Both the position numbers and the translations under genes were made by a program. The notes beneath the pieces were generated by a model. It saw only the letters and a program-made list of their open reading frames with translations, was not told the origin of the DNA and did no database searches. A stretch of DNA of 64,000 nucleotides, taken from the IMG/VR virus record IMGVR_UViG_3300022818_000051, positions 1 through 64,000 of that record, one strand, 5' to 3'. This stretch comes from a virus. Positions 1 to 64,000 of this stretch are shown in pieces. Each line of letters opens with the position of its first letter. Positions within the stretch are counted from its first letter, which is position 1.

Positions 1-318
1 GGGACAAGGCAAATAAACCTTCTTAAAAATTTCCCTGTGCGCCTGACACATGAAGATGCGAAAGATATGCAGGATGGTGGCACGACATGGGGTCTCCGTA
101 TCTCCAAACTCCCTCCCAAAATGCCGCCAATTACCGCAACCACGGTTACTGTAACCCCCGTTGCGAAAACAAAGCCAAAGGTTCTTGATGCTGATATAGA
201 AAAAACAAAAACATATTTGCAAACCCACACTATGGCTGAATTGAAAGAGGTTGCGGATGTTTCGGAAGAAATGGAAAAAAAGTTGCTAACTGTAGATAAT
301 ACTAAAACAAATGGATAA
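1..318 (+). CDS. C-terminal part of an unidentified protein (5' truncated)
   Basis: The reading frame is open to the window edge, so the start lies outside. The visible 105 residues hold a proline/threonine-rich linker (PPKMPPITATTVTVTPV) followed by a charged helical tail. It lies just upstream of a YqaJ-type exonuclease, where phages often carry a single-strand annealing protein (RecT/Bet/Erf). That role is only a guess from position, as no annealing-protein motif is visible in this fragment. Its stop overlaps the next start by 8 bases. Confidence 0.6.
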   Translation, partial: GTRQINLLKNFPVRLTHEDAKDMQDGGTTWGLRISKLPPKMPPITATTVTVTPVAKTKPKVLDADIEKTKTYLQTHTMAELKEVADVSEEMEKKLLTVDNTKTNG

Positions 319-505
319 GACAATAAAAGAAATGCACGCAGATAAACTGGCAATGGAGCAGGTGATAGCAAGCGTTCTGGAATCTTTTTGTGTCAAATAT
401 AGTCTTGATGATATAGATATAACAGCAGAGCGGCACGTGTTGCTTTTTGAAGACGGGAGAGTTTTATCCTCTCGTTTTGACGTTAAAATTTTCGTAACCC
501 TCTGA
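311..505 (+). CDS. Small hypothetical protein (64 aa)
   Basis: Unrecognised acidic protein predicted to form an N-terminal helix followed by short strands. It overlaps the preceding stop by 8 bases and ends 4 bases before the exonuclease gene, so it belongs to the same plus-strand operon. No motif suggests a function. Confidence 0.6.
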   Translation: MDKTIKEMHADKLAMEQVIASVLESFCVKYSLDDIDITAERHVLLFEDGRVLSSRFDVKIFVTL

Positions 506-509
506 CCGT

Positions 510-1307
510 ATGGAACAAAAAGAATACAACTGGCATCTTGCGAAATCAGGTCACTTCTCGGCAAGCAAGGCGGCAAACCTTATGTCGAAGTCAGGCAAGT
601 TCACCATGGGTAACATTGACTATCTCTATGAAATCCAGCAACAGCGTGTATCAGGTGAACCTGAGCCGCCTATCTATGCCAGACCCATGCAAATTGGCAT
701 AGAGAATGAACCGTACGGTGTAGCTTGGGTGCGGGAAAACACGCCATTTCGTGTGCTTCATGCCGATTGCGATTTCACGGATAAGATATTCGAGAAAACG
801 GACTATGGATTCGGAGCATCACCTGATGCGTTCATTATGCCTGCCGACTGCGAATTTGACAAGGACGAGAATGGGCAGTTGTACTACGACAGTCACGTGA
901 TAGACAACATTTTGGCGCTACTGGAGGTGAAATGCGTTGTCGGGCGCAAGGAATGCAACTGGTATTTTTCACCGACCGTACCATTTGCCAAAAAACGTGC
1001 TGTGGTATTTGAAGAGCATCGAGACCAAATGGCAGCACAGTTGCTCGTGTATCCAAATATAAGCAAAATTTACCTGCTGAAATACCGTCCGCAGATAGAT
1101 GATAATGAGTTTGATGTACTGCCAGTAACCGATGCGACAAGGGGAATGCTATTCTCCTTCGCAAGAAGCTCATTCGGGTCATACATCAATCAAATAAAGC
1201 GACGTGTAATGTTTGCGGATAATTACCTCAAGACTGGCAAAGACCCCGATAAAGTAAATGATTTTTACAGACCATTAAAAACCCTCACTAAAACTACGAA
1301 AAAATGA
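510..1307 (+). CDS. YqaJ-like viral recombinase / exonuclease
   Basis: A 265-residue protein of the lambda-exonuclease/YqaJ type, which resects double-stranded DNA ends to give single strands for annealing or recombination. Seen in the sequence: an N-terminal FSASKAANLM segment, a G-I-E-N-E-P motif near residue 74, the metal-binding GASPDAF, and LLEVKC (the E-x-K motif of PD-(D/E)XK nucleases). Length is normal for the family. It would be expected to work with an annealing protein, possibly the truncated gene at the window edge. It overlaps the next gene by ATGA. Confidence 0.88.
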   Translation: MEQKEYNWHLAKSGHFSASKAANLMSKSGKFTMGNIDYLYEIQQQRVSGEPEPPIYARPMQIGIENEPYGVAWVRENTPFRVLHADCDFTDKIFEKTDYGFGASPDAFIMPADCEFDKDENGQLYYDSHVIDNILALLEVKCVVGRKECNWYFSPTVPFAKKRAVVFEEHRDQMAAQLLVYPNISKIYLLKYRPQIDDNEFDVLPVTDATRGMLFSFARSSFGSYINQIKRRVMFADNYLKTGKDPDKVNDFYRPLKTLTKTTKK

Positions 1308-1510
1308 TTATACATAATGATGCCCGTGACTATCCCCCTACAGATGACGATATGGAATGCCCAAACTGCGGGTATATAGGTGATGATTTTTTCCCACCAG
1401 CAGACAGTAGCAAATTTTACGAATGTCCTGCGTGTGGTGAATACTGCACCGAGCCTGATACGTCTGAACCGGATTGGGATGATATAAGAGATATGAGAAA
1501 TGAAAACTAA
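1304..1510 (+). CDS. Small zinc-ribbon protein
   Basis: A 68-residue protein with two CPxCG knuckles (CPNCGY and CPACGEYC) about 24 residues apart, the spacing of a zinc ribbon, and a very acidic C-terminus. It starts with an ATGA overlap on the exonuclease stop. Zinc binding is a good inference; a nucleic-acid or protein partner is unknown. Confidence 0.75.
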   Translation: MIIHNDARDYPPTDDDMECPNCGYIGDDFFPPADSSKFYECPACGEYCTEPDTSEPDWDDIRDMRNEN

Positions 1511-1521
1511 TAAATAAAACT

Positions 1522-1812
1522 ATGACACGAGACGAATTTAAGGAAAAATATTTAGATAATGCGTTTTACTGGATTACAAAAGACAATTATATTAAATTGC
1601 AAACCATAATGCAAGAATTTGGTATCAAATGTCATACTGGTGAAGGCGTAATTGGTTGGCATGATGGGTTTAAAAACTTAGCAACATTTAAACCTGATAG
1701 ATTCCATGATCTTGAATATTATCAAAAAACTGACTGCTGGTTTCCGAATGCAAGCTATGGTGAACCAAAAGATTATGACTTAATGTTAAACGATTATGCG
1801 ACAATCCTATGA
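1522..1812 (+). CDS. Hypothetical protein (96 aa)
   Basis: Unrecognised. Rich in aromatic residues (several W, Y and F), predicted soluble, with no cysteine motif. It sits 11 bases after the zinc-ribbon gene and its stop overlaps the next start as ATGA, which supports it being translated. Confidence 0.65.
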   Translation: MTRDEFKEKYLDNAFYWITKDNYIKLQTIMQEFGIKCHTGEGVIGWHDGFKNLATFKPDRFHDLEYYQKTDCWFPNASYGEPKDYDLMLNDYATIL

Positions 1813-2393
1813 CCCCTCCTGACTACCCCCTCCTCTCCTCCCTTCTCCGTATCTGCGAATACGCATACCGCAAGGGCGTGGCTGATGCTGCGTCCTGCGG
1901 GGATACGGAAGAGGTGCTGGCGGTCGCTGATAGGGAGGATTCGCATACTGCGTTGCGCTTTTTGCGAGACGAGGGCGGGCGTGTCCTGTCGTGGGAATAC
2001 TATCAGGACTGGATATGCCTTATCTGTGGGCGTATAGGTGCGGCACGACTGCGGACATTCATCGCACGAGAACCTTCACAAAAATCCATGAAGCGAAATA
2101 TATGCACCACAATTGATGCAGCTTATCGGCGTGGATTGCGTGAAGGGTGCAGCGTGGACAAAAATCGTGCCATGACTTTTATGGAAAATATCGGCGAAGG
2201 AAAGACGCATGAGCGGCTATCATCCAAGGGGCTCACTCAGGCGCAATTCGTGGATGAGGTGAAGGCTTCAGTGGGGCAAATACATAATTTGCGAAAGGAA
2301 GCGGGGAAAGCGTCTACGATGCCGGAACTTAGAAGGTTTATTGCACAGGCGTTATTGAGATATAAGATAGAAAAAGAGGATGCTCCAAATTGA
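1809..2393 (+). CDS. Hypothetical helical protein (194 aa)
   Basis: Unrecognised protein, mostly helical. Two segments look alike (ICEYAYRKGVADAA near residue 14 and IDAAYRRGLREGC near residue 103), suggesting an internal duplication. The GC content is higher than in the neighbouring 1522-1812 gene. Both ends overlap neighbours (4 bases upstream, 14 bases downstream), consistent with translational coupling. Confidence 0.65.
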   Translation: MTPPDYPLLSSLLRICEYAYRKGVADAASCGDTEEVLAVADREDSHTALRFLRDEGGRVLSWEYYQDWICLICGRIGAARLRTFIAREPSQKSMKRNICTTIDAAYRRGLREGCSVDKNRAMTFMENIGEGKTHERLSSKGLTQAQFVDEVKASVGQIHNLRKEAGKASTMPELRRFIAQALLRYKIEKEDAPN

Positions 2394-2697
2394 CCACCTC
2401 CCCTCCCTTCCTATCCTTCCCGCCATGCTTATCCCTTATGGCGATTATAAAAATGCGGCGATTGTGGAAGCGGGAATAGGGAGCGAGATACGGCTTATGG
2501 ATTCATCGGTCGTGCGGATTATCTACAAATGCGTGGTGATGACAAATTCGTCAGTTGCAGAAGCGTTGTCGCAAATGATATATGGATTACCAATAGTGAC
2601 GATATATGATGCTATGTCGAGGAATTGGAAAAGAGATATTTTTAAAGACAGAGTTTTGTTTATTGTTTATAAAAAGATAGAAGAAGATGGAAAATAA
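2380..2697 (+). CDS. Hypothetical protein (105 aa)
   Basis: Unrecognised, with a hydrophobic beta-rich pattern and no clear membrane segment. It overlaps the preceding gene by 14 bases and the methyltransferase by 11, so it is embedded in the operon. Confidence 0.6.
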   Translation: MLQIDHLPSLPILPAMLIPYGDYKNAAIVEAGIGSEIRLMDSSVVRIIYKCVVMTNSSVAEALSQMIYGLPIVTIYDAMSRNWKRDIFKDRVLFIVYKKIEEDGK

Positions 2698-3484
2698 TAA
2701 GATATATTACGAGAACTGCTTGGAAACTATGGCAAGGATGCCAGATAACTTTATTCCTTTGACTATAACTTCACCACCTTATGATGGATTAAGAAAATAT
2801 AACGGATATTCTTTTGATTTTGAACCGATAGCGAAAGAGTTATTTCGTGTTACAAAACAAGGAGGAGTTGTCGTTTGGGTTGTAGGTGATAGTACTAAGA
2901 ATGGCAACGAAAGCAGCACAAGCTTTAAGCAGGCGTTATATTTTAAAGAGTGCGGGTTTAATTTATTTGACACGATGATATACGCCAAGCCTCCAAGAGG
3001 TGCCGTTGGGAGTAAGGAAACTTATTGGCAAAATTTTGAGTATATGTTTATTTTATGTAAGGGAAAGCCAAAAACAATAAACCTTATTTGCGATAGAAAA
3101 AATAAAGAAAGTAGAGAAGGCGATTATGGTACGAAAAGACTTAAAAATGGTGAGTTATTAAGAGCGAAACGTGGTGGATATTCGGAATATGGAAGACGAA
3201 CAAACATTTGGGAATATGGTATCGGTAAAGGGCAAAGCACAAAAGACAATATTGCATTTAAACATCCCGCAATTTTCCCAGAGAAATTGGCAAACGATCA
3301 TATTATAAGTTGGAGCAACGAAGGTGATTTAATTTATGACCCATTTATGGGTTCAGGAACTACGGCAAAAATGGCATTACTGAATAGAAGAAATTTTATC
3401 GGAAGCGAAATAAGCCAAGAATATATAGATTTGGCTAATAAAAGAATTAACAACACATTCATAACCCAAACCCTTTTCCCATGA
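2687..3484 (+). CDS. DNA methyltransferase (N4-cytosine/N6-adenine, beta class)
   Basis: A 265-residue SAM-dependent DNA methyltransferase of the N6_N4_Mtase family. The catalytic motif TSPPY (residues 28-32) comes before the SAM-binding motif DPFMGSGTT (from about residue 218), which is the order of beta-class enzymes. A serine at the first position of SPPY is common in N4-cytosine enzymes, but N6-adenine cannot be excluded. No restriction enzyme lies alongside, so this is probably an orphan enzyme that protects phage DNA from host restriction. The recognition site cannot be read from sequence. Confidence 0.88.
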   Translation: MENNKIYYENCLETMARMPDNFIPLTITSPPYDGLRKYNGYSFDFEPIAKELFRVTKQGGVVVWVVGDSTKNGNESSTSFKQALYFKECGFNLFDTMIYAKPPRGAVGSKETYWQNFEYMFILCKGKPKTINLICDRKNKESREGDYGTKRLKNGELLRAKRGGYSEYGRRTNIWEYGIGKGQSTKDNIAFKHPAIFPEKLANDHIISWSNEGDLIYDPFMGSGTTAKMALLNRRNFIGSEISQEYIDLANKRINNTFITQTLFP

Positions 3485-3840
3485 TTTATAAAATCTCCCA
3501 CACCTTCGCCCCCGAAATATTCGTTCCGTGGTGCAGCGTTGCCCGTTCCCCAGATTTTACTCGCTCGCAAGACGGTCAACCAGTAACAATGTCGGACGGC
3601 AAGCAAGCTGAAGTCGTATCTGTTCGGGAAGTGCATATACTGTCAGAAGAGGCGCAAGCTATCAGTCAGCGGCTATATTCGTTATCGGCGATTGCGTTGT
3701 TGCTGGAATGGTACAAGAGAAATGCATGCATGACTGATTTATTTTTTGTGAATATAAGATTAAAAAAATATGAAACAAAACTTGACGCTACGACCATATC
3801 AGCAGAGGTCGATACAAGCGGCACGGGAGAGCCTGATTAA
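3481..3840 (+). CDS. Hypothetical protein (119 aa)
   Basis: Unrecognised. It overlaps the methyltransferase stop by ATGA and then runs 71 bases into the helicase gene in another frame, an unusually long overlap. The last 20 or so residues lie in the overlap and look less protein-like. The reading frame is continuous and the ATGA start is convincing. Confidence 0.55.
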   Translation: MIYKISHTFAPEIFVPWCSVARSPDFTRSQDGQPVTMSDGKQAEVVSVREVHILSEEAQAISQRLYSLSAIALLLEWYKRNACMTDLFFVNIRLKKYETKLDATTISAEVDTSGTGEPD

Positions 3841-5335
3841 GAATCCACATACGATACTGTATTCGCCTTGTGGGTCAGGAAAATCGGTGGAATGTGCGTT
3901 CATGGCAGAAAATGCTGCGGAACGTGGCTATAAGACCCTTATACTTTCGCATCGTGCAAAAATCCTACGTCAGAACTTCTCTAAAATGGAAATGCTGGGA
4001 TTGCAAGTCCAGCAGATAACAGCCATAACAAAATACATCCATCCTTCGCAAATTTATATCGGGATGGCGCAAACCATAGATTCACGCTGTAAAAGCAAAC
4101 AGGAGTGGATTGAATGGATGCGCTCCATTGATTTCGTAATTGCGGATGAGTGTCAGAGGGCTGAGATTGGAAACATATTCAAGTACTTACGTGAAGATTG
4201 CTGGGTCGTTGGGCTTACCGCTACACCTATCAGGCATGGCACACAGCGGCAACTTGGCGATGAGTATTCCGATATTTCAGCAGCCGTAACTACTGAAGAG
4301 CTTATAACGTTAGGGCATATAGTACGGGCGGAATATTACAAATTTCAAGCACCGTTACTTACTTCCTGCACCATTGACCGTGATTCTGGTGACTATAATC
4401 AAAAACAGTTGCACAGTATTTTTGCCAAACCAGAAAGGTATGCGGGGATTATAGACAACTATCGACGCATATGTTGCGGCGAAAAGACACTATGCTTTAC
4501 GACAGGCGCAAGGCACTGTATAGATTTATGTAAAGAATTTTGTGCTGCGGGATTTCGGGCGAAATATTATATTTCCAGCAGAGATAAGGAAACATATGCT
4601 AATTATTCGGGAACGCAGGAATCGCTGGTGAAGCAACTGGAAAAAGGAGATATAGACATATTGCTGTCTATCACGTCATTAGATGTTGGAACTGATATTC
4701 CATCCCTTCAGGCGATATTGCTTGACTTCTCTACAAAATCATATACACGCTATCTTCAGGCTGCGGCAAGAGGGGACAGGCCATATCCGGGTAAGCTGTC
4801 CTACAAGATTCTTGACTTTGGTGGGAATCACACGGAATTTGGGGCGATTGAAGGAGATGCGCCTATGGCATTATGGCATAAGATTGGAGGGAACGGCGTG
4901 ATGCCGACAAAACTATGTCCGCCAGATAAGACTGACTGCAACGGGCGCACGGGATGTAACAGACTTGTACCTGTATCAACCATTGATTGTCCATTTAAGG
5001 GATGTGGATTTCACTTCCAAACCCATAGTGAGGTTTACGAAGTTACTCTTACAAAGGTAGTTGAGGCGGAATTGGGGGATTATGAATCATTGGAAGGATA
5101 TGTGGCGAGAATGAAACTTGAACACAAAGACAATAATTATATCCTTATAAATATCTGTATTAAAAATGCTGCCAACCCAAAAAAGGCATTTATGGAAGCG
5201 ATAAAATTAATGCAGAAAAAAGATGGGACATATATCTCGCCGCAATACTGGCATTTTTTTAGCCGTAACTTATTGAAAGATAAGGCGCAAAAGCAATTAG
5301 CAAAAGAGAAGGCGGCGATAAATAATCCTATTTGA
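3770..5335 (+). CDS. SF2 DEAD/DEAH-box helicase
   Basis: A 521-residue superfamily 2 helicase. Motifs in order: LRPYQQ (Q-like), Walker A SPCGSGKS, Walker B/motif II ADECQ (a DEAH-box variant), TATP (motif III), VGTDIPS (motif V) and QAAARGDRP (motif VI, arginine finger). After the helicase core a cysteine cluster (CPPDKTDC, GCNR, DCPFKGCG) probably binds zinc. Such phage proteins unwind branched or recombination DNA; the companion exonuclease upstream fits that role. It is the last gene of the left plus-strand operon. Confidence 0.88.
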   Translation: MKQNLTLRPYQQRSIQAARESLIKNPHTILYSPCGSGKSVECAFMAENAAERGYKTLILSHRAKILRQNFSKMEMLGLQVQQITAITKYIHPSQIYIGMAQTIDSRCKSKQEWIEWMRSIDFVIADECQRAEIGNIFKYLREDCWVVGLTATPIRHGTQRQLGDEYSDISAAVTTEELITLGHIVRAEYYKFQAPLLTSCTIDRDSGDYNQKQLHSIFAKPERYAGIIDNYRRICCGEKTLCFTTGARHCIDLCKEFCAAGFRAKYYISSRDKETYANYSGTQESLVKQLEKGDIDILLSITSLDVGTDIPSLQAILLDFSTKSYTRYLQAAARGDRPYPGKLSYKILDFGGNHTEFGAIEGDAPMALWHKIGGNGVMPTKLCPPDKTDCNGRTGCNRLVPVSTIDCPFKGCGFHFQTHSEVYEVTLTKVVEAELGDYESLEGYVARMKLEHKDNNYILINICIKNAANPKKAFMEAIKLMQKKDGTYISPQYWHFFSRNLLKDKAQKQLAKEKAAINNPI

Positions 5336-5355
5336 TTTGATTTGATTTGATTTGA
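5331..5355. repeat. TTTGA x5 tandem repeat
   Basis: Five perfect tandem copies of TTTGA, beginning in the last codons of the helicase gene and running past its TGA stop. Slippage here would leave the protein end almost unchanged, because every copy carries a TGA. Confidence 0.85.
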
Positions 5356-5362
5356 TCCGATT

Positions 5363-5402
5363 CTGCGCCAATCGCCTTAGTGAAAATGCGCCAAACGCCT
5401 TA
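5363..5402. repeat. TGCGCCAA(T/A)CGCCTTA direct repeat
   Basis: Two copies of a 16-base sequence with one mismatch, starting at 5363 and 5387 (24 bases apart), between the helicase end and a large hairpin. Function unknown; part of the convergent intergenic region. Confidence 0.75.
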
Positions 5403-5445
5403 ATTCTGCACATTATCGCCACCCATGATAATATGCAGAATTTTC
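5403..5445 (+). terminator. Long hairpin, candidate terminator of the left operon
   Basis: ATTCTGCA and ATTATC at 5403-5417 pair with GATAAT and TGCAGAAT at 5427-5441, giving a 14-bp stem with one mismatch and a 9-base loop, followed by a short T run. Placed about 70 bases after the helicase stop. The T run is short, so termination strength is uncertain. Confidence 0.5.
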
Positions 5446-5502
5446 ACGAATATCGACTACTTTTACTCCAACTCTGTCGCAAGTATAGCAAATATTGGAG
5501 TC

Positions 5503-5526
5503 AAAAAAGCCTCCGTGAAGAGGCTT
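5503..5526 (-). terminator. Intrinsic terminator of the replication operon
   Basis: Read on the minus strand: stem AAGCCTC (5526-5520) and GAGGCTT (5513-5507) with a 6-base loop, followed directly by a run of Ts (5508-5503). It lies 26 bases after the stop of the SSB gene, the last gene of the minus-strand block. Textbook Rho-independent form. Confidence 0.8.
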
Positions 5527-5551
5527 AAATGATTGTATATCAGAGTGGATA

Positions 5552-5932
5552 TCAAAAAGGCAAAGGCGAGCCCCCCTCGGCGAGTTCTGTTCCTGTTATC
5601 GGTGCTGCTGCGAGCGGGTCTACTACTGCCTGCTGCGGTGCTGCTCCACTACCATCACCTCTTACATCCAGACTCCATTTCCATAGGTTATTCTGTCCGT
5701 ACCATTTACCATCGTGCTCATTGGCACGGGTATTATAGTTTACGGTTATAATGTCACCTATGGTTGGGGCTGTCACCTGCTCGCCGAAATAATCCACCAG
5801 CAAACTTTGCGGATATTGCCCCATCACTTCCTTTACCGCAATCGCCCACGCCTTGAAGGCAGTGCCATCGCTTTTCTTTGTTCCTGCCTTGTCAATTACT
5901 GCCAAGACTTCGCCTGTAAATTTTAAATCCAT
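5552..5932 (-). CDS. ssb: Single-stranded DNA-binding protein (DUF3127 type)
   Basis: A 126-residue protein matching the DUF3127 single-strand DNA-binding family common in Bacteroidota and their phages: strand-rich N-terminus (MDLKFTGEVLAVID), SLLVDYFGE, and an aromatic segment KWYGQNNLWKWS likely to stack on bases. The flexible alanine/glycine/proline-rich tail ends GSPLPF, resembling the acidic D-x-P-F tip by which bacterial SSB recruits partners. The SF3 helicase of this phage ends with the same PLPF. Last gene of the minus-strand replication operon, followed by a strong terminator. Confidence 0.85.
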   Translation of the reverse strand: MDLKFTGEVLAVIDKAGTKKSDGTAFKAWAIAVKEVMGQYPQSLLVDYFGEQVTAPTIGDIITVNYNTRANEHDGKWYGQNNLWKWSLDVRGDGSGAAPQQAVVDPLAAAPITGTELAEGGSPLPF

Positions 5933-6083
5933 TTTGTTTAATTGTTATTTTACTGTCTACTTGGGCTCGGCTTCGACTTTCCGCTTATTTTAATGCGATT
6001 TAAGACGTTATTTTTATTTTACTTACTGGGTATCGGTTTTAGAGAGATAATTTAACCTGCGCCACGAAAAGCGGGCTGGCGTG

Positions 6084-6755
6084 TCATGATCTTGTTGTAT
6101 CTTTTACGGTTCTTCCGCCACCAATATGTTTGATGTAACCGGTTTTTGTGATGGCGGCGATGAAACCATATTTATCATAATAAAGTCTGGCGAGGTCAAT
6201 TTCATGACCCACAGCGGAATAGCCACCATCGCCTACCAATTTATAATCTGCGGTTTTGCGTAGGCCGCTGTTTAGAGAAAAGCCACTCCAGCCGTTCGCG
6301 CAGCCGTATTCAAGGAGGTCGTATTTATCGGAAAAAGCAACGACTTTATGACCATTCAAATCGTTTTGCTCACGTAAATGCACTTGCATAATCTTCGGGT
6401 CGGATTCTAATATCTCTATGCTTTTTTCAATAAAGGAATGGCGGAATAGTTCAAAATCATCCTCCATATGGAATATATAGGGTGTGGCAACCTGTTTATA
6501 CATTCGGTCTATGGATTTCATCTGTCCGACTTTTCCAAACATAACCCGCAAATTCATCTCTTCTGGCGCATACTTTCGAAATATTTTAACGATTTTATTC
6601 ATGATTTCGCCATCGAAATCGGTATCCTCACTGATTATGAACTCCGAAATAGCGGAATATGTGTTAAATTTAAAGAAGCTCTCCAACGTTCTTTCAAGCA
6701 GGTCAAATCTTCCGGCGGATGTAAGACAACAAGTTATTTCTGGGTGTTTGTACAT
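6084..6755 (-). CDS. Glycosyltransferase, GT2-like (GT-A fold)
   Basis: A 223-residue protein with the GT-A pattern: N-terminal strand ITCCLTSAGRFDLLERTLESF, then HMEDDFEL, a DxD-like metal/nucleotide-sugar site, and a conserved NGWSGFSLNSG acceptor-side segment. It transfers a sugar to an unknown acceptor; DNA bases, virion proteins or host glycans are all possible. It is separated from the other glycosyltransferases near 60-64 kb and is overlapped at its start by the HNH gene (22 bases, same strand). Confidence 0.75.
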   Translation of the reverse strand: MYKHPEITCCLTSAGRFDLLERTLESFFKFNTYSAISEFIISEDTDFDGEIMNKIVKIFRKYAPEEMNLRVMFGKVGQMKSIDRMYKQVATPYIFHMEDDFELFRHSFIEKSIEILESDPKIMQVHLREQNDLNGHKVVAFSDKYDLLEYGCANGWSGFSLNSGLRKTADYKLVGDGGYSAVGHEIDLARLYYDKYGFIAAITKTGYIKHIGGGRTVKDTTRS

Positions 6756-7612
6756 AAAATATTAATATTAAGATGTTTTGTATATTGATTGTTGCGTACT
6801 TGTTTATAGGTAGTAATTTTTCTTGCACTTTCGGTTGTAGCCCGGACAGGGTTCCACCCCCTCTTAATCCTACGATGTATAACGCTATTGCTAACACCCG
6901 TTATGGCTGACCATTGGTTAGTAGTTTTGGTTATACCATTAATGGTTACGTGTACAGTGTTTGATTTATTACTATTCTGTTCTTTATATGTTGCCCACCT
7001 GCAATTGTCTGGCGAGTAGCCTCCGTCGTTATTTATTCTATCAATAGTATGTTTTGGTGTTGGTTTTGCACCCATGTCTTTATAAAATTGTTCAAAAGAA
7101 TGTCTCCATTCGTCACAGACGGTAATGCCTCTTCCTATATACCTATTAGAGCAAGGTAGGTTGGTGGACGTCGTGCGAGCTATTATGTTTTTCCATATAT
7201 TATATTCAGTAGTCCCTGTCGCTCCGTGCTTTAAAAGTCTTTTAGAACACAAATCACGCCGGATACAACCGCATGACTTCGTGTGGCCTGCAACAAGATA
7301 GCTTTTCATTACCACCACCTCGTTACCGCAATCACAGAGGCATTTCCAGAAAGAAAAAGCACCTTTTTTATACGCTAACGATATAGCTGTCAGCTTGCCA
7401 TATTTTAACCCTGTTATATCAATAGTTTTCTTCTTATAGGCACAACCACTACAAGATATTTGTTTTTTTAGACTCCCACGTATAATAGCGAATTCCTTCC
7501 CGCACAATAGACATCTACACAGGTAATGCCCGCAACCATTTTCTCTACCAAGATATTTGATAACTAATAAATTCTGGAAAGTCTGTCCAGATAAATCTTT
7601 AAATTTAGGCAT
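6734..7612 (-). CDS. HNH homing endonuclease with zinc-ribbon modules (copy 1)
   Basis: A 292-residue free-standing homing endonuclease. Order of parts: two N-terminal modules of the form L(S/T)G-x-x-(F/Y) ending in C-x-C or C-G-C clusters (SCSGC, KSCGC), an HNH/AP2-type nuclease core (CDEWRHSFEQFYKDMG, HTIDRINNDGGYSPDNCRW), and one C-terminal DNA-binding module (TKTTNQWSAITGVSNSVIHR). It belongs with the genes at 11365 and 58037, which use the same modules in different numbers. It has its own predicted promoter at 7726-7756 and overlaps the start of the downstream glycosyltransferase. Likely a selfish insert. Confidence 0.85.
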   Translation of the reverse strand: MPKFKDLSGQTFQNLLVIKYLGRENGCGHYLCRCLLCGKEFAIIRGSLKKQISCSGCAYKKKTIDITGLKYGKLTAISLAYKKGAFSFWKCLCDCGNEVVVMKSYLVAGHTKSCGCIRRDLCSKRLLKHGATGTTEYNIWKNIIARTTSTNLPCSNRYIGRGITVCDEWRHSFEQFYKDMGAKPTPKHTIDRINNDGGYSPDNCRWATYKEQNSNKSNTVHVTINGITKTTNQWSAITGVSNSVIHRRIKRGWNPVRATTESARKITTYKQVRNNQYTKHLNINILCTNTQK

Positions 7613-7725
7613 AATTCTTGAATAAAAATAGGGGCTTAACGTTCAACTCGGCCTCATACTCCGAATCTAATAATCAAGTCCCTTTATAATTTTCTCCACC
7701 AAGTATGAGTTGGCTATTAATGGCA

Positions 7726-7756
7726 TAAAGATACACAATTATTTTGACTCTACCAA
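7726..7756 (-). promoter_or_regulatory. Bacteroidota-type promoter upstream of HNH copy 1
   Basis: On the minus strand: TTTG ending at 7754, a 20-base spacer, and TATCTTTA (7733-7726). Matches the TTTG-N20-TAnnTTTR pattern found at eight other minus-strand sites in this window. Partly inside the 3' end of the upstream gene. Confidence 0.6.
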
Positions 7757-8356
7757 ACTTTTATCTAATTGATTTTTATAATCGTAAAATACTCCTTGCT
7801 TATTTGCAAAATCACGGTAGCGACAAATAAGGCATTCATCTTCGCACTCTTTTTCACAAAATAATTTGTATCGACAATTCGAGCATAATTCAGGCAAGAA
7901 CCTAAGCGGTGGACTTGCTGCATTCTTAACATCCATATCCCGCAACAATTTAGCAAGCACTACTTTGACCAAATCTGCATAATTTTCATCATTCTTATCG
8001 CGCGCTATACCCCTCAAGTCTTTTACCACTTCGGGAATTAGTTCGGCCAGCATCTCTTCGTTTGATTTATGCTTTTCCGGACTTTGGTCGCCTTCTACTC
8101 CGTCATTTGGGAAATAGTAATCTTCCAGTTGCTTTCTTCTGGCGAGAAGATACTCCTTTGCATCGGCACTGGTCGCCACTGCGCTTGACCGTGTGGCATA
8201 TTGTGCGTCCGTTAAATTCCCACCGTATACGAGCCTATATATCTCGGAATTTTTCATATTCAACAGAAGGGTGAGGTCAAGAAAAAAATATTCCTTCGAG
8301 GTTAGGCTCCAAATATCATCCCTTTTTTCAGGTGGTAGTTTTAGTGATTTCATCAT
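7739..8356 (-). CDS. Hypothetical protein with HTH-like N-terminus and Cys cluster
   Basis: A 205-residue protein. The N-terminal half (LTLLLNMKNSEIYRLVYGG, then ATRSSAVATSADAKEYLLARR) looks like a helix-turn-helix as in small terminase subunits or phage DNA-binding proteins. The C-terminus has six clustered cysteines (C-SNC, C-EKEC-EDEC-LIC) that could bind zinc. No small terminase is otherwise seen in the window, so this is one candidate, but the replication-block position argues for caution. Its stop codon overlaps a predicted promoter for the next gene. Confidence 0.6.
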   Translation of the reverse strand: MMKSLKLPPEKRDDIWSLTSKEYFFLDLTLLLNMKNSEIYRLVYGGNLTDAQYATRSSAVATSADAKEYLLARRKQLEDYYFPNDGVEGDQSPEKHKSNEEMLAELIPEVVKDLRGIARDKNDENYADLVKVVLAKLLRDMDVKNAASPPLRFLPELCSNCRYKLFCEKECEDECLICRYRDFANKQGVFYDYKNQLDKSLVESK

Positions 8357-8640
8357 TCTGTTATTATTTCTTTATTAAACCATACCGCAACCTTATGTTC
8401 CCATCTGCACCCTTTACTACCCCACCAGCCTGCACCGAAATATACCGTGCCGCATGTCAGCAGCAATATTGTATCCAAGACAATATGGCACAGGTACGGC
8501 GCACGTGTTGGCAGTCCGGATTCGTAGGGCAGAATGGGTTTATATCCAGCACCATATAATTCAAAAGCCAAGACTTTGCCACGATTTTTATAGTCGGTAG
8601 TACCTGAAATCGGTAGGGATACGTAGACTCGGTTATTCAT
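8353..8640 (-). CDS. DUF4406 nucleoside-deoxyribosyltransferase-like protein
   Basis: A 95-residue protein with the DUF4406 pattern: VYVSLPISG at the start, then LLTCGTVYFGAGWWGSKGC-x2-E near the end, as in nucleoside 2-deoxyribosyltransferase-like folds. It may bind or process nucleotides, but catalysis is not established for this family. It starts at an ATG 6 bases after a TATCTTTG box (8653-8646), so a transcript from that box would be nearly leaderless. Stop overlaps the next gene by ATGA. Confidence 0.75.
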   Translation of the reverse strand: MNNRVYVSLPISGTTDYKNRGKVLAFELYGAGYKPILPYESGLPTRAPYLCHIVLDTILLLTCGTVYFGAGWWGSKGCRWEHKVAVWFNKEIITE

Positions 8641-8657
8641 ATATGCAAAGATAATAA

Positions 8658-8912
8658 TTATTTTTGACTTTCTATGTTAATTATTGTTAATTCTTCCGCG
8701 TCTGTTATTTCATACCCTTTCAGTCTTGCCATCACTACCTCATCCCTTGTCCGCCCCACCTGCTCGTTTACCTGCCTACAGTATTCCGCCGCATAACCAA
8801 CACTTGCGAATACAGGTTGGGCGTATGGCTGTCCGTGACCTATCGGCGTTTCACGGCACAGGCGGTAGAGATTGTCGGGGCAGCGGATAGGGGATAAGAT
8901 GGTCGGTTTCAA
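8658..8912 (-). CDS. Hypothetical protein (84 aa)
   Basis: Unrecognised small soluble protein with a central helix (YAAEYCRQVNEQVGRTRDEVVMARLKGYE). It overlaps the preceding gene by ATGA, supporting translation. Confidence 0.6.
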   Translation of the reverse strand: MKPTILSPIRCPDNLYRLCRETPIGHGQPYAQPVFASVGYAAEYCRQVNEQVGRTRDEVVMARLKGYEITDAEELTIINIESQK

Positions 8913-9142
8913 TTTGTTGTCTTATTGTCGCATTTGGATAATAGTTTTTCAACCCTATCAAGGATGTTTCCCGCTAATGGCGCATTATACCGCAAATGAT
9001 CGTGTAAATGACCACCCCGCAAATCAAATAGCAAGTCTGCGCAGAACCTTTCGTAATCACATACTTCTCTTTGTAGTTCTAAAATAATCTGTAAATCCGA
9101 TGGGGTGCAACCCATACACGGTTCTAATTCTTCGTCTTTCAT
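8909..9142 (-). CDS. Hypothetical protein (77 aa)
   Basis: Unrecognised, mostly helical, with an N-terminal CMGC pair. It lies between the nuclease gene (12 bases away) and the 84-residue gene (4-base overlap) in the replication operon. Confidence 0.6.
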   Translation of the reverse strand: MKDEELEPCMGCTPSDLQIILELQREVCDYERFCADLLFDLRGGHLHDHLRYNAPLAGNILDRVEKLLSKCDNKTTN

Positions 9143-9154
9143 AGTTTTTAGTTA

Positions 9155-9622
9155 TTAAATAAATAAATCTTTATTCCAAATCAATGTTTTAAATTTTGTT
9201 TTCTTACAGTACTCCAGCACCCGCACGGGGTCTATCCAGCAATCTTCACCCTGTATGATTCGCTGGAATTGCTCAAGATTGTCCACAAATCCACCGCAAT
9301 CACCGACGTCAATTATAAATTCCGCCTGCTTTTTTATTCTCGCAACCTCATGTGTTTCGCCCGGGAACTTTAATTCCAAAGGTATAAGTCCTCGTCCGGG
9401 TTTTTCTTTATATATTAAATCCGAAGCACCGGGCATCAACCCCATAGAATCCTTCGTATTAACATCCTGACCCTCATTAAAAGTAGCCCAAAGCCTGCGG
9501 AAGTCTTTATACCAAATATTGCGATACCATAGAACGCACTCTACTTGCAACTTAGCCTCATATCTATGTGATGGCGGTCTCGGTCTTTTGCCCCATTTAT
9601 CAGGTTCTGGCTGTGTCCCCAT
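9155..9622 (-). CDS. VRR-NUC domain nuclease
   Basis: A 155-residue single-domain VRR-NUC protein. Seen: EAKLQVECVLWYR (entry helix), TFNEGQ, GLMPGASDLIY and PLELKFPG, which carry the D and E-x-K metal ligands of the PD-(D/E)XK fold. Stand-alone phage VRR-NUC proteins cleave branched DNA such as Holliday junctions, fitting resolution of replication or recombination intermediates before packaging. Its start overlaps the DUF3310 gene by 23 bases. Confidence 0.85.
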   Translation of the reverse strand: MGTQPEPDKWGKRPRPPSHRYEAKLQVECVLWYRNIWYKDFRRLWATFNEGQDVNTKDSMGLMPGASDLIYKEKPGRGLIPLELKFPGETHEVARIKKQAEFIIDVGDCGGFVDNLEQFQRIIQGEDCWIDPVRVLEYCKKTKFKTLIWNKDLFI

Positions 9623-10304
9623 ATTCTATTTCCATCAGCAACTCAATAAAATGTATCGCCTTTTTTAAATCTTCCGCACCATTCTTGCTCTTATAGCGGC
9701 AGATATATTTTATTATAGACCCCTGCGCATACGACAAGCCGTTTTTCTGTATAAACTCTATCGGCTGTATCGGCATATCTTTGTAGTGAGTGCCTGCGAT
9801 TTGGGAGTGGAGCGGGGATAAAACACCACCTGCCTGTGCGAAGATTCTATCCGCCTCTTTCTTGTCGCTACCGTTTGTTCCCGTCACGTTCATATTGCTT
9901 TGGTCGATGGCGTATTGCAGGAGGTCGGATTCCTTAGATGTGAAATGTTTGCCAATCTCGATTTTTGCTTCGCACAGGGTATTAACCTTTTTAGATAAAT
10001 CTTCAAGTATTTCATTAGCCTTGCTTGTAAAACAGGTTTCCAAAACGCTCTCGATTATTTGCTCCATCAGCACAGGATATTCCATTTCTGGGTTCGCATC
10101 TTTTTCTTTCGGCGGATTATACACCCGCCAAGTATTACTGTTCGTTGCGGAAATCCAGCACCCGTGGATGTCGCCTATTTCATTATATTCGCACTTATTA
10201 GGATTTTTTATTATAGTGCCAGTATTCTCATCTGTAAATTCCACAACCAGCCCATTTTGTTTGCTCTCCATTTGTATCGGATATTTAATTTTTTCTTTTT
10301 TCAT
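9600..10304 (-). CDS. DUF3310 domain protein
   Basis: A 234-residue protein whose C-terminal 70 residues match DUF3310: HYKDMPIQPIEFIQKNGL, QGSIIKYICRYK and EDLKKAIHFIELL. This domain is widespread in phages next to nucleotide-metabolism and replication genes, but its biochemical role is not settled. The first 160 residues are unrecognised and predicted partly coiled. Located between the primase-like and VRR-NUC genes. Confidence 0.8.
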   Translation of the reverse strand: MKKEKIKYPIQMESKQNGLVVEFTDENTGTIIKNPNKCEYNEIGDIHGCWISATNSNTWRVYNPPKEKDANPEMEYPVLMEQIIESVLETCFTSKANEILEDLSKKVNTLCEAKIEIGKHFTSKESDLLQYAIDQSNMNVTGTNGSDKKEADRIFAQAGGVLSPLHSQIAGTHYKDMPIQPIEFIQKNGLSYAQGSIIKYICRYKSKNGAEDLKKAIHFIELLMEIEYGDTART

Positions 10305-10325
10305 AATTTTTTCTATTACAGGTTA

Positions 10326-11363
10326 TTATTTTTCTTCATTTGTCAAATTTTTTCCACCATCAGCCCTTTTTTGGATAATATATTCTATCATGTCAGCTAT
10401 GTCGTGCTTGGCTCCCGGGATGTAGCCTTCAGTAGTCTCCCACCAGCGAGGCACGGAGCATTCGGTAAATTTTTTCGACCATAGCGGCCATGCGTCGAAA
10501 TCGGCGATCAGGACTTCGCCACCTCTTAAATCTTCATGCCGCAAATTTGTCATACCGCCGCACGCCAGCCATATACCCCGACCTGCACCGTAGTATGCTC
10601 TTGCTAAAACAGCACTTTTTTCTGCCTCGACGATAAAAATCCGCTCCTCGTATTCCCTATGCTCTAATGTATTGCAGCCGTACAATGTCCGGGAGTTAAA
10701 ACCATCGTCTATTTTATAATGTCTGCGCCCCGTGTAGTCATGGTTTCGATGTCCGTCAGGATTATATAAAACCCTTTTGTCATACGCCACCAATCCCTCG
10801 GCATTTATATACCAAAAAATCGTAACTTCAGTATCCAAAAATCCTACAACTCCATCCGTCATTTTGGGGACTCTTGTTTTTACGCTGCCGACCCTATACA
10901 TATCCAATGTTGCCGCAGCACGCTCAGTACCTACCAACCCCGAAAGCCAGCGAGAAAAATTATCGCCATGTTGTTTTCTATACATTTCAGTATCTCTAAC
11001 TACGCTTTGGTAAACGTATTTTGTCGGTATTTCGGGGCGAAAGCGCTCTTCGGGAATAATAATATTTGATCTATCGAGATTCAATAGTTTTCGGTGAGCT
11101 TCGGCGTAATCTGCGCAGCCGCCATATTTTATCATCCACTGGTATAGTGGGATGCAATCTCCTCCGCATTCAACAATCATTATAACCGGTTGGATATCAC
11201 GGGTTAGAAATGCTGCCATTTTATCGCGTCTGGGACTAATCTCACCAGAGAGATACCGTGGTGCAAAATAGCGTGAACCTTTACGTGTTAAAGGGAAGCC
11301 CATGATTGTTTCAAGGGACTCGAAAACCCGGCGATAAGAAATTTCTGGATATGGTTGTTTCAT
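10326..11363 (-). CDS. TOPRIM primase-like protein (DUF6371-like)
   Basis: A 345-residue protein with the TOPRIM signature: IFIVEAEKSAVLA (acidic E246/E248) and VLIADFDAW (D288-x-D290), the metal-binding residues of DnaG-type primases and topoisomerases. The N-terminal 120 residues include PRYLSGEISPRRDK and a cysteine-containing region that may be the DNA-recognition part. It probably primes replication together with the SF3 helicase 5 kb upstream. An HNH endonuclease gene is inserted directly upstream, ending one base before this start. Confidence 0.75.
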   Translation of the reverse strand: MKQPYPEISYRRVFESLETIMGFPLTRKGSRYFAPRYLSGEISPRRDKMAAFLTRDIQPVIMIVECGGDCIPLYQWMIKYGGCADYAEAHRKLLNLDRSNIIIPEERFRPEIPTKYVYQSVVRDTEMYRKQHGDNFSRWLSGLVGTERAAATLDMYRVGSVKTRVPKMTDGVVGFLDTEVTIFWYINAEGLVAYDKRVLYNPDGHRNHDYTGRRHYKIDDGFNSRTLYGCNTLEHREYEERIFIVEAEKSAVLARAYYGAGRGIWLACGGMTNLRHEDLRGGEVLIADFDAWPLWSKKFTECSVPRWWETTEGYIPGAKHDIADMIEYIIQKRADGGKNLTNEEK

Positions 11364-11364
11364 T

Positions 11365-12150
11365 TTATTGAGCCTTTTTAAGCGGCGTGAATAACGCTTT
11401 ATTGTAATCCCATTTACGCTGATTAACTCTCGACATTACCAATCCATAGGAATTTCCAGTAATGATAGCCCACTGTTTAATTGTCTTATACTCCCCATTA
11501 TGTTCGTATAATATATTTCTGCCATATCCAATAGGCTCTGTAAGTGCCCTATTTATAGGCCACCCGCTCACTTGAATTCGCATATGAAGGGTTTTGTATG
11601 GTATATTTAATTTCTCAGACCATTGGGCAATAGTTAATGTTTCTCCGTTAAATGTTATCATTACATTAGAGTCTTGATTATTACTCTGCTCTTTTTGTGT
11701 AGACCATTTACAATTTTCTTTAAAATAACCATTTGAGTTGTCTATCCTATCAATAGAATATTCCTTGGATGGTCTTTTGCCCATATCTTCATAAAAATTT
11801 TCAAAAGAATGAAGCCATCTATCACAAACCGTTATGCCTTTATTGAGATAAGAGTTAACCCGATTACTATTTGGGTTGGAGCATCTATTTTTCATCATTG
11901 ACCATGTTTTGTATTCCAATGAATCCTTCATATTATGAGTCCTATTCCATGCGGCTCCTCGCTTTTGCTTATAGGTATGAATGCACCCTCTTGGCTCAAT
12001 TTGTATCTTGTTTAGAATAAATTCGCTTAATATTACCCCTAATCCACAAGTGCAGATACAGTTATAAGAGATGCGTCTTGGTGTGATTATCGCTTTTGAT
12101 GAAACATAAATTCCACCAATAGTTACACCTGTTAAATTTATTTTTTCCAT
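11365..12150 (-). CDS. HNH homing endonuclease (copy 2)
   Basis: The start chosen is the ATG at 12150 (MEKINLTGVTIGG), which matches the first module of the paralogs; an upstream ATG would add 10 poorly conserved hydrophobic residues. Order: one N-terminal Cys module (CICTCG...GC), HNH core (CDRWLHSFENFYEDMG, YSIDRIDNSNGYFKENCKW), then two C-terminal DNA-binding modules (TLTIAQWSEKLNIPYKTLHMR and TIKQWAIITGNSYGLVMSR). Copies 1 and 3 have two N-terminal modules and one C-terminal module, so domain shuffling has occurred. Predicted promoter 106 bases upstream. Confidence 0.82.
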   Translation of the reverse strand: MEKINLTGVTIGGIYVSSKAIITPRRISYNCICTCGLGVILSEFILNKIQIEPRGCIHTYKQKRGAAWNRTHNMKDSLEYKTWSMMKNRCSNPNSNRVNSYLNKGITVCDRWLHSFENFYEDMGKRPSKEYSIDRIDNSNGYFKENCKWSTQKEQSNNQDSNVMITFNGETLTIAQWSEKLNIPYKTLHMRIQVSGWPINRALTEPIGYGRNILYEHNGEYKTIKQWAIITGNSYGLVMSRVNQRKWDYNKALFTPLKKAQ

Positions 12151-12176
12151 ATCAATAAAAATAGCCCAAATCAGAA

Positions 12177-12299
12177 TCAATAGGGGTCGAAGTCTATGTC
12201 ATCCGAAAAGGGCTTTAAGAAGTTAATCGCATTATTTCGACCCGCAATTATTTGATAAAGGTACAAAATCATTTTGACATACGCAATAGGTGTTGTCAT
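12177..12299 (-). CDS. Possible 40-residue ORF coupled by ATGA
   Basis: ATG at 12299 overlaps the stop of the preceding gene as ATGA, and the frame encodes MTTPIAYVKMILYLYQIIAG ending in the acidic tail DDIDFDPY. The coupling suggests a real small gene. However, a good promoter (12286-12256) lies inside it and the similarity to the equivalent spot at 7.73 kb is explained by that promoter. It may be both. Confidence 0.4.
   Translation of the reverse strand: MTTPIAYVKMILYLYQIIAGRNNAINFLKPFSDDIDFDPY
12256..12286 (-). promoter_or_regulatory. Bacteroidota-type promoter upstream of HNH copy 2
   Basis: Minus strand: TTG (12286-12284), 20-base spacer, TACCTTTA (12263-12256). The spacer shares GTCAAAATnATTnTG with the promoter upstream of HNH copy 1, suggesting the promoter travels with, or is common to, the homing genes. 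Confidence 0.55.
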
Positions 12300-12625
12300 T
12301 TCTTTTCTGTTTCCGCAAGTCGGTCATATTCAGCGATTAACAATGCCCCTGCGATCACTATTTCCCGTTTTCTGTCATCCATGCGAGGTTTCCACCACTT
12401 CATTTTCCAAGGCCAAAGTTTTGCGAATACATCTTCGTTATGCGAGAACATATCTTTTGGTAACGCATAACATGCCGCTGCAAGTGCCAGTTCCCCATTT
12501 GCATTCACGGTTAGGTCACTTGCTGTTGAGAATCCTTCCTCGACCACCTGCCTTTTACGCTCTGCCGCAAACAGTTCCACTGCTGGGCTAATTGCGGTTG
12601 ATGCAGTTATTTTTAGTTTAGTCAC
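12296..12625 (-). CDS. Conserved phage protein (109 aa), GTG start
   Basis: Contains a widely recurring phage pattern: ELFAAERKRQVVEEGFS, GELALAAACYALP, a tryptophan-rich WPWKMKWWKP, and REIVIAGALLIAEYDRL. Members are annotated in many phages without an assigned role. The start is GTG at 12625, overlapping the previous stop as GTGA, and the stop overlaps a further ATG. Probably a small soluble helical protein. Confidence 0.75.
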   Translation of the reverse strand: MTKLKITASTAISPAVELFAAERKRQVVEEGFSTASDLTVNANGELALAAACYALPKDMFSHNEDVFAKLWPWKMKWWKPRMDDRKREIVIAGALLIAEYDRLAETEKK

Positions 12626-12792
12626 TTCTTTGGTTTTTTAGCGATAACAGTTAAATGGATTCTTTCTGGAAATTGCGTTGTATCAACATTCACAATAGGG
12701 TTGATTACAATAAGGGTAGCTACATGCTCATTCTCATCATCGAAGGAGTCGAGAACCATGTCATCATTCTGCCAGCTTAGGATTGTTTTCAT
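12622..12792 (-). CDS. Small hypothetical protein (56 aa)
   Basis: ATG at 12792 overlaps the upstream stop (ATGA) and the TGA at 12622 overlaps the next GTG start, so it is tightly coupled on both sides. Encodes MKTILSWQNDDMVLDSFDD, then a strand-rich middle and a basic KKPKK tail. Function unknown. Confidence 0.65.
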   Translation of the reverse strand: MKTILSWQNDDMVLDSFDDENEHVATLIVINPIVNVDTTQFPERIHLTVIAKKPKK

Positions 12793-13901
12793 TTGCGTTT
12801 TTTATAAACAGGTTTAATCTCCTTCTCGAAGAACTCTTCGGCTTCGGTGCGGGTATGGAAATAATTACCAAATTCAAACCTACGGTTATCATATTCGTCT
12901 AAACACTCACAAATACGAATTGGAATTCCTTGTGCATCCAATACATAATAGTGTTCGTTTCTGTCCACCCTGTTCAGCCCTATATTCTCCACACACTTCT
13001 TTTCGGCGTTCCATCGTTTGCCTTCTTTCTTTAGTACGGTGAGAAGAACCTGTTTTTCGGAATCATGCATGGGTCTAAAGGTATCCACAACACCACAGCA
13101 ACAGCCGACAGAAATGTTTTTACCAGATGGGGAATAACCAAATTTTTCGTGAATATAATCTGTATCAGTCTTTCCTCCCCAAATTATAAACCACATATTC
13201 CCTTGCGTATTTTTTTCACATGTGACGAAATCTCCCTCTTTCGGTTCCCATTTCTTTTCCTCTTTCTTTGTCAGCAGCAGCTTTTTTGCATTCCATTTGT
13301 AGCCAGCCGCGTTAAGTGATTCAAAGAATTCGCAGCGGTCAGCGTGGGTGGTGGGGTCAATATCCGAACACATACGTTTGCCCCCAATTACTATGCTATC
13401 TTTCCCATCCATATACAGGTTTCCAAACCCTGTTTTGAATGCGCCGTCAATGCCAGAATAAAGGAACGTAACTCTTCCATCAGGCTTGCTTTTCACCACT
13501 TCGCCGATTTTTGGTATATAGGGTATCTTTTCCATACGCCCATTATTTTCACTCCATTGCAGACCCGCCTTGTACATGGCGTCTGATAGTTGCAGTCGTT
13601 GGGTATCAGTAGCAGGTTGGTCTGTGCGCGGGAAGGATGTCCCTATATTGTTACTTTCCTTAATTCCTACTTCATTACCCAAGGACACGTGGTAGCATAG
13701 GCTCTCTTTCTCGCCCATATATTCACCTTCCAGAATAGATATAGCCCAGTCAGGCTTATCCCTAAATGGTACTTTCCATTCACTATACATTACATCTCCC
13801 GCCTTTGGCTCCCTATAGCTTATCACCACGTTCCCATTCTCTATGGTGGTTTTTGTCACCGCCCACCCCTTGTCGGGGGTTATTGTCATTTGTTTTTCCA
13901 T
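12789..13901 (-). CDS. Hypothetical protein with repeated WNA(E/K)KK modules
   Basis: A 370-residue soluble protein. Two segments resemble each other: ESLNAAGYKWNAKKLLL near residue 196 and LTVLKKEGKRWNAEKKCVE near residue 293, each following a region that includes GDFVTCEKN or similar strands. This module recurs in hypothetical proteins of Bacteroidota phages. No catalytic motif. Position in the replication operon suggests an accessory early or replication-linked role, unproven. Confidence 0.65.
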   Translation of the reverse strand: MEKQMTITPDKGWAVTKTTIENGNVVISYREPKAGDVMYSEWKVPFRDKPDWAISILEGEYMGEKESLCYHVSLGNEVGIKESNNIGTSFPRTDQPATDTQRLQLSDAMYKAGLQWSENNGRMEKIPYIPKIGEVVKSKPDGRVTFLYSGIDGAFKTGFGNLYMDGKDSIVIGGKRMCSDIDPTTHADRCEFFESLNAAGYKWNAKKLLLTKKEEKKWEPKEGDFVTCEKNTQGNMWFIIWGGKTDTDYIHEKFGYSPSGKNISVGCCCGVVDTFRPMHDSEKQVLLTVLKKEGKRWNAEKKCVENIGLNRVDRNEHYYVLDAQGIPIRICECLDEYDNRRFEFGNYFHTRTEAEEFFEKEIKPVYKKRK

Positions 13902-14158
13902 TCTTGTTGTTGTTTTTTTATTTCGTTAATAAATCTTTCCACATCCACCCCGCAGTCCACGCCGCAGTCCGCAGTGAATTCGGCGAGGAACAGTTCACGG
14001 GGTATTTCATCGTCGTCGCCCACGCCATGTACGCCGTAGTCGCCGTATGTCAGCCAGTCCCAACCCGTGAATTCCGTGCAGCAGCAGACATGTACACCCG
14101 TCGCCCGCAGCCTCTCCCTTACCTCAGGGGTGTTTTTTCTTAGCAGCAGTTCTTTCAT
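13886..14158 (-). CDS. Hypothetical protein (90 aa)
   Basis: Unrecognised. Contains a CCC run and a CGVDCGVD repeat and is acidic overall. It overlaps neighbours by 16 and 4 bases. Higher GC than the surrounding genes. Confidence 0.6.
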   Translation of the reverse strand: MKELLLRKNTPEVRERLRATGVHVCCCTEFTGWDWLTYGDYGVHGVGDDDEIPRELFLAEFTADCGVDCGVDVERFINEIKKQQQEWKNK

Positions 14159-14655
14159 TTGTCCTTTATTCTTAGCGTTTTCACATCTATGCCCAGTCCT
14201 CTGGCAACCTCCTCCAGTGTTACTTCTACCATTTCGGGTTCGGCGGGGTCGGCAATTAGTCGCCAGCCTTTACTGAACATTTCATCGCAGGTATAGTTAT
14301 TTGTTGCTACGCCGTCACGCTCCCTGCACACCACGAGTTCCCCAGAGCGAAAGATTACCTCCCTTTCCAGCCCACGTTCCCTTATCTTATCCCCCACCTG
14401 CCAGTCCTTGTAGGTTTCGGGATTGGCTGACAGCAGGATGAAGTCGGTGACATCGTTTGCATTCATCTGCACCTCGCTTCCGTCGTCCACCAGCCATGAG
14501 TATTTATACCCCCTTCTGTCCGCACATCCATTCCCCTCTTTCCCGTTTTGGCACAGATAGACCCGTTCTTTCTCCACGGTTATTTTCCCCTCGCAGTATT
14601 TGCTCATAATTTTTGCGGTGTACTTCATTCCGTCACATTCAGTTAGTTTTTTCAT
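14155..14655 (-). CDS. Hypothetical protein (166 aa)
   Basis: Unrecognised, strand-rich in the middle and helical at the end, where TLEEVARGLGIDVKTLRIK resembles a helix-turn-helix. Preceded by the A-rich leader typical of this phage. Stop overlaps the next start by ATGA. Confidence 0.6.
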   Translation of the reverse strand: MKKLTECDGMKYTAKIMSKYCEGKITVEKERVYLCQNGKEGNGCADRRGYKYSWLVDDGSEVQMNANDVTDFILLSANPETYKDWQVGDKIRERGLEREVIFRSGELVVCRERDGVATNNYTCDEMFSKGWRLIADPAEPEMVEVTLEEVARGLGIDVKTLRIKDK

Positions 14656-14667
14656 TTCGTTTAGTTT

Positions 14668-15012
14668 TTAGTAGTTAATCATAAATCTTATCAGTGTCAG
14701 TTGCCGTTTCATGTCGGCATATCCGTTTTCCTTCTCGTATGACTTTCGCAGCAGTATCACAGCACCTTCTGCCGTATCCCGTGGCGGGGAAAATCTGTTG
14801 TCGAGAATTTGTATCTTCTTCTTTATTCCAGTGCGCTCGTTTTTCAGCGTGTCTTCCGTGATGCCTTGCTCCATTAGGCGGATTGCGAGGGATAGTTGTT
14901 TGGCCTGCTTACGGGCGGTGCGGATTTCTTTTGCGGTGTGCTTCTGCTCTTTGTCCATGTGGGAGGTTAGCAGTCGGGTGTACTCGGACTTGAATTCGGT
15001 GAGTGGTTTCAT
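14668..15012 (-). CDS. Hypothetical helical protein (114 aa)
   Basis: Unrecognised, highly charged and almost wholly helical, probably forming coiled coils (KHTAKEIRTARKQAKQL). A consensus promoter lies 25-55 bases upstream, so this gene probably heads a sub-operon. Confidence 0.6.
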   Translation of the reverse strand: MKPLTEFKSEYTRLLTSHMDKEQKHTAKEIRTARKQAKQLSLAIRLMEQGITEDTLKNERTGIKKKIQILDNRFSPPRDTAEGAVILLRKSYEKENGYADMKRQLTLIRFMINY

Positions 15013-15036
15013 TTTGTTGTTTAGTTAATTGTTTTG

Positions 15037-15067
15037 TAAAGTTAGATGCTATTTACTTAATTGACAA
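15037..15067 (-). promoter_or_regulatory. Bacteroidota-type promoter
   Basis: Minus strand: TTTG (to 15065), 20-base spacer, TAACTTTA (15044-15037), with the ATG of the 114-residue protein at 15012. Full consensus with exact spacing. Confidence 0.65.
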
Positions 15068-15082
15068 ATATTTTTGTATGTT

Positions 15083-15799
15083 TTATAACATAAAGAGTTT
15101 TTCAGTTGCCTTTTTGCTATCACCTCTTGAAACAGTTGTTGTCTGTTTTCCTTCCCATACACAAGTAAAGTCGGCTGGCGCAGAATACTCGCTTATAAAT
15201 ACCGTATGCCCCTCCTTGGCCTTAGCCCTGCACCATTCCCAAAATTTGGCATGGTCAAACCTATCCTTGTAGCCTGTTGTCCCAGAATACGGCGGGTCAC
15301 AATAAATAATGCAGGGTTTGGTAAAATGAAATTCGTTGTATGATTTATGGAAGAAATAAACTCCCTGCAATTTTTTAGCCTGATTAGAAATATCGGTAAA
15401 ACTGCGCCTGCTTTGTGTTTGTTCATTTAGGAGTTTCAATTCTTCATTGTCGGAAGTTCCCGCAACATCCCGCCTATATCCACCAAACCATTTGCCACCA
15501 AAACTCATTGCAAATCCAACGTATCCAGATAACGCCTTATCGCTGTCCTTGTTGAGTTTTATATAGTTATAATCCTCTTCTGTTATCATTTCCTTGGGCA
15601 GCCACCCCCTACTTAATTTATCGAACATGGCTATTAGGTATTCATTACTATCCGCCCCGATTCTATTTCCTGTGACCTTATCCAGCGAATTGCACCCGCC
15701 ACAAAAAGGCTCTACATACCACTGACCTTCCTTGCGGTCTTTTAGAATGATTGGCAGGATATACTTTGCGATACGGGTCTTTGAGCCGAGATATTTCAT
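15083..15799 (-). CDS. D12-class N6-adenine DNA methyltransferase (Dam-like)
   Basis: The start chosen is ATG 15799 (MKYLGSKTRIAKYILPI), because the family begins with Y-x-G-S/G-K; the longer frame would run into the upstream gene. SAM-binding motif PFCGGCNS at residues 31-38, catalytic DPPY at 168-171, total 238 residues, normal for D12 enzymes. It methylates adenine in a short site, giving protection against restriction or marking replicated DNA. No cognate nuclease is adjacent. It is the second DNA methyltransferase in the window. Confidence 0.87.
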   Translation of the reverse strand: MKYLGSKTRIAKYILPIILKDRKEGQWYVEPFCGGCNSLDKVTGNRIGADSNEYLIAMFDKLSRGWLPKEMITEEDYNYIKLNKDSDKALSGYVGFAMSFGGKWFGGYRRDVAGTSDNEELKLLNEQTQSRRSFTDISNQAKKLQGVYFFHKSYNEFHFTKPCIIYCDPPYSGTTGYKDRFDHAKFWEWCRAKAKEGHTVFISEYSAPADFTCVWEGKQTTTVSRGDSKKATEKLFML

Positions 15800-15818
15800 T
15801 TTTGGTGGGGTTGTTAAT

Positions 15819-16208
15819 TTAGTTATTATCTTCCGTGAGTTTATTATAGTCCACCACCAGCCTGTCCAGTTTGTCATCCGCCGTTGCGGTATATTCGTTC
15901 CAGTCCTCACCATTCATTATGCTCATCTTGTTATGTACGTCATACAATCTTTCGTCGCGGCATATATTTATTATCGCATTCAGCACCTCGCTCCTGACCT
16001 GATATTTGTTGTAGTTCCAAAACTTCGCTTCCGTAGCCATTATTAAGTATGATACATCAGACACCCATCCGTAGGCCTTGTCTTTTGCGATAAGCTTTTC
16101 CGCGTAACGCCGAATTCTTGCACTTATCACCCAATCCGTCAGTTCGCCTTCAATCATTTCCCGACCTATACATTTCTCGTAGGCCAGCATTTCTTTTGTC
16201 TTTTTCAT
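15819..16208 (-). CDS. Hypothetical helical protein (129 aa)
   Basis: Unrecognised, predicted mostly helical (EKLIAKDKAYGWVSDVSYLIM). It lies between the SF3 helicase and the adenine methyltransferase with short gaps, in the same operon. No motif seen. Confidence 0.6.
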   Translation of the reverse strand: MKKTKEMLAYEKCIGREMIEGELTDWVISARIRRYAEKLIAKDKAYGWVSDVSYLIMATEAKFWNYNKYQVRSEVLNAIINICRDERLYDVHNKMSIMNGEDWNEYTATADDKLDRLVVDYNKLTEDNN

Positions 16209-16250
16209 AATTATATTGTTTATTTGGTTTATTGGTTAATCATCTCATTA

Positions 16251-17714
16251 TCAGAACGGCAGCGGCAGAGTTCCTGACACCACCCCTATCTTCACTTCTT
16301 CCGCGGGGTTGTCCTTATCATCCATTATATAGTACATATACCCACTGCTCGTCAGCTTATCTATACGCATCACTCGCTGGTATTCCATTCCTGCTTGACA
16401 GAGGTCTTCCTTGAGATTGTGGGCATTTTTGGCCTTCATGCCATTTTCCAGACAATAAGCCTGATATTCCGCTATTATTTCCTTTGCAAACTTTCTATAG
16501 GAATGTGTATTCACGGGACGTTTTTTATACCCATAATATCTTCTATCCTCCATGAATCCGAGCACACTGCTTCCTCCGACACGAGCCTCAGACTTCACCT
16601 GCTCCATCTTCGCCGAATAGGTGAATTTGCCTTCCCGTGCAAGAACCCTCTCACGCCCCTCCATTATCCAGTTTAGTATGCCCGAAGCCTCCGCCCGCAG
16701 TTTCATGCCAAGTGTCTGATCTTGCTCCGCTTCCGAGAATTGTCGGTCAAGGGATATTATCAGCAGCCGCCGCCAGTACCCATCCGATGAGTCCGTGGTT
16801 ACAGGTATCTTGTTTACGCACGCTGCGAATAGTGGCATATTCCTCGCCTCATATGGCTTGCCATATATTTGGCGCACCTTTATTGGTTGATGTGATACTA
16901 TCGGCTTGAATTTATCCCCCGCCAAGTCTGCATCGCCCATGTCTTCGGCGAAGTTCAGCAGCTTACCGTCTATTTCTGCGGCATAGTATTCAGCCCTTGG
17001 GTGTGTACATATCAGGGATAGGTCGCTTGAGCTACAGTTGTTTTGTCCGAGAACATATTTTAGTGTCCTCTCTATCACACTCTTTCCGTTACCCCCCTTG
17101 CCATACAGCATCAGGAACGCCTCTATGGATATGTTGTCCCTGTCTATGAACACACATCCCATGAATTCCTGTAGCACACGTATGCTGTCACCGTCATCTA
17201 TCACCTCGGTCAGGAATTTCCTCCACATTGGGCAGGTCGCAGCGGGGTCATACTCTGTGCGTATCGTTGTCATAGTCATCCATTCCTCACCTTTGTCGTG
17301 CATCTTCATATCATGGAGTGTCAGCACCCTGTTTTGGAAGTTGAGTATCTCCTTGCTTGGTGTGAATTTCTTTATACGGAAGCTCGCATTCAGCGCATCC
17401 AGTGTCTTTTGCGTAGAACCCACCCAGTAAACCTGTGCAGCACCTATCCTTAACAGCACCTCGGATATTATGCGTTTCAAGTCCTCTTTTTCCAGCGGCT
17501 TATAAGACATCTTGTCATACATATACATTATATTATAGTACATGCGGAATGTGCTTGCTGCAAACGCCTCCACAATACCGTATATCAGTGACGCCTCTAC
17601 AGCCTTCACCACGGTCTTATCGCTAACACCTATCTTGTTAAGGTTATGCTTCTCCGTATCTTGCAGAATGCGCTCAATCCCGTAATCAAGGGCTACAACT
17701 TCTTCATCTATCAT
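16251..17714 (-). CDS. D5-like superfamily 3 helicase (replicative)
   Basis: A 487-residue helicase of the D5/phage P4 alpha type. Motifs: Walker A YGKGGNGKS (residues 204-212), Walker B LLNFAED (252-258), sensor/motif C LFAACVNKIP (295-304) and arginine finger YWRR (313-316). It is the likely replicative helicase, unwinding at the origin that lies directly upstream. The C-terminus ends GTLPLPF, matching the SSB end (GSPLPF). Stop-side gap to the next gene is short; the upstream HTH gene overlaps its start by 11 bases. Confidence 0.88.
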   Translation of the reverse strand: MIDEEVVALDYGIERILQDTEKHNLNKIGVSDKTVVKAVEASLIYGIVEAFAASTFRMYYNIMYMYDKMSYKPLEKEDLKRIISEVLLRIGAAQVYWVGSTQKTLDALNASFRIKKFTPSKEILNFQNRVLTLHDMKMHDKGEEWMTMTTIRTEYDPAATCPMWRKFLTEVIDDGDSIRVLQEFMGCVFIDRDNISIEAFLMLYGKGGNGKSVIERTLKYVLGQNNCSSSDLSLICTHPRAEYYAAEIDGKLLNFAEDMGDADLAGDKFKPIVSHQPIKVRQIYGKPYEARNMPLFAACVNKIPVTTDSSDGYWRRLLIISLDRQFSEAEQDQTLGMKLRAEASGILNWIMEGRERVLAREGKFTYSAKMEQVKSEARVGGSSVLGFMEDRRYYGYKKRPVNTHSYRKFAKEIIAEYQAYCLENGMKAKNAHNLKEDLCQAGMEYQRVMRIDKLTSSGYMYYIMDDKDNPAEEVKIGVVSGTLPLPF

Positions 17715-17916
17715 CCCGTATGATTATTATGCCCTTTGCAAGACGATACCACTTCTGTCCACCCTCTTTTATCCGCTCCACCTTGCCTTTGCGCCTCCAG
17801 ATGCGTATGTTTGTCTCCGTGAACCCAGTCAGTTCAGCCATCTGTTGTATGGAATACCACGTGTTGCCGTCGGAAAGGACAAATCCCTTCGGTGGCTCAT
17901 TTATTTCCTTCTTCAT
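17704..17916 (-). CDS. Small MerR/excisionase-like helix-turn-helix protein
   Basis: A 70-residue protein with a winged HTH of the MerR/Xis kind: WYSIQQMAELTGFTETNIRIWRRKGKVERI, then a wing GGQKWYRL. Being the first gene of the replication operon and next to the repeat-rich region, it could bind the origin or regulate the divergent operons. The partner site is unknown. Confidence 0.75.
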   Translation of the reverse strand: MKKEINEPPKGFVLSDGNTWYSIQQMAELTGFTETNIRIWRRKGKVERIKEGGQKWYRLAKGIIIIRDDR

Positions 17917-17960
17917 CCATTATTTTTAAATGTGAATAAACTATGCGTAAATTTGAACTA

Positions 17961-17968
17961 CAAAGATA
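17961..17968 (-). promoter_or_regulatory. Probable promoter element of the replication operon
   Basis: TATCTTTG on the minus strand, 45 bases upstream of the HTH gene start. At the expected distance there is a T run rather than TTTG, so the upstream element is weak and may need an activator. Confidence 0.45.
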
Positions 17969-18123
17969 GTGATTGTTTTTCATAAAAAAAAACGTTTTAT
18001 CAAGAAGTTTTCAATTCTGATAAATTTGCCGCAGCGAAAACTATATTTATGGTCAGCACAGTTCAGCACAGTGTTGCCGTTATGTGTTATAAATCAGCAC
18101 AATATACTTTTTGATAAAAAAAA

Positions 18124-18402
18124 GTGTGGTAGTCTGTGGTAGCGTGTGGTAGTTGTATTTGTTAATAAATTGTTAAATATTGTGCCAATAGGTATGCTGT
18201 GATGCGGAATTTTGAGAGTGTGGTAGATGTGGTAGAAATTTTCGCAAAACTTTCCATGTGTGTGTGTGCGTGCATATGCGTAAATATATGCTACCACATC
18301 TACCACATCTACCACAAATGTGTATAATGCGTTCATTATCATGCTATTATAATATGTATATATGTATATATATTTACCACACATTTACCACACTTACCAC
18401 AC
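18124..18402. repeat. Mirrored TGTGGTA iterons
   Basis: Left arm on the plus strand: TGTGGTAG at about 18125, 18135, 18145, 18219 and 18228. Right arm inverted: CTACCACAT at 18291, 18300 and 18309, then TTACCACAC at 18374, 18385 and 18394. Spacing inside clusters is 9-11 bases (one helical turn). The 17-base TGTGGTAGATGTGGTAG (18219-18235) is perfectly inverted at 18291-18307. Eleven copies in all, symmetric about 18263. This resembles an initiator-binding array; direct evidence is lacking. Confidence 0.8.
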
Positions 18403-18744
18403 TATTGGGTTTGATATGTTAATTAGATACCTATAAGTACCTGTAGCGGGGTATAGTATTTTTTACAGGGGTTGTAGGATATGGGTTTTTCTGAAAAAAA
18501 ATAAAAAAAATTTCAGGGTTAGACCCAGCAAAAAGAAGGATCAATTTTTAAAAAGGGGTGTCCCCTAATGATACCCTGTGTATGTCTGTGGCATGTTATA
18601 CACTAATAGTACGGTCAATACATTGATGGATAACAGGCATATTGTCCGGAATGGGCTAAAATAGGTCTAAAACAGTCATTCAGGACAGGGGCAAAAAATG
18701 TCAAAAGTTTCCTTATTAGGAAACATTTATATTAAAATCGGTCA

Positions 18745-18813
18745 ACTTGTATATACAACTAAGCACTACAGCCCATCCTATGGCACATTTAATACCAACT
18801 TGTATATACAAGT
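18745..18813. promoter_or_regulatory. Pair of 16-bp palindromic operator-like sites
   Basis: ACTTGTATATACAAGT at 18798-18813 is a perfect palindrome. ACTTGTATATACAACT at 18745-18760 differs from it at one position. Centres are 53 bases apart (about five helical turns), as expected for cooperative dimers on one face of the DNA. The binding protein is unknown. Confidence 0.6.
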
Positions 18814-19098
18814 GAAATGTTAAATGGTAACATTAAGTTAATAAACGGCAACCAGAATCTTAACAAAAGACACAATTACATAACGTCCAATGTTAATTAA
18901 CTGTTATCTAAACCTTATTATAACGTTTCAGGAATCGACTATACACACATATTTTTTGCAGTAATACGCAAATGTAAGTAATTGATTATAACATATATAA
19001 TACATTACATTGATGTATTACTATGTGTATTCTTAAAAATGACAAAAATAACAGGTCAGCACTGTTGTAAAAGTATGTTATATAACATGTTTTTGACC

Positions 19099-19133
19099 AT
19101 AAACATTATGTATCAATATGTTATAATGTTTAT
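19099..19133. repeat. 11-bp inverted repeat
   Basis: ATAAACATTAT at 19099-19109 is perfectly inverted at 19123-19133 with a 13-base spacer. A second, 8-bp inverted repeat (TAATACAT/ATGTATTA) lies at 18998-19020. Function unknown; not followed by a T run. Confidence 0.65.
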
Positions 19134-19160
19134 ATAAAGTAATACTATAATAGGTGTATT

Positions 19161-19437
19161 AGTGTCTTAATACACTTATCAACCTGCTAAGGCATTCAAA
19201 ATGTTAAATAAGATGCAAAGTGCTGATAGATAGCAGTAACTGCAAAATGGGATAAGTGTAAGATGTACACTAATTAATAAGTGTACTATAAACACTAATT
19301 ATCGCAACTGGATACGAATTCGCAACTGGAATAAGTGTATTAATAACACTTGTTTCTCGCACCTCTTTTAAATGTACATTATACACTATATAATCAGTGT
19401 ACATAGAACACTAATAAATAAGTGTAGAATATACACT
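19161..19437. promoter_or_regulatory. AGTGT-N7-ACACT operator array
   Basis: Five exact 17-bp dyads start at 19255, 19280, 19334, 19396 and 19421. A copy with one mismatch is at 19371 and a 16-bp variant at 19161. Flanks are also conserved and symmetric (AATAAGTGT...ACACTAATT). Successive copies are 25 bases apart within two groups (19255/19280 and 19371/19396/19421). The pattern suggests repeated binding of one dimeric regulator upstream of the early operon. No gene for it is identified. Confidence 0.75.
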
Positions 19438-19753
19438 ATATCAACTGTATACGTATATGTAGTACTAATGTATAAGATGGCAAATAAGGCATAAATAAGC
19501 TTGTTTAAGACACGCAAAGGGTGCAAGGGTATAAACATATATCTGCATGTAAGATAGTGCAATATACGGCAAATGTTAACTATATAATACATTAATGTAA
19601 AGTGGGTATATGATGTATATATGTGATACATAGGTAGTTATAAGGGTGCAATATTAATTCTGCAATGTGTTAACGTTTATTAACATAGTAACTGGTATCA
19701 AATATGGGAATGTGTTGTAATATTGTGCATTGTTTAACTTAAAACATAAAGAA

Positions 19754-19885
19754 ATGAAAACAAAAGTAGAATCAACAGGCCGGACTTTACGCGCCATTGT
19801 TACAACTGTAGTATATAAACACATCATACATGTACGTGTACAGTATGCAGATAGAAGCTCAGAAAGTCACATGTATAGGGTTTAA
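19754..19885 (+). CDS. Small hypothetical basic protein (43 aa)
   Basis: ATG at 19754 in the context AAAACATAAAGAAATGAAAACA, nearly the same leader as the next gene. Encodes MKTKVESTGRTLRAIVTTVV and a basic, histidine-containing tail. First gene of the early block, followed by a hairpin. Could be a leader-type gene. Confidence 0.55.
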   Translation: MKTKVESTGRTLRAIVTTVVYKHIIHVRVQYADRSSESHMYRV

Positions 19886-19901
19886 CCTCAACCCCTGTTT
19901 A

Positions 19902-19920
19902 ACCTCCTATAAAGGGAGGT
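19902..19920 (+). terminator. Short hairpin after the first early gene
   Basis: ACCTCC (19902-19907) pairs with GGAGGT (19915-19920) over a 7-base loop, 16 bases after the preceding stop. No T run follows, so it may be a processing or attenuation structure rather than a full terminator. It would also hide a GGAGG. Confidence 0.35.
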
Positions 19921-19974
19921 GCAAATATCGGATATTTGACAGGGACAAATAACAACAATCTAAAACATAAAACA

Positions 19975-20190
19975 ATGAAAACAAACACAGAACGCGGCCA
20001 AATTTTCCAAAGACTTTTAGCCAAAGATGATAGTAATTTATGGCCTATTTGCAACAAATTTAATGTAACAAAAAGAGCCATAAACAGACTTTATAGGTTC
20101 GAGAAAAATTGGGGAGAAAAACTTGATGGGTTAGAACTTGAATTGTGGTTGGAAAACGAAATATCTATTATAGTTAATGAAACAGTTTAA
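19975..20190 (+). CDS. Small hypothetical protein (71 aa)
   Basis: Start at ATG 19975, which has the conserved ATGAAAACA context; an in-frame ATG 39 bases upstream is poorer. The segment CNKFNVTKRAINRLYRFEKNW resembles a helix-turn-helix, so DNA binding is possible. Otherwise unrecognised. Confidence 0.6.
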   Translation: MKTNTERGQIFQRLLAKDDSNLWPICNKFNVTKRAINRLYRFEKNWGEKLDGLELELWLENEISIIVNETV

Positions 20191-20214
20191 TAAGTCCGGA
20201 AGCGGCAAAAGAAA

Positions 20215-20385
20215 ATGAAAACATTAACCATCATCCTACAGTCTTATCTAAACCATGAATACGGCCTTATAAAAATGGCTGAAGTAGTGAACATATACGG
20301 CCTGTATATGTGCTGCAAAAACGAAAACGGTAAAATGCACCTGAAAGCAAAAATCGGAAATGAAGTGATTGAAGTAACACTATAA
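20215..20385 (+). CDS. Small hypothetical protein (56 aa)
   Basis: ATGAAAACA start. Encodes MKTLTIILQSYLNHEYGLIK, a CC pair, and a strand-rich end. Preceded by an A-rich leader. Unrecognised. Confidence 0.6.
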   Translation: MKTLTIILQSYLNHEYGLIKMAEVVNIYGLYMCCKNENGKMHLKAKIGNEVIEVTL

Positions 20386-20397
20386 TAAATAAGCAAA

Positions 20398-20754
20398 ATG
20401 AAAACAACTAAAAAATGGTACGGTATTGATGCAAGTAACGAAATCTCTTTATTTGAATATGGGTTAATAGTTCGCAACATGAAAAATGACTTACAATGTA
20501 TTTATAAAAAAGGTGATTCATTTTTTTACGGCTGGTTTGATGCATCGGATTTTTTTACAGAGTCTTGGGTGAATTTAGACGATCTTTGCAGCTTTTCAGG
20601 GTGTACAATAGAAGACTATAAAAAAGACAGTCTAAATTTTTGTTTTGACTTACTACAGTATTATGGAGCTGAAAACGTCTTTGGTGGTACGTATATGAAT
20701 GGATACACCGAAAAGGAAATCAGAAAAACATTGAACAAAGCACTGAGGTATTAA
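20398..20754 (+). CDS. Hypothetical acidic protein (118 aa)
   Basis: Unrecognised. ATGAAAACA start 12 bases after the previous stop. Aromatic- and aspartate-rich (FFYGWFDASDFF), an acidic composition seen in some DNA-mimic anti-defence proteins, though this is not evidence of that function. Confidence 0.65.
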   Translation: MKTTKKWYGIDASNEISLFEYGLIVRNMKNDLQCIYKKGDSFFYGWFDASDFFTESWVNLDDLCSFSGCTIEDYKKDSLNFCFDLLQYYGAENVFGGTYMNGYTEKEIRKTLNKALRY

Positions 20755-20771
20755 TTTAATAACCCGCAACA

Positions 20772-20873
20772 ATGAAAAAACCATCTTCTTATAAACTCGC
20801 AATTTACGCAAACATCGCCACGTGGAGTTTTGCGGTTATTGAATTGATTTTTGTAATAATATTAAAAAATTAA
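20772..20873 (+). CDS. 33-residue single-pass membrane protein
   Basis: ATG at 20772 after the leader CCGCAACA. One predicted membrane helix (IATWSFAVIELIFVIIL) with a basic N-terminus. Small phage membrane proteins often act on host membranes or defences; role here unknown. Confidence 0.5.
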   Translation: MKKPSSYKLAIYANIATWSFAVIELIFVIILKN

Positions 20874-20877
20874 ACAA

Positions 20878-21171
20878 ATGAAAACAACAAAAGTGACTAC
20901 AAAAGTGATGTTCACGCATTCATACAGCAAAGAGTTTGGGTTTGAGATAACAAAAGATAAACCTGAACGCAAAGTTACTGTTTATTGGGTGTTTTTCAAT
21001 GATGAGATGGAAAACATAAAAATAGAATACACCACGTCGGATAAAAGGTATTGGGTTTTTTCAAGGTCTGAAAGTGTTGATACATGGCTGGAATCAGAAT
21101 TCTTTGACACAATGGATCAAGCCAAAGAGTATATTTTACAAAGTTATTTAAAAACAATAGAAATCAAATGA
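20878..21171 (+). CDS. Hypothetical protein (97 aa)
   Basis: Unrecognised. ATGAAAACA start 4 bases after the membrane protein. Strand-rich with many aromatics (VYWVFFNDE, YWVFSRS). Stop overlaps the next start by ATGA. Confidence 0.65.
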   Translation: MKTTKVTTKVMFTHSYSKEFGFEITKDKPERKVTVYWVFFNDEMENIKIEYTTSDKRYWVFSRSESVDTWLESEFFDTMDQAKEYILQSYLKTIEIK

Positions 21172-21362
21172 AACCCGGCATTACCGCAAAATTTGACCTA
21201 CTTTTTAAAGTGTATATAATAACCGCCACAACACCCGCCGGCAAAGCTCTACTATACACCTACAACAGCAAACTACATAAGAAGCACACATTTGTAACTG
21301 ACATAAATAATTTTGTCTCCTACGTGCTTAAAAACGGTTTGACTTTTGAAGAAATAATTTAA
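21168..21362 (+). CDS. Small hypothetical protein (64 aa)
   Basis: ATGA-coupled to the preceding gene. Basic, strand-then-helix pattern (FDLLFKVYIITATTPAGKALL). Unrecognised. Confidence 0.6.
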   Translation: MKPGITAKFDLLFKVYIITATTPAGKALLYTYNSKLHKKHTFVTDINNFVSYVLKNGLTFEEII

Positions 21363-21374
21363 AACTAAATAATC

Positions 21375-21632
21375 ATGACATTCAAAAATAATCAAATTAG
21401 AAATTTAGACTTACAACTATTCAAACCTCTGAATAATAGTAGACTTGGTGTATCTGTAAAAATCATGCCTTCTAAAATTAAGGGTTGCTTTCAATCTAAT
21501 TTTTCAAGTGTAAAAATATCCATTGATAATTATTGCATCGGTAAAACATGTAATGGTTCTGATTTTTCAGAAAACGAAAGCATGGTAAAAAATATTGTTT
21601 TGAATTACTATAATAAATTTGAAGGATTATGA
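21375..21632 (+). CDS. Small hypothetical protein (85 aa)
   Basis: Unrecognised, asparagine- and serine-rich. Two cysteines in CIGKTC. Its stop overlaps the start of a small membrane protein (ATGA). Confidence 0.6.
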   Translation: MTFKNNQIRNLDLQLFKPLNNSRLGVSVKIMPSKIKGCFQSNFSSVKISIDNYCIGKTCNGSDFSENESMVKNIVLNYYNKFEGL

Positions 21633-21739
21633 TACGCAAATTTACCCGCTTCTTAACCTCAGACAAACCGCTACAAATAACATTATGGGTTTGTATGGCT
21701 GCGATGATTGGAATGACTGTAATAGGACTGAATAAATAG
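21629..21739 (+). CDS. 36-residue single-pass membrane protein
   Basis: ATGA-coupled to the preceding gene. Basic N-terminus (MIRKFTRF) then a membrane helix (ITLWVCMAAMIGMTVIGL). Function unknown. Confidence 0.5.
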   Translation: MIRKFTRFLTSDKPLQITLWVCMAAMIGMTVIGLNK

Positions 21740-21759
21740 GAATTGAACGATTAACTAAT

Positions 21760-21803
21760 AAACGAACAAAATGGAAACGAACAAAATGGAAACGAACAAA
21801 AAG
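21760..21803 (+). repeat. 15-bp tandem repeat across a start codon
   Basis: AAACGAACAAAATGG occurs at 21760-21774 and 21775-21789, with a third, partial copy from 21790. It duplicates the ribosome-binding region, the ATG and the first codons (METNK METNK), so the gene has two equivalent starts. Confidence 0.85.
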
Positions 21804-22055
21804 TATAATCTACAGCATGAAAGGGAGTTTTATGAGGCTGCAAAGCTGAAAAAATGGGAGGTTTTGCCGCAAATGGACGGCTGCAATTTGAAAGTAGGTG
21901 ACTTGGTGACATTTACGAATGATGCCGGAAACGTATTTGAACACCATAAAGTATTGGGTTTCTGTGCACCCAAATATGATAGGTGTGTTTATATTAACTA
22001 TGACTGTTATTGGTTTCCAACAAAAATTAACAACTTAAAAATAGAAAAGAAATGA
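21771..22055 (+). CDS. Hypothetical protein (94 aa) with duplicated start
   Basis: Two in-frame ATGs (21771, 21786) created by the tandem repeat. The body has an LKVGDLVTFTND segment resembling small SH3-like beta folds, and several C/Y/W residues. Unrecognised. Stop overlaps the next start by ATGA. Confidence 0.65.
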   Translation: METNKMETNKKYNLQHEREFYEAAKLKKWEVLPQMDGCNLKVGDLVTFTNDAGNVFEHHKVLGFCAPKYDRCVYINYDCYWFPTKINNLKIEKK

Positions 22056-22378
22056 AAACAAACTACAAAACCCGCTTAAAATCAATAGAAGAACTTCTTT
22101 ATTGGTTTATAAGCCACAAAACAAGTGAACACGAAAACAGGACAGGTATAAAAGTCAACTGTTACTTGATTTTAAACAATGATTATTTAACATCATTGAA
22201 TGGAATGCTGAAAAAGAACGGGTACATAGGGTTAACTTCTGATTTTTACTGGTTTAACGTCTTAACCTTATCAAGTGTGAGTTATTGTGAAGGTGATGTT
22301 TATATCCTGCTTTATGACAACGTCGAACAATACGAAAGCGAACTACAAAGAACAAAGGAATTTATAATAAATGGATAA
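22052..22378 (+). CDS. Hypothetical protein (108 aa)
   Basis: Unrecognised, mixed helix and strand, with ATGAAAACA start coupled to the previous stop. Overlaps the following gene by 8 bases. Confidence 0.6.
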   Translation: MKTNYKTRLKSIEELLYWFISHKTSEHENRTGIKVNCYLILNNDYLTSLNGMLKKNGYIGLTSDFYWFNVLTLSSVSYCEGDVYILLYDNVEQYESELQRTKEFIING

Positions 22379-22607
22379 CATGGAAACAACAACAAAATAT
22401 TGTGAGTATTCGGATACTATCAGAATAATGCCACAAAATTACTGTTTACTTTACAGAAACGGCGGCGCATGGACTTTATATTTTGATGCCGCAATTAGTC
22501 CAGAAATACTACATAAAACACTGGATTTTCTTTTGATTCATACAAATAAGTTTCAAAAGGATGGGGACAGGACAGCAAACGAATTGAATGAGTTTTTAAA
22601 CAAATAA
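22371..22607 (+). CDS. Small hypothetical protein (78 aa)
   Basis: Unrecognised. Two possible starts, ATG 22371 and ATG 22380 (METTTK); the second has the context usual in this block. Contains YCLLYRNGGAWTLYFDAA then a helix. Confidence 0.6.
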   Translation: MDNMETTTKYCEYSDTIRIMPQNYCLLYRNGGAWTLYFDAAISPEILHKTLDFLLIHTNKFQKDGDRTANELNEFLNK

Positions 22608-22620
22608 TAAATAAACGAAC

Positions 22621-22959
22621 ATGAAAGGATTAACAGTTGAAGTCTATAGGGACACAATAACAGGCAATTGCAGCATGGACGGCATTACAAGCAGAGTGAA
22701 CCATATTTTACTGGTAGACGGCAAAATGGGCGGGTTGTACGAGCCAAAGGAGGATGAGGTGTATTTGAGACTTATAAGACGGCAAATATGGTCAAATAGG
22801 CCTGAATATATCCATGCCGTCCCAATGGTGAACGGCCACGAATTATGTCCGTCGGGTTGTTCCCCTTGCTTCGGCGGCTGCTTTGTTTATAGTTCTGATT
22901 CAAGGTTTCACGAATTGAACGATTACCCAATTCCTGTACATGACAGGTTTGAACATTAA
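22621..22959 (+). CDS. Hypothetical protein (112 aa)
   Basis: Unrecognised. Cysteine-rich centre CPSGCSPCFGGC could bind metal. Strand-rich N-terminus (LTVEVYRD). A-rich leader with ATG 22621. Confidence 0.65.
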   Translation: MKGLTVEVYRDTITGNCSMDGITSRVNHILLVDGKMGGLYEPKEDEVYLRLIRRQIWSNRPEYIHAVPMVNGHELCPSGCSPCFGGCFVYSSDSRFHELNDYPIPVHDRFEH

Positions 22960-22981
22960 TAATTAACCAACAACTAAACAA

Positions 22982-23158
22982 ATGAAAACAAACATAATCA
23001 CTGGTGTTGACCCCTCCCGCGTCCAGCAGAATAAACCCGCATTTTTTGTAAGCTGGACGGAAAACGAACAACGGCAATATTTCTTTCATTCGCTAAGGTT
23101 CGTTATTGAGGATAAAGCGAATGAGTTAAGAGGGAGCAGCACAGCCAAACCCGCATGA
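22982..23158 (+). CDS. Small hypothetical protein (58 aa)
   Basis: ATGAAAACA start. Encodes MKTNIITGVDPSRVQQNKPA, then FFVSWTENEQRQYFFHSLRF and a charged helix. Stop overlaps a following ATG (ATGA). Unrecognised. Confidence 0.6.
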   Translation: MKTNIITGVDPSRVQQNKPAFFVSWTENEQRQYFFHSLRFVIEDKANELRGSSTAKPA

Positions 23159-23232
23159 ACAGGGCAAAGATTACAAATGTATACAACGAATTTACAAAAG
23201 TTATCAACACAATTAACAAAACGAAACGATGA
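23155..23232 (+). CDS. 25-residue micro-ORF coupled on both sides
   Basis: ATG 23155 overlaps the previous stop as ATGA, and its own TGA overlaps the next ATG at 23229 in the same way. Encodes MNRAKITNVYNEFTKVINTI plus NKTKR. Being coupled at both ends is hard to explain by chance in a non-coding gap. It may serve mainly to relay ribosomes. Confidence 0.45.
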   Translation: MNRAKITNVYNEFTKVINTINKTKR

Positions 23233-23435
23233 AAAGATTAACAGAATCAGACAAATTTGACATCATCCTGTCTAAAAACAGGCTTGCAAGAGAATTGAAA
23301 CGGCTTTATCAGATGGTAGGTGAACGGCCAAATAATTCGGTGACACTGTTTGACCTGTCCGAAATTGAACGGGCAACAGGAACAATGAATCAGCCTGATT
23401 GTGAGGAAATACTGTGTTCGGAAATGGATATTTAA
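23229..23435 (+). CDS. Small hypothetical protein (68 aa)
   Basis: Unrecognised, helical and charged (MKRLTESDKFDIILSKNRL). The N-terminus MKRLTE resembles that of the 14155 gene (MKKLTE), perhaps by chance. ATGA-coupled to the micro-ORF. Confidence 0.6.
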   Translation: MKRLTESDKFDIILSKNRLARELKRLYQMVGERPNNSVTLFDLSEIERATGTMNQPDCEEILCSEMDI

Positions 23436-23456
23436 CTATTAAAACAGCAAAAAACA

Positions 23457-23804
23457 ATGAAAACAATTAGAAAAACAGGCACAAAGGCAACCTATTTTAA
23501 AGGCAATTTCTATCTATATGAATGCGGAGCAAACTGGGCTTCACCAATAAGCTTTCCTACAGTTTTTGTAGCTTATGGCAAAGGTGTTTGCTCAGGATAT
23601 TGGCAGGCTTGCACTGGAATAAATACGCCCGAATATGTTATCAACCATTATTTCAATAGAGAAAGAGGCATACTAAATAATTTTTGGGACAGTGTTTTTG
23701 ATTTGGAAAAAATAACATGGGCGGATGTCAATGCGGATAAACAGAATGTATTGAATTTAATTAATCTTGCCAATAACGAACTTTTAAAACTAAACGAATT
23801 ATGA
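23457..23804 (+). CDS. Hypothetical protein (115 aa)
   Basis: Unrecognised, glycine and aromatic-rich N-terminal half (YGKGVCSGYWQACTG) and helical end. ATGAAAACA start; stop overlaps the next start by ATGA. Confidence 0.65.
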   Translation: MKTIRKTGTKATYFKGNFYLYECGANWASPISFPTVFVAYGKGVCSGYWQACTGINTPEYVINHYFNRERGILNNFWDSVFDLEKITWADVNADKQNVLNLINLANNELLKLNEL

Positions 23805-24139
23805 GAACAAAACTAACAGAACAACAAATTTACGAAGTTATTTGCAGTGTTCGGGATTATTATTTAACAGAAAAACCCTTAGATTATGGATTCTGTTTTA
23901 TATTAATAATCCGCCATAATCTTTTCTATAGCAGGGAAAAAAAACCCTATCTTGATTTTATCCGAAAATATGGCAACTTTCACAAACGGATATTTTTTAG
24001 AAGCAGCGATGATAATGATGCTAAAACCAAAGACAACACGCAGTTTTGGTTTCCACAGCGGGCGATTCAGCCCCGCATTGACCTGCTGAACAAGGCAATT
24101 AGTAATTATCTGAACAGCTTAACACAACCCGAACCATGA
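23801..24139 (+). CDS. Hypothetical protein (112 aa)
   Basis: Unrecognised. Basic and aromatic. Contains TQFWFPQRAIQPRIDLLNKAI near the C-terminus, a pattern seen in small phage proteins of this block type. ATGA overlaps at both ends. Confidence 0.62.
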   Translation: MRTKLTEQQIYEVICSVRDYYLTEKPLDYGFCFILIIRHNLFYSREKKPYLDFIRKYGNFHKRIFFRSSDDNDAKTKDNTQFWFPQRAIQPRIDLLNKAISNYLNSLTQPEP

Positions 24140-24354
24140 ACCCCCACGAAATCGAACAAATCCTGCGCGAAAACATTGCCGCATTGGATAAGCTGAAGGA
24201 AATATATGACGAGTATTTCTTGCCCGGAAATGATGAAATCATACTGTCTACCGTCGCCGATTGTGACCTAATCCACGCTGATGACATTAACCCTTATTGG
24301 GTTGACGAGAAACTGAACGAGTTAAGAAATAAATTATTATCTTTACCGCTATGA
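24136..24354 (+). CDS. Small acidic hypothetical protein (72 aa)
   Basis: Unrecognised, strongly acidic (NDEIILSTVADCDLIHADD) with helical ends. ATGA overlaps with both neighbours. Confidence 0.6.
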   Translation: MNPHEIEQILRENIAALDKLKEIYDEYFLPGNDEIILSTVADCDLIHADDINPYWVDEKLNELRNKLLSLPL

Positions 24355-24563
24355 CCCTCTCCGATATCCGCCGCATGGTACAGCAGGGCATCGCTGTGCA
24401 TTACCTAAACAACCAGTACGCCGTCGAACAGCTTGGCCGTGAACTGATTGTACGAAACATAAACACCCGCGACCATTTTTTCTTGACCGATTCAACAGGT
24501 ATTGTGCTGAACGGGAGGGAGGAATGGTTTTATAAAGAAAAAGAAACAACAGCTAAAAACTAA
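24351..24563 (+). CDS. Small hypothetical protein (70 aa)
   Basis: Unrecognised. Helix followed by strands (IRRMVQQGIAVHYLNNQYAVE). ATGA-coupled to the preceding gene. Confidence 0.6.
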   Translation: MTLSDIRRMVQQGIAVHYLNNQYAVEQLGRELIVRNINTRDHFFLTDSTGIVLNGREEWFYKEKETTAKN

Positions 24564-24573
24564 ACGAAACAAG

Positions 24574-24963
24574 ATGGAAACGACAAAACTAAAAGAAATA
24601 ATCGCAAAATATAAATCTTTATTGATTGCAAAAGAAGGGGATGAATTTATTTTTATCTCCAACACGAACAAAGGATGGGTTAATGCGTTTGAAAAAGAAT
24701 GCGAAGACGCTGGAATAAATTTATACTACACAACTGCTTGGGGCGGGAAGGATTATAAAATATATAAGGAATTGGAAAAACAAACCAAACTAAAAGAAAC
24801 ATGGAACACAATGACTGTTCCCGACTTGTGCATCTCGTGTCATGCCGAACCCCGCTATACCGCCGCCGAAATACTCGCCGCCGCTGAAGAGGGAGAAGTG
24901 TGCATGATAGATGCTGAATATATAGTAACGGTATTGCAAAGAACTAAAACAACTGAAAAATGA
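24574..24963 (+). CDS. Hypothetical protein (129 aa)
   Basis: Unrecognised. Lysine-rich N-terminal half and an alanine/glutamate-rich helix at the end (YTAAEILAAAEEGEVC). The composition change near residue 70 hints at two joined segments. ATGA overlap with the next gene. Confidence 0.6.
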   Translation: METTKLKEIIAKYKSLLIAKEGDEFIFISNTNKGWVNAFEKECEDAGINLYYTTAWGGKDYKIYKELEKQTKLKETWNTMTVPDLCISCHAEPRYTAAEILAAAEEGEVCMIDAEYIVTVLQRTKTTEK

Positions 24964-25181
24964 AAAAGCCAACTCTTTATTATCTCATTTCCTGCATCAC
25001 CGATGGTGCATGGGGAATCTATGCCACGTCTGACAACCCAAAACAACTCGGACAAGTGGCCGTATCTGAACTGACCTTAAACGCTGAATCACAGGAAGGG
25101 TGGTTTCTGCGTGAACTATTGAAGAATGTGAAAATTGTGTCTGAAAAAGAGGCGCGGAAATATGGAATTGTAACGAAATAA
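24960..25181 (+). CDS. Small hypothetical protein (73 aa)
   Basis: Unrecognised, strand-helix pattern (TLYYLISCITDGAWGIYATS). ATGA-coupled to the preceding gene. Confidence 0.6.
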   Translation: MKKPTLYYLISCITDGAWGIYATSDNPKQLGQVAVSELTLNAESQEGWFLRELLKNVKIVSEKEARKYGIVTK

Positions 25182-25192
25182 AACGAAACAAA

Positions 25193-25369
25193 ATGTGGAA
25201 AAGTATAATGATTATTGCGTTAATATGCGCAGGGTTACAATGGTTTCTATTTGCCCTGTGTCTACACACTCAGGGGCGTTTTAGCTGGGTTATATTCGTG
25301 CAAGCAATTGTGTGGACATTATGGGGGATATACTGTGTTTATCGTAATCATAAATTTTATAAAAACTAA
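25193..25369 (+). CDS. 58-residue two-pass membrane protein
   Basis: ATG 25193 after AACGAAACAAA. Two hydrophobic helices (IMIIALICAGLQWFLFALCL and VIFVQAIVWTLWGIYCVY) around a short polar turn, basic C-terminus. First of a run of small membrane proteins. Unrecognised; holin-like size but outside the lysis region. Confidence 0.55.
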   Translation: MWKSIMIIALICAGLQWFLFALCLHTQGRFSWVIFVQAIVWTLWGIYCVYRNHKFYKN

Positions 25370-25373
25370 TATC

Positions 25374-25442
25374 ATGTGGCTAATAACAGTACTTATAATC
25401 GTGTTCGGCGTATTGCTGGGCATAGGGGAGATATTTAAATAA
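25374..25442 (+). CDS. 22-residue hydrophobic peptide
   Basis: ATG 25374, 4 bases after the previous stop. Encodes one membrane helix (LITVLIIVFGVLLGIG) with a short tail. Very short, but it starts with MW like its neighbour and lies in a membrane-protein cluster. Confidence 0.4.
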   Translation: MWLITVLIIVFGVLLGIGEIFK

Positions 25443-25450
25443 CAAATGAA

Positions 25451-25648
25451 ATGAAAAAAGGATTAATTATTACAAAAAACCTATGTATGTATATTATAGG
25501 TGTTATAATTTTCGCAGTGATTCTTCATTTACCTACAAAAGAACCATTGCCCGAGTGTTTTTCAATTATTGTCGGTATCTTATGGGCTGTCTTTTTTTGG
25601 ACAAAGGCAATATTAGAGTTAATAAATATAAAGGAGGACGGCAAATGA
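25451..25648 (+). CDS. 65-residue membrane protein
   Basis: Two predicted membrane segments (MYIIGVIIFAVILHL and IIVGILWAVFFWTKAIL). Unrecognised. Its end carries AAGGAGG, the ribosome-binding site of the next gene, and it overlaps that start by ATGA. Confidence 0.6.
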   Translation: MKKGLIITKNLCMYIIGVIIFAVILHLPTKEPLPECFSIIVGILWAVFFWTKAILELINIKEDGK

Positions 25649-25791
25649 AAACCCAATTCATCCTGTCCATCGCCGCTACATTTGCGGCATGGTATGTCTA
25701 TCAGGCGACCGAATGGAACGTGGCATTGTGTGCCGCAATAGTACTGTCCTGCTATGCAGGGTGGTGTGTTTATCGGTTCATGAAAAACTAA
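25645..25791 (+). CDS. 48-residue membrane protein
   Basis: ATG 25645 with a strong Shine-Dalgarno AAGGAGG at 25631-25637, unusual for this phage. Two hydrophobic stretches (FILSIAATFAAWYVY and VALCAAIVLSCYAGWCVY). Unrecognised. Confidence 0.6.
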   Translation: MKTQFILSIAATFAAWYVYQATEWNVALCAAIVLSCYAGWCVYRFMKN

Positions 25792-25797
25792 ACGAAA

Positions 25798-25968
25798 ATG
25801 AAAAAACTAATAGCAAAAATCAGATGGCGTTTAGCCCTAAAGAAAATAACCCTGCCCGAAGCCGAATGGAAGGCTGGTAGATGTCTAAAATGCGATGGAT
25901 ACCCCAAATGCCCCGAATTCGGATGTCCCTGTAATTTTCATCAGTGTCTTATATTTAGAAAGCCATGA
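25798..25968 (+). CDS. 56-residue basic cysteine-rich protein
   Basis: Encodes a basic N-terminus (MKKLIAKIRWRLALKK) then seven residues-spaced cysteines in CLKC, KC, CPC and C, a likely zinc-binding cluster. Stop overlaps the recombinase start (ATGA), so the two are co-translated. Confidence 0.6.
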   Translation: MKKLIAKIRWRLALKKITLPEAEWKAGRCLKCDGYPKCPEFGCPCNFHQCLIFRKP

Positions 25969-26714
25969 TATACAAATATATTCGCTTCAGCACCGATTCT
26001 CAAGATCAGAAGCAACAGGAGCACACAATAGACGCATGGCTCGCTGCACGTGGAATGACGGCGGACAATACAGTCAAGGATGAGGGTGTGTCTGGTGGTG
26101 TGTCCTATAAGTCCCGAAATCTTTTGGGGCTTGTGCGGTCGCTGGCTCTGGGCGATACCCTGATAGTCTCCGAGATAAGCCGAATAACCCGTTCAGGCTT
26201 TGGGGAATTAAACGAACTGATTCAGAAATATTTCAAACCCAATCGCCTCAGGCTGGTAATCTGCAACGTGGGACTGGACATAAACTGCTCATCCATTGAT
26301 GCCATGACCGAATTGCAACTGTCCATGCTGGCGATATTCGCAAAAATGGAAAAGGAACTGATTGTCGGGCGGACGATTGCTGGACTGGGTGCGAGGCGTG
26401 AGCTATTGAAAAAGAACGGCGGCTGGACATCAAAGGCAGGCAACTGGACGACTGGATTTGGCGCACCCAAAGGTCGCCGCTTGTGCGAACTGGCGTCGGA
26501 CAATTCCGTAGCAACAAGGCGCAAAAAAGTATCGGACGACCCGCAGCGGCGACAACTATACGAACTGATACAAAATCTGCGCTCCCGTGGCGACACAATG
26601 CAGGCGATTACAGACACTCTGAATAATCTTGGATACAAAGCACCAAAGGGCGGGCTATGGACGCAGGGACAGGTATCAAGGGTGGTGAATGAAGAGGGGA
26701 AATATTTTGACTAA
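25965..26714 (+). CDS. Serine recombinase (resolvase/invertase type)
   Basis: A 249-residue small serine recombinase. N-terminal catalytic domain: YIRFSTDSQ with R7 and nucleophile S9, VSEISRITRS (conserved E/R region), and LSMLAIFAKMEKELIVGRT, the helix leading to the DNA-binding part. C-terminal HTH: DTMQAITDTLNNLGYKAPKG. Length fits resolvases or invertases, not large integrases. It could resolve multimers or invert a segment. Two 23-bp direct repeats follow directly downstream and may be its site. Confidence 0.88.
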   Translation: MIYKYIRFSTDSQDQKQQEHTIDAWLAARGMTADNTVKDEGVSGGVSYKSRNLLGLVRSLALGDTLIVSEISRITRSGFGELNELIQKYFKPNRLRLVICNVGLDINCSSIDAMTELQLSMLAIFAKMEKELIVGRTIAGLGARRELLKKNGGWTSKAGNWTTGFGAPKGRRLCELASDNSVATRRKKVSDDPQRRQLYELIQNLRSRGDTMQAITDTLNNLGYKAPKGGLWTQGQVSRVVNEEGKYFD

Positions 26715-26737
26715 TAAGCGAAACCCGTCAGGGATTC

Positions 26738-26783
26738 TCAAAAACAGGAAGTGAAACGTATCAAAAACAGGTAATGAAACTTA
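26738..26783. repeat. 23-bp tandem direct repeat beside the recombinase
   Basis: Two adjoining 23-bp units, 26738-26760 and 26761-26783, both beginning TCAAAAACAGG, identical at 20 of 23 positions. They lie 24 bases after the serine recombinase stop, a usual place for its binding site. Confidence 0.75.
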
Positions 26784-26797
26784 ATAAATGAACGAAT

Positions 26798-27043
26798 ATG
26801 AAAAAATTTAATGTCAACGACAAGATGTACATCCAAATTACTGAAAAAGGATGGAAGCATTTAAAAGAAACAGTGGGCGATGACTATGTTAAGCATTGCA
26901 TTAAGCCTTATGAGGTAACGAGAAACGGCGAAACGTGGTACAACCTCCAGTGTTGGGGTGCATTTGATTTGCTTCCGAGTAATTTTGGTGGACAGCCATT
27001 ATTTAAGACAAATGTGATGTTCGATGATGATGTTTTATCATGA
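26798..27043 (+). CDS. Small hypothetical protein (81 aa)
   Basis: Unrecognised. NVNDKMYIQITEKGWKHLKE suggests a helix-containing fold, ending in an acidic tail. Aromatic-rich middle (WYNLQCWGAFD). ATGA overlap with the next gene. Confidence 0.6.
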   Translation: MKKFNVNDKMYIQITEKGWKHLKETVGDDYVKHCIKPYEVTRNGETWYNLQCWGAFDLLPSNFGGQPLFKTNVMFDDDVLS

Positions 27044-27216
27044 AAGCAATTATCGAAATCAAACCCGACAGTCAAAATACTGGCATCTGGTTTATGAAAG
27101 GCAGAACAAATATCACATGGGACGACCTGAGTAGGGAAGAACAGGTGGCGATACTGAATGAGATGCTCGGATTCTACGACTTGTTTGTGGGGTGCGTAAA
27201 ACCCGAACCATCATGA
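27040..27216 (+). CDS. Small hypothetical protein (58 aa)
   Basis: ATGA-coupled at both ends. Encodes MKAIIEIKPDSQNTGIWFMK, then an acidic helix (WDDLSREEQVAILNEML). Unrecognised. Confidence 0.58.
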   Translation: MKAIIEIKPDSQNTGIWFMKGRTNITWDDLSREEQVAILNEMLGFYDLFVGCVKPEPS

Positions 27217-27416
27217 AAAACTATATGTGGGCTGTACATACTGGCCTGATATACCATGAAGGATTTGTCACGTCCGTATATGATAGGAAACAGGATGCTG
27301 AACGTGACATTCGGGCTAATGGATGCAGGTTTGACAAGAAGCAGGGTATATTTGTGAATGACAGGCAGTGTCTGTGGTGGTATGAAATCAAGAAGGTGGA
27401 TAGGAATGTGTTATAG
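27213..27416 (+). CDS. Small hypothetical protein (67 aa)
   Basis: Start at ATG 27213, overlapping the previous stop as ATGA; an upstream in-frame ATG is inside the preceding gene. Encodes MKNYMWAVHTGLIYHEGFV and a basic C-terminal half. Unrecognised. Confidence 0.6.
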   Translation: MKNYMWAVHTGLIYHEGFVTSVYDRKQDAERDIRANGCRFDKKQGIFVNDRQCLWWYEIKKVDRNVL

Positions 27417-27422
27417 TATGTT

Positions 27423-27481
27423 AAAAACGTTAAATAGATAGGATAAGTGAAATGAATGTAGTAATTTTGATAAAAAGTAGA
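27423..27481 (+). promoter_or_regulatory. Duplicated promoter-like leader, copy A
   Basis: 59 bases, 48 identical to copy B at 28994-29052. Contains TAATTTTG (27462-27469), a TAnnTTTG box ending 14 bases before ATG 27484, and the shared AGATAGGATAA further up. No TTTG at the usual 20-base distance, so this may be a distinct promoter type. Confidence 0.55.
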
Positions 27482-27483
27482 AT

Positions 27484-27723
27484 ATGACCGACCCATCCCT
27501 TCCCCGCACCTTTATAATAGACTACACTGTCTATTTCCTGAACGGACAATCCGAACAGCACACGACCAAAGTTAAGGGTTGCACGACCGACCTGTTCGCT
27601 AAGTTAAAACTCGAAGTTTGGCTATGTAAAAAATATTCGGGAATGGAGCGGATGGAAATACAAAAGTGCAGGGAGTGGACGGCGGTGAATGAATTATTTA
27701 ACGGATTTGGAATGAAATTTTGA
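27484..27723 (+). CDS. Hypothetical protein (79 aa)
   Basis: Starts MTDPSLPRTF; the gene at 29055 starts MVAPSFPITP from a related nucleotide sequence, so the promoter and first codons are duplicated. Rest unrecognised (strand-rich, then CREWTAVNELFNGFGMKF). The TnpB element follows its stop directly. Confidence 0.6.
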   Translation: MTDPSLPRTFIIDYTVYFLNGQSEQHTTKVKGCTTDLFAKLKLEVWLCKKYSGMERMEIQKCREWTAVNELFNGFGMKF

Positions 27724-27732
27724 ACGCCTATC

Positions 27733-27754
27733 CCCTGAAAGGCTAGCCTCAAGG
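27733..27754 (-). ncRNA. Candidate omega/reRNA 3' hairpin of TnpB
   Basis: On the minus strand, 2 bases past the tnpB stop: CCTTGA pairs with TCAGGG around the palindrome GGCTAGCC. In IS605-family elements the guide RNA overlaps the end of tnpB and ends at such a right-end hairpin, with the guide read from flanking DNA (here descending from about 27732). Position fits, but the transcript is not shown. Confidence 0.45.
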
Positions 27755-27755
27755 A

Positions 27756-28937
27756 CTAAACCAAAAGTTTAACCTTGAATTTTTCTTCCTTCATAGTCCC
27801 GGCTAATGCTGGCAACTCCAGAAGCTCTTCGGGGCGTTCCACCCCTGAATATTTTAGTAATCCCCAATCCAAAATATTGAGAGCAGCATTTTTATCACGC
27901 AATACCAACTCCCCACACTTGGGGCAAATCCATGTTCGATCTGCAAGGGTTAAATCCTTATTGATATATCCACATCTATTATGTATTTTGCTACTGGGGT
28001 CGAATCGTCCTATTTCGAGTACATTCTTTCCCCTCCATTCTGATTTATATTTCAAAAATGTCACAAACATCCCCCAACCTGCATCACTAATGGATAGGGC
28101 GAGATGATGATTTTTTATCATATTTTTCGGGGATAAATTCTCAATGCAAATAGTATCATATTGCTTGGTTATTGCATCTGACGCTTTATGCAAGAAATCC
28201 TTTCTTTGGTTGGTTACTTTTTCGTATAATTTGGCTACTTTGTAATTTGCTTCTTTGCGATTATTGCTTCCTTTTAATTTACGAGAAGCCCTATGTTGCA
28301 ACACTTTTAATCTTTTCAAGGATTTTCGCAAACATTTTGGGTTCTCAATTTCAGCACCATTAGAGAGTACCGCAAAAGTTTTTATTCCTAAATCAATACC
28401 TATGGATGTTTTTTTGTCCATAGGCTTTTTATCTGGTATATTAATTCCTGTTTCGATTAGTATGGAGACGAAATATTTATTGGTCGGGGTTTTACTAATA
28501 GTTGCGCTTCGGATGATTCCATTTAATGGACGGCAGAGTACCATCTTGATTCCATTTTTGAATTTTGGAATGTATAAGCAATCGCTTTTAATGGTTATTT
28601 TCTGTGGGCAATGAAATGACTGATTATTGGATTTCTTTTTAAAGTTTGGGAATTTAGCTCGGCCTTTGAAAAAATTATTATATGCGCTATCTAAATTAAG
28701 TAGGGAATATTGCAATGATTGACTATTAACCTCTCTTAACCATTCATGTTCAACCTTTAATCCCCTTAATTGCGCTTGTAAATCATATCTGGAAAGAGTA
28801 ATTCCTGATGTTGAATATGCCTCTGTTTTTCTGCTTAATGCAAGATTGTAGATAAATCGGACACAACCAAAATGTTTAGCCATTAATTCCTTTTGGGAAT
28901 TATCAGGATATAGTCGATATTTATTAGCCTTCAACAT
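27756..28937 (-). CDS. tnpB: TnpB RNA-guided nuclease (IS605 OrfB family)
   Basis: 393 residues from ATG 28937 (MLKANKYRLYPDNSQKELM), the usual family start; 13 extra upstream residues are possible. RuvC-like site complete: D182 in GIDLGIKTF, E266 in CIENLS and D348 in LRDKNAALNI. The zinc finger keeps C322, C338 and C341, but the first ligand is H319 (SKIHNRCG instead of the usual C-x-x-C). RNA-guided DNA cleavage is established for TnpB relatives; activity here is inferred. It may behave as a homing enzyme without TnpA. Confidence 0.9.
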   Translation of the reverse strand: MLKANKYRLYPDNSQKELMAKHFGCVRFIYNLALSRKTEAYSTSGITLSRYDLQAQLRGLKVEHEWLREVNSQSLQYSLLNLDSAYNNFFKGRAKFPNFKKKSNNQSFHCPQKITIKSDCLYIPKFKNGIKMVLCRPLNGIIRSATISKTPTNKYFVSILIETGINIPDKKPMDKKTSIGIDLGIKTFAVLSNGAEIENPKCLRKSLKRLKVLQHRASRKLKGSNNRKEANYKVAKLYEKVTNQRKDFLHKASDAITKQYDTICIENLSPKNMIKNHHLALSISDAGWGMFVTFLKYKSEWRGKNVLEIGRFDPSSKIHNRCGYINKDLTLADRTWICPKCGELVLRDKNAALNILDWGLLKYSGVERPEELLELPALAGTMKEEKFKVKLLV

Positions 28938-28941
28938 ATAA

Positions 28942-28972
28942 CAAAGGTACAATAAATATTTAACAAAAACAA
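28942..28972 (-). promoter_or_regulatory. tnpB promoter (nearly leaderless)
   Basis: Minus strand: TTG (28972-28970), 20-base spacer, TACCTTTG (28949-28942), then ATG at 28937. Transcription would begin at or next to the start codon. Confidence 0.6.
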
Positions 28973-28993
28973 GCATTTTGGTTAAAAATATTT

Positions 28994-29052
28994 AAAAGTG
29001 TTAAAAAGATAGGATAAATGAAATTGAATTAGTAATTTTGAAGAAAAATAGA
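28994..29052 (+). promoter_or_regulatory. Duplicated promoter-like leader, copy B
   Basis: Partner of 27423-27481 (48 of 59 identical), with TAATTTTG at 29033-29040 and the same 14-base distance to ATG 29055. It lies just outside the tnpB promoter. Confidence 0.55.
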
Positions 29053-29054
29053 TC

Positions 29055-29240
29055 ATGGTCGCCCCATCCTTCCCCATTACCCCCACAAGCTGCCTCCAAA
29101 AAGGTACGCTATGGTATCTTGGTACGGACAATCACTGGCGGGAACTGATGACAAACAGCTATTTCTGGTTCATCCAGCAAGAAAAACGCAATCTTGTCAT
29201 GCGTGGATTTGACAAGGAAAGATTTAAGATAACATACTAA
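29055..29240 (+). CDS. Small hypothetical protein (61 aa)
   Basis: Starts MVAPSFPITPTSCLQKGTLW; related at the beginning to the 27484 gene but different after. Aromatic-rich (NHWRELMTNSYFWFIQQEK). Unrecognised. Confidence 0.55.
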   Translation: MVAPSFPITPTSCLQKGTLWYLGTDNHWRELMTNSYFWFIQQEKRNLVMRGFDKERFKITY

Positions 29241-29243
29241 ATT

Positions 29244-29528
29244 ATGACCCGAATATCAGATAAAAAGCTCGAAGAGGCTTTGCACGTATGCTATGAACGA
29301 TTATACGCCGCATCGACCCCGCCTGCCGACTTTAACGAGTTGGTAGCGAATGCAGTACCCGACCCGATAACAGGGCGGAAAACGATCCCGATGGATGACT
29401 ATGAAATTTCCGATGCCGATATGGATAGGATAGTAAAAGATGTTATAAAAGAATACAAGATTCCAAAATGGATGGGATTTTCTCCAGCCGTATATCTGGG
29501 ATGTTCACCAAGAACCAAAAAAAGATGA
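29244..29528 (+). CDS. Hypothetical protein (94 aa)
   Basis: Unrecognised, helical and acidic (IPMDDYEISDADMDRIVKDV). Stop overlaps the next start by ATGA. Confidence 0.6.
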   Translation: MTRISDKKLEEALHVCYERLYAASTPPADFNELVANAVPDPITGRKTIPMDDYEISDADMDRIVKDVIKEYKIPKWMGFSPAVYLGCSPRTKKR

Positions 29529-29617
29529 AACGCAAACCAATGATTGACCCCGAACTAATCGCAGCAGGGGTGTTTCTAATAGTAATAATAACTTTAGCAA
29601 TAATGAATATATGGTAA
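29525..29617 (+). CDS. 30-residue single-pass membrane protein
   Basis: ATGA-coupled. Encodes MKRKPMIDPELIAAGVFLIV followed by IITLAIMNIW: a basic start and one membrane helix. Overlaps the next gene by 7 bases. Confidence 0.5.
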   Translation: MKRKPMIDPELIAAGVFLIVIITLAIMNIW

Positions 29618-29907
29618 AAGAATATAAACTACACGAATTCCTTGGTCGCCATGTCGTTCTTACCCCGACCCGCAAAGCATCGGATATGCACCCTGAAGCG
29701 AATTTTGACGACACTGGCTGGGCATTATGCGGACGGCTGCTGCGGGGCGAAACGATACCCGATTTTGCCAGACGCGCCGAGGCCGCACATGAGAGGCATG
29801 ATGCGGAAAATACGGACGAAGAAATCGCAAGAATAAGAAGGAAGATAAAAATAGACGAAAGAGTTATGAACTGTTTAAAAGAAGATGAGATATGCAACCA
29901 TCCCTGA
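29611..29907 (+). CDS. Hypothetical protein (98 aa)
   Basis: Unrecognised, with a strand-rich start (HEFLGRHVVLTPTRK) and a charged helical second half. Overlaps both neighbours (7 and 16 bases). Confidence 0.6.
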   Translation: MVKEYKLHEFLGRHVVLTPTRKASDMHPEANFDDTGWALCGRLLRGETIPDFARRAEAAHERHDAENTDEEIARIRRKIKIDERVMNCLKEDEICNHP

Positions 29908-30158
29908 ATACCCCCTATGTCTGCCGCTACAAGTCTGACGGCAGACTGTTGAACCCCATTGAGCCGCACGAGCCATACTTGGCTTACACCCCGAATCGGA
30001 AGGCAAGGCGCGAATCACTGAATGTACCCCGATTCTGCGGTAATACACGAGGCGCACACCTGACTGTAACACCTACCGCTGCGTATAGACGTGTAAGGCA
30101 GAGGTATAAAACTGCGGATGGCAGAATGGTATGGATACTGCATTATTTGGAGGGATGA
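29892..30158 (+). CDS. Basic hypothetical protein (88 aa)
   Basis: Unrecognised, arginine-rich (NRKARRESLNVPRF, RRVRQRYKTADGR), so nucleic-acid binding is possible. GC-richer than flanking genes. Confidence 0.58.
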   Translation: MQPSLNTPYVCRYKSDGRLLNPIEPHEPYLAYTPNRKARRESLNVPRFCGNTRGAHLTVTPTAAYRRVRQRYKTADGRMVWILHYLEG

Positions 30159-30161
30159 AAA

Positions 30162-30698
30162 ATGAAGAACCTGCCAGAAAAAATTTACTTGGACTTGGGT
30201 TTCACACCCGACATGGTGACTGACTTTAACGACCTCAAACAGGTCACTTGGAGCAAAGACAATGCAACAGGTGAGGGGATTGAATATGTGAGAAAACCCG
30301 CACCGTCCGAATCAGTCAACCCGTCACCTGAACAAATAGCAGAGGAAGTATACCCGTGTGATAGTGGTGTGCTTAGTCTTGATGTGTCGTTAGATAGAAA
30401 AGCGTTTATTGTTGGTTATAATTATCTTTTGTCATTTTCCCGAAGTCAGGAAGATAGCGTAAATAGCGACATGATGGATGCGTTAAAAATGGCTCAAATA
30501 TTGTTAGCAGAAAATTTACCTTCGATTCGGGAACTCGGTAATACAAAACTGGAAAAGATGACAACTTCTCCAAGTTGTAACCAAAGCGATTATAATGCAA
30601 AAGCGTCAGAGTTGCATGGGGAAAATCAGTATGCAAGTAATTTACTTAAGAAAATTAGCACTTTTATCACCAACACTGAAAAACAAACCGAGAAATGA
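30162..30698 (+). CDS. Hypothetical protein (178 aa)
   Basis: Unrecognised. N-terminal part (IYLDLGFTPDMVTDFNDLK) and a helical centre (MMDALKMAQILLAENLPSIRE), with a serine/asparagine-rich tail. One of the larger genes of the early block. ATGA overlap with the next gene. Confidence 0.62.
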   Translation: MKNLPEKIYLDLGFTPDMVTDFNDLKQVTWSKDNATGEGIEYVRKPAPSESVNPSPEQIAEEVYPCDSGVLSLDVSLDRKAFIVGYNYLLSFSRSQEDSVNSDMMDALKMAQILLAENLPSIRELGNTKLEKMTTSPSCNQSDYNAKASELHGENQYASNLLKKISTFITNTEKQTEK

Positions 30699-30979
30699 AA
30701 ACAACTAACCCAATTTGCCCTTATGATAAAAAAGAATGCAGCCCCAATATTTATGGATTCATGGAAATGGATGGGTACTTAGATTGTACAGGTTGCAACC
30801 GAAAGAATAAAGTAGCCCCAATCTGTCCTTTTGATGGAAAAGATTGTAGCGGTTACGAGTCATTAAGTGGCTGCGCTGCCTGTCATGATTGCACCCGTGA
30901 AAATAATGGTGTGCGTGAAACTGGTGGAATGCCAGCGATGGAGAAGATTTGGAAATTTATAAAATCCCTAAAGCCATGA
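30695..30979 (+). CDS. Cysteine-rich protein with duplicated zinc motif
   Basis: A 94-residue protein with two similar cysteine modules: ICPYDKKEC...DCTGC and ICPFDGKDC...GCAACHDC. About twelve cysteines suggest two metal sites. Role unknown. ATGAAAACA start coupled to the preceding stop. Confidence 0.65.
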   Translation: MKTTNPICPYDKKECSPNIYGFMEMDGYLDCTGCNRKNKVAPICPFDGKDCSGYESLSGCAACHDCTRENNGVRETGGMPAMEKIWKFIKSLKP

Positions 30980-31197
30980 ACGAACTAATCTGCACCACTT
31001 TCTCCAATAAGGGAATATGGTCAACGCCGATAATTGAAATCATGTCTTCCGACCTGCGCTACTCAACTGATACTGGCACAGGATTCCACGGACTACAGGT
31101 GAATGAGAATCTGCAACCTGACGAGGAAGAAATTAAAGGGCTTTGTTTGGAAATATCGGGAAAGATTCTGGAATTATATAAATTAATAAATAAGTAA
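30976..31197 (+). CDS. Small hypothetical protein (73 aa)
   Basis: Start at ATG 30976, which overlaps the preceding stop as ATGA; an upstream in-frame ATG lies inside that gene. Begins MNELICTTFSNKGIWSTP, ends in a helix. Unrecognised. Confidence 0.6.
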   Translation: MNELICTTFSNKGIWSTPIIEIMSSDLRYSTDTGTGFHGLQVNENLQPDEEEIKGLCLEISGKILELYKLINK

Positions 31198-31198
31198 T

Positions 31199-31399
31199 AT
31201 GAAAAAAGAAAAATTATCGCCAGCGCAACCTATAGAGGAAAATGTTGTTTTATTTATGCAGGGTAACAAAGGTATCGAAATTTTAAAACTTTGTGCAAAT
31301 GGAGACATTTTCGTACATAGCAAATTGGTAGAAAATGACAAAGAGGTCGTAGATGCTTTCAGGGAGTTTTTAAAATTGCAAGATAGTAATTTTGATTAA
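31199..31399 (+). CDS. Small hypothetical protein (66 aa)
   Basis: Unrecognised, strand-rich middle (GIEILKLCANGDIFVHSKLV) then an acidic helix. This pattern (I.I...G.I.V.G..V..D..V...F) recurs in many small phage proteins without assigned role. Last gene of the early plus-strand block. Confidence 0.65.
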   Translation: MKKEKLSPAQPIEENVVLFMQGNKGIEILKLCANGDIFVHSKLVENDKEVVDAFREFLKLQDSNFD

Positions 31400-31422
31400 T
31401 TTTCACATTTCATGAATTGAGA

Positions 31423-31462
31423 AGTGCGCCACCCCCACCCGGATGACGCACTCATTTTTTTT
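31423..31462 (+). terminator. Intrinsic terminator of the early block
   Basis: AGTGCGCCA (31423-31431) pairs with TGACGCACT (31444-31452), one mismatch, 12-base loop, then a run of eight Ts. It closes the plus-strand early operon, facing the late block that ends at 31542. Confidence 0.85.
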
Positions 31463-31541
31463 GCTGGTGACATTGATGTCGGGAGCTACCCTGATGGCAA
31501 TTGTTGGCAATTTTCGGGCTCAACTGCTCCTATTTGCGCAG

Positions 31542-32084
31542 TTATTTAATCGCTTCGCACGCCCTTCTATAAAATTCTTCACGCTCGACCAGTCCGTTCT
31601 GCCCGCCGTTCACCACCTTGGTTATCGCCTTGACGGTTGCGCCCGAATCAGCCAGATGATTCAGTCCATTCTTCCACCAGAACCAGCAAGCCGAGCGGAC
31701 AGCGCCTTCGGCAGACTCCAGCATTTCGGGCATTTCCAGCGCATTTACGCCCCAGTCTTTTCCGAGTGCAGCATAGTTGTAGCGGCCTGTAATCTGTATC
31801 AGCCCACGTCCTTTATATCGCTGTCCATCACCGTCCGCTTCAGGTGTGTTACCGAGTATCTTGGCCAAGTGTCCTGTATCATACGCCGCACCTGATGCGA
31901 TTTCCTTGCTGTATCTGAACGAGCCAGATTCCTGTGCAACCTGCGCCAAGAAATGTCTGATGCGTGCGGTTGTGGTGATGCCGTATTTTGGCATCCAAAT
32001 GTTCAGCCACGGAAGATACTTGGCGATATTCGCACGGGTGGCGTAGGGCATGATGTGGGCGAGTTGGGTTGAAAGGAGTTTCAT
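31542..32084 (-). CDS. GH19 endolysin (lysozyme/chitinase fold)
   Basis: A 180-residue glycoside hydrolase family 19 enzyme that degrades peptidoglycan to release progeny. Seen: HFLAQVAQESGSF with catalytic E52, KEIASG (E61), and the family signature YKGRGLIQITGRYNY. No signal peptide, so it needs a holin, and membrane proteins of suitable size lie 2-3 kb upstream in the same operon. Last gene of the late transcript. Confidence 0.9.
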   Translation of the reverse strand: MKLLSTQLAHIMPYATRANIAKYLPWLNIWMPKYGITTTARIRHFLAQVAQESGSFRYSKEIASGAAYDTGHLAKILGNTPEADGDGQRYKGRGLIQITGRYNYAALGKDWGVNALEMPEMLESAEGAVRSACWFWWKNGLNHLADSGATVKAITKVVNGGQNGLVEREEFYRRACEAIK

Positions 32085-32177
32085 AATGTTAGAAATTTAC
32101 TAAGTTAATACCTGTTTTTGGGAATAACGCATGATATAACCAACATTTTATGGTGTTTTTGTATGATATAAACTATG

Positions 32178-33353
32178 TTAATCTAAAAATATCGGCGTAT
32201 ATTGCGTAATACCTCTTTTTTCATTCCAAATCAGCATTGTCTGCGTTGGTTCTTCTTTTTCAAAACCCTTACCCATTGCGAATGCTGAATATCCAATAAG
32301 TGATGGATTTATGATTATATTTTTTGTAAATACCGACTGATGGAAATGCCCAAGCCACGCTTGTTCGACATTAAATACCTTTGCTATTCTCGAAAACCAC
32401 CGCATTACAGGTACTACAAGGCCACCTATGCCGGAATTGTAAACTAAATGTGAACCGTGCGTTAACAAAATGCGATGTCCAAATATTGTTATTACCGCCA
32501 TCTCCGACCTTGGTATGATAAACTCGAATTTATCCAGCCCCATCAGTTTGCAAAACTCCGCAACATCTACGAACATTTCGTACTCATTGTTTACGCGTGA
32601 CGCATTGGAATATTGGTTTTTCTTTGTAGTCCTTGTGTGATTTCCTACAACGCAGACTACTTTTATCTTGCTGACTTTGGTGTTTTCCTGTAGGTATTTA
32701 AACCCTGACAATATGTGCGATTTTGCAAACCTTATACCTTCAAGTGGTGACATGGAATTGGTCTGCATCAGTTCATCATGTATATATCCGCTTGCCATAT
32801 CACCGATTAGGCATATTATCATTTCATCAATATGATATGAACGTTGTGCGTGACTTACGAGCTTGTTCAGGTTTATGAATAAGTTTCTAATTCGCTTATC
32901 CGCCACTTCAGGGTTGAACTCATTCAGTCCCAGAACGCTTTCCGCATCCACGACTTCATCCACATGCCAATCAGAGAACATGGCCACCGCAACACTTTTA
33001 CTTTTGCCCCCCTCGTCCGATATAGGGATTATGTCAAATATCTCAGGGTTGGAATTTCTCTTCAGTGCAAGAGCCTCCTCTAATTCATCAATATATTCCT
33101 TATAATTCTGCTCGGTTTTTTTCGGCATTGCAGGTTCTGCTTGCTGCGAAGATGGTAGCACCATCCCTCTTCCCCTTCTTCCGTATGTCGCATACTGTAC
33201 TGCATTTTCGGCGGACTTAAATGTGGGGAACACGTCAGGATATGCGCTTCGTAACGCTTCTTCTATTTGTTTTTTGCTCAGTCTTTCTTCTCCGGGCTTT
33301 ACATTTTCATAATACTTTTTTACAAATTCTTTTGCAATGTCTTTTTTGGTCAT
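32178..33353 (-). CDS. Calcineurin-like metallophosphoesterase
   Basis: Start at ATG 33353 (MTKKDIAKEF); an upstream ATG overlaps the next gene. 391 residues with the metallophosphoesterase motifs in order: FSDWHVDE (D-x-H), IGDMASG (GD), VGNHTRT (GNH), LTHGSH (GH-like) and LGHFHQ (GHxH). An N-terminal basic/helical region of about 100 residues may bind DNA. Possible roles are nucleic acid or small-molecule phosphoester cleavage. Unusual place, between lysis-type genes. Confidence 0.82.
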   Translation of the reverse strand: MTKKDIAKEFVKKYYENVKPGEERLSKKQIEEALRSAYPDVFPTFKSAENAVQYATYGRRGRGMVLPSSQQAEPAMPKKTEQNYKEYIDELEEALALKRNSNPEIFDIIPISDEGGKSKSVAVAMFSDWHVDEVVDAESVLGLNEFNPEVADKRIRNLFINLNKLVSHAQRSYHIDEMIICLIGDMASGYIHDELMQTNSMSPLEGIRFAKSHILSGFKYLQENTKVSKIKVVCVVGNHTRTTKKNQYSNASRVNNEYEMFVDVAEFCKLMGLDKFEFIIPRSEMAVITIFGHRILLTHGSHLVYNSGIGGLVVPVMRWFSRIAKVFNVEQAWLGHFHQSVFTKNIIINPSLIGYSAFAMGKGFEKEEPTQTMLIWNEKRGITQYTPIFLD

Positions 33354-33375
33354 TTTAATGGTGGTTAAATGAATA

Positions 33376-34101
33376 CTATAGCGCAATGAAAAGTATAATC
33401 GTTACTATTTCAGACGTTACCCATCCGACTTTTACCCATGTGGTGGCGTTACGCTCTTTTTTGATGGCTTTGCCCTGTTCTTTTATTACGGCATCCTTCG
33501 CCGCCCCGTCCGCCTTGTATGTATCGCGTTGCGCTGCGAGGGCTGCTTTTTCTGTGTTTGATGCTGCGATTACGCCTTTCAGAAGGTTCTTATCCACTCC
33601 AAGCGCATTGATTATCTCATATTTTGTCGTGGTGTCCTTAATCAGATAATCATGTTCGGCAAAAATTATGTCCGCCTGCATAATGTTTTCGGTAGGGATG
33701 CGGTACGTTTTGGCAGCGGTGGTATCTATCCCTCCTGTGCGTTCGGCAAATATGCCGTATAAGGAGTCAGGAGGCAGTGTACGGAGACGTGCTATCTCTT
33801 GCTGATGTTGCTTCTTTTGAAGTGCGAGATATTTTCGTAGCGCCTCGGTATTTGCCTCCGACTTTTTTAGTTTTATAAGTAGTGTCGCCTGTGTTTTGCG
33901 TGCGGCCTCGATGCTGTCTTGTTGGGCGGCGATTATTTGCGCCGTGTTGGGGGGTGCGATGGGCTGTGGCGTGTAATCGCGATGCGAAGGTATCAGCCAA
34001 CCCAAAATAAAAAAGAGGGCGCAAATCGCAGCTATTGCAGCCGTTTTTTTTGTGGTTGGGGAAAGTGAGGAAAAAAAGTTTTTGATTGAATAAAGTGTCA
34101 T
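33376..34101 (-). CDS. Membrane-anchored coiled-coil protein, possible spanin-like
   Basis: A 241-residue protein with an N-terminal membrane helix (AAIAAICALFFILGWLI), a long coiled coil (RKTQATLLIKLKKSEANTEA), and a second hydrophobic end (VGWVTSEIVTIILFIAL). The anchor-plus-coiled-coil design and the neighbouring lysozyme suggest a role in disrupting the envelope, but spanins normally have only one anchor. Function is inferred only. Confidence 0.6.
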   Translation of the reverse strand: MTLYSIKNFFSSLSPTTKKTAAIAAICALFFILGWLIPSHRDYTPQPIAPPNTAQIIAAQQDSIEAARKTQATLLIKLKKSEANTEALRKYLALQKKQHQQEIARLRTLPPDSLYGIFAERTGGIDTTAAKTYRIPTENIMQADIIFAEHDYLIKDTTTKYEIINALGVDKNLLKGVIAASNTEKAALAAQRDTYKADGAAKDAVIKEQGKAIKKERNATTWVKVGWVTSEIVTIILFIAL

Positions 34102-34117
34102 GGTGGTGGTTTTTAAG

Positions 34118-34396
34118 TTAGGTTATTTTTTCTGATTGTTCCAGTATGGTGTCCTGCTCTTTGGCACTGATTTCTATTTCTGCCTCGTTCTTTTTCTGCC
34201 CGAACAGAAAGGTCAGGCTGGGAACGGCTATTGCACCAAATGTTATTGCTATTGCTTCAGCAGCTTTCATCACATCGTCTCTGCCGAGATATAGGATTAT
34301 GGCACTGAACACCAGTGCCGTACATATGCAAATAAATACGATAAGTCTTGAAAGCGAATAATTGCCGCTGTTGTCCTGTAGAAATGCCGCTTTCAT
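34118..34396 (-). CDS. Holin-like small membrane protein
   Basis: Start at ATG 34396 (MKAAFLQDNSGNYSLSRLIV), which overlaps the preceding stop as ATGA; longer frames run into that gene. 92 residues, two membrane helices (LIVFICICTALVFSAIILYL and AIAITFGAIAVPSLTFLF) and a charged tail. Size, topology and lysis-region position fit a holin; not proven. Confidence 0.65.
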   Translation of the reverse strand: MKAAFLQDNSGNYSLSRLIVFICICTALVFSAIILYLGRDDVMKAAEAIAITFGAIAVPSLTFLFGQKKNEAEIEISAKEQDTILEQSEKIT

Positions 34397-34833
34397 CGCA
34401 GTATGTATAATGAAATTATTATCGCCGAAAACGCCGCTATTTCCTGCCAGAAAACCCTGTTCTTTACGAACTGTAGAAGGAAGGCTGCGACAAAAAACGC
34501 TATGTTCACGTGCCAAAGTCCTTGTGTGTAGATGTACGTTTGGCTTAACAGTACCGCACCGATTGCGCCCGCAAAATGGATATTCCTGATGAATGTGTCC
34601 TTAAACTGTGCGGCTGCACCGACAAAAACGATGCCAGCACCAGTAAAAAAGAGCAGCCCGTTGTCCGCATAAAAGACTATCGGTAGGGCGAAACCCCAAA
34701 GAGCAAGGGTGAAAAGAATGTTTATTTTTTTTGGCAGCAGATAATAGCTCTCACTAACGGAAGGAGGGATGCCATACTTCAGGCAGACCAGAATGATGTA
34801 GGTGAAGAATATTATGGAGGAGATAAGTATCAT
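34393..34833 (-). CDS. Multi-pass membrane protein (146 aa)
   Basis: About five hydrophobic helices. N-terminus MILISSIIFFTYIILVCLKY is followed by GIPPSVSESYYLLP, a conserved-looking cytoplasmic loop of this phage protein type. No known function; being between holin-like and coiled-coil membrane genes suggests involvement in lysis or superinfection exclusion. Confidence 0.6.
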   Translation of the reverse strand: MILISSIIFFTYIILVCLKYGIPPSVSESYYLLPKKINILFTLALWGFALPIVFYADNGLLFFTGAGIVFVGAAAQFKDTFIRNIHFAGAIGAVLLSQTYIYTQGLWHVNIAFFVAAFLLQFVKNRVFWQEIAAFSAIIISLYILR

Positions 34834-35270
34834 GATTTTAAAAACATCATTATCATAGTTGAGATAGATACCAAAACAGCTACTGCGGATACTATAAATG
34901 TTCCCAGTTTTGCCGTTCCCTCATCCTTTCCGCTATTCAGACTTCTACTCTCACTCAAACTTTTCAAGTCATCTGAAATGCGTTGCAGGTTTTTATTATA
35001 ATTTTCAGCAAAATTGTCAAATCGCTTTTCCGCCGCTATTTCTGCTTTTAATACAGCCTTTTCGGATGCAGCCATAGCCACATTGACGGCCTTCTCTTGA
35101 GCATCAAGGGCTGATTTCACGGCTTCCTTTGACTCCTGCGAATTTTTGTTTATAAGCTTTTCCAAAGAATTATAGCGATCCTCGAAGCGTTTATCTGAAA
35201 CGGCGATGATAGATTCAAAAAATTCTTTAAGTCCAACTTGTTCGCATGATGCTTTTTCCAGTTCTACCAT
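34830..35270 (-). CDS. Coiled-coil protein with C-terminal membrane anchor
   Basis: A 146-residue protein: long alanine/glutamate/lysine-rich coiled coil (SALDAQEKAVNVAMAASEKA) then a C-terminal helix (LGTFIVSAVAVLVSISTMIM). Strong Shine-Dalgarno GGAGG ahead of ATG 35270, inside a 25-base leader that is repeated exactly 88 bases upstream. Tail-anchored; function unknown. Confidence 0.65.
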   Translation of the reverse strand: MVELEKASCEQVGLKEFFESIIAVSDKRFEDRYNSLEKLINKNSQESKEAVKSALDAQEKAVNVAMAASEKAVLKAEIAAEKRFDNFAENYNKNLQRISDDLKSLSESRSLNSGKDEGTAKLGTFIVSAVAVLVSISTMIMMFLKS

Positions 35271-35301
35271 TTTTGTCCTCCTTTGTTTATTTTGTTAAGT
35301 G

Positions 35302-35332
35302 TAAAGATAGTTAATTATTATGTAATATGCAA
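35302..35332 (-). promoter_or_regulatory. Bacteroidota-type promoter before the membrane/lysis genes
   Basis: Minus strand: TTTG-type element (TTG 35332-35330), 20-base spacer, TATCTTTA (35309-35302), 32 bases before ATG 35270. It may allow separate expression of the lysis genes. Confidence 0.6.
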
Positions 35333-35358
35333 ATCGCTATTTCTACTGCTGTTGCCAT
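35311..35358 (-). CDS. 15-residue ORF after the duplicated leader
   Basis: ATG 35358 follows a perfect copy of the GGAGG leader and encodes MATAVEIAICILHNN. It may be a truncated duplicate of a gene start or a leader peptide. The promoter at 35302-35332 overlaps its end. Low confidence as a protein. Confidence 0.3.
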   Translation of the reverse strand: MATAVEIAICILHNN

Positions 35359-35447
35359 TTTTGTCCTCCTTTGTTTATTGTTTTTATTCGTAAACTGTTT
35401 TTATATCTGCCTGTTATGTAAATTTGTAATATTTATTTACTCCACAA

Positions 35448-35768
35448 TTAATCGTTAAAATCCACTTTTGTAAAAACTTTTACGTCTTCTACAAACTCCG
35501 CATAGGCCATAAATTCAGGATTCTGCGAGTCGGTGATTCCCTTCCTTTGCAACGCATTTTCTTCACCATTAGGATACTTTTCCGAAATTATCGCATTTAT
35601 AGCCTCGCCCCGTGTTGGAACGTGACCGAACAGGATTTGTGTAAATTCAAACCCTTTCTGTTCTACACCCATAACAGTTTTTGTCGTTTCCGAAATATTA
35701 TAATTATATCCGTAAAGTGAATGCCCCAACTTTTGAATCGTTTCTGGTCTTTCGTTTGATTGTGCCAT
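35448..35768 (-). CDS. Hypothetical tail-region protein (106 aa)
   Basis: Unrecognised, soluble, mixed helix and strand (YNYNISETTKTVMGVEQKGFE). Located directly downstream of the tip protein gene, so a chaperone or accessory for that protein is possible. Confidence 0.62.
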   Translation of the reverse strand: MAQSNERPETIQKLGHSLYGYNYNISETTKTVMGVEQKGFEFTQILFGHVPTRGEAINAIISEKYPNGEENALQRKGITDSQNPEFMAYAEFVEDVKVFTKVDFND

Positions 35769-35854
35769 GTTTTTAATTTATTTATTTGTTACAGCAGGCC
35801 ATTACAGCCGCCCGCCTTTTAAAAATCCTCGCTCTCGCTTTTCGCTTCGGGCGC

Positions 35855-37186
35855 TTAGTGCGAAATTTTCGCACGAAGCCGCGCCCCGATACGCGAGTAC
35901 GTACCCGCCGGAACGTAACTCGAGTTCGAGCAACGCACCCCCGCATAAGCGCCATAATTCGCAGGCACACCGAACAGCAGGCCATAGACGGCTACGCCTG
36001 AACCCGGAATACCTGCGCCATATCCATAATCACTCATATATGCCACGTCACTCGCTCCGCTGGTTACAAGCGGGATAACCCATCCCGGGATTAGTGATTT
36101 GATATATCCGTCCGTGCGTGCCATTTCGCCTACCTTGGTATAATCGGCGGTTATTGTCGCAGCTCTTTTTGCAAATTCGCTACATACATATACGCTACTT
36201 ATTCCAGTGCCTCCGTTGGCGATTTCTGCGGATTTTTCAATATTTACCTCGCCTACCCAGTCCCATATCTCACCATAAAGATGTTCGAGGAAGAAGAAAA
36301 CAGGTATCTCTTCGGTGTGCCCATTTACAGTAATACTATGTACCCCAACTTTACATCCAACAGCCATTGAGCCTGCGCCAGTATTATGTATCGGGTAATA
36401 TCCATTCCATGTTCCCCAATCTCCACCCCACGTGGTAACGCCAGCCCCCATCCCTCCCTGAGGATACCCCTCAGCGGTGAGAACATTGGTAAACGCCAGT
36501 TGAATATTTGTGTTGCCAAAATACAATGACGTTAACTCGTGCCACAAGGTTCTATCCTTGATATTTCCTATTTCCCATCCAGCATTATTAGCGTACGTCT
36601 CGAAATCCGTTCTGCTAATTGAGGTGGCAGGCCGTCCTATCTGCGTGGCATCCGTTCCGTCTTTTCCTGCATCATTATTTCCGCCTCTAAATCTTGCATC
36701 ATCAGAAATCACGGATACCAACATCGAATCCGTTCTGTCCATCTCCGCAAACCCAATCGAGTGCGCCGATTCTTCATGCCATAATTCGGCTCCGTCAAAG
36801 GCGGCAATATCCAGACGTGTTTCGATAGTCGTTCCTACAACCACCAGAGCTCGGTAAATAGTCGGTACAATCACACAGATATTCTGCGTTATCCAGTCGG
36901 GGGTCGATGTCGTTCCGTCAGCTTTTAAAAGCGGATTATCCTTATCAAGCCAATAATCTACCTTTTTCGTAGCACGGTTTACAATGGCAGGTCGAAAAGC
37001 ATTAAAAATCCTTGATTGCCCAAATTTGTGAAACTCAAGGTTCCCTGTCCTGTGAAGTTCCGTTGCCCTATATGCAGTAACGGTGGATTTTGGGGCGGCC
37101 TCTGAGCATGAATTTGCGGTGTCGATGATTACGCCGACCCATTGCGGTAAATCCAATTCTGTCAATAATCTTATTTTTGTAGGCAT
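35855..37186 (-). CDS. C-type-lectin-fold tail tip protein of DGR-target type
   Basis: A 443-residue protein. The C-terminal 200 residues follow the formylglycine-enzyme/C-type lectin pattern of Bacteroides phage variable proteins: WNGYYPIHNTG, FFFLEHLYGEIWDWVGEVN, DGYIKSLIPG, and a final GVPANYGAYAGVRCSNSSY then SRIGARLRAK. Such proteins bind receptors, and the last stretch is what diversity-generating retroelements mutate. A hairpin overlaps the stop codon, as at many such targets. No reverse transcriptase or template repeat was found in the window. Confidence 0.75.
   Translation of the reverse strand: MPTKIRLLTELDLPQWVGVIIDTANSCSEAAPKSTVTAYRATELHRTGNLEFHKFGQSRIFNAFRPAIVNRATKKVDYWLDKDNPLLKADGTTSTPDWITQNICVIVPTIYRALVVVGTTIETRLDIAAFDGAELWHEESAHSIGFAEMDRTDSMLVSVISDDARFRGGNNDAGKDGTDATQIGRPATSISRTDFETYANNAGWEIGNIKDRTLWHELTSLYFGNTNIQLAFTNVLTAEGYPQGGMGAGVTTWGGDWGTWNGYYPIHNTGAGSMAVGCKVGVHSITVNGHTEEIPVFFFLEHLYGEIWDWVGEVNIEKSAEIANGGTGISSVYVCSEFAKRAATITADYTKVGEMARTDGYIKSLIPGWVIPLVTSGASDVAYMSDYGYGAGIPGSGVAVYGLLFGVPANYGAYAGVRCSNSSYVPAGTYSRIGARLRAKISH
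35858..35874. other. Hairpin at the end of the variable-type region
   Basis: GTGCGAA (35858-35864) is perfectly inverted as TTCGCAC (35868-35874), 3-base loop, directly before the TAA of the tip protein gene and preceded by the GC-rich codons for IGARLR. Resembles the cruciform beside DGR homing sites. Confidence 0.6.
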
Positions 37187-37234
37187 AGTTTTTTATATAT
37201 TTAGATGGTTTTTTATTTTTTTACGAGTGCCATT

Positions 37235-37750
37235 TTATTCTTCCCTGATTATTCCAGCGTTAAAAAATGTTTCATGTAACGCTGCATCGAAAGGATTTGG
37301 AAAATCTTCAAGCTTAATCGTATAGGGTTCAAACTCTACCTCTTCCTCCAGAATCGGCTCATATTCCTTCATGTCTGATTCAAACTTTTCCAGTTCGTCC
37401 TTGTATTTTTCTGCCAGCACTTTTTCCAGTTTGGTTAAATCTTTTATGTATATGAGGAAATTCTCATCCCCCGGCTTAATCATCACAGACCTATCAGGCT
37501 GTACGATTCCGTATTTTATGATAAGGTCGGAATTATCTTTGTTGTATGCCTCATCATGTTCTTTGAGCGGCTCACGGAACTTTTTAATTACCTCTTCGTG
37601 TGTGGCAATAGTTTCTTTGATTCGGTTTTTGTCATACAATAGTCCGTTGACAAATCTTACACATCCCTTCAGGGTTAATGCGGCTCTAATCGCATCATTC
37701 AGTTTGATAGCATCTTTCCTTTTCATTGTGATTCCTGATTCTTTTTCCAT
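37235..37750 (-). CDS. Hypothetical helical tail-region protein (171 aa)
   Basis: Highly charged and helical (KKFREPLKEHDEAYNKDN, AEKYKDELEKFESDMKEY), with an acidic C-terminal segment and FPNPFDAAL. Similar in style to phage DUF1617-like proteins, but that match is uncertain. Lies between the tail spike and tip genes. Confidence 0.62.
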   Translation of the reverse strand: MEKESGITMKRKDAIKLNDAIRAALTLKGCVRFVNGLLYDKNRIKETIATHEEVIKKFREPLKEHDEAYNKDNSDLIIKYGIVQPDRSVMIKPGDENFLIYIKDLTKLEKVLAEKYKDELEKFESDMKEYEPILEEEVEFEPYTIKLEDFPNPFDAALHETFFNAGIIREE

Positions 37751-37759
37751 AATTGTATG

Positions 37760-40700
37760 TTATAAGTTAATGTAATAGTTACCACCTTCGAGCGTAATAA
37801 AATTCTCTGTTACCGACCCATCTGCTTTGAGATATTGAGATGATGTGCCTCCCGTCTTAATAAGACTACCTACTGCCACCGCACCGTTGAATGTTACAGC
37901 CTTGGTGCTGCCTGTAAAATATGCTATTGTATTCTGCTTCCCGTCACAAATGGCTAAATCACGGTATCTCGTAGCTCCATAATTGTACCCACGATAATTA
38001 ATATATCCAACTGCATCAGCATCCGTTGAATGGTTGAAACGGATTTCATCGCCTGACAGGGTAAGCTGTTGTACAAGAAAGTCCTGAGTTAATGAGCCTG
38101 CCAAAGCAGCATAAGTTGTATCATGGTTATGCGCTGCCGTTGCAAAAGCCGAACCGTCACCGATGTAGTAACCCATTCCTGTCCACGGTGTGCCAGTAAC
38201 AAAATAAGCCGCATTATGACCACCCAAATACTCAGCATTAAGGTTTGTGTTTAAAACTTTTGAGGTTATGGCAAAGGGTGAATCACCAGCGTCTGCCAAA
38301 GTTGAGGTGATTACCCCTGATGCTGCTATGGTTGTTGCGCCTGTTAAAGCTCCGACAATTGCCAAAGCCCCATTGAAAAACCCAGTACCGTTAATAGCCA
38401 GTTTATAGTTTGTGATTTCTGTGCCAGAAGAGTATCCAACACCAACATGACCAGTAGTTCCATCAAAAAATGCTATAACTCCCTGTTTCCCATCATAAAT
38501 CCCCAGACTACGAAATCTTGTAACACCGTAATTATACCCCCTGTAATTAATGTAACTGGTAGTGTTCGCATCAGTTGAGTGGCCAAAATTAATTTCATCG
38601 CCTGCCAAGGTTAGTTGTTGTACCAAAAAATCTTGTGTTAATGAGCCTGCCAAAGCTGCAAATACCCCTGAATAATCGTGGGTATGCGCATACGTAGCCG
38701 CTCCCCCTGCCGCACCTAATACCATGATGCCTTTTACCGATGCTGTGGCGTCTGGAACAGATTGTAGAGCCGTGCCTGCGAGTGTGCCCTGCGCTGCCGT
38801 TGCAAAAGCCGAACCATCACCGACATAGTATCCTACTGCCGTCCATGGTGTGCCTGTGACATATGTTGAATTGTCGTAACTTATCGTAGTTCCTGAAATC
38901 TTCACGAAACTTGTACCATTCAGTTCTGCCTGTTCAATGTAGTAATTACCGTTTTCAAATATAATTCCCGTTCCTATTATGCCTTGTGGATCATCCAGTG
39001 TTGCCTGCTCGATATAGTAATTACCGTTTTCAAATATAATCCCAGTTCCTGTTGTACCTTGCGTATTATCCAGTGCGGTCTGGAAATAGGAATCGGCGTG
39101 TCCATTTAAATATTGGGAATTAAAATTGTTTACCAATGTTGTACTTGCTACCGTAAGCGGTGCTGTTCCTGTTGCTACGGTTGATTGTAGGGTACTGGCT
39201 GCCAAAGTATTCGGAATTACAACCCTGCCATCTCCCCATACGGTCACTAAGTCTGTCTTGACGTTGCTATCCGCAAGATATACGACCATCTTTGATTCTG
39301 ATGCAAGGTATTTCCTTTCTGCATAAATGCCCATGCCTTGTGTCATCTCTTCGTACGCACGCAATTTAGTACCATCCCAAAAAGTACCAAAACCAAGGTA
39401 TGGTTTCAGCGCATCGCCCATGATTCCTGATGTCGTGCCGTATAAATCCAGAACGACATTAGGGTCTATAAGTTTAGCAACGAAGGAATAAGCATCTAAA
39501 TATTCTGATATTTTATTATTTTTTTCGATTATTGAAATTCCTGATGTCACACATTCAACGAATTGGATTGCAATACCGCCACCACCACCGGGAAAGGCGA
39601 TGAATGAATTATTTTCAATCACCCAATTATCGGAATATTTTGCAGTAAGAAGAGCGTGCAAGGCATATAATCCTGATGCCGTTGCTGTTGCGCCCACAAC
39701 CAATGGATCAATGTTAACGATAGTCAATGTATCATTGTCAACGATAGAGCTAATAGTTAAACTATCATTCCCAATTTGCAATAAATCACCCTCTGTACAT
39801 TCTGTCAAGAAGGCTGTTCCTGATCCTTCAATGGTAGTACTTCCGATTTGTGTTGCCACTCTGCCACTTAAGAAAATGGAATCACCAATTCCTTCCAGTT
39901 TTACACAATAAGATGCCACGCCCGGAGGGCACATATTGTAAAAAATATTATCTGTAACTTTAACATTAAACCCAAACGCCACGACCAACATTGCTGTATC
40001 TGTCGCATTTTTGAACGTATTGTTGCTAATAAATACGTTCCTGATGTACCCGTCTGTTTCTGGGTTTAGATACCCAACATACATACAGGCGTGAGCTTTC
40101 TGGTCAATAAAAAAGTTATTGGAAATCGTAATATCACCAGCATTATCGGTATCAATTTTTGCCGTGATGCCCGATTGTGTCGAGAGACATGATTCAAGTA
40201 GTGTCAGTTCCGTATCGCTTGTAATATAATCTATCGTTCCTTCGTCAGTACCGATATACATGTAATCGCCGACGTGACATTTATCAAGAAATGCCGGACT
40301 TGTCCCTGTAAGAAAATGTGTACCTGTTCCAAGAACAGTTTTTGATGCTGCGCTTGTTGCTACCGTACCCGCCAATGTGACCAATTCGTTTGACCCTACC
40401 ATCAAACATGGACTGTAAGACGATTCTACGATATTGCCGGAAATAATTAAGTCTTTACTTCGTGCAATCTGAATGGCCGCACGTGGTTCCAGCATCTCAT
40501 CACTCGTGGGGTCAGCATCGTATGTTGATTTACGGTGATTCTTTATGTAATTGTCCTGTATCGTTGCATTCCCACCTCGTGCGCAATATATTGAGTGACG
40601 GTTTGCATCAATAACAACATTATCATTTATTTTCGCATTAGAACATTTGGAAACATGTATACCATATCCGGTACCGGCCTCAACACCCATGACTGTTTCA

Positions 40701-43594
40701 ACATGATTACCGGAAATTGTTATATCCTCGCAAGTACCCCCTAAATCGGCACTGACAGATATTCCAATTGTGACACTTTTAATTACGCAATCTGTTATTT
40801 TAATATTTGTCAATGTCTGCCCTGAATCATTTGCAATTCCATAATGACCATGTATGCGTAAAGGATCACTATTGTCACAAAGGCCATCGCCCAAAATGTT
40901 CAGACGTGTCAGAATGATATTGTCACAAACACCGGAAAGTACGATATTTGCATGGTTAACAAGAGTGTCGAGCTTCTGTAAGGCGTTATTTCCGTCAAGA
41001 GTAAAATTTGTCTTGCCCTCGATTGTAAGTATGCCACGCAAATAGTAATTGATAGGAGTAGGGAAAAATACCGTCCCACCTCTTGATGAATCAATGGAAT
41101 CAATAGCGGCCTGAATTGCCACCGTGTCGTTAGTCGTGCCGTCTCCCTTTGCGCCAAAAGACACAACGTTGGCAACCGTTACTGGTGCTGCTCCTATGTC
41201 GCTAAGCACTTCAGCATAAGACCGTCCCTCCAATCCTGTTGCGGTGAATCTTGCATAATCACTGCTGCCCACACTCACGTCATCAATCTTTATGGCATTG
41301 ATATTTGCAATACCAAATGTCAAAGGAGATTGATAGGGGGCGTTTCTCGCCCTAACGTATGTCGCAAGCGCACGATTAATAACCTTTATTTCACCTTGCA
41401 GTAATGATACGGAATTTGTGTGCGAAATAGGTTTTACCGACACGGCAGTTGTCATAGTCGGCAATATCTTGTCTTTTACATACTCAAATTGCAGGGAGTT
41501 GATGTAGAAATTCTGCACCGATGGGTCAAGCACCCTCTCGTTTTTTACAGGCACAAGCACCCCTACCGCTATCTTGTTGTTCTCGGCGAATGTCTCACAA
41601 AATACAGGTGACAACTTTATTGCATATGTCGGATATTCATCATCAACTTTTGCCAGTTCGGCTGCCAGATAATCGTCCACCGACTGTTCAGCCGCATATA
41701 CATATGGCGTGAATGGCATGACAATATTGATGAAAAAGAAGTGGTCGCCAGCGTGCGGGTGAAATACGGTATTTGGCAGTTTCCATCCACTTGTATCAAG
41801 TTCAGCATCGGATTTATTAAGGGTGAGCTTCCATTCCGCACCACCTACTCCCGAATACGCAATCGCCACGACCGGGAATTCATAATCATCACCAGTCATG
41901 CCTATAACGTCTGACCACATAAGGGTAAGCACACCTGACCCTGTAGGAGGAAGAAGCGCATCCCATATGCGGTGCATATAGACAGCAGGAGTTTCGCCAA
42001 TGCCTTTTGATGAATCCCATATATTTTTTATCCACACGTCATATGTGGTTTTATATGGGGTGGTAACATCCATAAGGATTGTGCTAAGCGTTATGGTTGT
42101 ATCTATATCTCCAGAAACCGTAAGATTATGAATTGTAGAGTACATTCGCAGATAATAAGTTCCAGCAGCGAGGGTGTCAAATGAACTGTTATATACAATA
42201 TCACTATCATCACTGATGAGTCCGCTGCTAAATTGCAATTCATCCCCTATTTGTGTTCCGCCCTGCATCAGATAAACACTGATGGTCGTATGATAATTTA
42301 TATCAGAGGCGCGTTTACCCATTTCTTGTGTAATCCTGAATGATATTTTATCAAAGGGCGGGGCGAGGTAAAATTCCGCCGTAGATGAGTCTAATATTGC
42401 TGTCAGGTTATAAGTGGTTGTTGCGGAATCCACTATCGCAACAGTAGCGGTTAATGGCTGGGGGTTTTCAACATCACTCATAACCTCCTCTACCGCCACC
42501 GCATCATCTTCCCCTGACCCGATTATTGTCGGATATATATCGTCATTATTTTCCATTGACCCCTTTCGTATTCCCCACTTGGCAAGCTTATTCACAGCAG
42601 CTTCAACATAATCTATCGGATTAAATGTCAGTCCATTGGAAGAATCGGCATAACCCTTGTCGTACGCAGCGGTAGTATTTCCTGCGTTGTGTGGGGAAGC
42701 GGAATAATATTCCTTGTCATTCCATCCCTGCACATAATCCCTATATGATGCGGGCATAATATTCGTGTAGGGTATAAGCCGTGTATATACGTTATTGTCA
42801 GGGTCTTCGGGATAACCGTCACCTGTTGAAGTATTGAAATACCTGTAAGGTAGGTTTCTATCAGAACCCATACCAGACAGGCGGGTATATATGGCGGATA
42901 AAGGATTGACACGCTCAATGGAGACAAGTCCGCCCCATGAAGAATCTGCCGCCTTGCCGTATTCAAACTCATGGGTTATCACTACAGGATTTGCGCCGAC
43001 GGTGATAGTCATTATGCTCCCTATAAGACCAATTTTCCACCTAAGTCCGTAAAGTTCATATAGTTGTGATAGTACAGCCCACAATGTTGTGCGGGAAAAT
43101 GTAGTCAGCACAAAAGATGCGCCATCGTAAATGGTAGAATCGACATTCGATGCCCAAGAAGCGTCCAATACCATCACCCATGCACCTGCGCCAAAATTAT
43201 GTGTCAGGTTGTTATTATAGCGTGTTACAAATTCCCCGATGCTTGCGTTCATCTCGAAATCGTAGGATATTAGTTGATTCGCTCCTGATGCGCCAACGAA
43301 GTTTGCAAATTCGTATCTTTTCAAGTCTGCACGCTGCGACTCAAAAACCAAAGAATACTTATACTTCAGCGAACTGTCGTCTTTTACGGCTGATGGTTGC
43401 AGGGTCTTGTTGTAGAATTTTTCACCACGAAAATCCATATACCATGCAGTGGAAAACGATGGGTCTACCATTGCGGGTAACATCAGGTCACAAGTAATTG
43501 TAGCCTCGCCCATATCCTCTTCCTGATAGGAAAAGGCTTCTATATTGTAGAACGTTGCGCTGTTCGACGGGTCGTAGTATATTCGTCTGTTCAT
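37760..43594 (-). CDS. Very large tail protein with pectate-lyase-like spike
   Basis: A 1944-residue protein. About residues 1-760 look like a baseplate or tail-associated protein. From about 812 comes VANVVSFGAKGDGTTNDTVA, the start of a pectate lyase 3 beta-helix, continuing through repeated N-x-I-x-D/S-G-N rungs to about 1300. This is typical of phage spikes that cut capsule or exopolysaccharide. The last 450 residues hold repeats (IIFENGNYYIEQA twice; GYYVGDGSAFATAA and INYRGYNYG blocks twice), likely trimer fibre segments. Has its own promoter. Probably the host-surface depolymerase. Confidence 0.85.
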   Translation of the reverse strand: MNRRIYYDPSNSATFYNIEAFSYQEEDMGEATITCDLMLPAMVDPSFSTAWYMDFRGEKFYNKTLQPSAVKDDSSLKYKYSLVFESQRADLKRYEFANFVGASGANQLISYDFEMNASIGEFVTRYNNNLTHNFGAGAWVMVLDASWASNVDSTIYDGASFVLTTFSRTTLWAVLSQLYELYGLRWKIGLIGSIMTITVGANPVVITHEFEYGKAADSSWGGLVSIERVNPLSAIYTRLSGMGSDRNLPYRYFNTSTGDGYPEDPDNNVYTRLIPYTNIMPASYRDYVQGWNDKEYYSASPHNAGNTTAAYDKGYADSSNGLTFNPIDYVEAAVNKLAKWGIRKGSMENNDDIYPTIIGSGEDDAVAVEEVMSDVENPQPLTATVAIVDSATTTYNLTAILDSSTAEFYLAPPFDKISFRITQEMGKRASDINYHTTISVYLMQGGTQIGDELQFSSGLISDDSDIVYNSSFDTLAAGTYYLRMYSTIHNLTVSGDIDTTITLSTILMDVTTPYKTTYDVWIKNIWDSSKGIGETPAVYMHRIWDALLPPTGSGVLTLMWSDVIGMTGDDYEFPVVAIAYSGVGGAEWKLTLNKSDAELDTSGWKLPNTVFHPHAGDHFFFINIVMPFTPYVYAAEQSVDDYLAAELAKVDDEYPTYAIKLSPVFCETFAENNKIAVGVLVPVKNERVLDPSVQNFYINSLQFEYVKDKILPTMTTAVSVKPISHTNSVSLLQGEIKVINRALATYVRARNAPYQSPLTFGIANINAIKIDDVSVGSSDYARFTATGLEGRSYAEVLSDIGAAPVTVANVVSFGAKGDGTTNDTVAIQAAIDSIDSSRGGTVFFPTPINYYLRGILTIEGKTNFTLDGNNALQKLDTLVNHANIVLSGVCDNIILTRLNILGDGLCDNSDPLRIHGHYGIANDSGQTLTNIKITDCVIKSVTIGISVSADLGGTCEDITISGNHVETVMGVEAGTGYGIHVSKCSNAKINDNVVIDANRHSIYCARGGNATIQDNYIKNHRKSTYDADPTSDEMLEPRAAIQIARSKDLIISGNIVESSYSPCLMVGSNELVTLAGTVATSAASKTVLGTGTHFLTGTSPAFLDKCHVGDYMYIGTDEGTIDYITSDTELTLLESCLSTQSGITAKIDTDNAGDITISNNFFIDQKAHACMYVGYLNPETDGYIRNVFISNNTFKNATDTAMLVVAFGFNVKVTDNIFYNMCPPGVASYCVKLEGIGDSIFLSGRVATQIGSTTIEGSGTAFLTECTEGDLLQIGNDSLTISSIVDNDTLTIVNIDPLVVGATATASGLYALHALLTAKYSDNWVIENNSFIAFPGGGGGIAIQFVECVTSGISIIEKNNKISEYLDAYSFVAKLIDPNVVLDLYGTTSGIMGDALKPYLGFGTFWDGTKLRAYEEMTQGMGIYAERKYLASESKMVVYLADSNVKTDLVTVWGDGRVVIPNTLAASTLQSTVATGTAPLTVASTTLVNNFNSQYLNGHADSYFQTALDNTQGTTGTGIIFENGNYYIEQATLDDPQGIIGTGIIFENGNYYIEQAELNGTSFVKISGTTISYDNSTYVTGTPWTAVGYYVGDGSAFATAAQGTLAGTALQSVPDATASVKGIMVLGAAGGAATYAHTHDYSGVFAALAGSLTQDFLVQQLTLAGDEINFGHSTDANTTSYINYRGYNYGVTRFRSLGIYDGKQGVIAFFDGTTGHVGVGYSSGTEITNYKLAINGTGFFNGALAIVGALTGATTIAASGVITSTLADAGDSPFAITSKVLNTNLNAEYLGGHNAAYFVTGTPWTGMGYYIGDGSAFATAAHNHDTTYAALAGSLTQDFLVQQLTLSGDEIRFNHSTDADAVGYINYRGYNYGATRYRDLAICDGKQNTIAYFTGSTKAVTFNGAVAVGSLIKTGGTSSQYLKADGSVTENFITLEGGNYYINL

Positions 43595-43599
43595 TGTTG

Positions 43600-43630
43600 T
43601 AAAGATACAAAATTATTATGAAACTACCAA
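43600..43630 (-). promoter_or_regulatory. Promoter of the tail spike gene
   Basis: Minus strand: TTG (43630-43628), 20-base spacer, TATCTTTA (43607-43600), 5 bases before ATG 43594, so the transcript would be almost leaderless. Overlaps the stop region of the upstream gene. Confidence 0.6.
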
Positions 43631-44110
43631 TTATGTGCCATTATATGCCACCAATGTCGCTGGGTCTGCAACCTGTAATATTAGGTCGAAAATATACGCC
43701 CCCTTCTCTGCCTCTACAAGCTGCGGATAATTACCTGTTGCGGGAGATGTTTTTGCATAACCCGATACCTGTACACCTTTCCAGTGATTGTATATTGTTA
43801 TAACTTTCGCCTGCCGTAAATCGACACCCGACGACACCTCAAACAATGAATCATAAAAAGCATTGACGGAAGTATTCACCGTTGACAAATCGCCAGACTT
43901 CATTAGTGTCACCTTATAATCGAAAGGCTCTTTTGTCGTATATGGGTATATTTCCACCGCAGCATATTCTGGATAAGACTGCACTTCATACGGCTTGATA
44001 GGTGATATCACCAAATCGTCTGAATCGACAAGATATAGTCCCCAACTTGTTTCGGCGTCACATATCGAGCCGTCAGCAATTTTAATTGAAAGTTTACAAT
44101 TGCGTGCCAT
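43631..44110 (-). CDS. Distal tail/baseplate-type protein (159 aa)
   Basis: A strand-rich protein directly after the tape measure gene, the place of distal tail (Dit-like) proteins. Features: NCKLSIKIADGSICDAETSWG, IEIYPYTTKEPFDYKVTLMK-like strands and QVSGYAKTSPATG. No family-specific motif is certain; assignment is by position and beta content. Confidence 0.62.
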   Translation of the reverse strand: MARNCKLSIKIADGSICDAETSWGLYLVDSDDLVISPIKPYEVQSYPEYAAVEIYPYTTKEPFDYKVTLMKSGDLSTVNTSVNAFYDSLFEVSSGVDLRQAKVITIYNHWKGVQVSGYAKTSPATGNYPQLVEAEKGAYIFDLILQVADPATLVAYNGT

Positions 44111-44126
44111 ATTGTTTTACATTTTA

Positions 44127-47100
44127 TTAAATTAGTTGTACTCTCATAGATTTTGCACCAGTACCAGATAGGACGGATTTCATAACATTTACAGACTCGG
44201 CGGTATTTATAACTAACTGGTCGGTATTGGATTTTATTGCGTTCAATGCAGTTAATGCCTGATTCTGGATACCATATAAATCCGTCAGTGTAGTGGACAT
44301 ACCTTTTTGTAAGTTCGTTTGTTGAACCCACTGCATAAGTCCAGAATTTAGATATGCACCGAAAGTCTTTGCAGCGTCTTCGGACATGCCAGCAACGGAT
44401 TTGGACATGCCAGTGAGGGATGTATTGGTATCGAGAACAGAATAACCCGTGGCGTTTTCGAGGTCAGTAGCATCTTGTGCGTTTTTGGCATTTAGTGCCA
44501 ACCATTCTGCTCTTAACTCCGCTAATTGTCTCGCCCGCTCTTCGGGTGATAATTTAGCGGATGCTTTATTAAAGTTTGCAAACTTTACATACCACTCTCT
44601 CATATTTTCATCCACCATAAGCGCAAATGTAGCCTGAACCGCACCCTTCATTAACTGTTCAAAAGTGTCCGCAAAATCGGCTGCACTACGCTTTCCTGCC
44701 TTAAATCCATCTACAATACTTGATACAAGGGAGTCGTAGGTAGTGCCTGTGAATGCTTCACGCATATCCTCGCCCCATTTAAGAATCATATTGTCTATGT
44801 CGATTCCTTCGTCGTGAAGTATCTTTAATGTTTGGAAAAGCTCCTCGGCGCCTTTAGATAATCTTCCCTCCGCCGACGCTTCGGCAAGTTGGTTGTACCC
44901 GTTCTTTATGTCTTCTTCTGTCGGATTGGCTACGCCGGGGATTAGCGTTCGCCATATAGCAATTTGCGCTTCCTCGTTGGCCTTTTTTTGTTTGACCAAT
45001 TCCTCTCCTTCACGCTTATAATATCCGAGTTTAGCCTCACCAATTTTTATTGTCCATTCATATTCCTGTCTTAACTGTTCATTGTATGCAATTGCGGCAA
45101 GAAGCCGTTTCCTTTCAACTTCAATCTCTGCGTTACGACTTTGCACAACGGCGACAATGATACCTGCAATAACTGCGAGTGCTGCTATATATGGCAATAA
45201 TGGCGTAAGTGCTACCCATAAGGCTGCACCCATTGCGACAATCCCCGGAGTTGCAGCTGCTGCTGCCGTTCCTACGGCAACTTCCCCTGTGGCTTCTGCC
45301 GCCAGTAATGCCACCGACACCGTAGATGCTGCCACCGATGCTGCCTTTGCCGCATTCACCGCTTCGGTTATTGTCTTGTATGCCCCCATTGTGGAGTTGA
45401 CAACTTTTAGCGCATCCGACATTAGGGATACTCCTGTCTTGAATGCGGTGATGGCAGCCTGTGTTTCATCCGAGAACGTTACGCCAAATGCTTTTCCAAG
45501 ATTTTCCACCAAGGCTATTGAATCATCAATCGGCTGTATTATGGTTTGAAGCTGGGAATCCATATTTTTAACGGAGTCAATAATCTTATCCAGACCGCTC
45601 TTCATTTTATCCAGACCAGCATTAAATGCGTCAACATTTACACCAGTGTCGGCTGCCTCCTTCAGTCCTTCGTTATACTCCTGAAGTCCGTTGGCCAGTG
45701 CTAAGAATGGATTTTCCTGCTCTTGAATTGCTTTTATCTTCTTTAATTGTGCGGCGAAAAGCATCATCATTGCTGCGGAATTTTCCCCAGAATCTATCAT
45801 TCTTTGTAAATCCCCAGCCAATGCAGCGAGTGTTCCTCTGCCTACTCTCCCCATATCCTCAAAAGCGGCGGCGTATTTGGTAAGTTTTTGAAATTCCTTC
45901 CAGTTAAGGTTATCAATTTCTTCTTTGGTAAGTTTCTCCTCGTTGGCAAGTTTTGTATCATAGATATTGGCAATCTGTTGCATTTGTGTATTATACCACT
46001 CATCCCCTTTTTGCTGTTTTAGACTTGCTGCGTCTATTTCCATCTTCTTGCGTTCATCGGCTATCTTTGCATATGCTTTCGTGGCAGCCGAGGTGATTTT
46101 TGACATATCCAAATCAGCCCCAGTACCAGTCAGTATAAAATCTTCGCCCGACAATTCCGCAATCTTCTTCTCTAATTCCCCTGCCGACACTTCCGTCTCG
46201 GTCATGTAGTCAGATAACTTATTTAAAGCTGATTCTGCGGACTTGAATTCTTTGCCATTTGGGTCAAGTTTGCCTATCTCATTTCTCAAAGACTCCATGC
46301 TTATTGTCGGTGAATATGACAGATTGAGTTTAGCAAATATGTCTTTCACCTGTTTACGCAATTCGTCCTCTATGTTTTTCCCCGACATGTTCAGCCCAGT
46401 TATGGTCAAAGCCATCTCAGCCGATTTCTTTTCATCACCCGTTAATGCCAACATTTTTTCATAGACTTTCGTATAGCGTTCAATAAGGTCAATCTTATTG
46501 CCGTACATGTCGAGAATGTCTTTAAGGGCGTCCTGTTCGGCTTTTAATCCAGACTTATCTTCTTTTGACGAAATGCTTATACCTAACCCCGAAGCGAGTG
46601 CACGAAGTTGGCTTATTTTTGCTGTGATATTGTTTATTTCCGATGTCGGTGCGCCTGCCATATCTTTCTCTTGTTCACGCAAGGATTTATATGCACTGCG
46701 GAGGCGTTTGATATAATCGAAATAATCCTCTTCCTCCCCGACAGTAAAAGTGCCCTTGCCTTCGGTTATTTTGTCAACTGTAGCAACCCAATCCTCCGCA
46801 ACACCGCTAAGTTTTTGCAATTCTATCTCTGTTTTATGAAATAAATCCATTTGATTGAATTGCTTATAAAGCGCAAGTTGGTCTTTAAGTCGCTGGGTAC
46901 TTAACTCTTTAGACGCTATGGCGTATTTTTCTACCGATAAAGTCTCACGTAGTTTTTTATCCTGTATAGTGTATTCATCATTTATTGCCTTTAATTCCTT
47001 CTCATAGCCTTTTGTTGAACCATAGAGGGTGTTTACCTTTTCATTAAGGGCTTCGGTAGCGATGGCAAGGGACTGTGAAGGTGCAGTCATATCTTTAACC

Positions 47101-49205
47101 CCCTTAGAAATATCCCTAAGAACATTATTCGATAATCCAGCCCCAAAATCAATGCCAGCTTTTTTATATGAGTCTCCTAATGCTTTTTTAATAACAGAGC
47201 CTATATTTGTTTCCCCTCCTGCAAGTGCTTGCTTTATGTTTTCCAATATTCCACCAGCCGCACTTTCGGATAATTTTAATTTCTTTATATCTTGTAATGC
47301 TTTCAACGCCTTATCGTATCCGCCACTAATTTGGTCTGCAAATTTACCTTCTATCTTCTCAATCCCAGTGGTATAGGTTTTTGCACGTGCCTGCTCCATG
47401 ATGGCGACAGTAACACCCTTAATTGATGCAGCGATACTATCATATGATTGCGCAACCTTTAATTGTTCAGGTAAGAATGACCCATACCTGCGGTTTATTT
47501 CATCGACAGTATCGGCGTATTCCTGAGAACCCTGTTTTGCATTTTTCAACTTGGTCATCAGTCCATCCAGTGATGCCGCAGATACATCCGCACTTGCCTT
47601 AATTCTTGAAGCCGTTTCGCTAATCTCGGTATTCATTCGCTCAACTGCATTCCGATGAGAAACAATGGAATAAATTACTGCGGCGGCAGTCGTCAACGCT
47701 GTAATCCACCATGTAATAGGATTGGCAAGCATGGATGCCCTTAAAAGATAGAAAGTTCTGGTAAGCCCATTATTGGCACGAGATGCAAGAATTGTGGCAG
47801 CGGCAGAAGAGCGCAAAGCGATGGCTTCTCGCATGTGCCCAGCCGTAGACATGTTTACAGCACGGGCTTTTAACTGCTGGGCATTGGTTAATAATATCGT
47901 GGTTCTGGCAAAAAATGTTTCATGAACAGCGGCAGCACGAATCACCACATTGTATGCGATAATAGCGGCAACCAAAGGTGATACAACCGCTGTCACTGTA
48001 CGCCAATTTAGGGCAAGTTCACGTGCGACCTTTGCGGCGGTCATAAGGACGCCCCGATTTGCACGCCCCATCTCGTCTTCCATTATTTGTATGGCGTCGG
48101 TTAAGTTCATCCACATACCATAAAGTGTCTTGGCTTGCACTTCCTGCATATTAAAAAATGCACCGCCTGCCGAAGTCATATCCTCAAATACCTCTTTTAC
48201 CATTGTGAATGGAACGGCACGTTGCGATATAAGTTTAAACACTTGCCCTGTGGTGACGAGTTCTCCGTTTAATGCGGTGAATTTATCCGCAAGTAGCTGA
48301 ACCAGAGGTATCCCTGCTTCTGTAAATTGTCTGAGCTCTTGTCCGCGCAAAACCGAGGCCGCCTTAACCTGTCCATAAGCTAAAATTAACCTATCCATTC
48401 CGACACCTAATCCTGCCGAAATATCGGCAAGCATATTCATGGTAGAATATAGTTCTTCTGTCGGTACTTTAAATGCGGCGAGTTGTTTCGTAAATGTCGC
48501 CATATCCATCACGGTGAACGGAGACTTTACGGCTTTGGCTTTTATTTCGTCAAATAGCCTGCTGGCACGTTCGGCATCCTGTATGATTGCGCCCAGTGCA
48601 ACACGCTGAAGTTCATACTGCCCAGTAACGTCTCTAATATTTGTAACAAAACGTATTCCTCCCAGTATGGACAGGTATGAATTGACCATTTGCGGTAATC
48701 CATTTAATACACCCCTCTGTGCCTGATATGCCTTGTTCTGTGTATGGGTGGCGGCGATACCACGTGATTTGGCAGCGGTGAGTTGAAGTTCAGACCGAGT
48801 AGCAGCATTTGTGGCAGTAATTAATCTTTGCTCTGATGCCTGTAACGCTTTTTCTGATGCGGTTTTTTGATTATTGGCAGTAGCACCCCTTGTTCTCTCA
48901 TTGGTCAGCTTGGCCTCCGATTCTGCTGCGATTTGTGCAGCTTTGGCATTGGCGATAACCATTCTTGAATCGTATGCCCCTGTTTTGGCGTTTTTTACCC
49001 CGCCTACCCCAAAACTTTGCAACTGGGTAAGCGTGCTTTTTATGCTGTCTAACTGCGCCTTATTGATGTCAAGTTTGATATGGAATTTAGACCTATCAAT
49101 AATAGTTTGTATATTCTTCTCCCATGTCTTATTCCAATCTTGCTGAAACTGCGGTATATCCAGTTTCAGTTCAAACTGCAAATTATCTTTCTGTTCGTCG
49201 CCCAT
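44127..49205 (-). CDS. Tape measure protein
   Basis: 1692 residues, the longest helical protein, after the tail chaperone genes. N-terminal coiled coil (LQFELKLDIPQFQQDWNKTW), tape-measure core with VLRGQELRQFTEAGIPLVQL, several hydrophobic segments near 430 and 1340-1440 (ALTPLLPYIAALAVIAGIIV), and long coiled coils. It sets tail length and helps DNA pass into the cell. By the usual rule of about 0.15 nm per residue the tail would be roughly 250 nm. Confidence 0.92.
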   Translation of the reverse strand: MGDEQKDNLQFELKLDIPQFQQDWNKTWEKNIQTIIDRSKFHIKLDINKAQLDSIKSTLTQLQSFGVGGVKNAKTGAYDSRMVIANAKAAQIAAESEAKLTNERTRGATANNQKTASEKALQASEQRLITATNAATRSELQLTAAKSRGIAATHTQNKAYQAQRGVLNGLPQMVNSYLSILGGIRFVTNIRDVTGQYELQRVALGAIIQDAERASRLFDEIKAKAVKSPFTVMDMATFTKQLAAFKVPTEELYSTMNMLADISAGLGVGMDRLILAYGQVKAASVLRGQELRQFTEAGIPLVQLLADKFTALNGELVTTGQVFKLISQRAVPFTMVKEVFEDMTSAGGAFFNMQEVQAKTLYGMWMNLTDAIQIMEDEMGRANRGVLMTAAKVARELALNWRTVTAVVSPLVAAIIAYNVVIRAAAVHETFFARTTILLTNAQQLKARAVNMSTAGHMREAIALRSSAAATILASRANNGLTRTFYLLRASMLANPITWWITALTTAAAVIYSIVSHRNAVERMNTEISETASRIKASADVSAASLDGLMTKLKNAKQGSQEYADTVDEINRRYGSFLPEQLKVAQSYDSIAASIKGVTVAIMEQARAKTYTTGIEKIEGKFADQISGGYDKALKALQDIKKLKLSESAAGGILENIKQALAGGETNIGSVIKKALGDSYKKAGIDFGAGLSNNVLRDISKGVKDMTAPSQSLAIATEALNEKVNTLYGSTKGYEKELKAINDEYTIQDKKLRETLSVEKYAIASKELSTQRLKDQLALYKQFNQMDLFHKTEIELQKLSGVAEDWVATVDKITEGKGTFTVGEEEDYFDYIKRLRSAYKSLREQEKDMAGAPTSEINNITAKISQLRALASGLGISISSKEDKSGLKAEQDALKDILDMYGNKIDLIERYTKVYEKMLALTGDEKKSAEMALTITGLNMSGKNIEDELRKQVKDIFAKLNLSYSPTISMESLRNEIGKLDPNGKEFKSAESALNKLSDYMTETEVSAGELEKKIAELSGEDFILTGTGADLDMSKITSAATKAYAKIADERKKMEIDAASLKQQKGDEWYNTQMQQIANIYDTKLANEEKLTKEEIDNLNWKEFQKLTKYAAAFEDMGRVGRGTLAALAGDLQRMIDSGENSAAMMMLFAAQLKKIKAIQEQENPFLALANGLQEYNEGLKEAADTGVNVDAFNAGLDKMKSGLDKIIDSVKNMDSQLQTIIQPIDDSIALVENLGKAFGVTFSDETQAAITAFKTGVSLMSDALKVVNSTMGAYKTITEAVNAAKAASVAASTVSVALLAAEATGEVAVGTAAAAATPGIVAMGAALWVALTPLLPYIAALAVIAGIIVAVVQSRNAEIEVERKRLLAAIAYNEQLRQEYEWTIKIGEAKLGYYKREGEELVKQKKANEEAQIAIWRTLIPGVANPTEEDIKNGYNQLAEASAEGRLSKGAEELFQTLKILHDEGIDIDNMILKWGEDMREAFTGTTYDSLVSSIVDGFKAGKRSAADFADTFEQLMKGAVQATFALMVDENMREWYVKFANFNKASAKLSPEERARQLAELRAEWLALNAKNAQDATDLENATGYSVLDTNTSLTGMSKSVAGMSEDAAKTFGAYLNSGLMQWVQQTNLQKGMSTTLTDLYGIQNQALTALNAIKSNTDQLVINTAESVNVMKSVLSGTGAKSMRVQLI

Positions 49206-49221
49206 AGCCGTATCGTATTAT

Positions 49222-49967
49222 TTATTGCCGTTTATCATTCTGTATTTTTTCCCTTATTCTGTCCGCTTTTTGTTCGTCCGTTTCTTCTGCTGCCGTTCCT
49301 ATTCCAAATGCCGCCAATGCGCTTTTCAATTCTGCGCCTTGCATATATTCATGTTTCAGCCTGTTAGGATCAGGCGGTATTGTGTTCTTTTTTCTTAACC
49401 CTGACTTGTCGCACAGCATCACCGTTTGTTTTATTACAGAATCCACCCATCCGTACTTGTATTCCGTATATGGCGTTACCTGACCATACAGTGCTATTAT
49501 TATGTCTTGTCTTGCTCCAATTTTAGTTCTGCTACTATACTGGCGGAACTCTGAGTTTTTATCTTCGTTATCATCCTGCTGTTCTGCTCGAGGCAAAGCA
49601 TATTTTTCAAAAAAAAACTTGCGTCCCACCGCTGCATACAGGCGTCCATCATCACCCCAATTTCCTGCTGGTTGTATTTTCTGTATAGATGTCTCCAATG
49701 TATCTGATGAAGCAGTGTTACACGAAAAAATCCATGCAGAACCATAAGCGATACGCATTTGCAGGCAAGACTTCTATTGGTCGAGAAATCGAATTTCACC
49801 CCACCGTCGGTTTTTTCAACATACGCTTTCGCTGCGTATCTGTCAAATCTATCCGCAACCTCGCTACCCATTGCACGTATCTTGAATTTCTTGTTTCTTA
49901 TGACGATTGTCACAGGTGTATTCTGGTCTAATTCGTCAAGAATAATATTGTCTTTTGTTGTTATCAT
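49222..49967 (-). CDS. Tail assembly chaperone, -1 frameshift fusion (gpGT-like)
   Basis: Predicted long form: reading starts at ATG 49967, slips back one base on nine Ts (49617-49609), and continues in the other frame to 49222. The fused part reads FFFEKYALPRAEQQDDNEDK and on to a helical end (EETDEQKADRIREKIQ). Gene G/GT pairs made this way lie before the tape measure gene in most long-tailed phages, exactly as here. Frameshifting is inferred from layout and heptamer T-TTT-TTT. Confidence 0.75.
49500..49967 (-). CDS. Tail assembly chaperone, short form (gpG-like)
   Basis: 155 residues without slippage. N-terminus MITTKDNIILDELDQNTPVT; middle FRVTLLHQIHWRHLYRKYN. After the T run it reads LKNMLCLEQNSR. 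It should coat the tape measure protein during tail assembly. Confidence 0.78.
   Translation of the reverse strand: MITTKDNIILDELDQNTPVTIVIRNKKFKIRAMGSEVADRFDRYAAKAYVEKTDGGVKFDFSTNRSLACKCVSLMVLHGFFRVTLLHQIHWRHLYRKYNQQEIGVMMDACMQRWDASFFLKNMLCLEQNSRMITKIKTQSSASIVAELKLEQDKT
49609..49617 (-). other. Slippery site for -1 frameshift
   Basis: Nine Ts on the minus strand. In the gpG frame they are read GT|TTT|TTT|TTG, so T-TTT-TTT fits X-XXY-YYZ. Moving back one base gives TTT GAA AAA TAT, entering the downstream frame. Confidence 0.72.
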
Positions 49968-49990
49968 TTGGTGGTTTTATTGGTTTAAAG

Positions 49991-50026
49991 AAAAAAGGGG
50001 AAGGCGAATTTATCACCCACCCCTTT
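49991..50026 (-). terminator. Intrinsic terminator after the major tail protein
   Basis: Minus strand: AAAGGGG (50026-50020) and CCCCTTT (50000-49994) with a 19-base loop, followed by more Ts. 23 bases after the major tail protein stop. Probably partial, giving high expression of head and tail proteins relative to the chaperones and tape measure. Confidence 0.7.
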
Positions 50027-50048
50027 AGATATTGCACACAAGTATCAA

Positions 50049-50648
50049 TTATGCAGTGTAAACCGCAGTTGCATTGTTGGAAACTATGAATGTATTTATG
50101 TTTGCAGTTTTTGGTATTTTCTGCGCAATAAATGACAACTTCACTCCAATTCCGCTATCCTGATCTACAGGAGTAGCAACACAAAGAGCCCTCGGGAATG
50201 TAACGGCCATATTCTTCTCCCTGTTCAACCATGATACAGGCAAGAATAACGTGTTTATTGCATCACCAAAGCCCACATGGGTCGCACCTGAATTCTGCCA
50301 CGTAGTGCCAGCAAGGGATGCGTCAGTAATAGCTGTGCCTTTTAGGAACTTAGTGGTGATAGCGGGATTCAACCCCATAACCACACATTCAAAAGAATAC
50401 GTTCCGTCTTCGGAATAGCTGTACACGACCGAGCCTTGTTCATTTTTCAAGGATTCGGTTGTCGGGGCATCCCCCGTGTATTTTACAGTTCCATTATACA
50501 GATTTCCAAGCGACATTCCATTCAGGAGTGTGCTCAGCTTAAGCCCCGCATACGAGGCATCAGGCACATTGTCAAAGACAACTACGTCTCCAACTCCGTT
50601 GAAAATACCCCCAAGGGAGGTATCAAGAACACCAATAGTATTTGCCAT
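50049..50648 (-). CDS. Major tail protein
   Basis: A 199-residue, strand-rich, glycine/threonine-rich protein (MANTIGVLDTSLGGIFNGVG, FECVVMGLNPAITTKFLKG). It lies between tail terminator-like and chaperone genes and is followed by a terminator, as expected for the most abundant tail protein. It forms the tail tube. Confidence 0.82.
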   Translation of the reverse strand: MANTIGVLDTSLGGIFNGVGDVVVFDNVPDASYAGLKLSTLLNGMSLGNLYNGTVKYTGDAPTTESLKNEQGSVVYSYSEDGTYSFECVVMGLNPAITTKFLKGTAITDASLAGTTWQNSGATHVGFGDAINTLFLPVSWLNREKNMAVTFPRALCVATPVDQDSGIGVKLSFIAQKIPKTANINTFIVSNNATAVYTA

Positions 50649-50659
50649 ATTTGTTAAGT

Positions 50660-51067
50660 TTAATAATTAATTTTTGTTAGAACATTAATGATTTTTGTGG
50701 AATAACCCTCCTGTATACTCTTGTTGTCATATACAAAAGGATATGGCGCAAGATGATAGGAAAATCTTCCAGATATTAGGGGCGTATTGAACAGGGTTTG
50801 AAACAATCCCAGTATATAGGATTCCTTGACCGCATTCGTTGCGCCGTTGATTAGCTTTACATATAATTCCACCATTAGCGTACACTCACCATTGCCACGT
50901 TTGCTTGCCGTAGTCCAGATACCACCGTTGCCCCTGATAACAATGAATTCATTTGGCAGTCCTGCGCTCGGCAGTGTGCCGTTGACGTATATGCCAATTG
51001 ATGAATCCCTTGCTTGTATAAGGGTTTTAAGAGGTGTTGCTGGGTCTATGTTAAGCTCTATTGCCAT
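50660..51067 (-). CDS. Tail terminator/completion-like protein
   Basis: 135 residues, helix then strands (IVIRGNGGIWTTASKRGNGE, LMVELYVKLING). Order (connectors, this gene, major tail protein) matches tail terminators that cap the tube. No residue signature is decisive. Confidence 0.65.
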   Translation of the reverse strand: MAIELNIDPATPLKTLIQARDSSIGIYVNGTLPSAGLPNEFIVIRGNGGIWTTASKRGNGECTLMVELYVKLINGATNAVKESYILGLFQTLFNTPLISGRFSYHLAPYPFVYDNKSIQEGYSTKIINVLTKINY

Positions 51068-51593
51068 AATGATATGTATTTACTGGTAATCTGTGTTTTG
51101 CACACTCGTTTGTGAACGCCTTTCTGACTTCAGGTATCAATCCTTCGCTCCACCAACCTCTTCCCCGCTTGTCTGTGCCACCGTCTCCGAGGCTTCTGTC
51201 TACCCATAATCCATATGGAAGCGCACAGAAAACAATCATAGAATATCCACCAATGACTGTTCCCGCTGCGGCACTAATAGCTTTTTCAAGTTCAGCACGC
51301 CCATTTACGGGATAACTTATGCCATGATAAATATAGGTTTTAGGAAGTGCGTTCTCTGCTGCGGGATTGTCTATCCATTGCACCAAGACACCATTTTCAT
51401 AAATGCCTATACCGATACTGTTGCTAAGGTTGTTAGTTTCGTTATGGAAATACCCCGGAGCAGCAATAAATTCAAACACGCTCCGTGCCACCACCGTAAA
51501 AATCTCGACCGCCACGCTGCTTCCTGAGCCACCTGTTCGGCCACCCAGTCTGCGTTGCAGCACGCCTTGATTATGTGCGGTATATACGCCCAT
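51051..51593 (-). CDS. Neck/head-tail joining protein (HK97 gp10-like by position)
   Basis: 180 residues. Basic glycine-rich start (MGVYTAHNQGVLQRRLGGRT), central strands and helices, WWSEGLIPEVRKAFTNEC near the end. Overlaps the next gene by 17 bases. Assigned to the neck by gene order. Confidence 0.65.
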   Translation of the reverse strand: MGVYTAHNQGVLQRRLGGRTGGSGSSVAVEIFTVVARSVFEFIAAPGYFHNETNNLSNSIGIGIYENGVLVQWIDNPAAENALPKTYIYHGISYPVNGRAELEKAISAAAGTVIGGYSMIVFCALPYGLWVDRSLGDGGTDKRGRGWWSEGLIPEVRKAFTNECAKHRLPVNTYHYGNRA

Positions 51594-51938
51594 TTAAGTA
51601 TCCACCCCTTTCGTCAGATAGATGGTTATGCCCTCCATGCCCGGCCAAGAGCAGGGGTCGAAATCCTCGATCAATGCCCGTGTTATGCGGCCATTTTCGG
51701 ACACTACATCCACGTTGTCGTTTTTCCGCAGTACCACCGTACATGTTGGAATTATCACCTTATATTCTGCCATAAGCTGGACACCACGCAGCGCAGTGTT
51801 TCCGCTGCTGCCGATATTCAGCCCACATATCCCTGAGTAGACGGACGTAGACACATCTTCACCTGTACTTGGATTCACCGATGTTACTCGGTATATCGTA
51901 CAAGTATGCGGGTAGAAGAATGCGTCTTGGTCAGTCAT
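51594..51938 (-). CDS. Head-tail connector / stopper-like protein
   Basis: 114 residues beginning FFYPHTCTIYRVTSVNPSTGED, the pattern of head-closure proteins (short strands around a conserved H/Y-rich start), ending YLTKGVDT. Adjacent to the other connector genes. Confidence 0.68.
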   Translation of the reverse strand: MTDQDAFFYPHTCTIYRVTSVNPSTGEDVSTSVYSGICGLNIGSSGNTALRGVQLMAEYKVIIPTCTVVLRKNDNVDVVSENGRITRALIEDFDPCSWPGMEGITIYLTKGVDT

Positions 51939-51944
51939 ATTCGG

Positions 51945-52304
51945 TTATTGCCAGTAAGGTGTTGCATCATATATTGCATTAATCTCTATATCCACTATGC
52001 CCCATTTGGCACGAAGGCGGGCTGCGATGGCTGACCATCTTACCTTATCGCCATCCGTTGCGGATATGGAACTTTCGGATATGCTGCGGTTGTCAATCTT
52101 CAGGGTGCTTCCGCCTCCCGAAGTGTATCCCGTAGCAGCATCGTACATCATGGCTTCCATTAGGTCACGAGTTTCCTCTGTGACCGAAAATGCCAATACA
52201 CCAGTAGATACATCGTAATACCCCAGCGCACGGTCGACCACTCTCGTAGGTAGCGTTTGGTTAGGGATTACCTGTAAATATTCGTCAATTGTCAGTGCTG
52301 CCAT
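51945..52304 (-). CDS. Head-tail adaptor-like protein
   Basis: 119 residues, mostly helical (TIDEYLQVIPNQTLPTRVVD, WSAIAARLRAKWGIVDIEIN). Directly downstream of the major capsid gene, the usual place of the gp6-like adaptor. Confidence 0.65.
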   Translation of the reverse strand: MAALTIDEYLQVIPNQTLPTRVVDRALGYYDVSTGVLAFSVTEETRDLMEAMMYDAATGYTSGGGSTLKIDNRSISESSISATDGDKVRWSAIAARLRAKWGIVDIEINAIYDATPYWQ

Positions 52305-52316
52305 GATGATATAGAA

Positions 52317-53471
52317 TTATACAACTACCAGTCTATAGAAATACTTAGGCTTATTGATGACAGGCAATACGGCTTGGTCAGTATTGAAGTACTGAACATT
52401 GGTATTGATGTCAGAATATACCCGCATAACCAGAGAACCGTTGAAGTATCTTGCGATAGTTCCAGAAGCAGGAAGAATAGGCAACACGTGCTTGATGGTT
52501 CCAGCATTTCCAGAAGGACGGAAGATAAGACGGTCAGCAGCGAAGGAGCGTATCTGTGTTTTCACAGGAGCCATCGTTGTTTTGCTCCATGTTTCTACAG
52601 CGGCGATGTGGTTGATAGGCTTGATGGTCGCCTTGATAATACGACCTAAAGCAGCCTGACGTGCATCAATATCCATATTCGTACCAACGGCAAGCGCACC
52701 TGCATCGGTTTGAATAGTGATTGAAGCATTGTATCCAACCTTTGTTATAACCTTTGAATGTCCAAGGACGTCTTCCAGTGTCAAAGAATCAACTTCTACG
52801 GTTACATCATTGACGCCAATATTATTCAACTGGCGAACTTTAGCCTGCATATCCGCAACAGGGTCAGATGTTGAACCTTCTGTGGTATGGGCTGCCGATG
52901 TCCACCATGCGGCGGTAGATGTCTTGGTAGTAGTATTAGCCACGGGTATCTGTGCTGAGAATGTGATATTCTGCAATCCACCGGGGTTGTTAGCTGCGGA
53001 GGTAGTCAGTTGCCCTAATGACATCATTTGATTTCTGAAATAGGATATACTATTCACATGTGCGCCCAGCATTGATTCCGCCTTGTCGTAAAGTTGCGAA
53101 ATGGCAACAGCGGCAGTAGAATTGGCTTGCATCATGGAAATAGCCATAAGGTCACGCACTTCCTTGGCATCGCGGGTAAACACCTTGCTCAGTGTCGGAA
53201 TTGTACCTGACAGTAAATCGAATCCTTCAGTAGAGCTTTCCTTGGCTTTAGAATCAGGATTAACAATAGTCGCCATACATGTAACCTTCAGTTCTTTTTG
53301 AAAGTCCTGATATGTATAGTTCATCATCGGGGCAACGTCAAAAGTGAAGTCATCCCATGATTTCACGTTATACTTATTGGCGAAATAGCCATCAATAAAC
53401 GCTTGGAAGTTTCCTCCCGAACCAAGAGCTGCTACCAGCAGGTCATGGTAATTTAGTCCAGTTTGGTGCAT
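52317..53471 (-). CDS. Major capsid protein
   Basis: 384 residues. Features of HK97-fold capsid proteins: N-terminal helical part (LLVAALGSGGNFQAFIDGYF), LYDKAESMLGAHVNSISYFR spine region, a central variable loop (TAAWWTSAAHTTEGSTSD), and a beta-rich end (YFNGSLVMRVYSDINTNVQY). Position after scaffold and before connectors supports this. No protease gene was identified alongside. Confidence 0.82.
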   Translation of the reverse strand: MHQTGLNYHDLLVAALGSGGNFQAFIDGYFANKYNVKSWDDFTFDVAPMMNYTYQDFQKELKVTCMATIVNPDSKAKESSTEGFDLLSGTIPTLSKVFTRDAKEVRDLMAISMMQANSTAAVAISQLYDKAESMLGAHVNSISYFRNQMMSLGQLTTSAANNPGGLQNITFSAQIPVANTTTKTSTAAWWTSAAHTTEGSTSDPVADMQAKVRQLNNIGVNDVTVEVDSLTLEDVLGHSKVITKVGYNASITIQTDAGALAVGTNMDIDARQAALGRIIKATIKPINHIAAVETWSKTTMAPVKTQIRSFAADRLIFRPSGNAGTIKHVLPILPASGTIARYFNGSLVMRVYSDINTNVQYFNTDQAVLPVINKPKYFYRLVVV

Positions 53472-53474
53472 AGT

Positions 53475-54134
53475 TTATTCCCCCGTAAATTTAATCATTG
53501 GTAATGCGAGTTTGAAAGCTTCAGGGATAGGAGGAATCCTATCAACACGGATTTCGCCGTGAAAGATGGAAGCACCGGTAGCGGAAGTCGCTCCTGCGCC
53601 AATATACACGTCTCTACGAAGCAATCCTGTAGGAACAAGTTTGACAGTTTTACCTGTGCTTGTGCCATTGGCCTCAACGAAGATGTCGCCAGCAGTGGCT
53701 GCACCCCATGTACCCGCACTTACGGATACATCATAGAATCCAGTGGATACGTTCAATGCAACGTCAGCGGGAACAGTATAAGCTGTACCTGTAGCTGCAA
53801 CAGTGGCGGGTGCTTTGATAAGATAAACACCTGCGATGAGCGGCAGTGCTGAACCGAGAGCCTTAAAGCTGAGGGTAGTAGCAGATACGTCCCATGTGGT
53901 AGCAACTTCATAAGTCTTGAGTATTGTCAGGTCTCCACCCGGTGCGGAAAGGTTTACTGGTGTGCCGCATGGAATAGTCGTGCCAGCAGGATATTCTGTG
54001 GCAAAACTGGACACTACCTTAAACTTACCACCAGCTTCCTCGGTTCCATCATTGTCGATATGCTTCCAAATTGGAATAGTACCGCCATATGATTTCGTCT
54101 CAGAACCATAAACACCATAGTTATCTATGTTCAT
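53475..54134 (-). CDS. Head decoration-type or minor capsid protein
   Basis: 219 residues, rich in alanine, glycine and threonine with many short strands (FKVVSSFATEYPAGTTIPCG). Lies between scaffold and major capsid genes, as decoration proteins commonly do. Assignment by composition and position. Confidence 0.68.
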   Translation of the reverse strand: MNIDNYGVYGSETKSYGGTIPIWKHIDNDGTEEAGGKFKVVSSFATEYPAGTTIPCGTPVNLSAPGGDLTILKTYEVATTWDVSATTLSFKALGSALPLIAGVYLIKAPATVAATGTAYTVPADVALNVSTGFYDVSVSAGTWGAATAGDIFVEANGTSTGKTVKLVPTGLLRRDVYIGAGATSATGASIFHGEIRVDRIPPIPEAFKLALPMIKFTGE

Positions 54135-54170
54135 TGGTTTTGTTTGTTAAGTTAATAATTAATAAAAAAA

Positions 54171-54857
54171 TCATTCATTGATAACACCGTCAGCAACTAA
54201 TTTAGCTTTTTGGGCTGCATAGAATTCGACGCTGCCTTCCCTTGCCCCACCTGCGCCTCCACCGTCAGCAGGAACATATGCACCTTCTGCACCAAATGCG
54301 GAAAGTAAATCATTGTATTCCTTGTCATACTCGACTGCCAATACATCGGCTGTCATGTCTGCGGTGATACGTGAATTCACTAACCCCCTTGCCTTATCCT
54401 GTACCGACTTCCATTTCGGGTCGGGTTTCTTTGCGGAGAATAAATTCTCGGCAGTTTGGATAAGTTGTTCGGTGCGGGTCTTGGTTTCGATGCCTGTAAT
54501 CTTTTGGATAACGGGGTTAAGCATATCCTCCATCATTTTCTTCATATCAGCCAATGGGTCGGGATTTCCAACTATCGGCGTGAATGGAGTAGGGGGTGTA
54601 GGAACGATGGGCTGCGGGTGAGCGGTTTCCCATTCCTTTACGAAATCCGAAGTATCCTTGATATGATTTCCATTCATGGAATCAAGCGTTTTAAATGCCG
54701 AAGCAGTAAAAGCAGCAAGTTCGGTTTCTTCAGTTGCGAATGGCATTAGGTTTTCCAATGTATCGCTGATGGTTCTGTCACTCAGTTTAAGGGTTTTTCC
54801 CTTTTTTGTAAATTGTGCCTTCAGGTCTTGAAGGACTTCTTGTGATGTGAATTTCAT
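54171..54857 (-). CDS. Capsid scaffold-like protein
   Basis: 228 residues. Helical ends with a proline-rich centre (PIVPTPPTPFTPIVG) and an acidic, alanine-rich C-terminal part (SAFGAEGAYVPADGGGAGG). Position before decoration and capsid genes and the helical design fit a scaffolding protein. Confidence 0.72.
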   Translation of the reverse strand: MKFTSQEVLQDLKAQFTKKGKTLKLSDRTISDTLENLMPFATEETELAAFTASAFKTLDSMNGNHIKDTSDFVKEWETAHPQPIVPTPPTPFTPIVGNPDPLADMKKMMEDMLNPVIQKITGIETKTRTEQLIQTAENLFSAKKPDPKWKSVQDKARGLVNSRITADMTADVLAVEYDKEYNDLLSAFGAEGAYVPADGGGAGGAREGSVEFYAAQKAKLVADGVINE

Positions 54858-55006
54858 AGGTTTTATGAGTTTTGGTTAAAAAAAATAAGCCCAAACTACA
54901 GGCGTGTTTCGCTTGTTGTCTGGACTCGAAGGTCTCTGTGGCCTTATGGCCGTATATGTTGAAAATGACCATGCAGCAGTTCTTGTGGTATGCTACACGG
55001 TACTGT

Positions 55007-55183
55007 TTATTCTATATCACTTGCCTTTATCATGACTAAATTCATTTCTCCACAATGCCTGCAATACATTGATAACACAACCGTACCTGTTGCGGAAATA
55101 ACACATACTGGCAATTTCTTGCCACATTTGCATATTTCCTGACCTTTTGCGGTACGTTTTAGAATATCGTCTGTACGCTCCAT
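55007..55183 (-). CDS. Com-like zinc finger protein (58 aa)
   Basis: ATG 55183, encoding MERTDDILKRTAKGQEICKC then CGKKLPVC and CRHCGEMNLV. The C-x-C-G...C-x-x-C-G-x-x-N arrangement resembles phage Mu Com, which binds the mom mRNA to allow translation. No mom-like gene is seen here. First gene of the late structural operon, with a strong promoter just upstream, so it may regulate late genes at the RNA level. Confidence 0.65.
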   Translation of the reverse strand: MERTDDILKRTAKGQEICKCGKKLPVCVISATGTVVLSMYCRHCGEMNLVMIKASDIE

Positions 55184-55219
55184 TTTACAATATTAGTGTC
55201 CTACATAACTATTCGACCC

Positions 55220-55250
55220 CAAAGATAAGCATTATTTTATTATCTACCAA
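55220..55250 (-). promoter_or_regulatory. Late structural operon promoter
   Basis: Minus strand: TTTG (to 55248), 20-base spacer, TATCTTTG (55227-55220), 37 bases before ATG 55183. Perfect match to the Bacteroidota consensus. Confidence 0.75.
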
Positions 55251-55258
55251 ATATTTCG

Positions 55259-55266
55259 TATCTTTG
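55259..55266 (+). promoter_or_regulatory. Probable terminase promoter element
   Basis: TATCTTTG on the plus strand, 24 bases before ATG 55290, back to back with the late promoter. No TTTG at the 20-base distance, so likely weaker. Confidence 0.5.
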
Positions 55267-55289
55267 TCGTCAACTTCTATTTTACTTCT

Positions 55290-58070
55290 ATGCTACGATT
55301 AAAAAACCCACATGCGGAATGGCCTAAATTGTATCCGAAAGTTGAAAGATACGAAGGCACGATAAAAGATAAGGGATGGGTGAAAGTTGACGGAATTTTA
55401 CTTAGAGATAATATAGATTTAATACCCCAACTTGGTCTGCAAGAACAAGTTATGATGTCTGAGTGCGACCTTATATTTATGGCTGGGGCAGCTACTATGG
55501 GAAAAGAACAACCATATGACGCTGATATTATAACGCCTGATGGAATTAAAAAGATGGGAGACATAGTTATTGGGGATATTATTTCTGACGACAAAGGTTG
55601 TGCTCAACGGGTGTCTAATATTTTTGAACAAGGGGTAAAGGATTGTTTTCGTTTATATTTTGACGATGGGAGTTCCTGCGAATGTGGGGTAGACCACTTA
55701 TGGAAAATAAAAAAGACGGGTAATAAAAAATGGCACGAATGGGAGATAGTTAAATTCTCTGATATAAAAAAATGGATAGACTCCCCGCATAAAGGAGAGA
55801 ATATGTTTATCCCGCTATCTGATAAGGTTGAATTTAATAGCGAATCCAAATATCCAATAAAACCATACACATTAGGTGCTTTAATAGGAGACGGATGTCT
55901 GGTTTGTGGTGGAAGTCAAATTAGGCTTACTTCAGGCGACCCTGAAGTTCCTAATTATATAAAAGAGGACGGTTACGATGTTAGAAAATTAAATAACCCT
56001 AAAAACATAGAGTATAGTGTTCATGGATTGGATATATATAATAATTTGAAGATATTGGGATTAGCTGGGCTTAAATCCAATAAAAAATTTATACCAGACA
56101 TATATAAAAATAGTCCTATCAAAATCAGATTGTCTTTAATTCAAGGATTAATGGACACAGATGGATGTGTAGATAAGAATCATAGACTTAGATTTTACAC
56201 TATAAGCGAAAGGCTGGCTATTGATATTCAGTGGATTCTAAGGTCACTTGGCGCAAAGGCTTCCATTAGAACAAAAAAAGCCACCTATACCTATAAAGGT
56301 GAGAAAAAACAAGGGCAACTATGTTATTCTGTGTACATAAATTCTTCCGATAATGCTTCATTTTTGAGATTAAAAAGAAAAAAAGATAGATGCACGAGTA
56401 TTTTTAATGGCGGAAAATCTGATATAGGACGCAAGGTATTAAGGTATGGATACAGTGGAGTTAAAAAATGCCGATGTATAAAGGTGGATGGATATAGCCA
56501 TCTATACCTTACAAATGATTTTATAGTTACACACAATACCTTCTCTGGGTTTATGAAGGCACTACAAGGGTTAGGCAGAATAGGTTACACAGGTCGTTTA
56601 ATATCAAAAAGATTGCAGGACAGCAAGAAGGGAGGGTCAATCATCCGTGATGCTAAACAAGTTTTCGATGGATTCGCTGGTTGCGAATTTACATCAGGTG
56701 AATATCCTACCGCGTCTTGGAGCCAATGGAATTCCACGATACAATTAACTCACGCAAATTTCAATACCGACAACCCTTCAGAGTGGGAGGAATATAAAGA
56801 CTTCGCCAAGAAAGCTCAATCGGCCTACCAATATTGGGACGAACTCACTGAAATTAAGGACTTTAGGGTTTTCTCATACATGTTTTCAAGGAACAGGGAC
56901 GGGTCTGGGATGAGACCTTGCACTGTCGCATCCTTTAACCCAGAACACGAGCATTGGACTACAGATTTTTTAAGGCAAGCAGGATACATAGGGGATGACT
57001 GGTATGCTATACCCGAAAAATATAACACTGTAAAATATTTCGCAATACACGGTGACAGTATAAAAGATATTGTATTCGGAGATACCAGAGAAGATGTTGC
57101 GATAAAAGCCAATATTATACCAACAGAAGAAGAACTTGATTATGGGTTGACGGCTCTGGATATAGTAAAATCATTCACCTTCCTGTCAGGGTCAGCCATG
57201 AGTAATAAAATATTGGTCAACGCTACTGGCGGTGGGTCGATTGCCAATCTTTATAATGTAGGGGAAACGGAACGTAAAAAAATAAAGGAGGGATATTTTG
57301 GTGCGGATGGGAAAAGCGAACTTACCGTCACTACCAAAATGATTGCCAATTTATGGGAAAATCCTACCGATACATCTAAGGAGTTATTCGCCACAATGGA
57401 CGTGGCAAGTGGCGGAGGGCACATATTGGAGCAATCTGACGGGAAAGAAATAAAACACGATAACTGTACAATGTGGATATGGAGGGGATTGACGGCCATT
57501 GACATACAGGTATTTGAAGGCTCATTAAAAGAATTAGTTCCGTGGATTGAATCTACTCTTGCGAAATGGGGTATTCCTGTGCGCAATTTTGCATTTGATG
57601 CGGTTGCAATAGGATATTTTCTTGCGAGTTTCACGGATGGCATACCTATTGTTGGTAATTCACGGCCAATCCCCGAATATGATGCGGTTGGAAATCAGGT
57701 GTTGTTAGGGTCATACTTCAACCTGCGAACTCAATTAATGGCAAAAACGGCGATGCTGATTGCTACGGGGCAAATGAGCATATCTGTAGACAGGAATAGA
57801 TTATTACCACACGGGCACAATAAGACACCCAAAACGCTGTTTGACATAATGCAGGATGAAAAAAATGTATTCATTCTCGATAAAAAAAATACAAAAGACT
57901 ATTATAAGTCAAAAACAGAATATATGGATAGGTTTAAATCATCTCCTGACTACTTTGACCCATATATATATCGTGCGAGATTCGAGCTTGATGCAAGGCC
58001 AAGAAAAGAGGAAGATGTTGTTTATACGGCATTTGATTATGCGGGGCTATACTCTGGCTGGGGGCGATGA
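55290..58070 (+). CDS. terL: Large terminase subunit, interrupted by an intein
   Basis: 926 residues as translated, 582 after splicing. Extein parts: DLIFMAGAATMGK (residues 60-72) joins TFSGFMKAL after the intein, rebuilding Walker A GAATMGKT. The C-terminal nuclease half has ATMDVASGGG (metal-binding D) and FAFDAVAIGYFL. It translocates and cuts concatemeric DNA into proheads. The gene runs alone on the plus strand between two minus-strand blocks and overlaps the HNH gene by 34 bases at its end. No small subunit or portal gene is adjacent. Confidence 0.9.
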   Translation: MLRLKNPHAEWPKLYPKVERYEGTIKDKGWVKVDGILLRDNIDLIPQLGLQEQVMMSECDLIFMAGAATMGKEQPYDADIITPDGIKKMGDIVIGDIISDDKGCAQRVSNIFEQGVKDCFRLYFDDGSSCECGVDHLWKIKKTGNKKWHEWEIVKFSDIKKWIDSPHKGENMFIPLSDKVEFNSESKYPIKPYTLGALIGDGCLVCGGSQIRLTSGDPEVPNYIKEDGYDVRKLNNPKNIEYSVHGLDIYNNLKILGLAGLKSNKKFIPDIYKNSPIKIRLSLIQGLMDTDGCVDKNHRLRFYTISERLAIDIQWILRSLGAKASIRTKKATYTYKGEKKQGQLCYSVYINSSDNASFLRLKRKKDRCTSIFNGGKSDIGRKVLRYGYSGVKKCRCIKVDGYSHLYLTNDFIVTHNTFSGFMKALQGLGRIGYTGRLISKRLQDSKKGGSIIRDAKQVFDGFAGCEFTSGEYPTASWSQWNSTIQLTHANFNTDNPSEWEEYKDFAKKAQSAYQYWDELTEIKDFRVFSYMFSRNRDGSGMRPCTVASFNPEHEHWTTDFLRQAGYIGDDWYAIPEKYNTVKYFAIHGDSIKDIVFGDTREDVAIKANIIPTEEELDYGLTALDIVKSFTFLSGSAMSNKILVNATGGGSIANLYNVGETERKKIKEGYFGADGKSELTVTTKMIANLWENPTDTSKELFATMDVASGGGHILEQSDGKEIKHDNCTMWIWRGLTAIDIQVFEGSLKELVPWIESTLAKWGIPVRNFAFDAVAIGYFLASFTDGIPIVGNSRPIPEYDAVGNQVLLGSYFNLRTQLMAKTAMLIATGQMSISVDRNRLLPHGHNKTPKTLFDIMQDEKNVFILDKKNTKDYYKSKTEYMDRFKSSPDYFDPYIYRARFELDARPRKEEDVVYTAFDYAGLYSGWGR
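55506..56537 (+). mobile_element. Class 3 intein with LAGLIDADG endonuclease in terL
   Basis: Residues 73-416 of the terminase frame. Block A: DADIITPDGIKKMGDIVIGD. It begins with E73 instead of Cys/Ser. The class 3 WCT triad is visible: W138 in DHLW (block B), C396 in CIKVDG (block F) and T414 in VTHN (block G), followed by Thr417. Endonuclease motifs LGALIGDG (194-202) and LIQGLMDTDG (283-292) keep their acidic residues, so homing may be active. Splicing is needed to restore Walker A. Confidence 0.9.
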
Positions 58071-58912
58071 CCGTGACCTTGCTTCCCGATGCCTTTAGTA
58101 AAAGCTTTTTCTATGTCCCATTTTTCGTCATACAATCTGTGATATACAGTATGATAAGGCATATTCAAAAATTCACACCACTGGGCTAATGTCTTTGTTT
58201 CTCCCTTGTACTTAATATTTAAGTTTCTTCTGGTGTTATTACACTGCTCCTTCATATTTATCCATCTGCAATTTCCGGGTGAGTAGTTTCCATTATTATC
58301 TCGTCTGTCGATTGTTAATAATTCTGAATATCCATTATTCATTGACCATTCGTTGAATTCCTCAAAACCGTTCCCCCTTGTCCATTCATCGCAAACTTCA
58401 ATCCCCCTACCTCCGTAATCACAATATTGTTTTAATTTTTTATAATAGCACCTACTCTTTAACCCAAGCCAAATATCATATATTCTACTTCTTGATAGCC
58501 CATGGGTAATGTTGGCTTTATTTAGCATCTCTAATGCGTAACATCCACAAGATGTTGTACCCCCACATACCAAACTCCCTCTACATACGGATGTTATTTG
58601 ATTTTTATCACAACTACATTTGCATAGCCAATACTGGTTACCCCTTTTTATATTATCTCTTCCTATGACTGTGAGCCTCCCAAATATCAACCCAGTTAAA
58701 TCTTTAGGATACCCTGAACTCCATTTTTCACATCCACAACTCGATGTATGTCCACTCCTGACATTATACCCATCCGCTACAATATGGTTCTTATCCTTGC
58801 AATCACATTCGCACTCCCAAAGCGCACGACCGCCCTTATCCCGTCCTGCAAGTCGCAATGCGGTAAGATGTCCAAATTTTTTACCAGTTAAATCATTCCT
58901 TAAACTTCCCAT
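58037..58912 (-). CDS. HNH homing endonuclease (copy 3)
   Basis: 291 residues. Two N-terminal modules (NDLTGKKFGHLTALRLAG...SSCGC and DLTGLIFGRLTVIG...TSCGC), HNH core (CDEWTRGNGFEEFNEW, TIDRRDNNGNYSPGNCRW) and one C-terminal module (TKTLAQWCEFLNMPYHTVYH). Its last 11 residues lie antisense to the end of terL. Paralogous to copies at 6734 and 11365. Probably spreads by cutting intronless terL-region DNA in related phages. Confidence 0.85.
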   Translation of the reverse strand: MGSLRNDLTGKKFGHLTALRLAGRDKGGRALWECECDCKDKNHIVADGYNVRSGHTSSCGCEKWSSGYPKDLTGLIFGRLTVIGRDNIKRGNQYWLCKCSCDKNQITSVCRGSLVCGGTTSCGCYALEMLNKANITHGLSRSRIYDIWLGLKSRCYYKKLKQYCDYGGRGIEVCDEWTRGNGFEEFNEWSMNNGYSELLTIDRRDNNGNYSPGNCRWINMKEQCNNTRRNLNIKYKGETKTLAQWCEFLNMPYHTVYHRLYDEKWDIEKAFTKGIGKQGHGHRPQPEYSPA

Positions 58913-59020
58913 AATCTTTAAATATTAACCCCCACGCAGCAGTGATAGCAGCACAACCACGCAGGGGCTTGAAAAATACCATGTTCGTCTATCTGCTTAT
59001 AGACTTCTTGTTCGCAATTA

Positions 59021-59476
59021 TTATTTTTTTTCTTCTCTACATTTTTTACACCAATTCCACATCCATCCATCATCATATATTTGCACGTCATCTTTTGACC
59101 CGCAATGTTCGCAGGTGGCTCCGCATTCTTCTTCGGCCTTATCTACCAATGCCTCTATAGCATCGGTAAAACTGCCATATACCCGCAGACCTGCATACTT
59201 ATCCTTTATGTCTGATATGCGCACACCCTTCGTTACGGATTCCAATACGTGCAGCCAAAAGAAGCTGCGGACATAAACTACACTTCCATTGGTGGCCAAT
59301 AAGTTAATAATATTTAACACCACGGCGGGAATATACCACGGTCGCACAAGTTTGTCAATGTCACGAATCAGCCGTAAGATAATCGGCTTCCATGGGTCGG
59401 GAACATTAGGGTAGGTGTAGCCGAGATAACCATAACCGATAAAGATGGAGCGGGGGGCGTGGGAAAAGTTAGTCAT
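59021..59476 (-). CDS. Hypothetical protein with zinc-finger C-terminus (151 aa)
   Basis: Start set at ATG 59476 (MTNFSHAPRSIFIGYGYLGY), since the longer frame would overlap a tRNA gene. Long aromatic N-terminal part, then CEHCGSKDDVQIYDDGWMWNWCKKC, a C-x2-C...C-x2-C zinc finger. Unrecognised; similar proteins occur in other phages without a known role. Confidence 0.7.
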   Translation of the reverse strand: MTNFSHAPRSIFIGYGYLGYTYPNVPDPWKPIILRLIRDIDKLVRPWYIPAVVLNIINLLATNGSVVYVRSFFWLHVLESVTKGVRISDIKDKYAGLRVYGSFTDAIEALVDKAEEECGATCEHCGSKDDVQIYDDGWMWNWCKKCREEKK

Positions 59477-59494
59477 AAAATCAGGGTCGTTAAT

Positions 59495-59569
59495 TGGTTG
59501 CGAGTCCGTGAATTGAACACGGGTCATGGGGATATGAACCCCATATACTAACCACTATACCAACTCGCA
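59495..59569 (-). tRNA. tRNA-Met/Ile2 (CAT anticodon)
   Basis: 75 nt with encoded CCA. Acceptor TGCGAGT pairs with ACTCGCA, anticodon arm TGGGG-TTCATAT-CCCCA (anticodon CAT), T-arm CCGTG-TTCAATT-CACGG. The first pair T-A argues against an initiator tRNA, which has an unpaired 1-72. May be elongator Met or the lysidine-modified Ile2 tRNA. Confidence 0.9.
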
Positions 59570-59680
59570 ATGCTATAGTCTCTCCTATTGTCACCCTTCT
59601 ATAAGGCACTCGGTGTTCGTTCCGTTAGGGTGTGCCAGATAATTTCGATTGACGGAATTCGCTTCACGTTTCGGGAATTG

Positions 59681-59752
59681 TTACAACAGACAGATTTGGA
59701 CTGCCGACCTTCAATTTATCAGACTGATGCTCTACCACTGAGCTATGTTGTA
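59681..59752 (-). tRNA. tRNA-Ile (GAT anticodon)
   Basis: 72 nt, no encoded CCA. Acceptor TACAACA/TGTTGTA, D-arm GCTC-AGTGGTA-GAGC, anticodon arm TCAGT-CTGATAA-ATTGA, T-arm GGCAG-TCCAAAT-CTGTC. The T loop has C in place of the usual T at position 55, and G-T pairs occur in two stems, so it may be weak or decaying. Confidence 0.82.
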
Positions 59753-59821
59753 ATTTTGGGAAGGCTTCCGATTCACATCGTACTTCCCTGCATATTATGA
59801 GAAAACATTAAAGTTGTACGA

Positions 59822-59852
59822 CAAAGATAGTATTTTATTTTGGATTGTGCAA
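59822..59852 (-). promoter_or_regulatory. Promoter of the tRNA operon
   Basis: Minus strand: TTTG (to 59850), 20-base spacer, TATCTTTG (59829-59822), about 70 bases upstream of the tRNA-Ile gene. Confidence 0.72.
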
Positions 59853-59869
59853 AAAGTTCACAGTTTATT

Positions 59870-60232
59870 TTATTTTATTTCTAAACAACATTTTACAATC
59901 CATTCAACTAAATACGCATCCGCTTCAATACCTGTTATTTCTTCGCCCAAAAATTCCCACACCCTGCGTGCTATATGGGTTGCTTCATGTGTAATAATCG
60001 GAATATCTTTCTTTTTGCTTTTAAAGACTATTAAAAATGAGCTGGCTTTTGTCTCTTTGTTGATTATATTTCGATACGAATAAGCAATACCATTACACCA
60101 ATCAATTTCTAAAACTTCATCATCTGTTGATATAAAATTTTCTAAAACAGCTTGCAGGTTATCCGTATATGCTATATATAACCTTATCGGATATATTACA
60201 GGGTTGAACTCATGTATCTGCACTTTTTTCAT
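59870..60232 (-). CDS. Putative zinc metallopeptidase-like protein
   Basis: 120 residues. HEATH (H82-E83-x-x-H86) with a following acidic residue in GIEADAY (E103), the arrangement of HExxH-type metalloproteases. N-terminal half forms strands. The hosted motif spacing and small size resemble a minimal peptidase, but no family is recognised and the substrate is unknown. Confidence 0.65.
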   Translation of the reverse strand: MKKVQIHEFNPVIYPIRLYIAYTDNLQAVLENFISTDDEVLEIDWCNGIAYSYRNIINKETKASSFLIVFKSKKKDIPIITHEATHIARRVWEFLGEEITGIEADAYLVEWIVKCCLEIK

Positions 60233-60259
60233 TGGTTTTTATTTTTTTTAATTAAATAG

Positions 60260-60297
60260 AATAAGCCAAAAAGGACGTTACTGCTAATTGGCTTATT
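60260..60297 (-). terminator. Hairpin terminator
   Basis: AATAAGCCAA (60260-60269) is perfectly inverted at 60288-60297, 18-base loop, with Ts on both sides. It lies after the 60355-60645 gene on the minus strand. Probably stops transcription before the HExxH gene. Confidence 0.6.
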
Positions 60298-60354
60298 TTG
60301 ACGCTCATAACATCTTAAACATGACTAATAATTGTAAATAAAAACGCAATCAGA

Positions 60355-60645
60355 TTACAGTCTCTCAAGTGTTTTGCCAGATTCAGTCATAATGAAGTAT
60401 GAGTTATTCCTGAGTGAGGTTGCTTTAAACACAAAAAATACCTTTTCGTTTTCTCCGATGATAAGAGATTCTATCTCTAAATCAGATTCAGAAGGGAATA
60501 AATCCTTCATAATTCTGCTAAATTCTTTTGAACACCCCTTCTCTATTTTGGTATAGGAAAGTCCAAGTTCAAAATTTTCAATAACCTGCTCAAATGGGAG
60601 TTTTTCATTTTCCCGCACTTCTTCGATAATTCTTAATGTGTACAT
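60355..60645 (-). CDS. Hypothetical protein (96 aa)
   Basis: Unrecognised, acidic, mixed helix and strand (VIENFELGLSYTKIEKGCSK). It has its own promoter and a 5' leader with a 6-bp hairpin (ACCCGA/TCGGGT, 60663-60680), suggesting separate control. Confidence 0.62.
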   Translation of the reverse strand: MYTLRIIEEVRENEKLPFEQVIENFELGLSYTKIEKGCSKEFSRIMKDLFPSESDLEIESLIIGENEKVFFVFKATSLRNNSYFIMTESGKTLERL

Positions 60646-60692
60646 ATCTGTATGTATTTATTACCCGAAAACTGTCGGGTGCAGTATTATTA

Positions 60693-60723
60693 CAAAGATA
60701 CGATTTTAATTATGTATAAACAA
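60693..60723 (-). promoter_or_regulatory. Promoter of the 96-aa gene
   Basis: Minus strand: TTG (60723-60721), 20-base spacer, TATCTTTG (60700-60693), 48 bases upstream of ATG 60645. The TTG part lies inside the end of the glycosyltransferase gene. Confidence 0.68.
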
Positions 60724-61293
60724 CGCCCTATCAATCTTTCTTATCAGCAACCCCATATCCACACACTTCCTGACGCATTCAACCGCAAATGCACCGTCTG
60801 CGCTATGATGGTCGTGCGTAAAGCCCACCTCTTTGGCTATATCCAGACGTACAATAAATTCACCCATGTCTATCTTGCATTCAGCCGTTTCGCATGAGAA
60901 ATAATCATAATGGTCGTAAGAATGCAGGCAGTCGCACATTACGAATCCTGTATCAGGAATGCACGCTGACAGCATTTGTTCGACAAATTCGGTGACATAA
61001 TAATTATCATCATTTGTAATCAGCACATAATCACCTTCTTCGTGCGGTATATTTTCAAGCATCCATTTCCTGTTCGGATGACCATAATTTCCCCTGCGCA
61101 GATGCGACACGATAAAATGTATCCGCGGCTCGTTGGCATATAGCGATGATGACCTGATTACCGCATCCGATGGGTCGCCGTCATGCACAAACCATAATTC
61201 CCAATCGGAACAGGTCTGCGCCAAAAAGCTATGGAGAAGTATTGTCATCTCCACAGGTCGCTCACATGCCACACAGATAACTTTTAGTTTCAT
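60706..61293 (-). CDS. Glycosyltransferase family 2 protein
   Basis: 195 residues with GT-A features: VICVACERPVEMTILLHSFL, WELWFVHDGDPSD, and the metal site ITNDDNYY. It has no membrane helix. It may act on phage proteins, DNA, or host glycans. Clustered with two other glycosyltransferases and a methyltransferase. Confidence 0.85.
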   Translation of the reverse strand: MKLKVICVACERPVEMTILLHSFLAQTCSDWELWFVHDGDPSDAVIRSSSLYANEPRIHFIVSHLRRGNYGHPNRKWMLENIPHEEGDYVLITNDDNYYVTEFVEQMLSACIPDTGFVMCDCLHSYDHYDYFSCETAECKIDMGEFIVRLDIAKEVGFTHDHHSADGAFAVECVRKCVDMGLLIRKIDRALFIHN

Positions 61294-61296
61294 AAC

Positions 61297-61998
61297 TTAT
61301 AGGGCGAATACCGCCCCTCTTATTCCGTTCTCCACTGATTTTCGCAATTCTTTCTCAGGCATAGCGTAGTGCCATGACCAGCCCTGTGACTTATTGAATT
61401 CACTGAGGCGGGAATTTAGGTAGCGGTTTCTATCTACTGTATATTGCACCGATAAGTGGCGCATGTGTAGGATTTTTATTCCGAGCGTTTCCTTTCGGAT
61501 TATACCTATTGGGTGGCAGCTATGACATCCCGGCGCATAATTTATTTCCGAAATTGCAGAAGGGCGGAACATTACACATTTTGTCGACGTGACATGGATG
61601 CCTTTATTCACTTGGTCTACTATCTGCCCATCAGTATCGGGGAATTTTGCACAATACATGTTCCACATTTCGGGTTCGATGATTGTAGCGTCAGTTGTTT
61701 CCAGTAACGCCAGTAGCTGCGAATGATAAACAAACTCGTCAGCATCGGCTACGATAACCCAGTCGGCTGAAGATAGCTTCCAGCAATTGTTTTTCGCTTG
61801 CAGATACCATGCGTTGTTGATTTCGTCAGGGGTGTTTATGTCCCAGACATGCGCATGTGCGGCCTGTGCCAGCGGGATGGAATTGTCCGTGCAGTTATTC
61901 GCCAAAATGGTCACGTCAGAGAATTGCTGATAATGCCTGATGGCATATGGCAGCAGACGCTCTTCGTTGTGGCAAAGGAGGAAGGTTTCGATGGTCAT
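61297..61998 (-). CDS. Glycosyltransferase (GT2/GT92-like)
   Basis: 233 residues. Starts FLLCHNEERLLPYAIRHYQQ, then VIVADADEF (DxD site) and a motif GCHSCHPIG before KILHMRHLS. The latter part matches the gene at 63312 (GCHACAPTG, then HCKYIDL), so the two are paralogs from duplication. Confidence 0.83.
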   Translation of the reverse strand: MTIETFLLCHNEERLLPYAIRHYQQFSDVTILANNCTDNSIPLAQAAHAHVWDINTPDEINNAWYLQAKNNCWKLSSADWVIVADADEFVYHSQLLALLETTDATIIEPEMWNMYCAKFPDTDGQIVDQVNKGIHVTSTKCVMFRPSAISEINYAPGCHSCHPIGIIRKETLGIKILHMRHLSVQYTVDRNRYLNSRLSEFNKSQGWSWHYAMPEKELRKSVENGIRGAVFAL

Positions 61999-62001
61999 GG
62001 T

Positions 62002-62172
62002 CTATTCGTCAATTAATTCTGCCGATAACTTAAAGGTTTTCTCTCTGTCTGTGAATTGCAACCATCCATCTTTGCCGGCTTTCAATGTAAATGTAAATTC
62101 ATTACCATCACACCTCATACATTCCTTCGGCTCATTATTATCAAACTGATAATACACTACTGTTTTTTCCAT
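62002..62172 (-). CDS. Small hypothetical protein (56 aa)
   Basis: ATG 62172. Encodes MEKTVVYYQFDNNEPKECMR, CDGNEFTFTLKAG and an acidic end. C-x-x-C pair only. It fills the gap between two larger genes with 3-11 base spacing, which supports it. Confidence 0.58.
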   Translation of the reverse strand: MEKTVVYYQFDNNEPKECMRCDGNEFTFTLKAGKDGWLQFTDREKTFKLSAELIDE

Positions 62173-62183
62173 AATTTTATTTA

Positions 62184-62516
62184 TTAATCAAATTCATAAT
62201 ATTCGCTACTCGCCGCAATAATCGTTCCGTATATACGTTCTGATTTATTCCATTTGCCATTTACGCAACTGAAGACTATTTTAAAAACCTTACAAGGAGG
62301 AAAAGACTGCGGAAAGGATGTGTAGTTAAATGAGGGTGACTCCTTATATATAAATTCAATAGTTTCGCCGACTTCTTGCGCTTCAATAAATGAAGGCATA
62401 TTATACAGAGAAGACGTCGTGCCTGAAGCATATATATTTACGCCTGTGCCTGATAGTCGATCTGCGCTCGCAGTACCCAAGGACACTGTGAGTCCTTTGT
62501 TTGTATTTGTTTCCAT
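62184..62516 (-). CDS. Hypothetical protein (110 aa)
   Basis: Unrecognised. Serine/threonine-rich N-terminus (TASADRLSGTGVNIYASGTT) then strands. Two bases from the methyltransferase gene. Confidence 0.6.
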   Translation of the reverse strand: METNTNKGLTVSLGTASADRLSGTGVNIYASGTTSSLYNMPSFIEAQEVGETIEFIYKESPSFNYTSFPQSFPPCKVFKIVFSCVNGKWNKSERIYGTIIAASSEYYEFD

Positions 62517-62518
62517 AA

Positions 62519-63076
62519 TTAAAAAGGCATTAAATTAAAAACCATGATAGTATTCTTAAACCATGGCAGCCGTGATACACTGCGCAGGTTGTGCGAAGCG
62601 TCCCTGCCATAAGAGTATCCTCGCCTGTCCATTTCGGCGATAATGTAGTCATTGTTGCGACAGTTCACATGCCCCTGTCCGCACTGACCTTCAACTGCCC
62701 ATGATAGGATAATCAGTTCAGGGTTGGGGCGCACGAGGTTGTCGAGGAATATCTGTTCGTATGGGGCGGGGATATGTTCGCCGACTTCAAGAGAAATAAC
62801 AATATCAAATACGCCAATATCTATCGGTTCGGAGAAATCACGCTGGCAGCACAATCCATTGGTAATTTTTTCGGTAAGAGGTGATCCGTCAAGTCCAACA
62901 CACGCAAACCCTTTACTTAGCAAATATTTTACATATGCCCCATTCCCGCAACCTATATCTACAATAATGGCGTCAAGGGTGCATTCTTTTGTTATAGCTT
63001 TCGCCAGCTTTTCGTCAAACATATGGCCGTTCACTAAATCTTCTGACAGCCAGCAGCCTGTTTCGCTAATGTTCAT
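62519..63076 (-). CDS. SAM-dependent methyltransferase (class I)
   Basis: 185 residues. Motif I VDIGCGNGAYVKYL (SAM binding), motif II CVGLDGS, and motif IV FDIVISLEVGEHI. It resembles enzymes methylating small molecules or sugars more than DNA methylases (no NPPY). Being among glycosyltransferases suggests modification of a glycan. Confidence 0.85.
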   Translation of the reverse strand: MNISETGCWLSEDLVNGHMFDEKLAKAITKECTLDAIIVDIGCGNGAYVKYLLSKGFACVGLDGSPLTEKITNGLCCQRDFSEPIDIGVFDIVISLEVGEHIPAPYEQIFLDNLVRPNPELIILSWAVEGQCGQGHVNCRNNDYIIAEMDRRGYSYGRDASHNLRSVSRLPWFKNTIMVFNLMPF

Positions 63077-63078
63077 GG

Positions 63079-63315
63079 TTAATTATTTTCAAAAGTCACT
63101 TTGCCCGCGAATTTTACGAATAAAGTATCCAATATATGTTTGGAAACTTTATTAAGAATAAGTCCCCTACATTCATTATCAACAAGATAGATACCGTTAA
63201 AAATATCTCCTACTTGTTCATAAAACATCACAATAGAGCCGTTATCTATACGCTTCATTATTACTGGAAATCTCATTTGGTTAATACTCGCATTTTCAAT
63301 TACTTCTGTTTTCAT
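63079..63315 (-). CDS. Small hypothetical protein (78 aa)
   Basis: Unrecognised, strand-rich (FPVIMKRIDNGSIVMFYEQV, GIYLVDNECRG). Overlaps the neighbouring gene by ATGA. Confidence 0.62.
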   Translation of the reverse strand: MKTEVIENASINQMRFPVIMKRIDNGSIVMFYEQVGDIFNGIYLVDNECRGLILNKVSKHILDTLFVKFAGKVTFENN

Positions 63316-64000
63316 AATTTTAATTTTTTTGATTTATTAATCATTCCATTATATTCCTCTATCGCTGCATCCTTGTCAGCCATGTATTGCACACCCCAGC
63401 CATTAGTTTTGTTTATGTCCGACATTCGTGATTGCGTCAGGAAGTGCCGCTCCAAATGATAATTAAGGTCGATATATTTACAATGGAACAGATATATACC
63501 CCCTCCATCATAATAATTTACCCGACCAGTCGGGGCGCAGGCGTGACATCCTGCACTAAAATTTATCTCTGCAATCTCGTTTGGGTTAAACAATACCCGC
63601 TTGCCAAACCACGGATAATGATAACCGAAATCTATCGTTTCGTGCATTAACCGATGCGGTATATACACGGGGAACTTTTTGGATAAGAGTTGATAGATAA
63701 TGGGTAGGCATATTGTCTGCCTATTCGCCCGCATATTGACAAGTTCCCACTCTAAATCGTCCGACCACAGGGCTTCGTCAAAATCGCATATCACCACAAA
63801 GTCCGCATGACCACGGCTGGATTTCCAAATATTATTCTTGAATTCGGTAAGGATTTCATCGTTCACTTCGTCCTTCCACGGATAGTCTCGCAATTCGACA
63901 TTGAATCTCGTCTCGCCGCGCAGTATATCCTGCACGCCATCCGTAGAACCACAGTCATAGACATATACATTTGTTGCAAACCTCGCCCAATAATCCAGCA
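63312..64000 (-). CDS. Glycosyltransferase, 5' end beyond the window
   Basis: The frame stays open to the window edge, reading LDYWARFATNVYVYDCGSTD before the first internal start; this D-x-G-S-T-D pattern is typical of GT2 nucleotide binding. Then VVICDFDEAL (DxD-like) and GCHACAPTGRVNYYDGGG. Paralog of the 61297 gene. Confidence 0.83.
   Translation of the reverse strand, partial: LDYWARFATNVYVYDCGSTDGVQDILRGETRFNVELRDYPWKDEVNDEILTEFKNNIWKSSRGHADFVVICDFDEALWSDDLEWELVNMRANRQTICLPIIYQLLSKKFPVYIPHRLMHETIDFGYHYPWFGKRVLFNPNEIAEINFSAGCHACAPTGRVNYYDGGGIYLFHCKYIDLNYHLERHFLTQSRMSDINKTNGWGVQYMADKDAAIEEYNGMINKSKKLKL

Follow-up and report, generated by a model that had tools for sequence, protein, structure and literature searches.

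The window analysed here comprises bases 1–64000 of a 72,321-base IMG/VR virus record. Its plus strand encodes a large terminase precursor (terL), the Walker A motif of which is interrupted by an insert with the features of an intein (Table 1). The insert corresponds to precursor residues 73–416, located between GAATMGK and TFSG, and intein-free alleles in related phages define its two ends with single-residue precision. Searched on its own, the C-extein matches PHROG 979 'terminase large subunit' (E 2.2e-16), and the terL product is 38–58% identical to the TerL of related phages. The GC content of the intein is 34.2%, as compared to 38.9 and 41.6% for the exteins. The original prediction of an intein inside the terminase Walker A motif was exact in coordinates, lengths and residues, and the spliced product of 582 residues that it foresaw agrees with the length of the predicted frame minus the intein. 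Judging from its split Walker A motif, the precursor would not be an active ATPase.

Table 1. Features of the terL region and other genes of the window
Feature	Position	Strand	Remarks
IS-type transposase gene	27756–28976	−	PHROG 506, E 2.4e-121
TATCTTTG, mirror copy	55220–55227	−	pattern match only
TATCTTTG, candidate Bacteroidetes-type −7 box shortly before terL ATG	55259–55266	+	pattern match only
terL, large terminase precursor ORF	55290–58070	+	926 aa; predicted 582 aa once spliced
N-extein, 72 aa, ending in Walker A GAATMGK	55290–55505	+	empty allele L064 reads GAATMGK, then T
Class 3 intein (assignment supported), 344 aa (E73 to N416), Hint domain and LAGLIDADG endonuclease	55506–56537	+	profile matches, fold, relatives
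C119 (intein C47), aligned with redox-partner Cys48 of Msm DnaBi1	55644–55646	+	phmmer alignment
Block B HLW: H136 and W138 (W of WCT triad)	55695–55703	+	H 48/48, W 42/48 non-identical relatives
LAGLIDADG motif 1 (LGALIGDG, acidic D201)	55872–55895	+	D in 46/48
LAGLIDADG motif 2 (GLMDTDG, acidic D291)	56145–56165	+	D in 46/48
Block F CRC: C394 and branch nucleophile C396	56469–56477	+	C396 48/48; C394 13/48, including all five TerL-family inteins
Block G THN: T414, H415, N416 (cyclising Asn)	56529–56537	+	48/48 each
C-extein, 510 aa; first residue is Walker A Thr and +1 acceptor	56538–58067	+	
HNH endonuclease gene	58037–58912	−	PHROG 374, E 2.7e-84
tRNA gene	59498–59569	−	Rfam RF00005, 61 bits

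Upstream of terL, the two divergent TATCTTTG boxes in the interval towards the capsid operon (55220–55266) resemble a Bacteroidetes-type promoter pair; over the whole window, matches to this type of box were not above chance. At the opposite end, the HNH endonuclease gene runs antisense to terL and overlaps its 3' end by 34 bases. As an HNH homologue is located at the same place (5475–6107) in L086, a relative with an empty site, two kinds of homing endonuclease are present around terL. In most relatives the portal gene comes immediately after terL and has the same orientation. In the record, ~10.8 kb lie between the two genes (58071–64000 of the window and 64001–68836 of the record), occupied mostly by minus-strand glycosyltransferase, methyltransferase and HNH genes, and the portal gene (68837–70396 of the record) is inverted. 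The tRNA gene was the sole Rfam match over 54800–59600, a region in which Rfam revealed no intron. The IS-type transposase gene lies inside the phage record as well.

Occupied and empty terminases

An alignment scan with the C-extein retrieved 30 more related TerLs besides L062, L063 and L002, some rows being near-identical copies. The insertion site is readable in 33 close TerLs, that of the window included, and of these 28 are empty and five carry an intein at the identical position. L068 was coded as unreadable, its contig beginning just past the site. The empty allele L064 reads LIFLCGAATMGK followed by TYGMFL, with the same seven junction residues (GAATMGK) as the window, and L063, whose contig was binned with a Lachnospiraceae MAG, is the intein-free sister of L062, which carries one. 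Scans for closer relatives returned none above ~60% protein identity. Likewise, a near-identical intein-free target site was not found among the empty alleles, where the best junction DNA match reached ~29–31 of 48 bases (L064, L063).

Every stage of a homing cycle is represented in this single terminase family: empty sites (L064, L063), full inteins with both acidic LAGLIDADG residues kept (window, L062, L073), an intein that has lost the Asp of motif 2 (L002, from Parabacteroides phage PF672P1) and an eroded mini-intein of 255 aa (L091). The splicing residues are kept in all five inteins. The presence of both D201 and D291 in the window bears out what had been claimed for the endonuclease motifs and, in combination with the tested mycobacteriophage terminase inteins (PMC5050341), suggests that the endonuclease is active.

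In the TerL tree the five occupied rows fall on five separate branches and require 5 state changes, a number that is retained when L068 is treated as an unknown leaf. The intein tree groups the five TerL inteins with L003, the intein of another terminase; the unconstrained tree sets this non-family member beside the window intein, and a single clade is not rejected by the AU test (p 0.43). The grouping is compatible both with repeated invasion and with a long-resident intein that was lost many times, gain and loss not being separable on the TerL and intein trees. As a separate observation, two contigs from one sample, L068 (1–565) and L091 (4014–4578), share terL DNA that is 97% identical, and L068 starts ~14 bases after the L091 splice junction; this could reflect an assembly interrupted at an intein-plus/minus polymorphism.

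The original prediction had also raised the possibility that packaging is controlled through the intein. In such a scenario the terminase would stay idle until splicing, at a rate tuned to the phage cycle, and the Walker A position would indeed tie ATPase activity to splicing. Conditional splicing is documented in other P-loop inteins, for example the class 3 intein Msm DnaBi1 under H2O2 (PMC6195587). However, the intein is missing from most of the readable close TerLs, its five carriers are scattered over the TerL tree, the eroded endonucleases of L091 and L002 are in keeping with a parasite in decay, and terminase inteins tested elsewhere spliced fast (PMC5050341). Because the distribution shows a homing cycle, a control point is unsupported as a conserved function, and we regard it as improbable. 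A conserved regulatory role was rejected on account of the absence of the intein from most related terminases.

A redox-gated form of such control would involve a C119–C396 (or C394–C396) disulfide that stalls splicing under oxidation. The single concrete lead is C119, the counterpart in the alignment of Cys48 in Msm DnaBi1; under H2O2, this Cys48 and the catalytic Cys of DnaBi1 become linked by an inhibitory disulfide (PMC6195587). The CRC motif places a second Cys (C394) two residues ahead of the nucleophile in all five TerL-family inteins. The match at C119 may be due to chance, since a Cys occurs at this position in only 3 of 48 relatives, with Val in its place in the sister TerL inteins. 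Redox gating appears very unlikely; if true, oxidation would stall the DNA packaging of a presumed anaerobe's phage.

Splicing residues and predicted fold

Alignment of the 48 non-identical inteins gathered here confirmed the W-C-T triad named in the original prediction (W138, C396 and T414). C396 sits in KCRC-IKV at block F position 4 (C2:4), and the class 3 Trp and Thr positions are both filled, by W138 at block B position 12 and T414 at block G position 5. N416 is the last intein residue and is followed by Thr at +1. Across the alignment the His of block B, Cys(F4), Thr(G5) and the His and Asn of block G are invariant, and the block B Trp is replaced by Phe in the remaining inteins. Residue 1, at an end fixed by the empty alleles, is Glu (E73), with no Cys or Ser nucleophile there; this position is variable among the 48 inteins (Ala 25, Glu 4, Met 4, Asp 4, Phe 4, Gly 3, others). 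Class 3 inteins are characterised by this combination of a free residue 1 and an invariant Cys in block F, so the alignment supports assignment to class 3, and the Glu, to which the original prediction drew attention, is unremarkable, as a residue 1 other than Cys or Ser is the rule in this class. The first relatives collected showed strong conservation of 'YTYKGEKK', which was set aside because this peptide had served as a search seed, which biased the set at that point; the catalytic residues lie outside the seeds.

The charged residue 1 might also be read as a sign of splicing by another route (a class 1 or class 2 variant), or of a dead intein. However, the W-C-T set is complete, the His residues of blocks B and G and the block G Asn are present, the Hint fold is predicted with high confidence, and three other relatives likewise start with Glu. 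A dead intein would furthermore ruin an essential gene, yet terL is otherwise intact and open. Both variants are highly improbable.

The AlphaFold2 model, calculated from 37 aligned inteins of the window and of viral loci, consists of a Hint domain and a LAGLIDADG endonuclease (mean pLDDT 93.9, pTM 0.92). A Foldseek comparison with the PDB matched it to PI-SceI (E 2.4e-17), to TliVMA and PI-PfuI (intein plus endonuclease) and I-DmoI, as well as to the class 3 inteins 6bs8 (1.2 Å over 69 columns) and 6rix. In sequence, the endonuclease part matches PF14528 (LAGLIDADG_3, E 5.7e-10) and PF05204 (Hom_end, 2.1e-6), and the first ~70 intein residues match gp41-1 with an engineered WCT triad (6riz) and the natural class 3 DnaB inteins of mycobacteria (6bs8, 6rix). 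The model fold, H136, H415, N416 and the +1 Thr together make up the expected features of a Hint-fold intein. With blocks B, F and G identified and matches to class 3 inteins in both sequence and predicted fold, the likeness to known inteins is far beyond chance, and the proposed kinship stands. That the 344 residues, in frame and without a stop, are an ordinary terminase domain is refuted in practice by the empty alleles, with 28 relatives lacking the insert exactly between K and T/S, and by its resemblance to inteins and homing endonucleases rather than terminases.

Proposed mechanism and known systems

By analogy with class 3 biochemistry, C396 would attack the K72–E73 bond directly, so that residue 1 need not be a nucleophile. 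The N-extein would then pass from C396 to the +1 Thr, N416 would cyclise, and an acyl shift would join GAATMGK to T and restore the P-loop. That splicing takes place is suggested by the conserved residues and by the tested mycobacteriophage terminase inteins (PMC5050341). The LAGLIDADG domain would cut intein-free terL, whereupon repair would copy the intein in. The intein would persist because it is fully removed after translation and because imprecise loss would kill the packaging motor.

Insertion between GK and T, or GK and S, was found in 41 of the 48 non-identical inteins. The hosts of the related inteins include terminases, PhoH, SNF2 and other helicases, DnaB, UvsX, a ClpB-like AAA protein and also plasmid TraD. 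One viral contig, L010, carries two related class 3 inteins (5088–6149 and 8649–9752), one in the P-loop of a PhoH-like protein and one in that of a helicase; the two inteins are mutual nearest relatives on the tree (bootstrap 99, SH-aLRT 75). The P-loop Lys/Thr site, termed 'classic', was reported for terminases in 2016 (PMC5050341). In that study five mycobacteriophage terminase inteins were shown to splice and two to have endonuclease activity, and terminase inteins are also present in Rak2 and K64-1 (PMC5259590). A terminase intein between GK and T of the P-loop is consequently a known kind at a known site, to which the window adds one member.

The mycobacteriophage TerL1-a inteins (Kelley et al. 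2016, PMC5050341) likewise separate the invariant Lys of the terminase P-loop from the Thr; splicing was shown for this group, and two of its members cut inteinless alleles. Their terminase family and host differ from those of the window, and the comparison is one of site, not of class. Parabacteroides phages PF672P1 and PF672P2 (OP172819, OP172820), in contrast, share the terminase family, the site and the class 3 residues with the window, along with the order of the capsid-side genes and terL. Their intein is 36% identical to that of the window, starts with Ala and has lost the motif 2 Asp (LMDIGG), and the gene is annotated only as 'hypothetical protein'.

Class 3 inteins as described by Tori and Perler (2011), in the account relayed by PMC7664689, have a residue 1 other than Cys, a block F Cys and the WCT triad, as seen here. 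A 2020 catalogue lists 1701 class 3 inteins, 82.5% of them with LAGLIDADG motifs (PMC7891396), and nothing essential sets the window intein apart from the class. M. smegmatis DnaBi1 (6bs8, PMC6195587) shares the class, the P-loop site and the Cys aligned with C119; unlike the window intein, it is a mini-intein without endonuclease in a bacterial helicase. TerL inteins are further typical of Delta-group crAss-like phages, i.e. phages of Bacteroidetes (PMC7886860). By description these are of Hint-Hop type, and the likeness drawn here is the presence of an intein in TerL.

In combination, we assign a probability of about 0.93 to a mobile class 3 intein in the Walker A motif of a phage large terminase that is a selfish homing element rather than a packaging regulator. 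The general picture of inteins and terminases is unchanged. The locus provides a clean annotated example of a class 3 intein in the terminases of Bacteroidales-type phages, whose nearest named relative is still listed without a function, and split terminases of this kind may escape annotation pipelines. With one terminase family displaying the complete homing cycle, the intein of this gut-type phage is most likely to act as a mobile genetic parasite.
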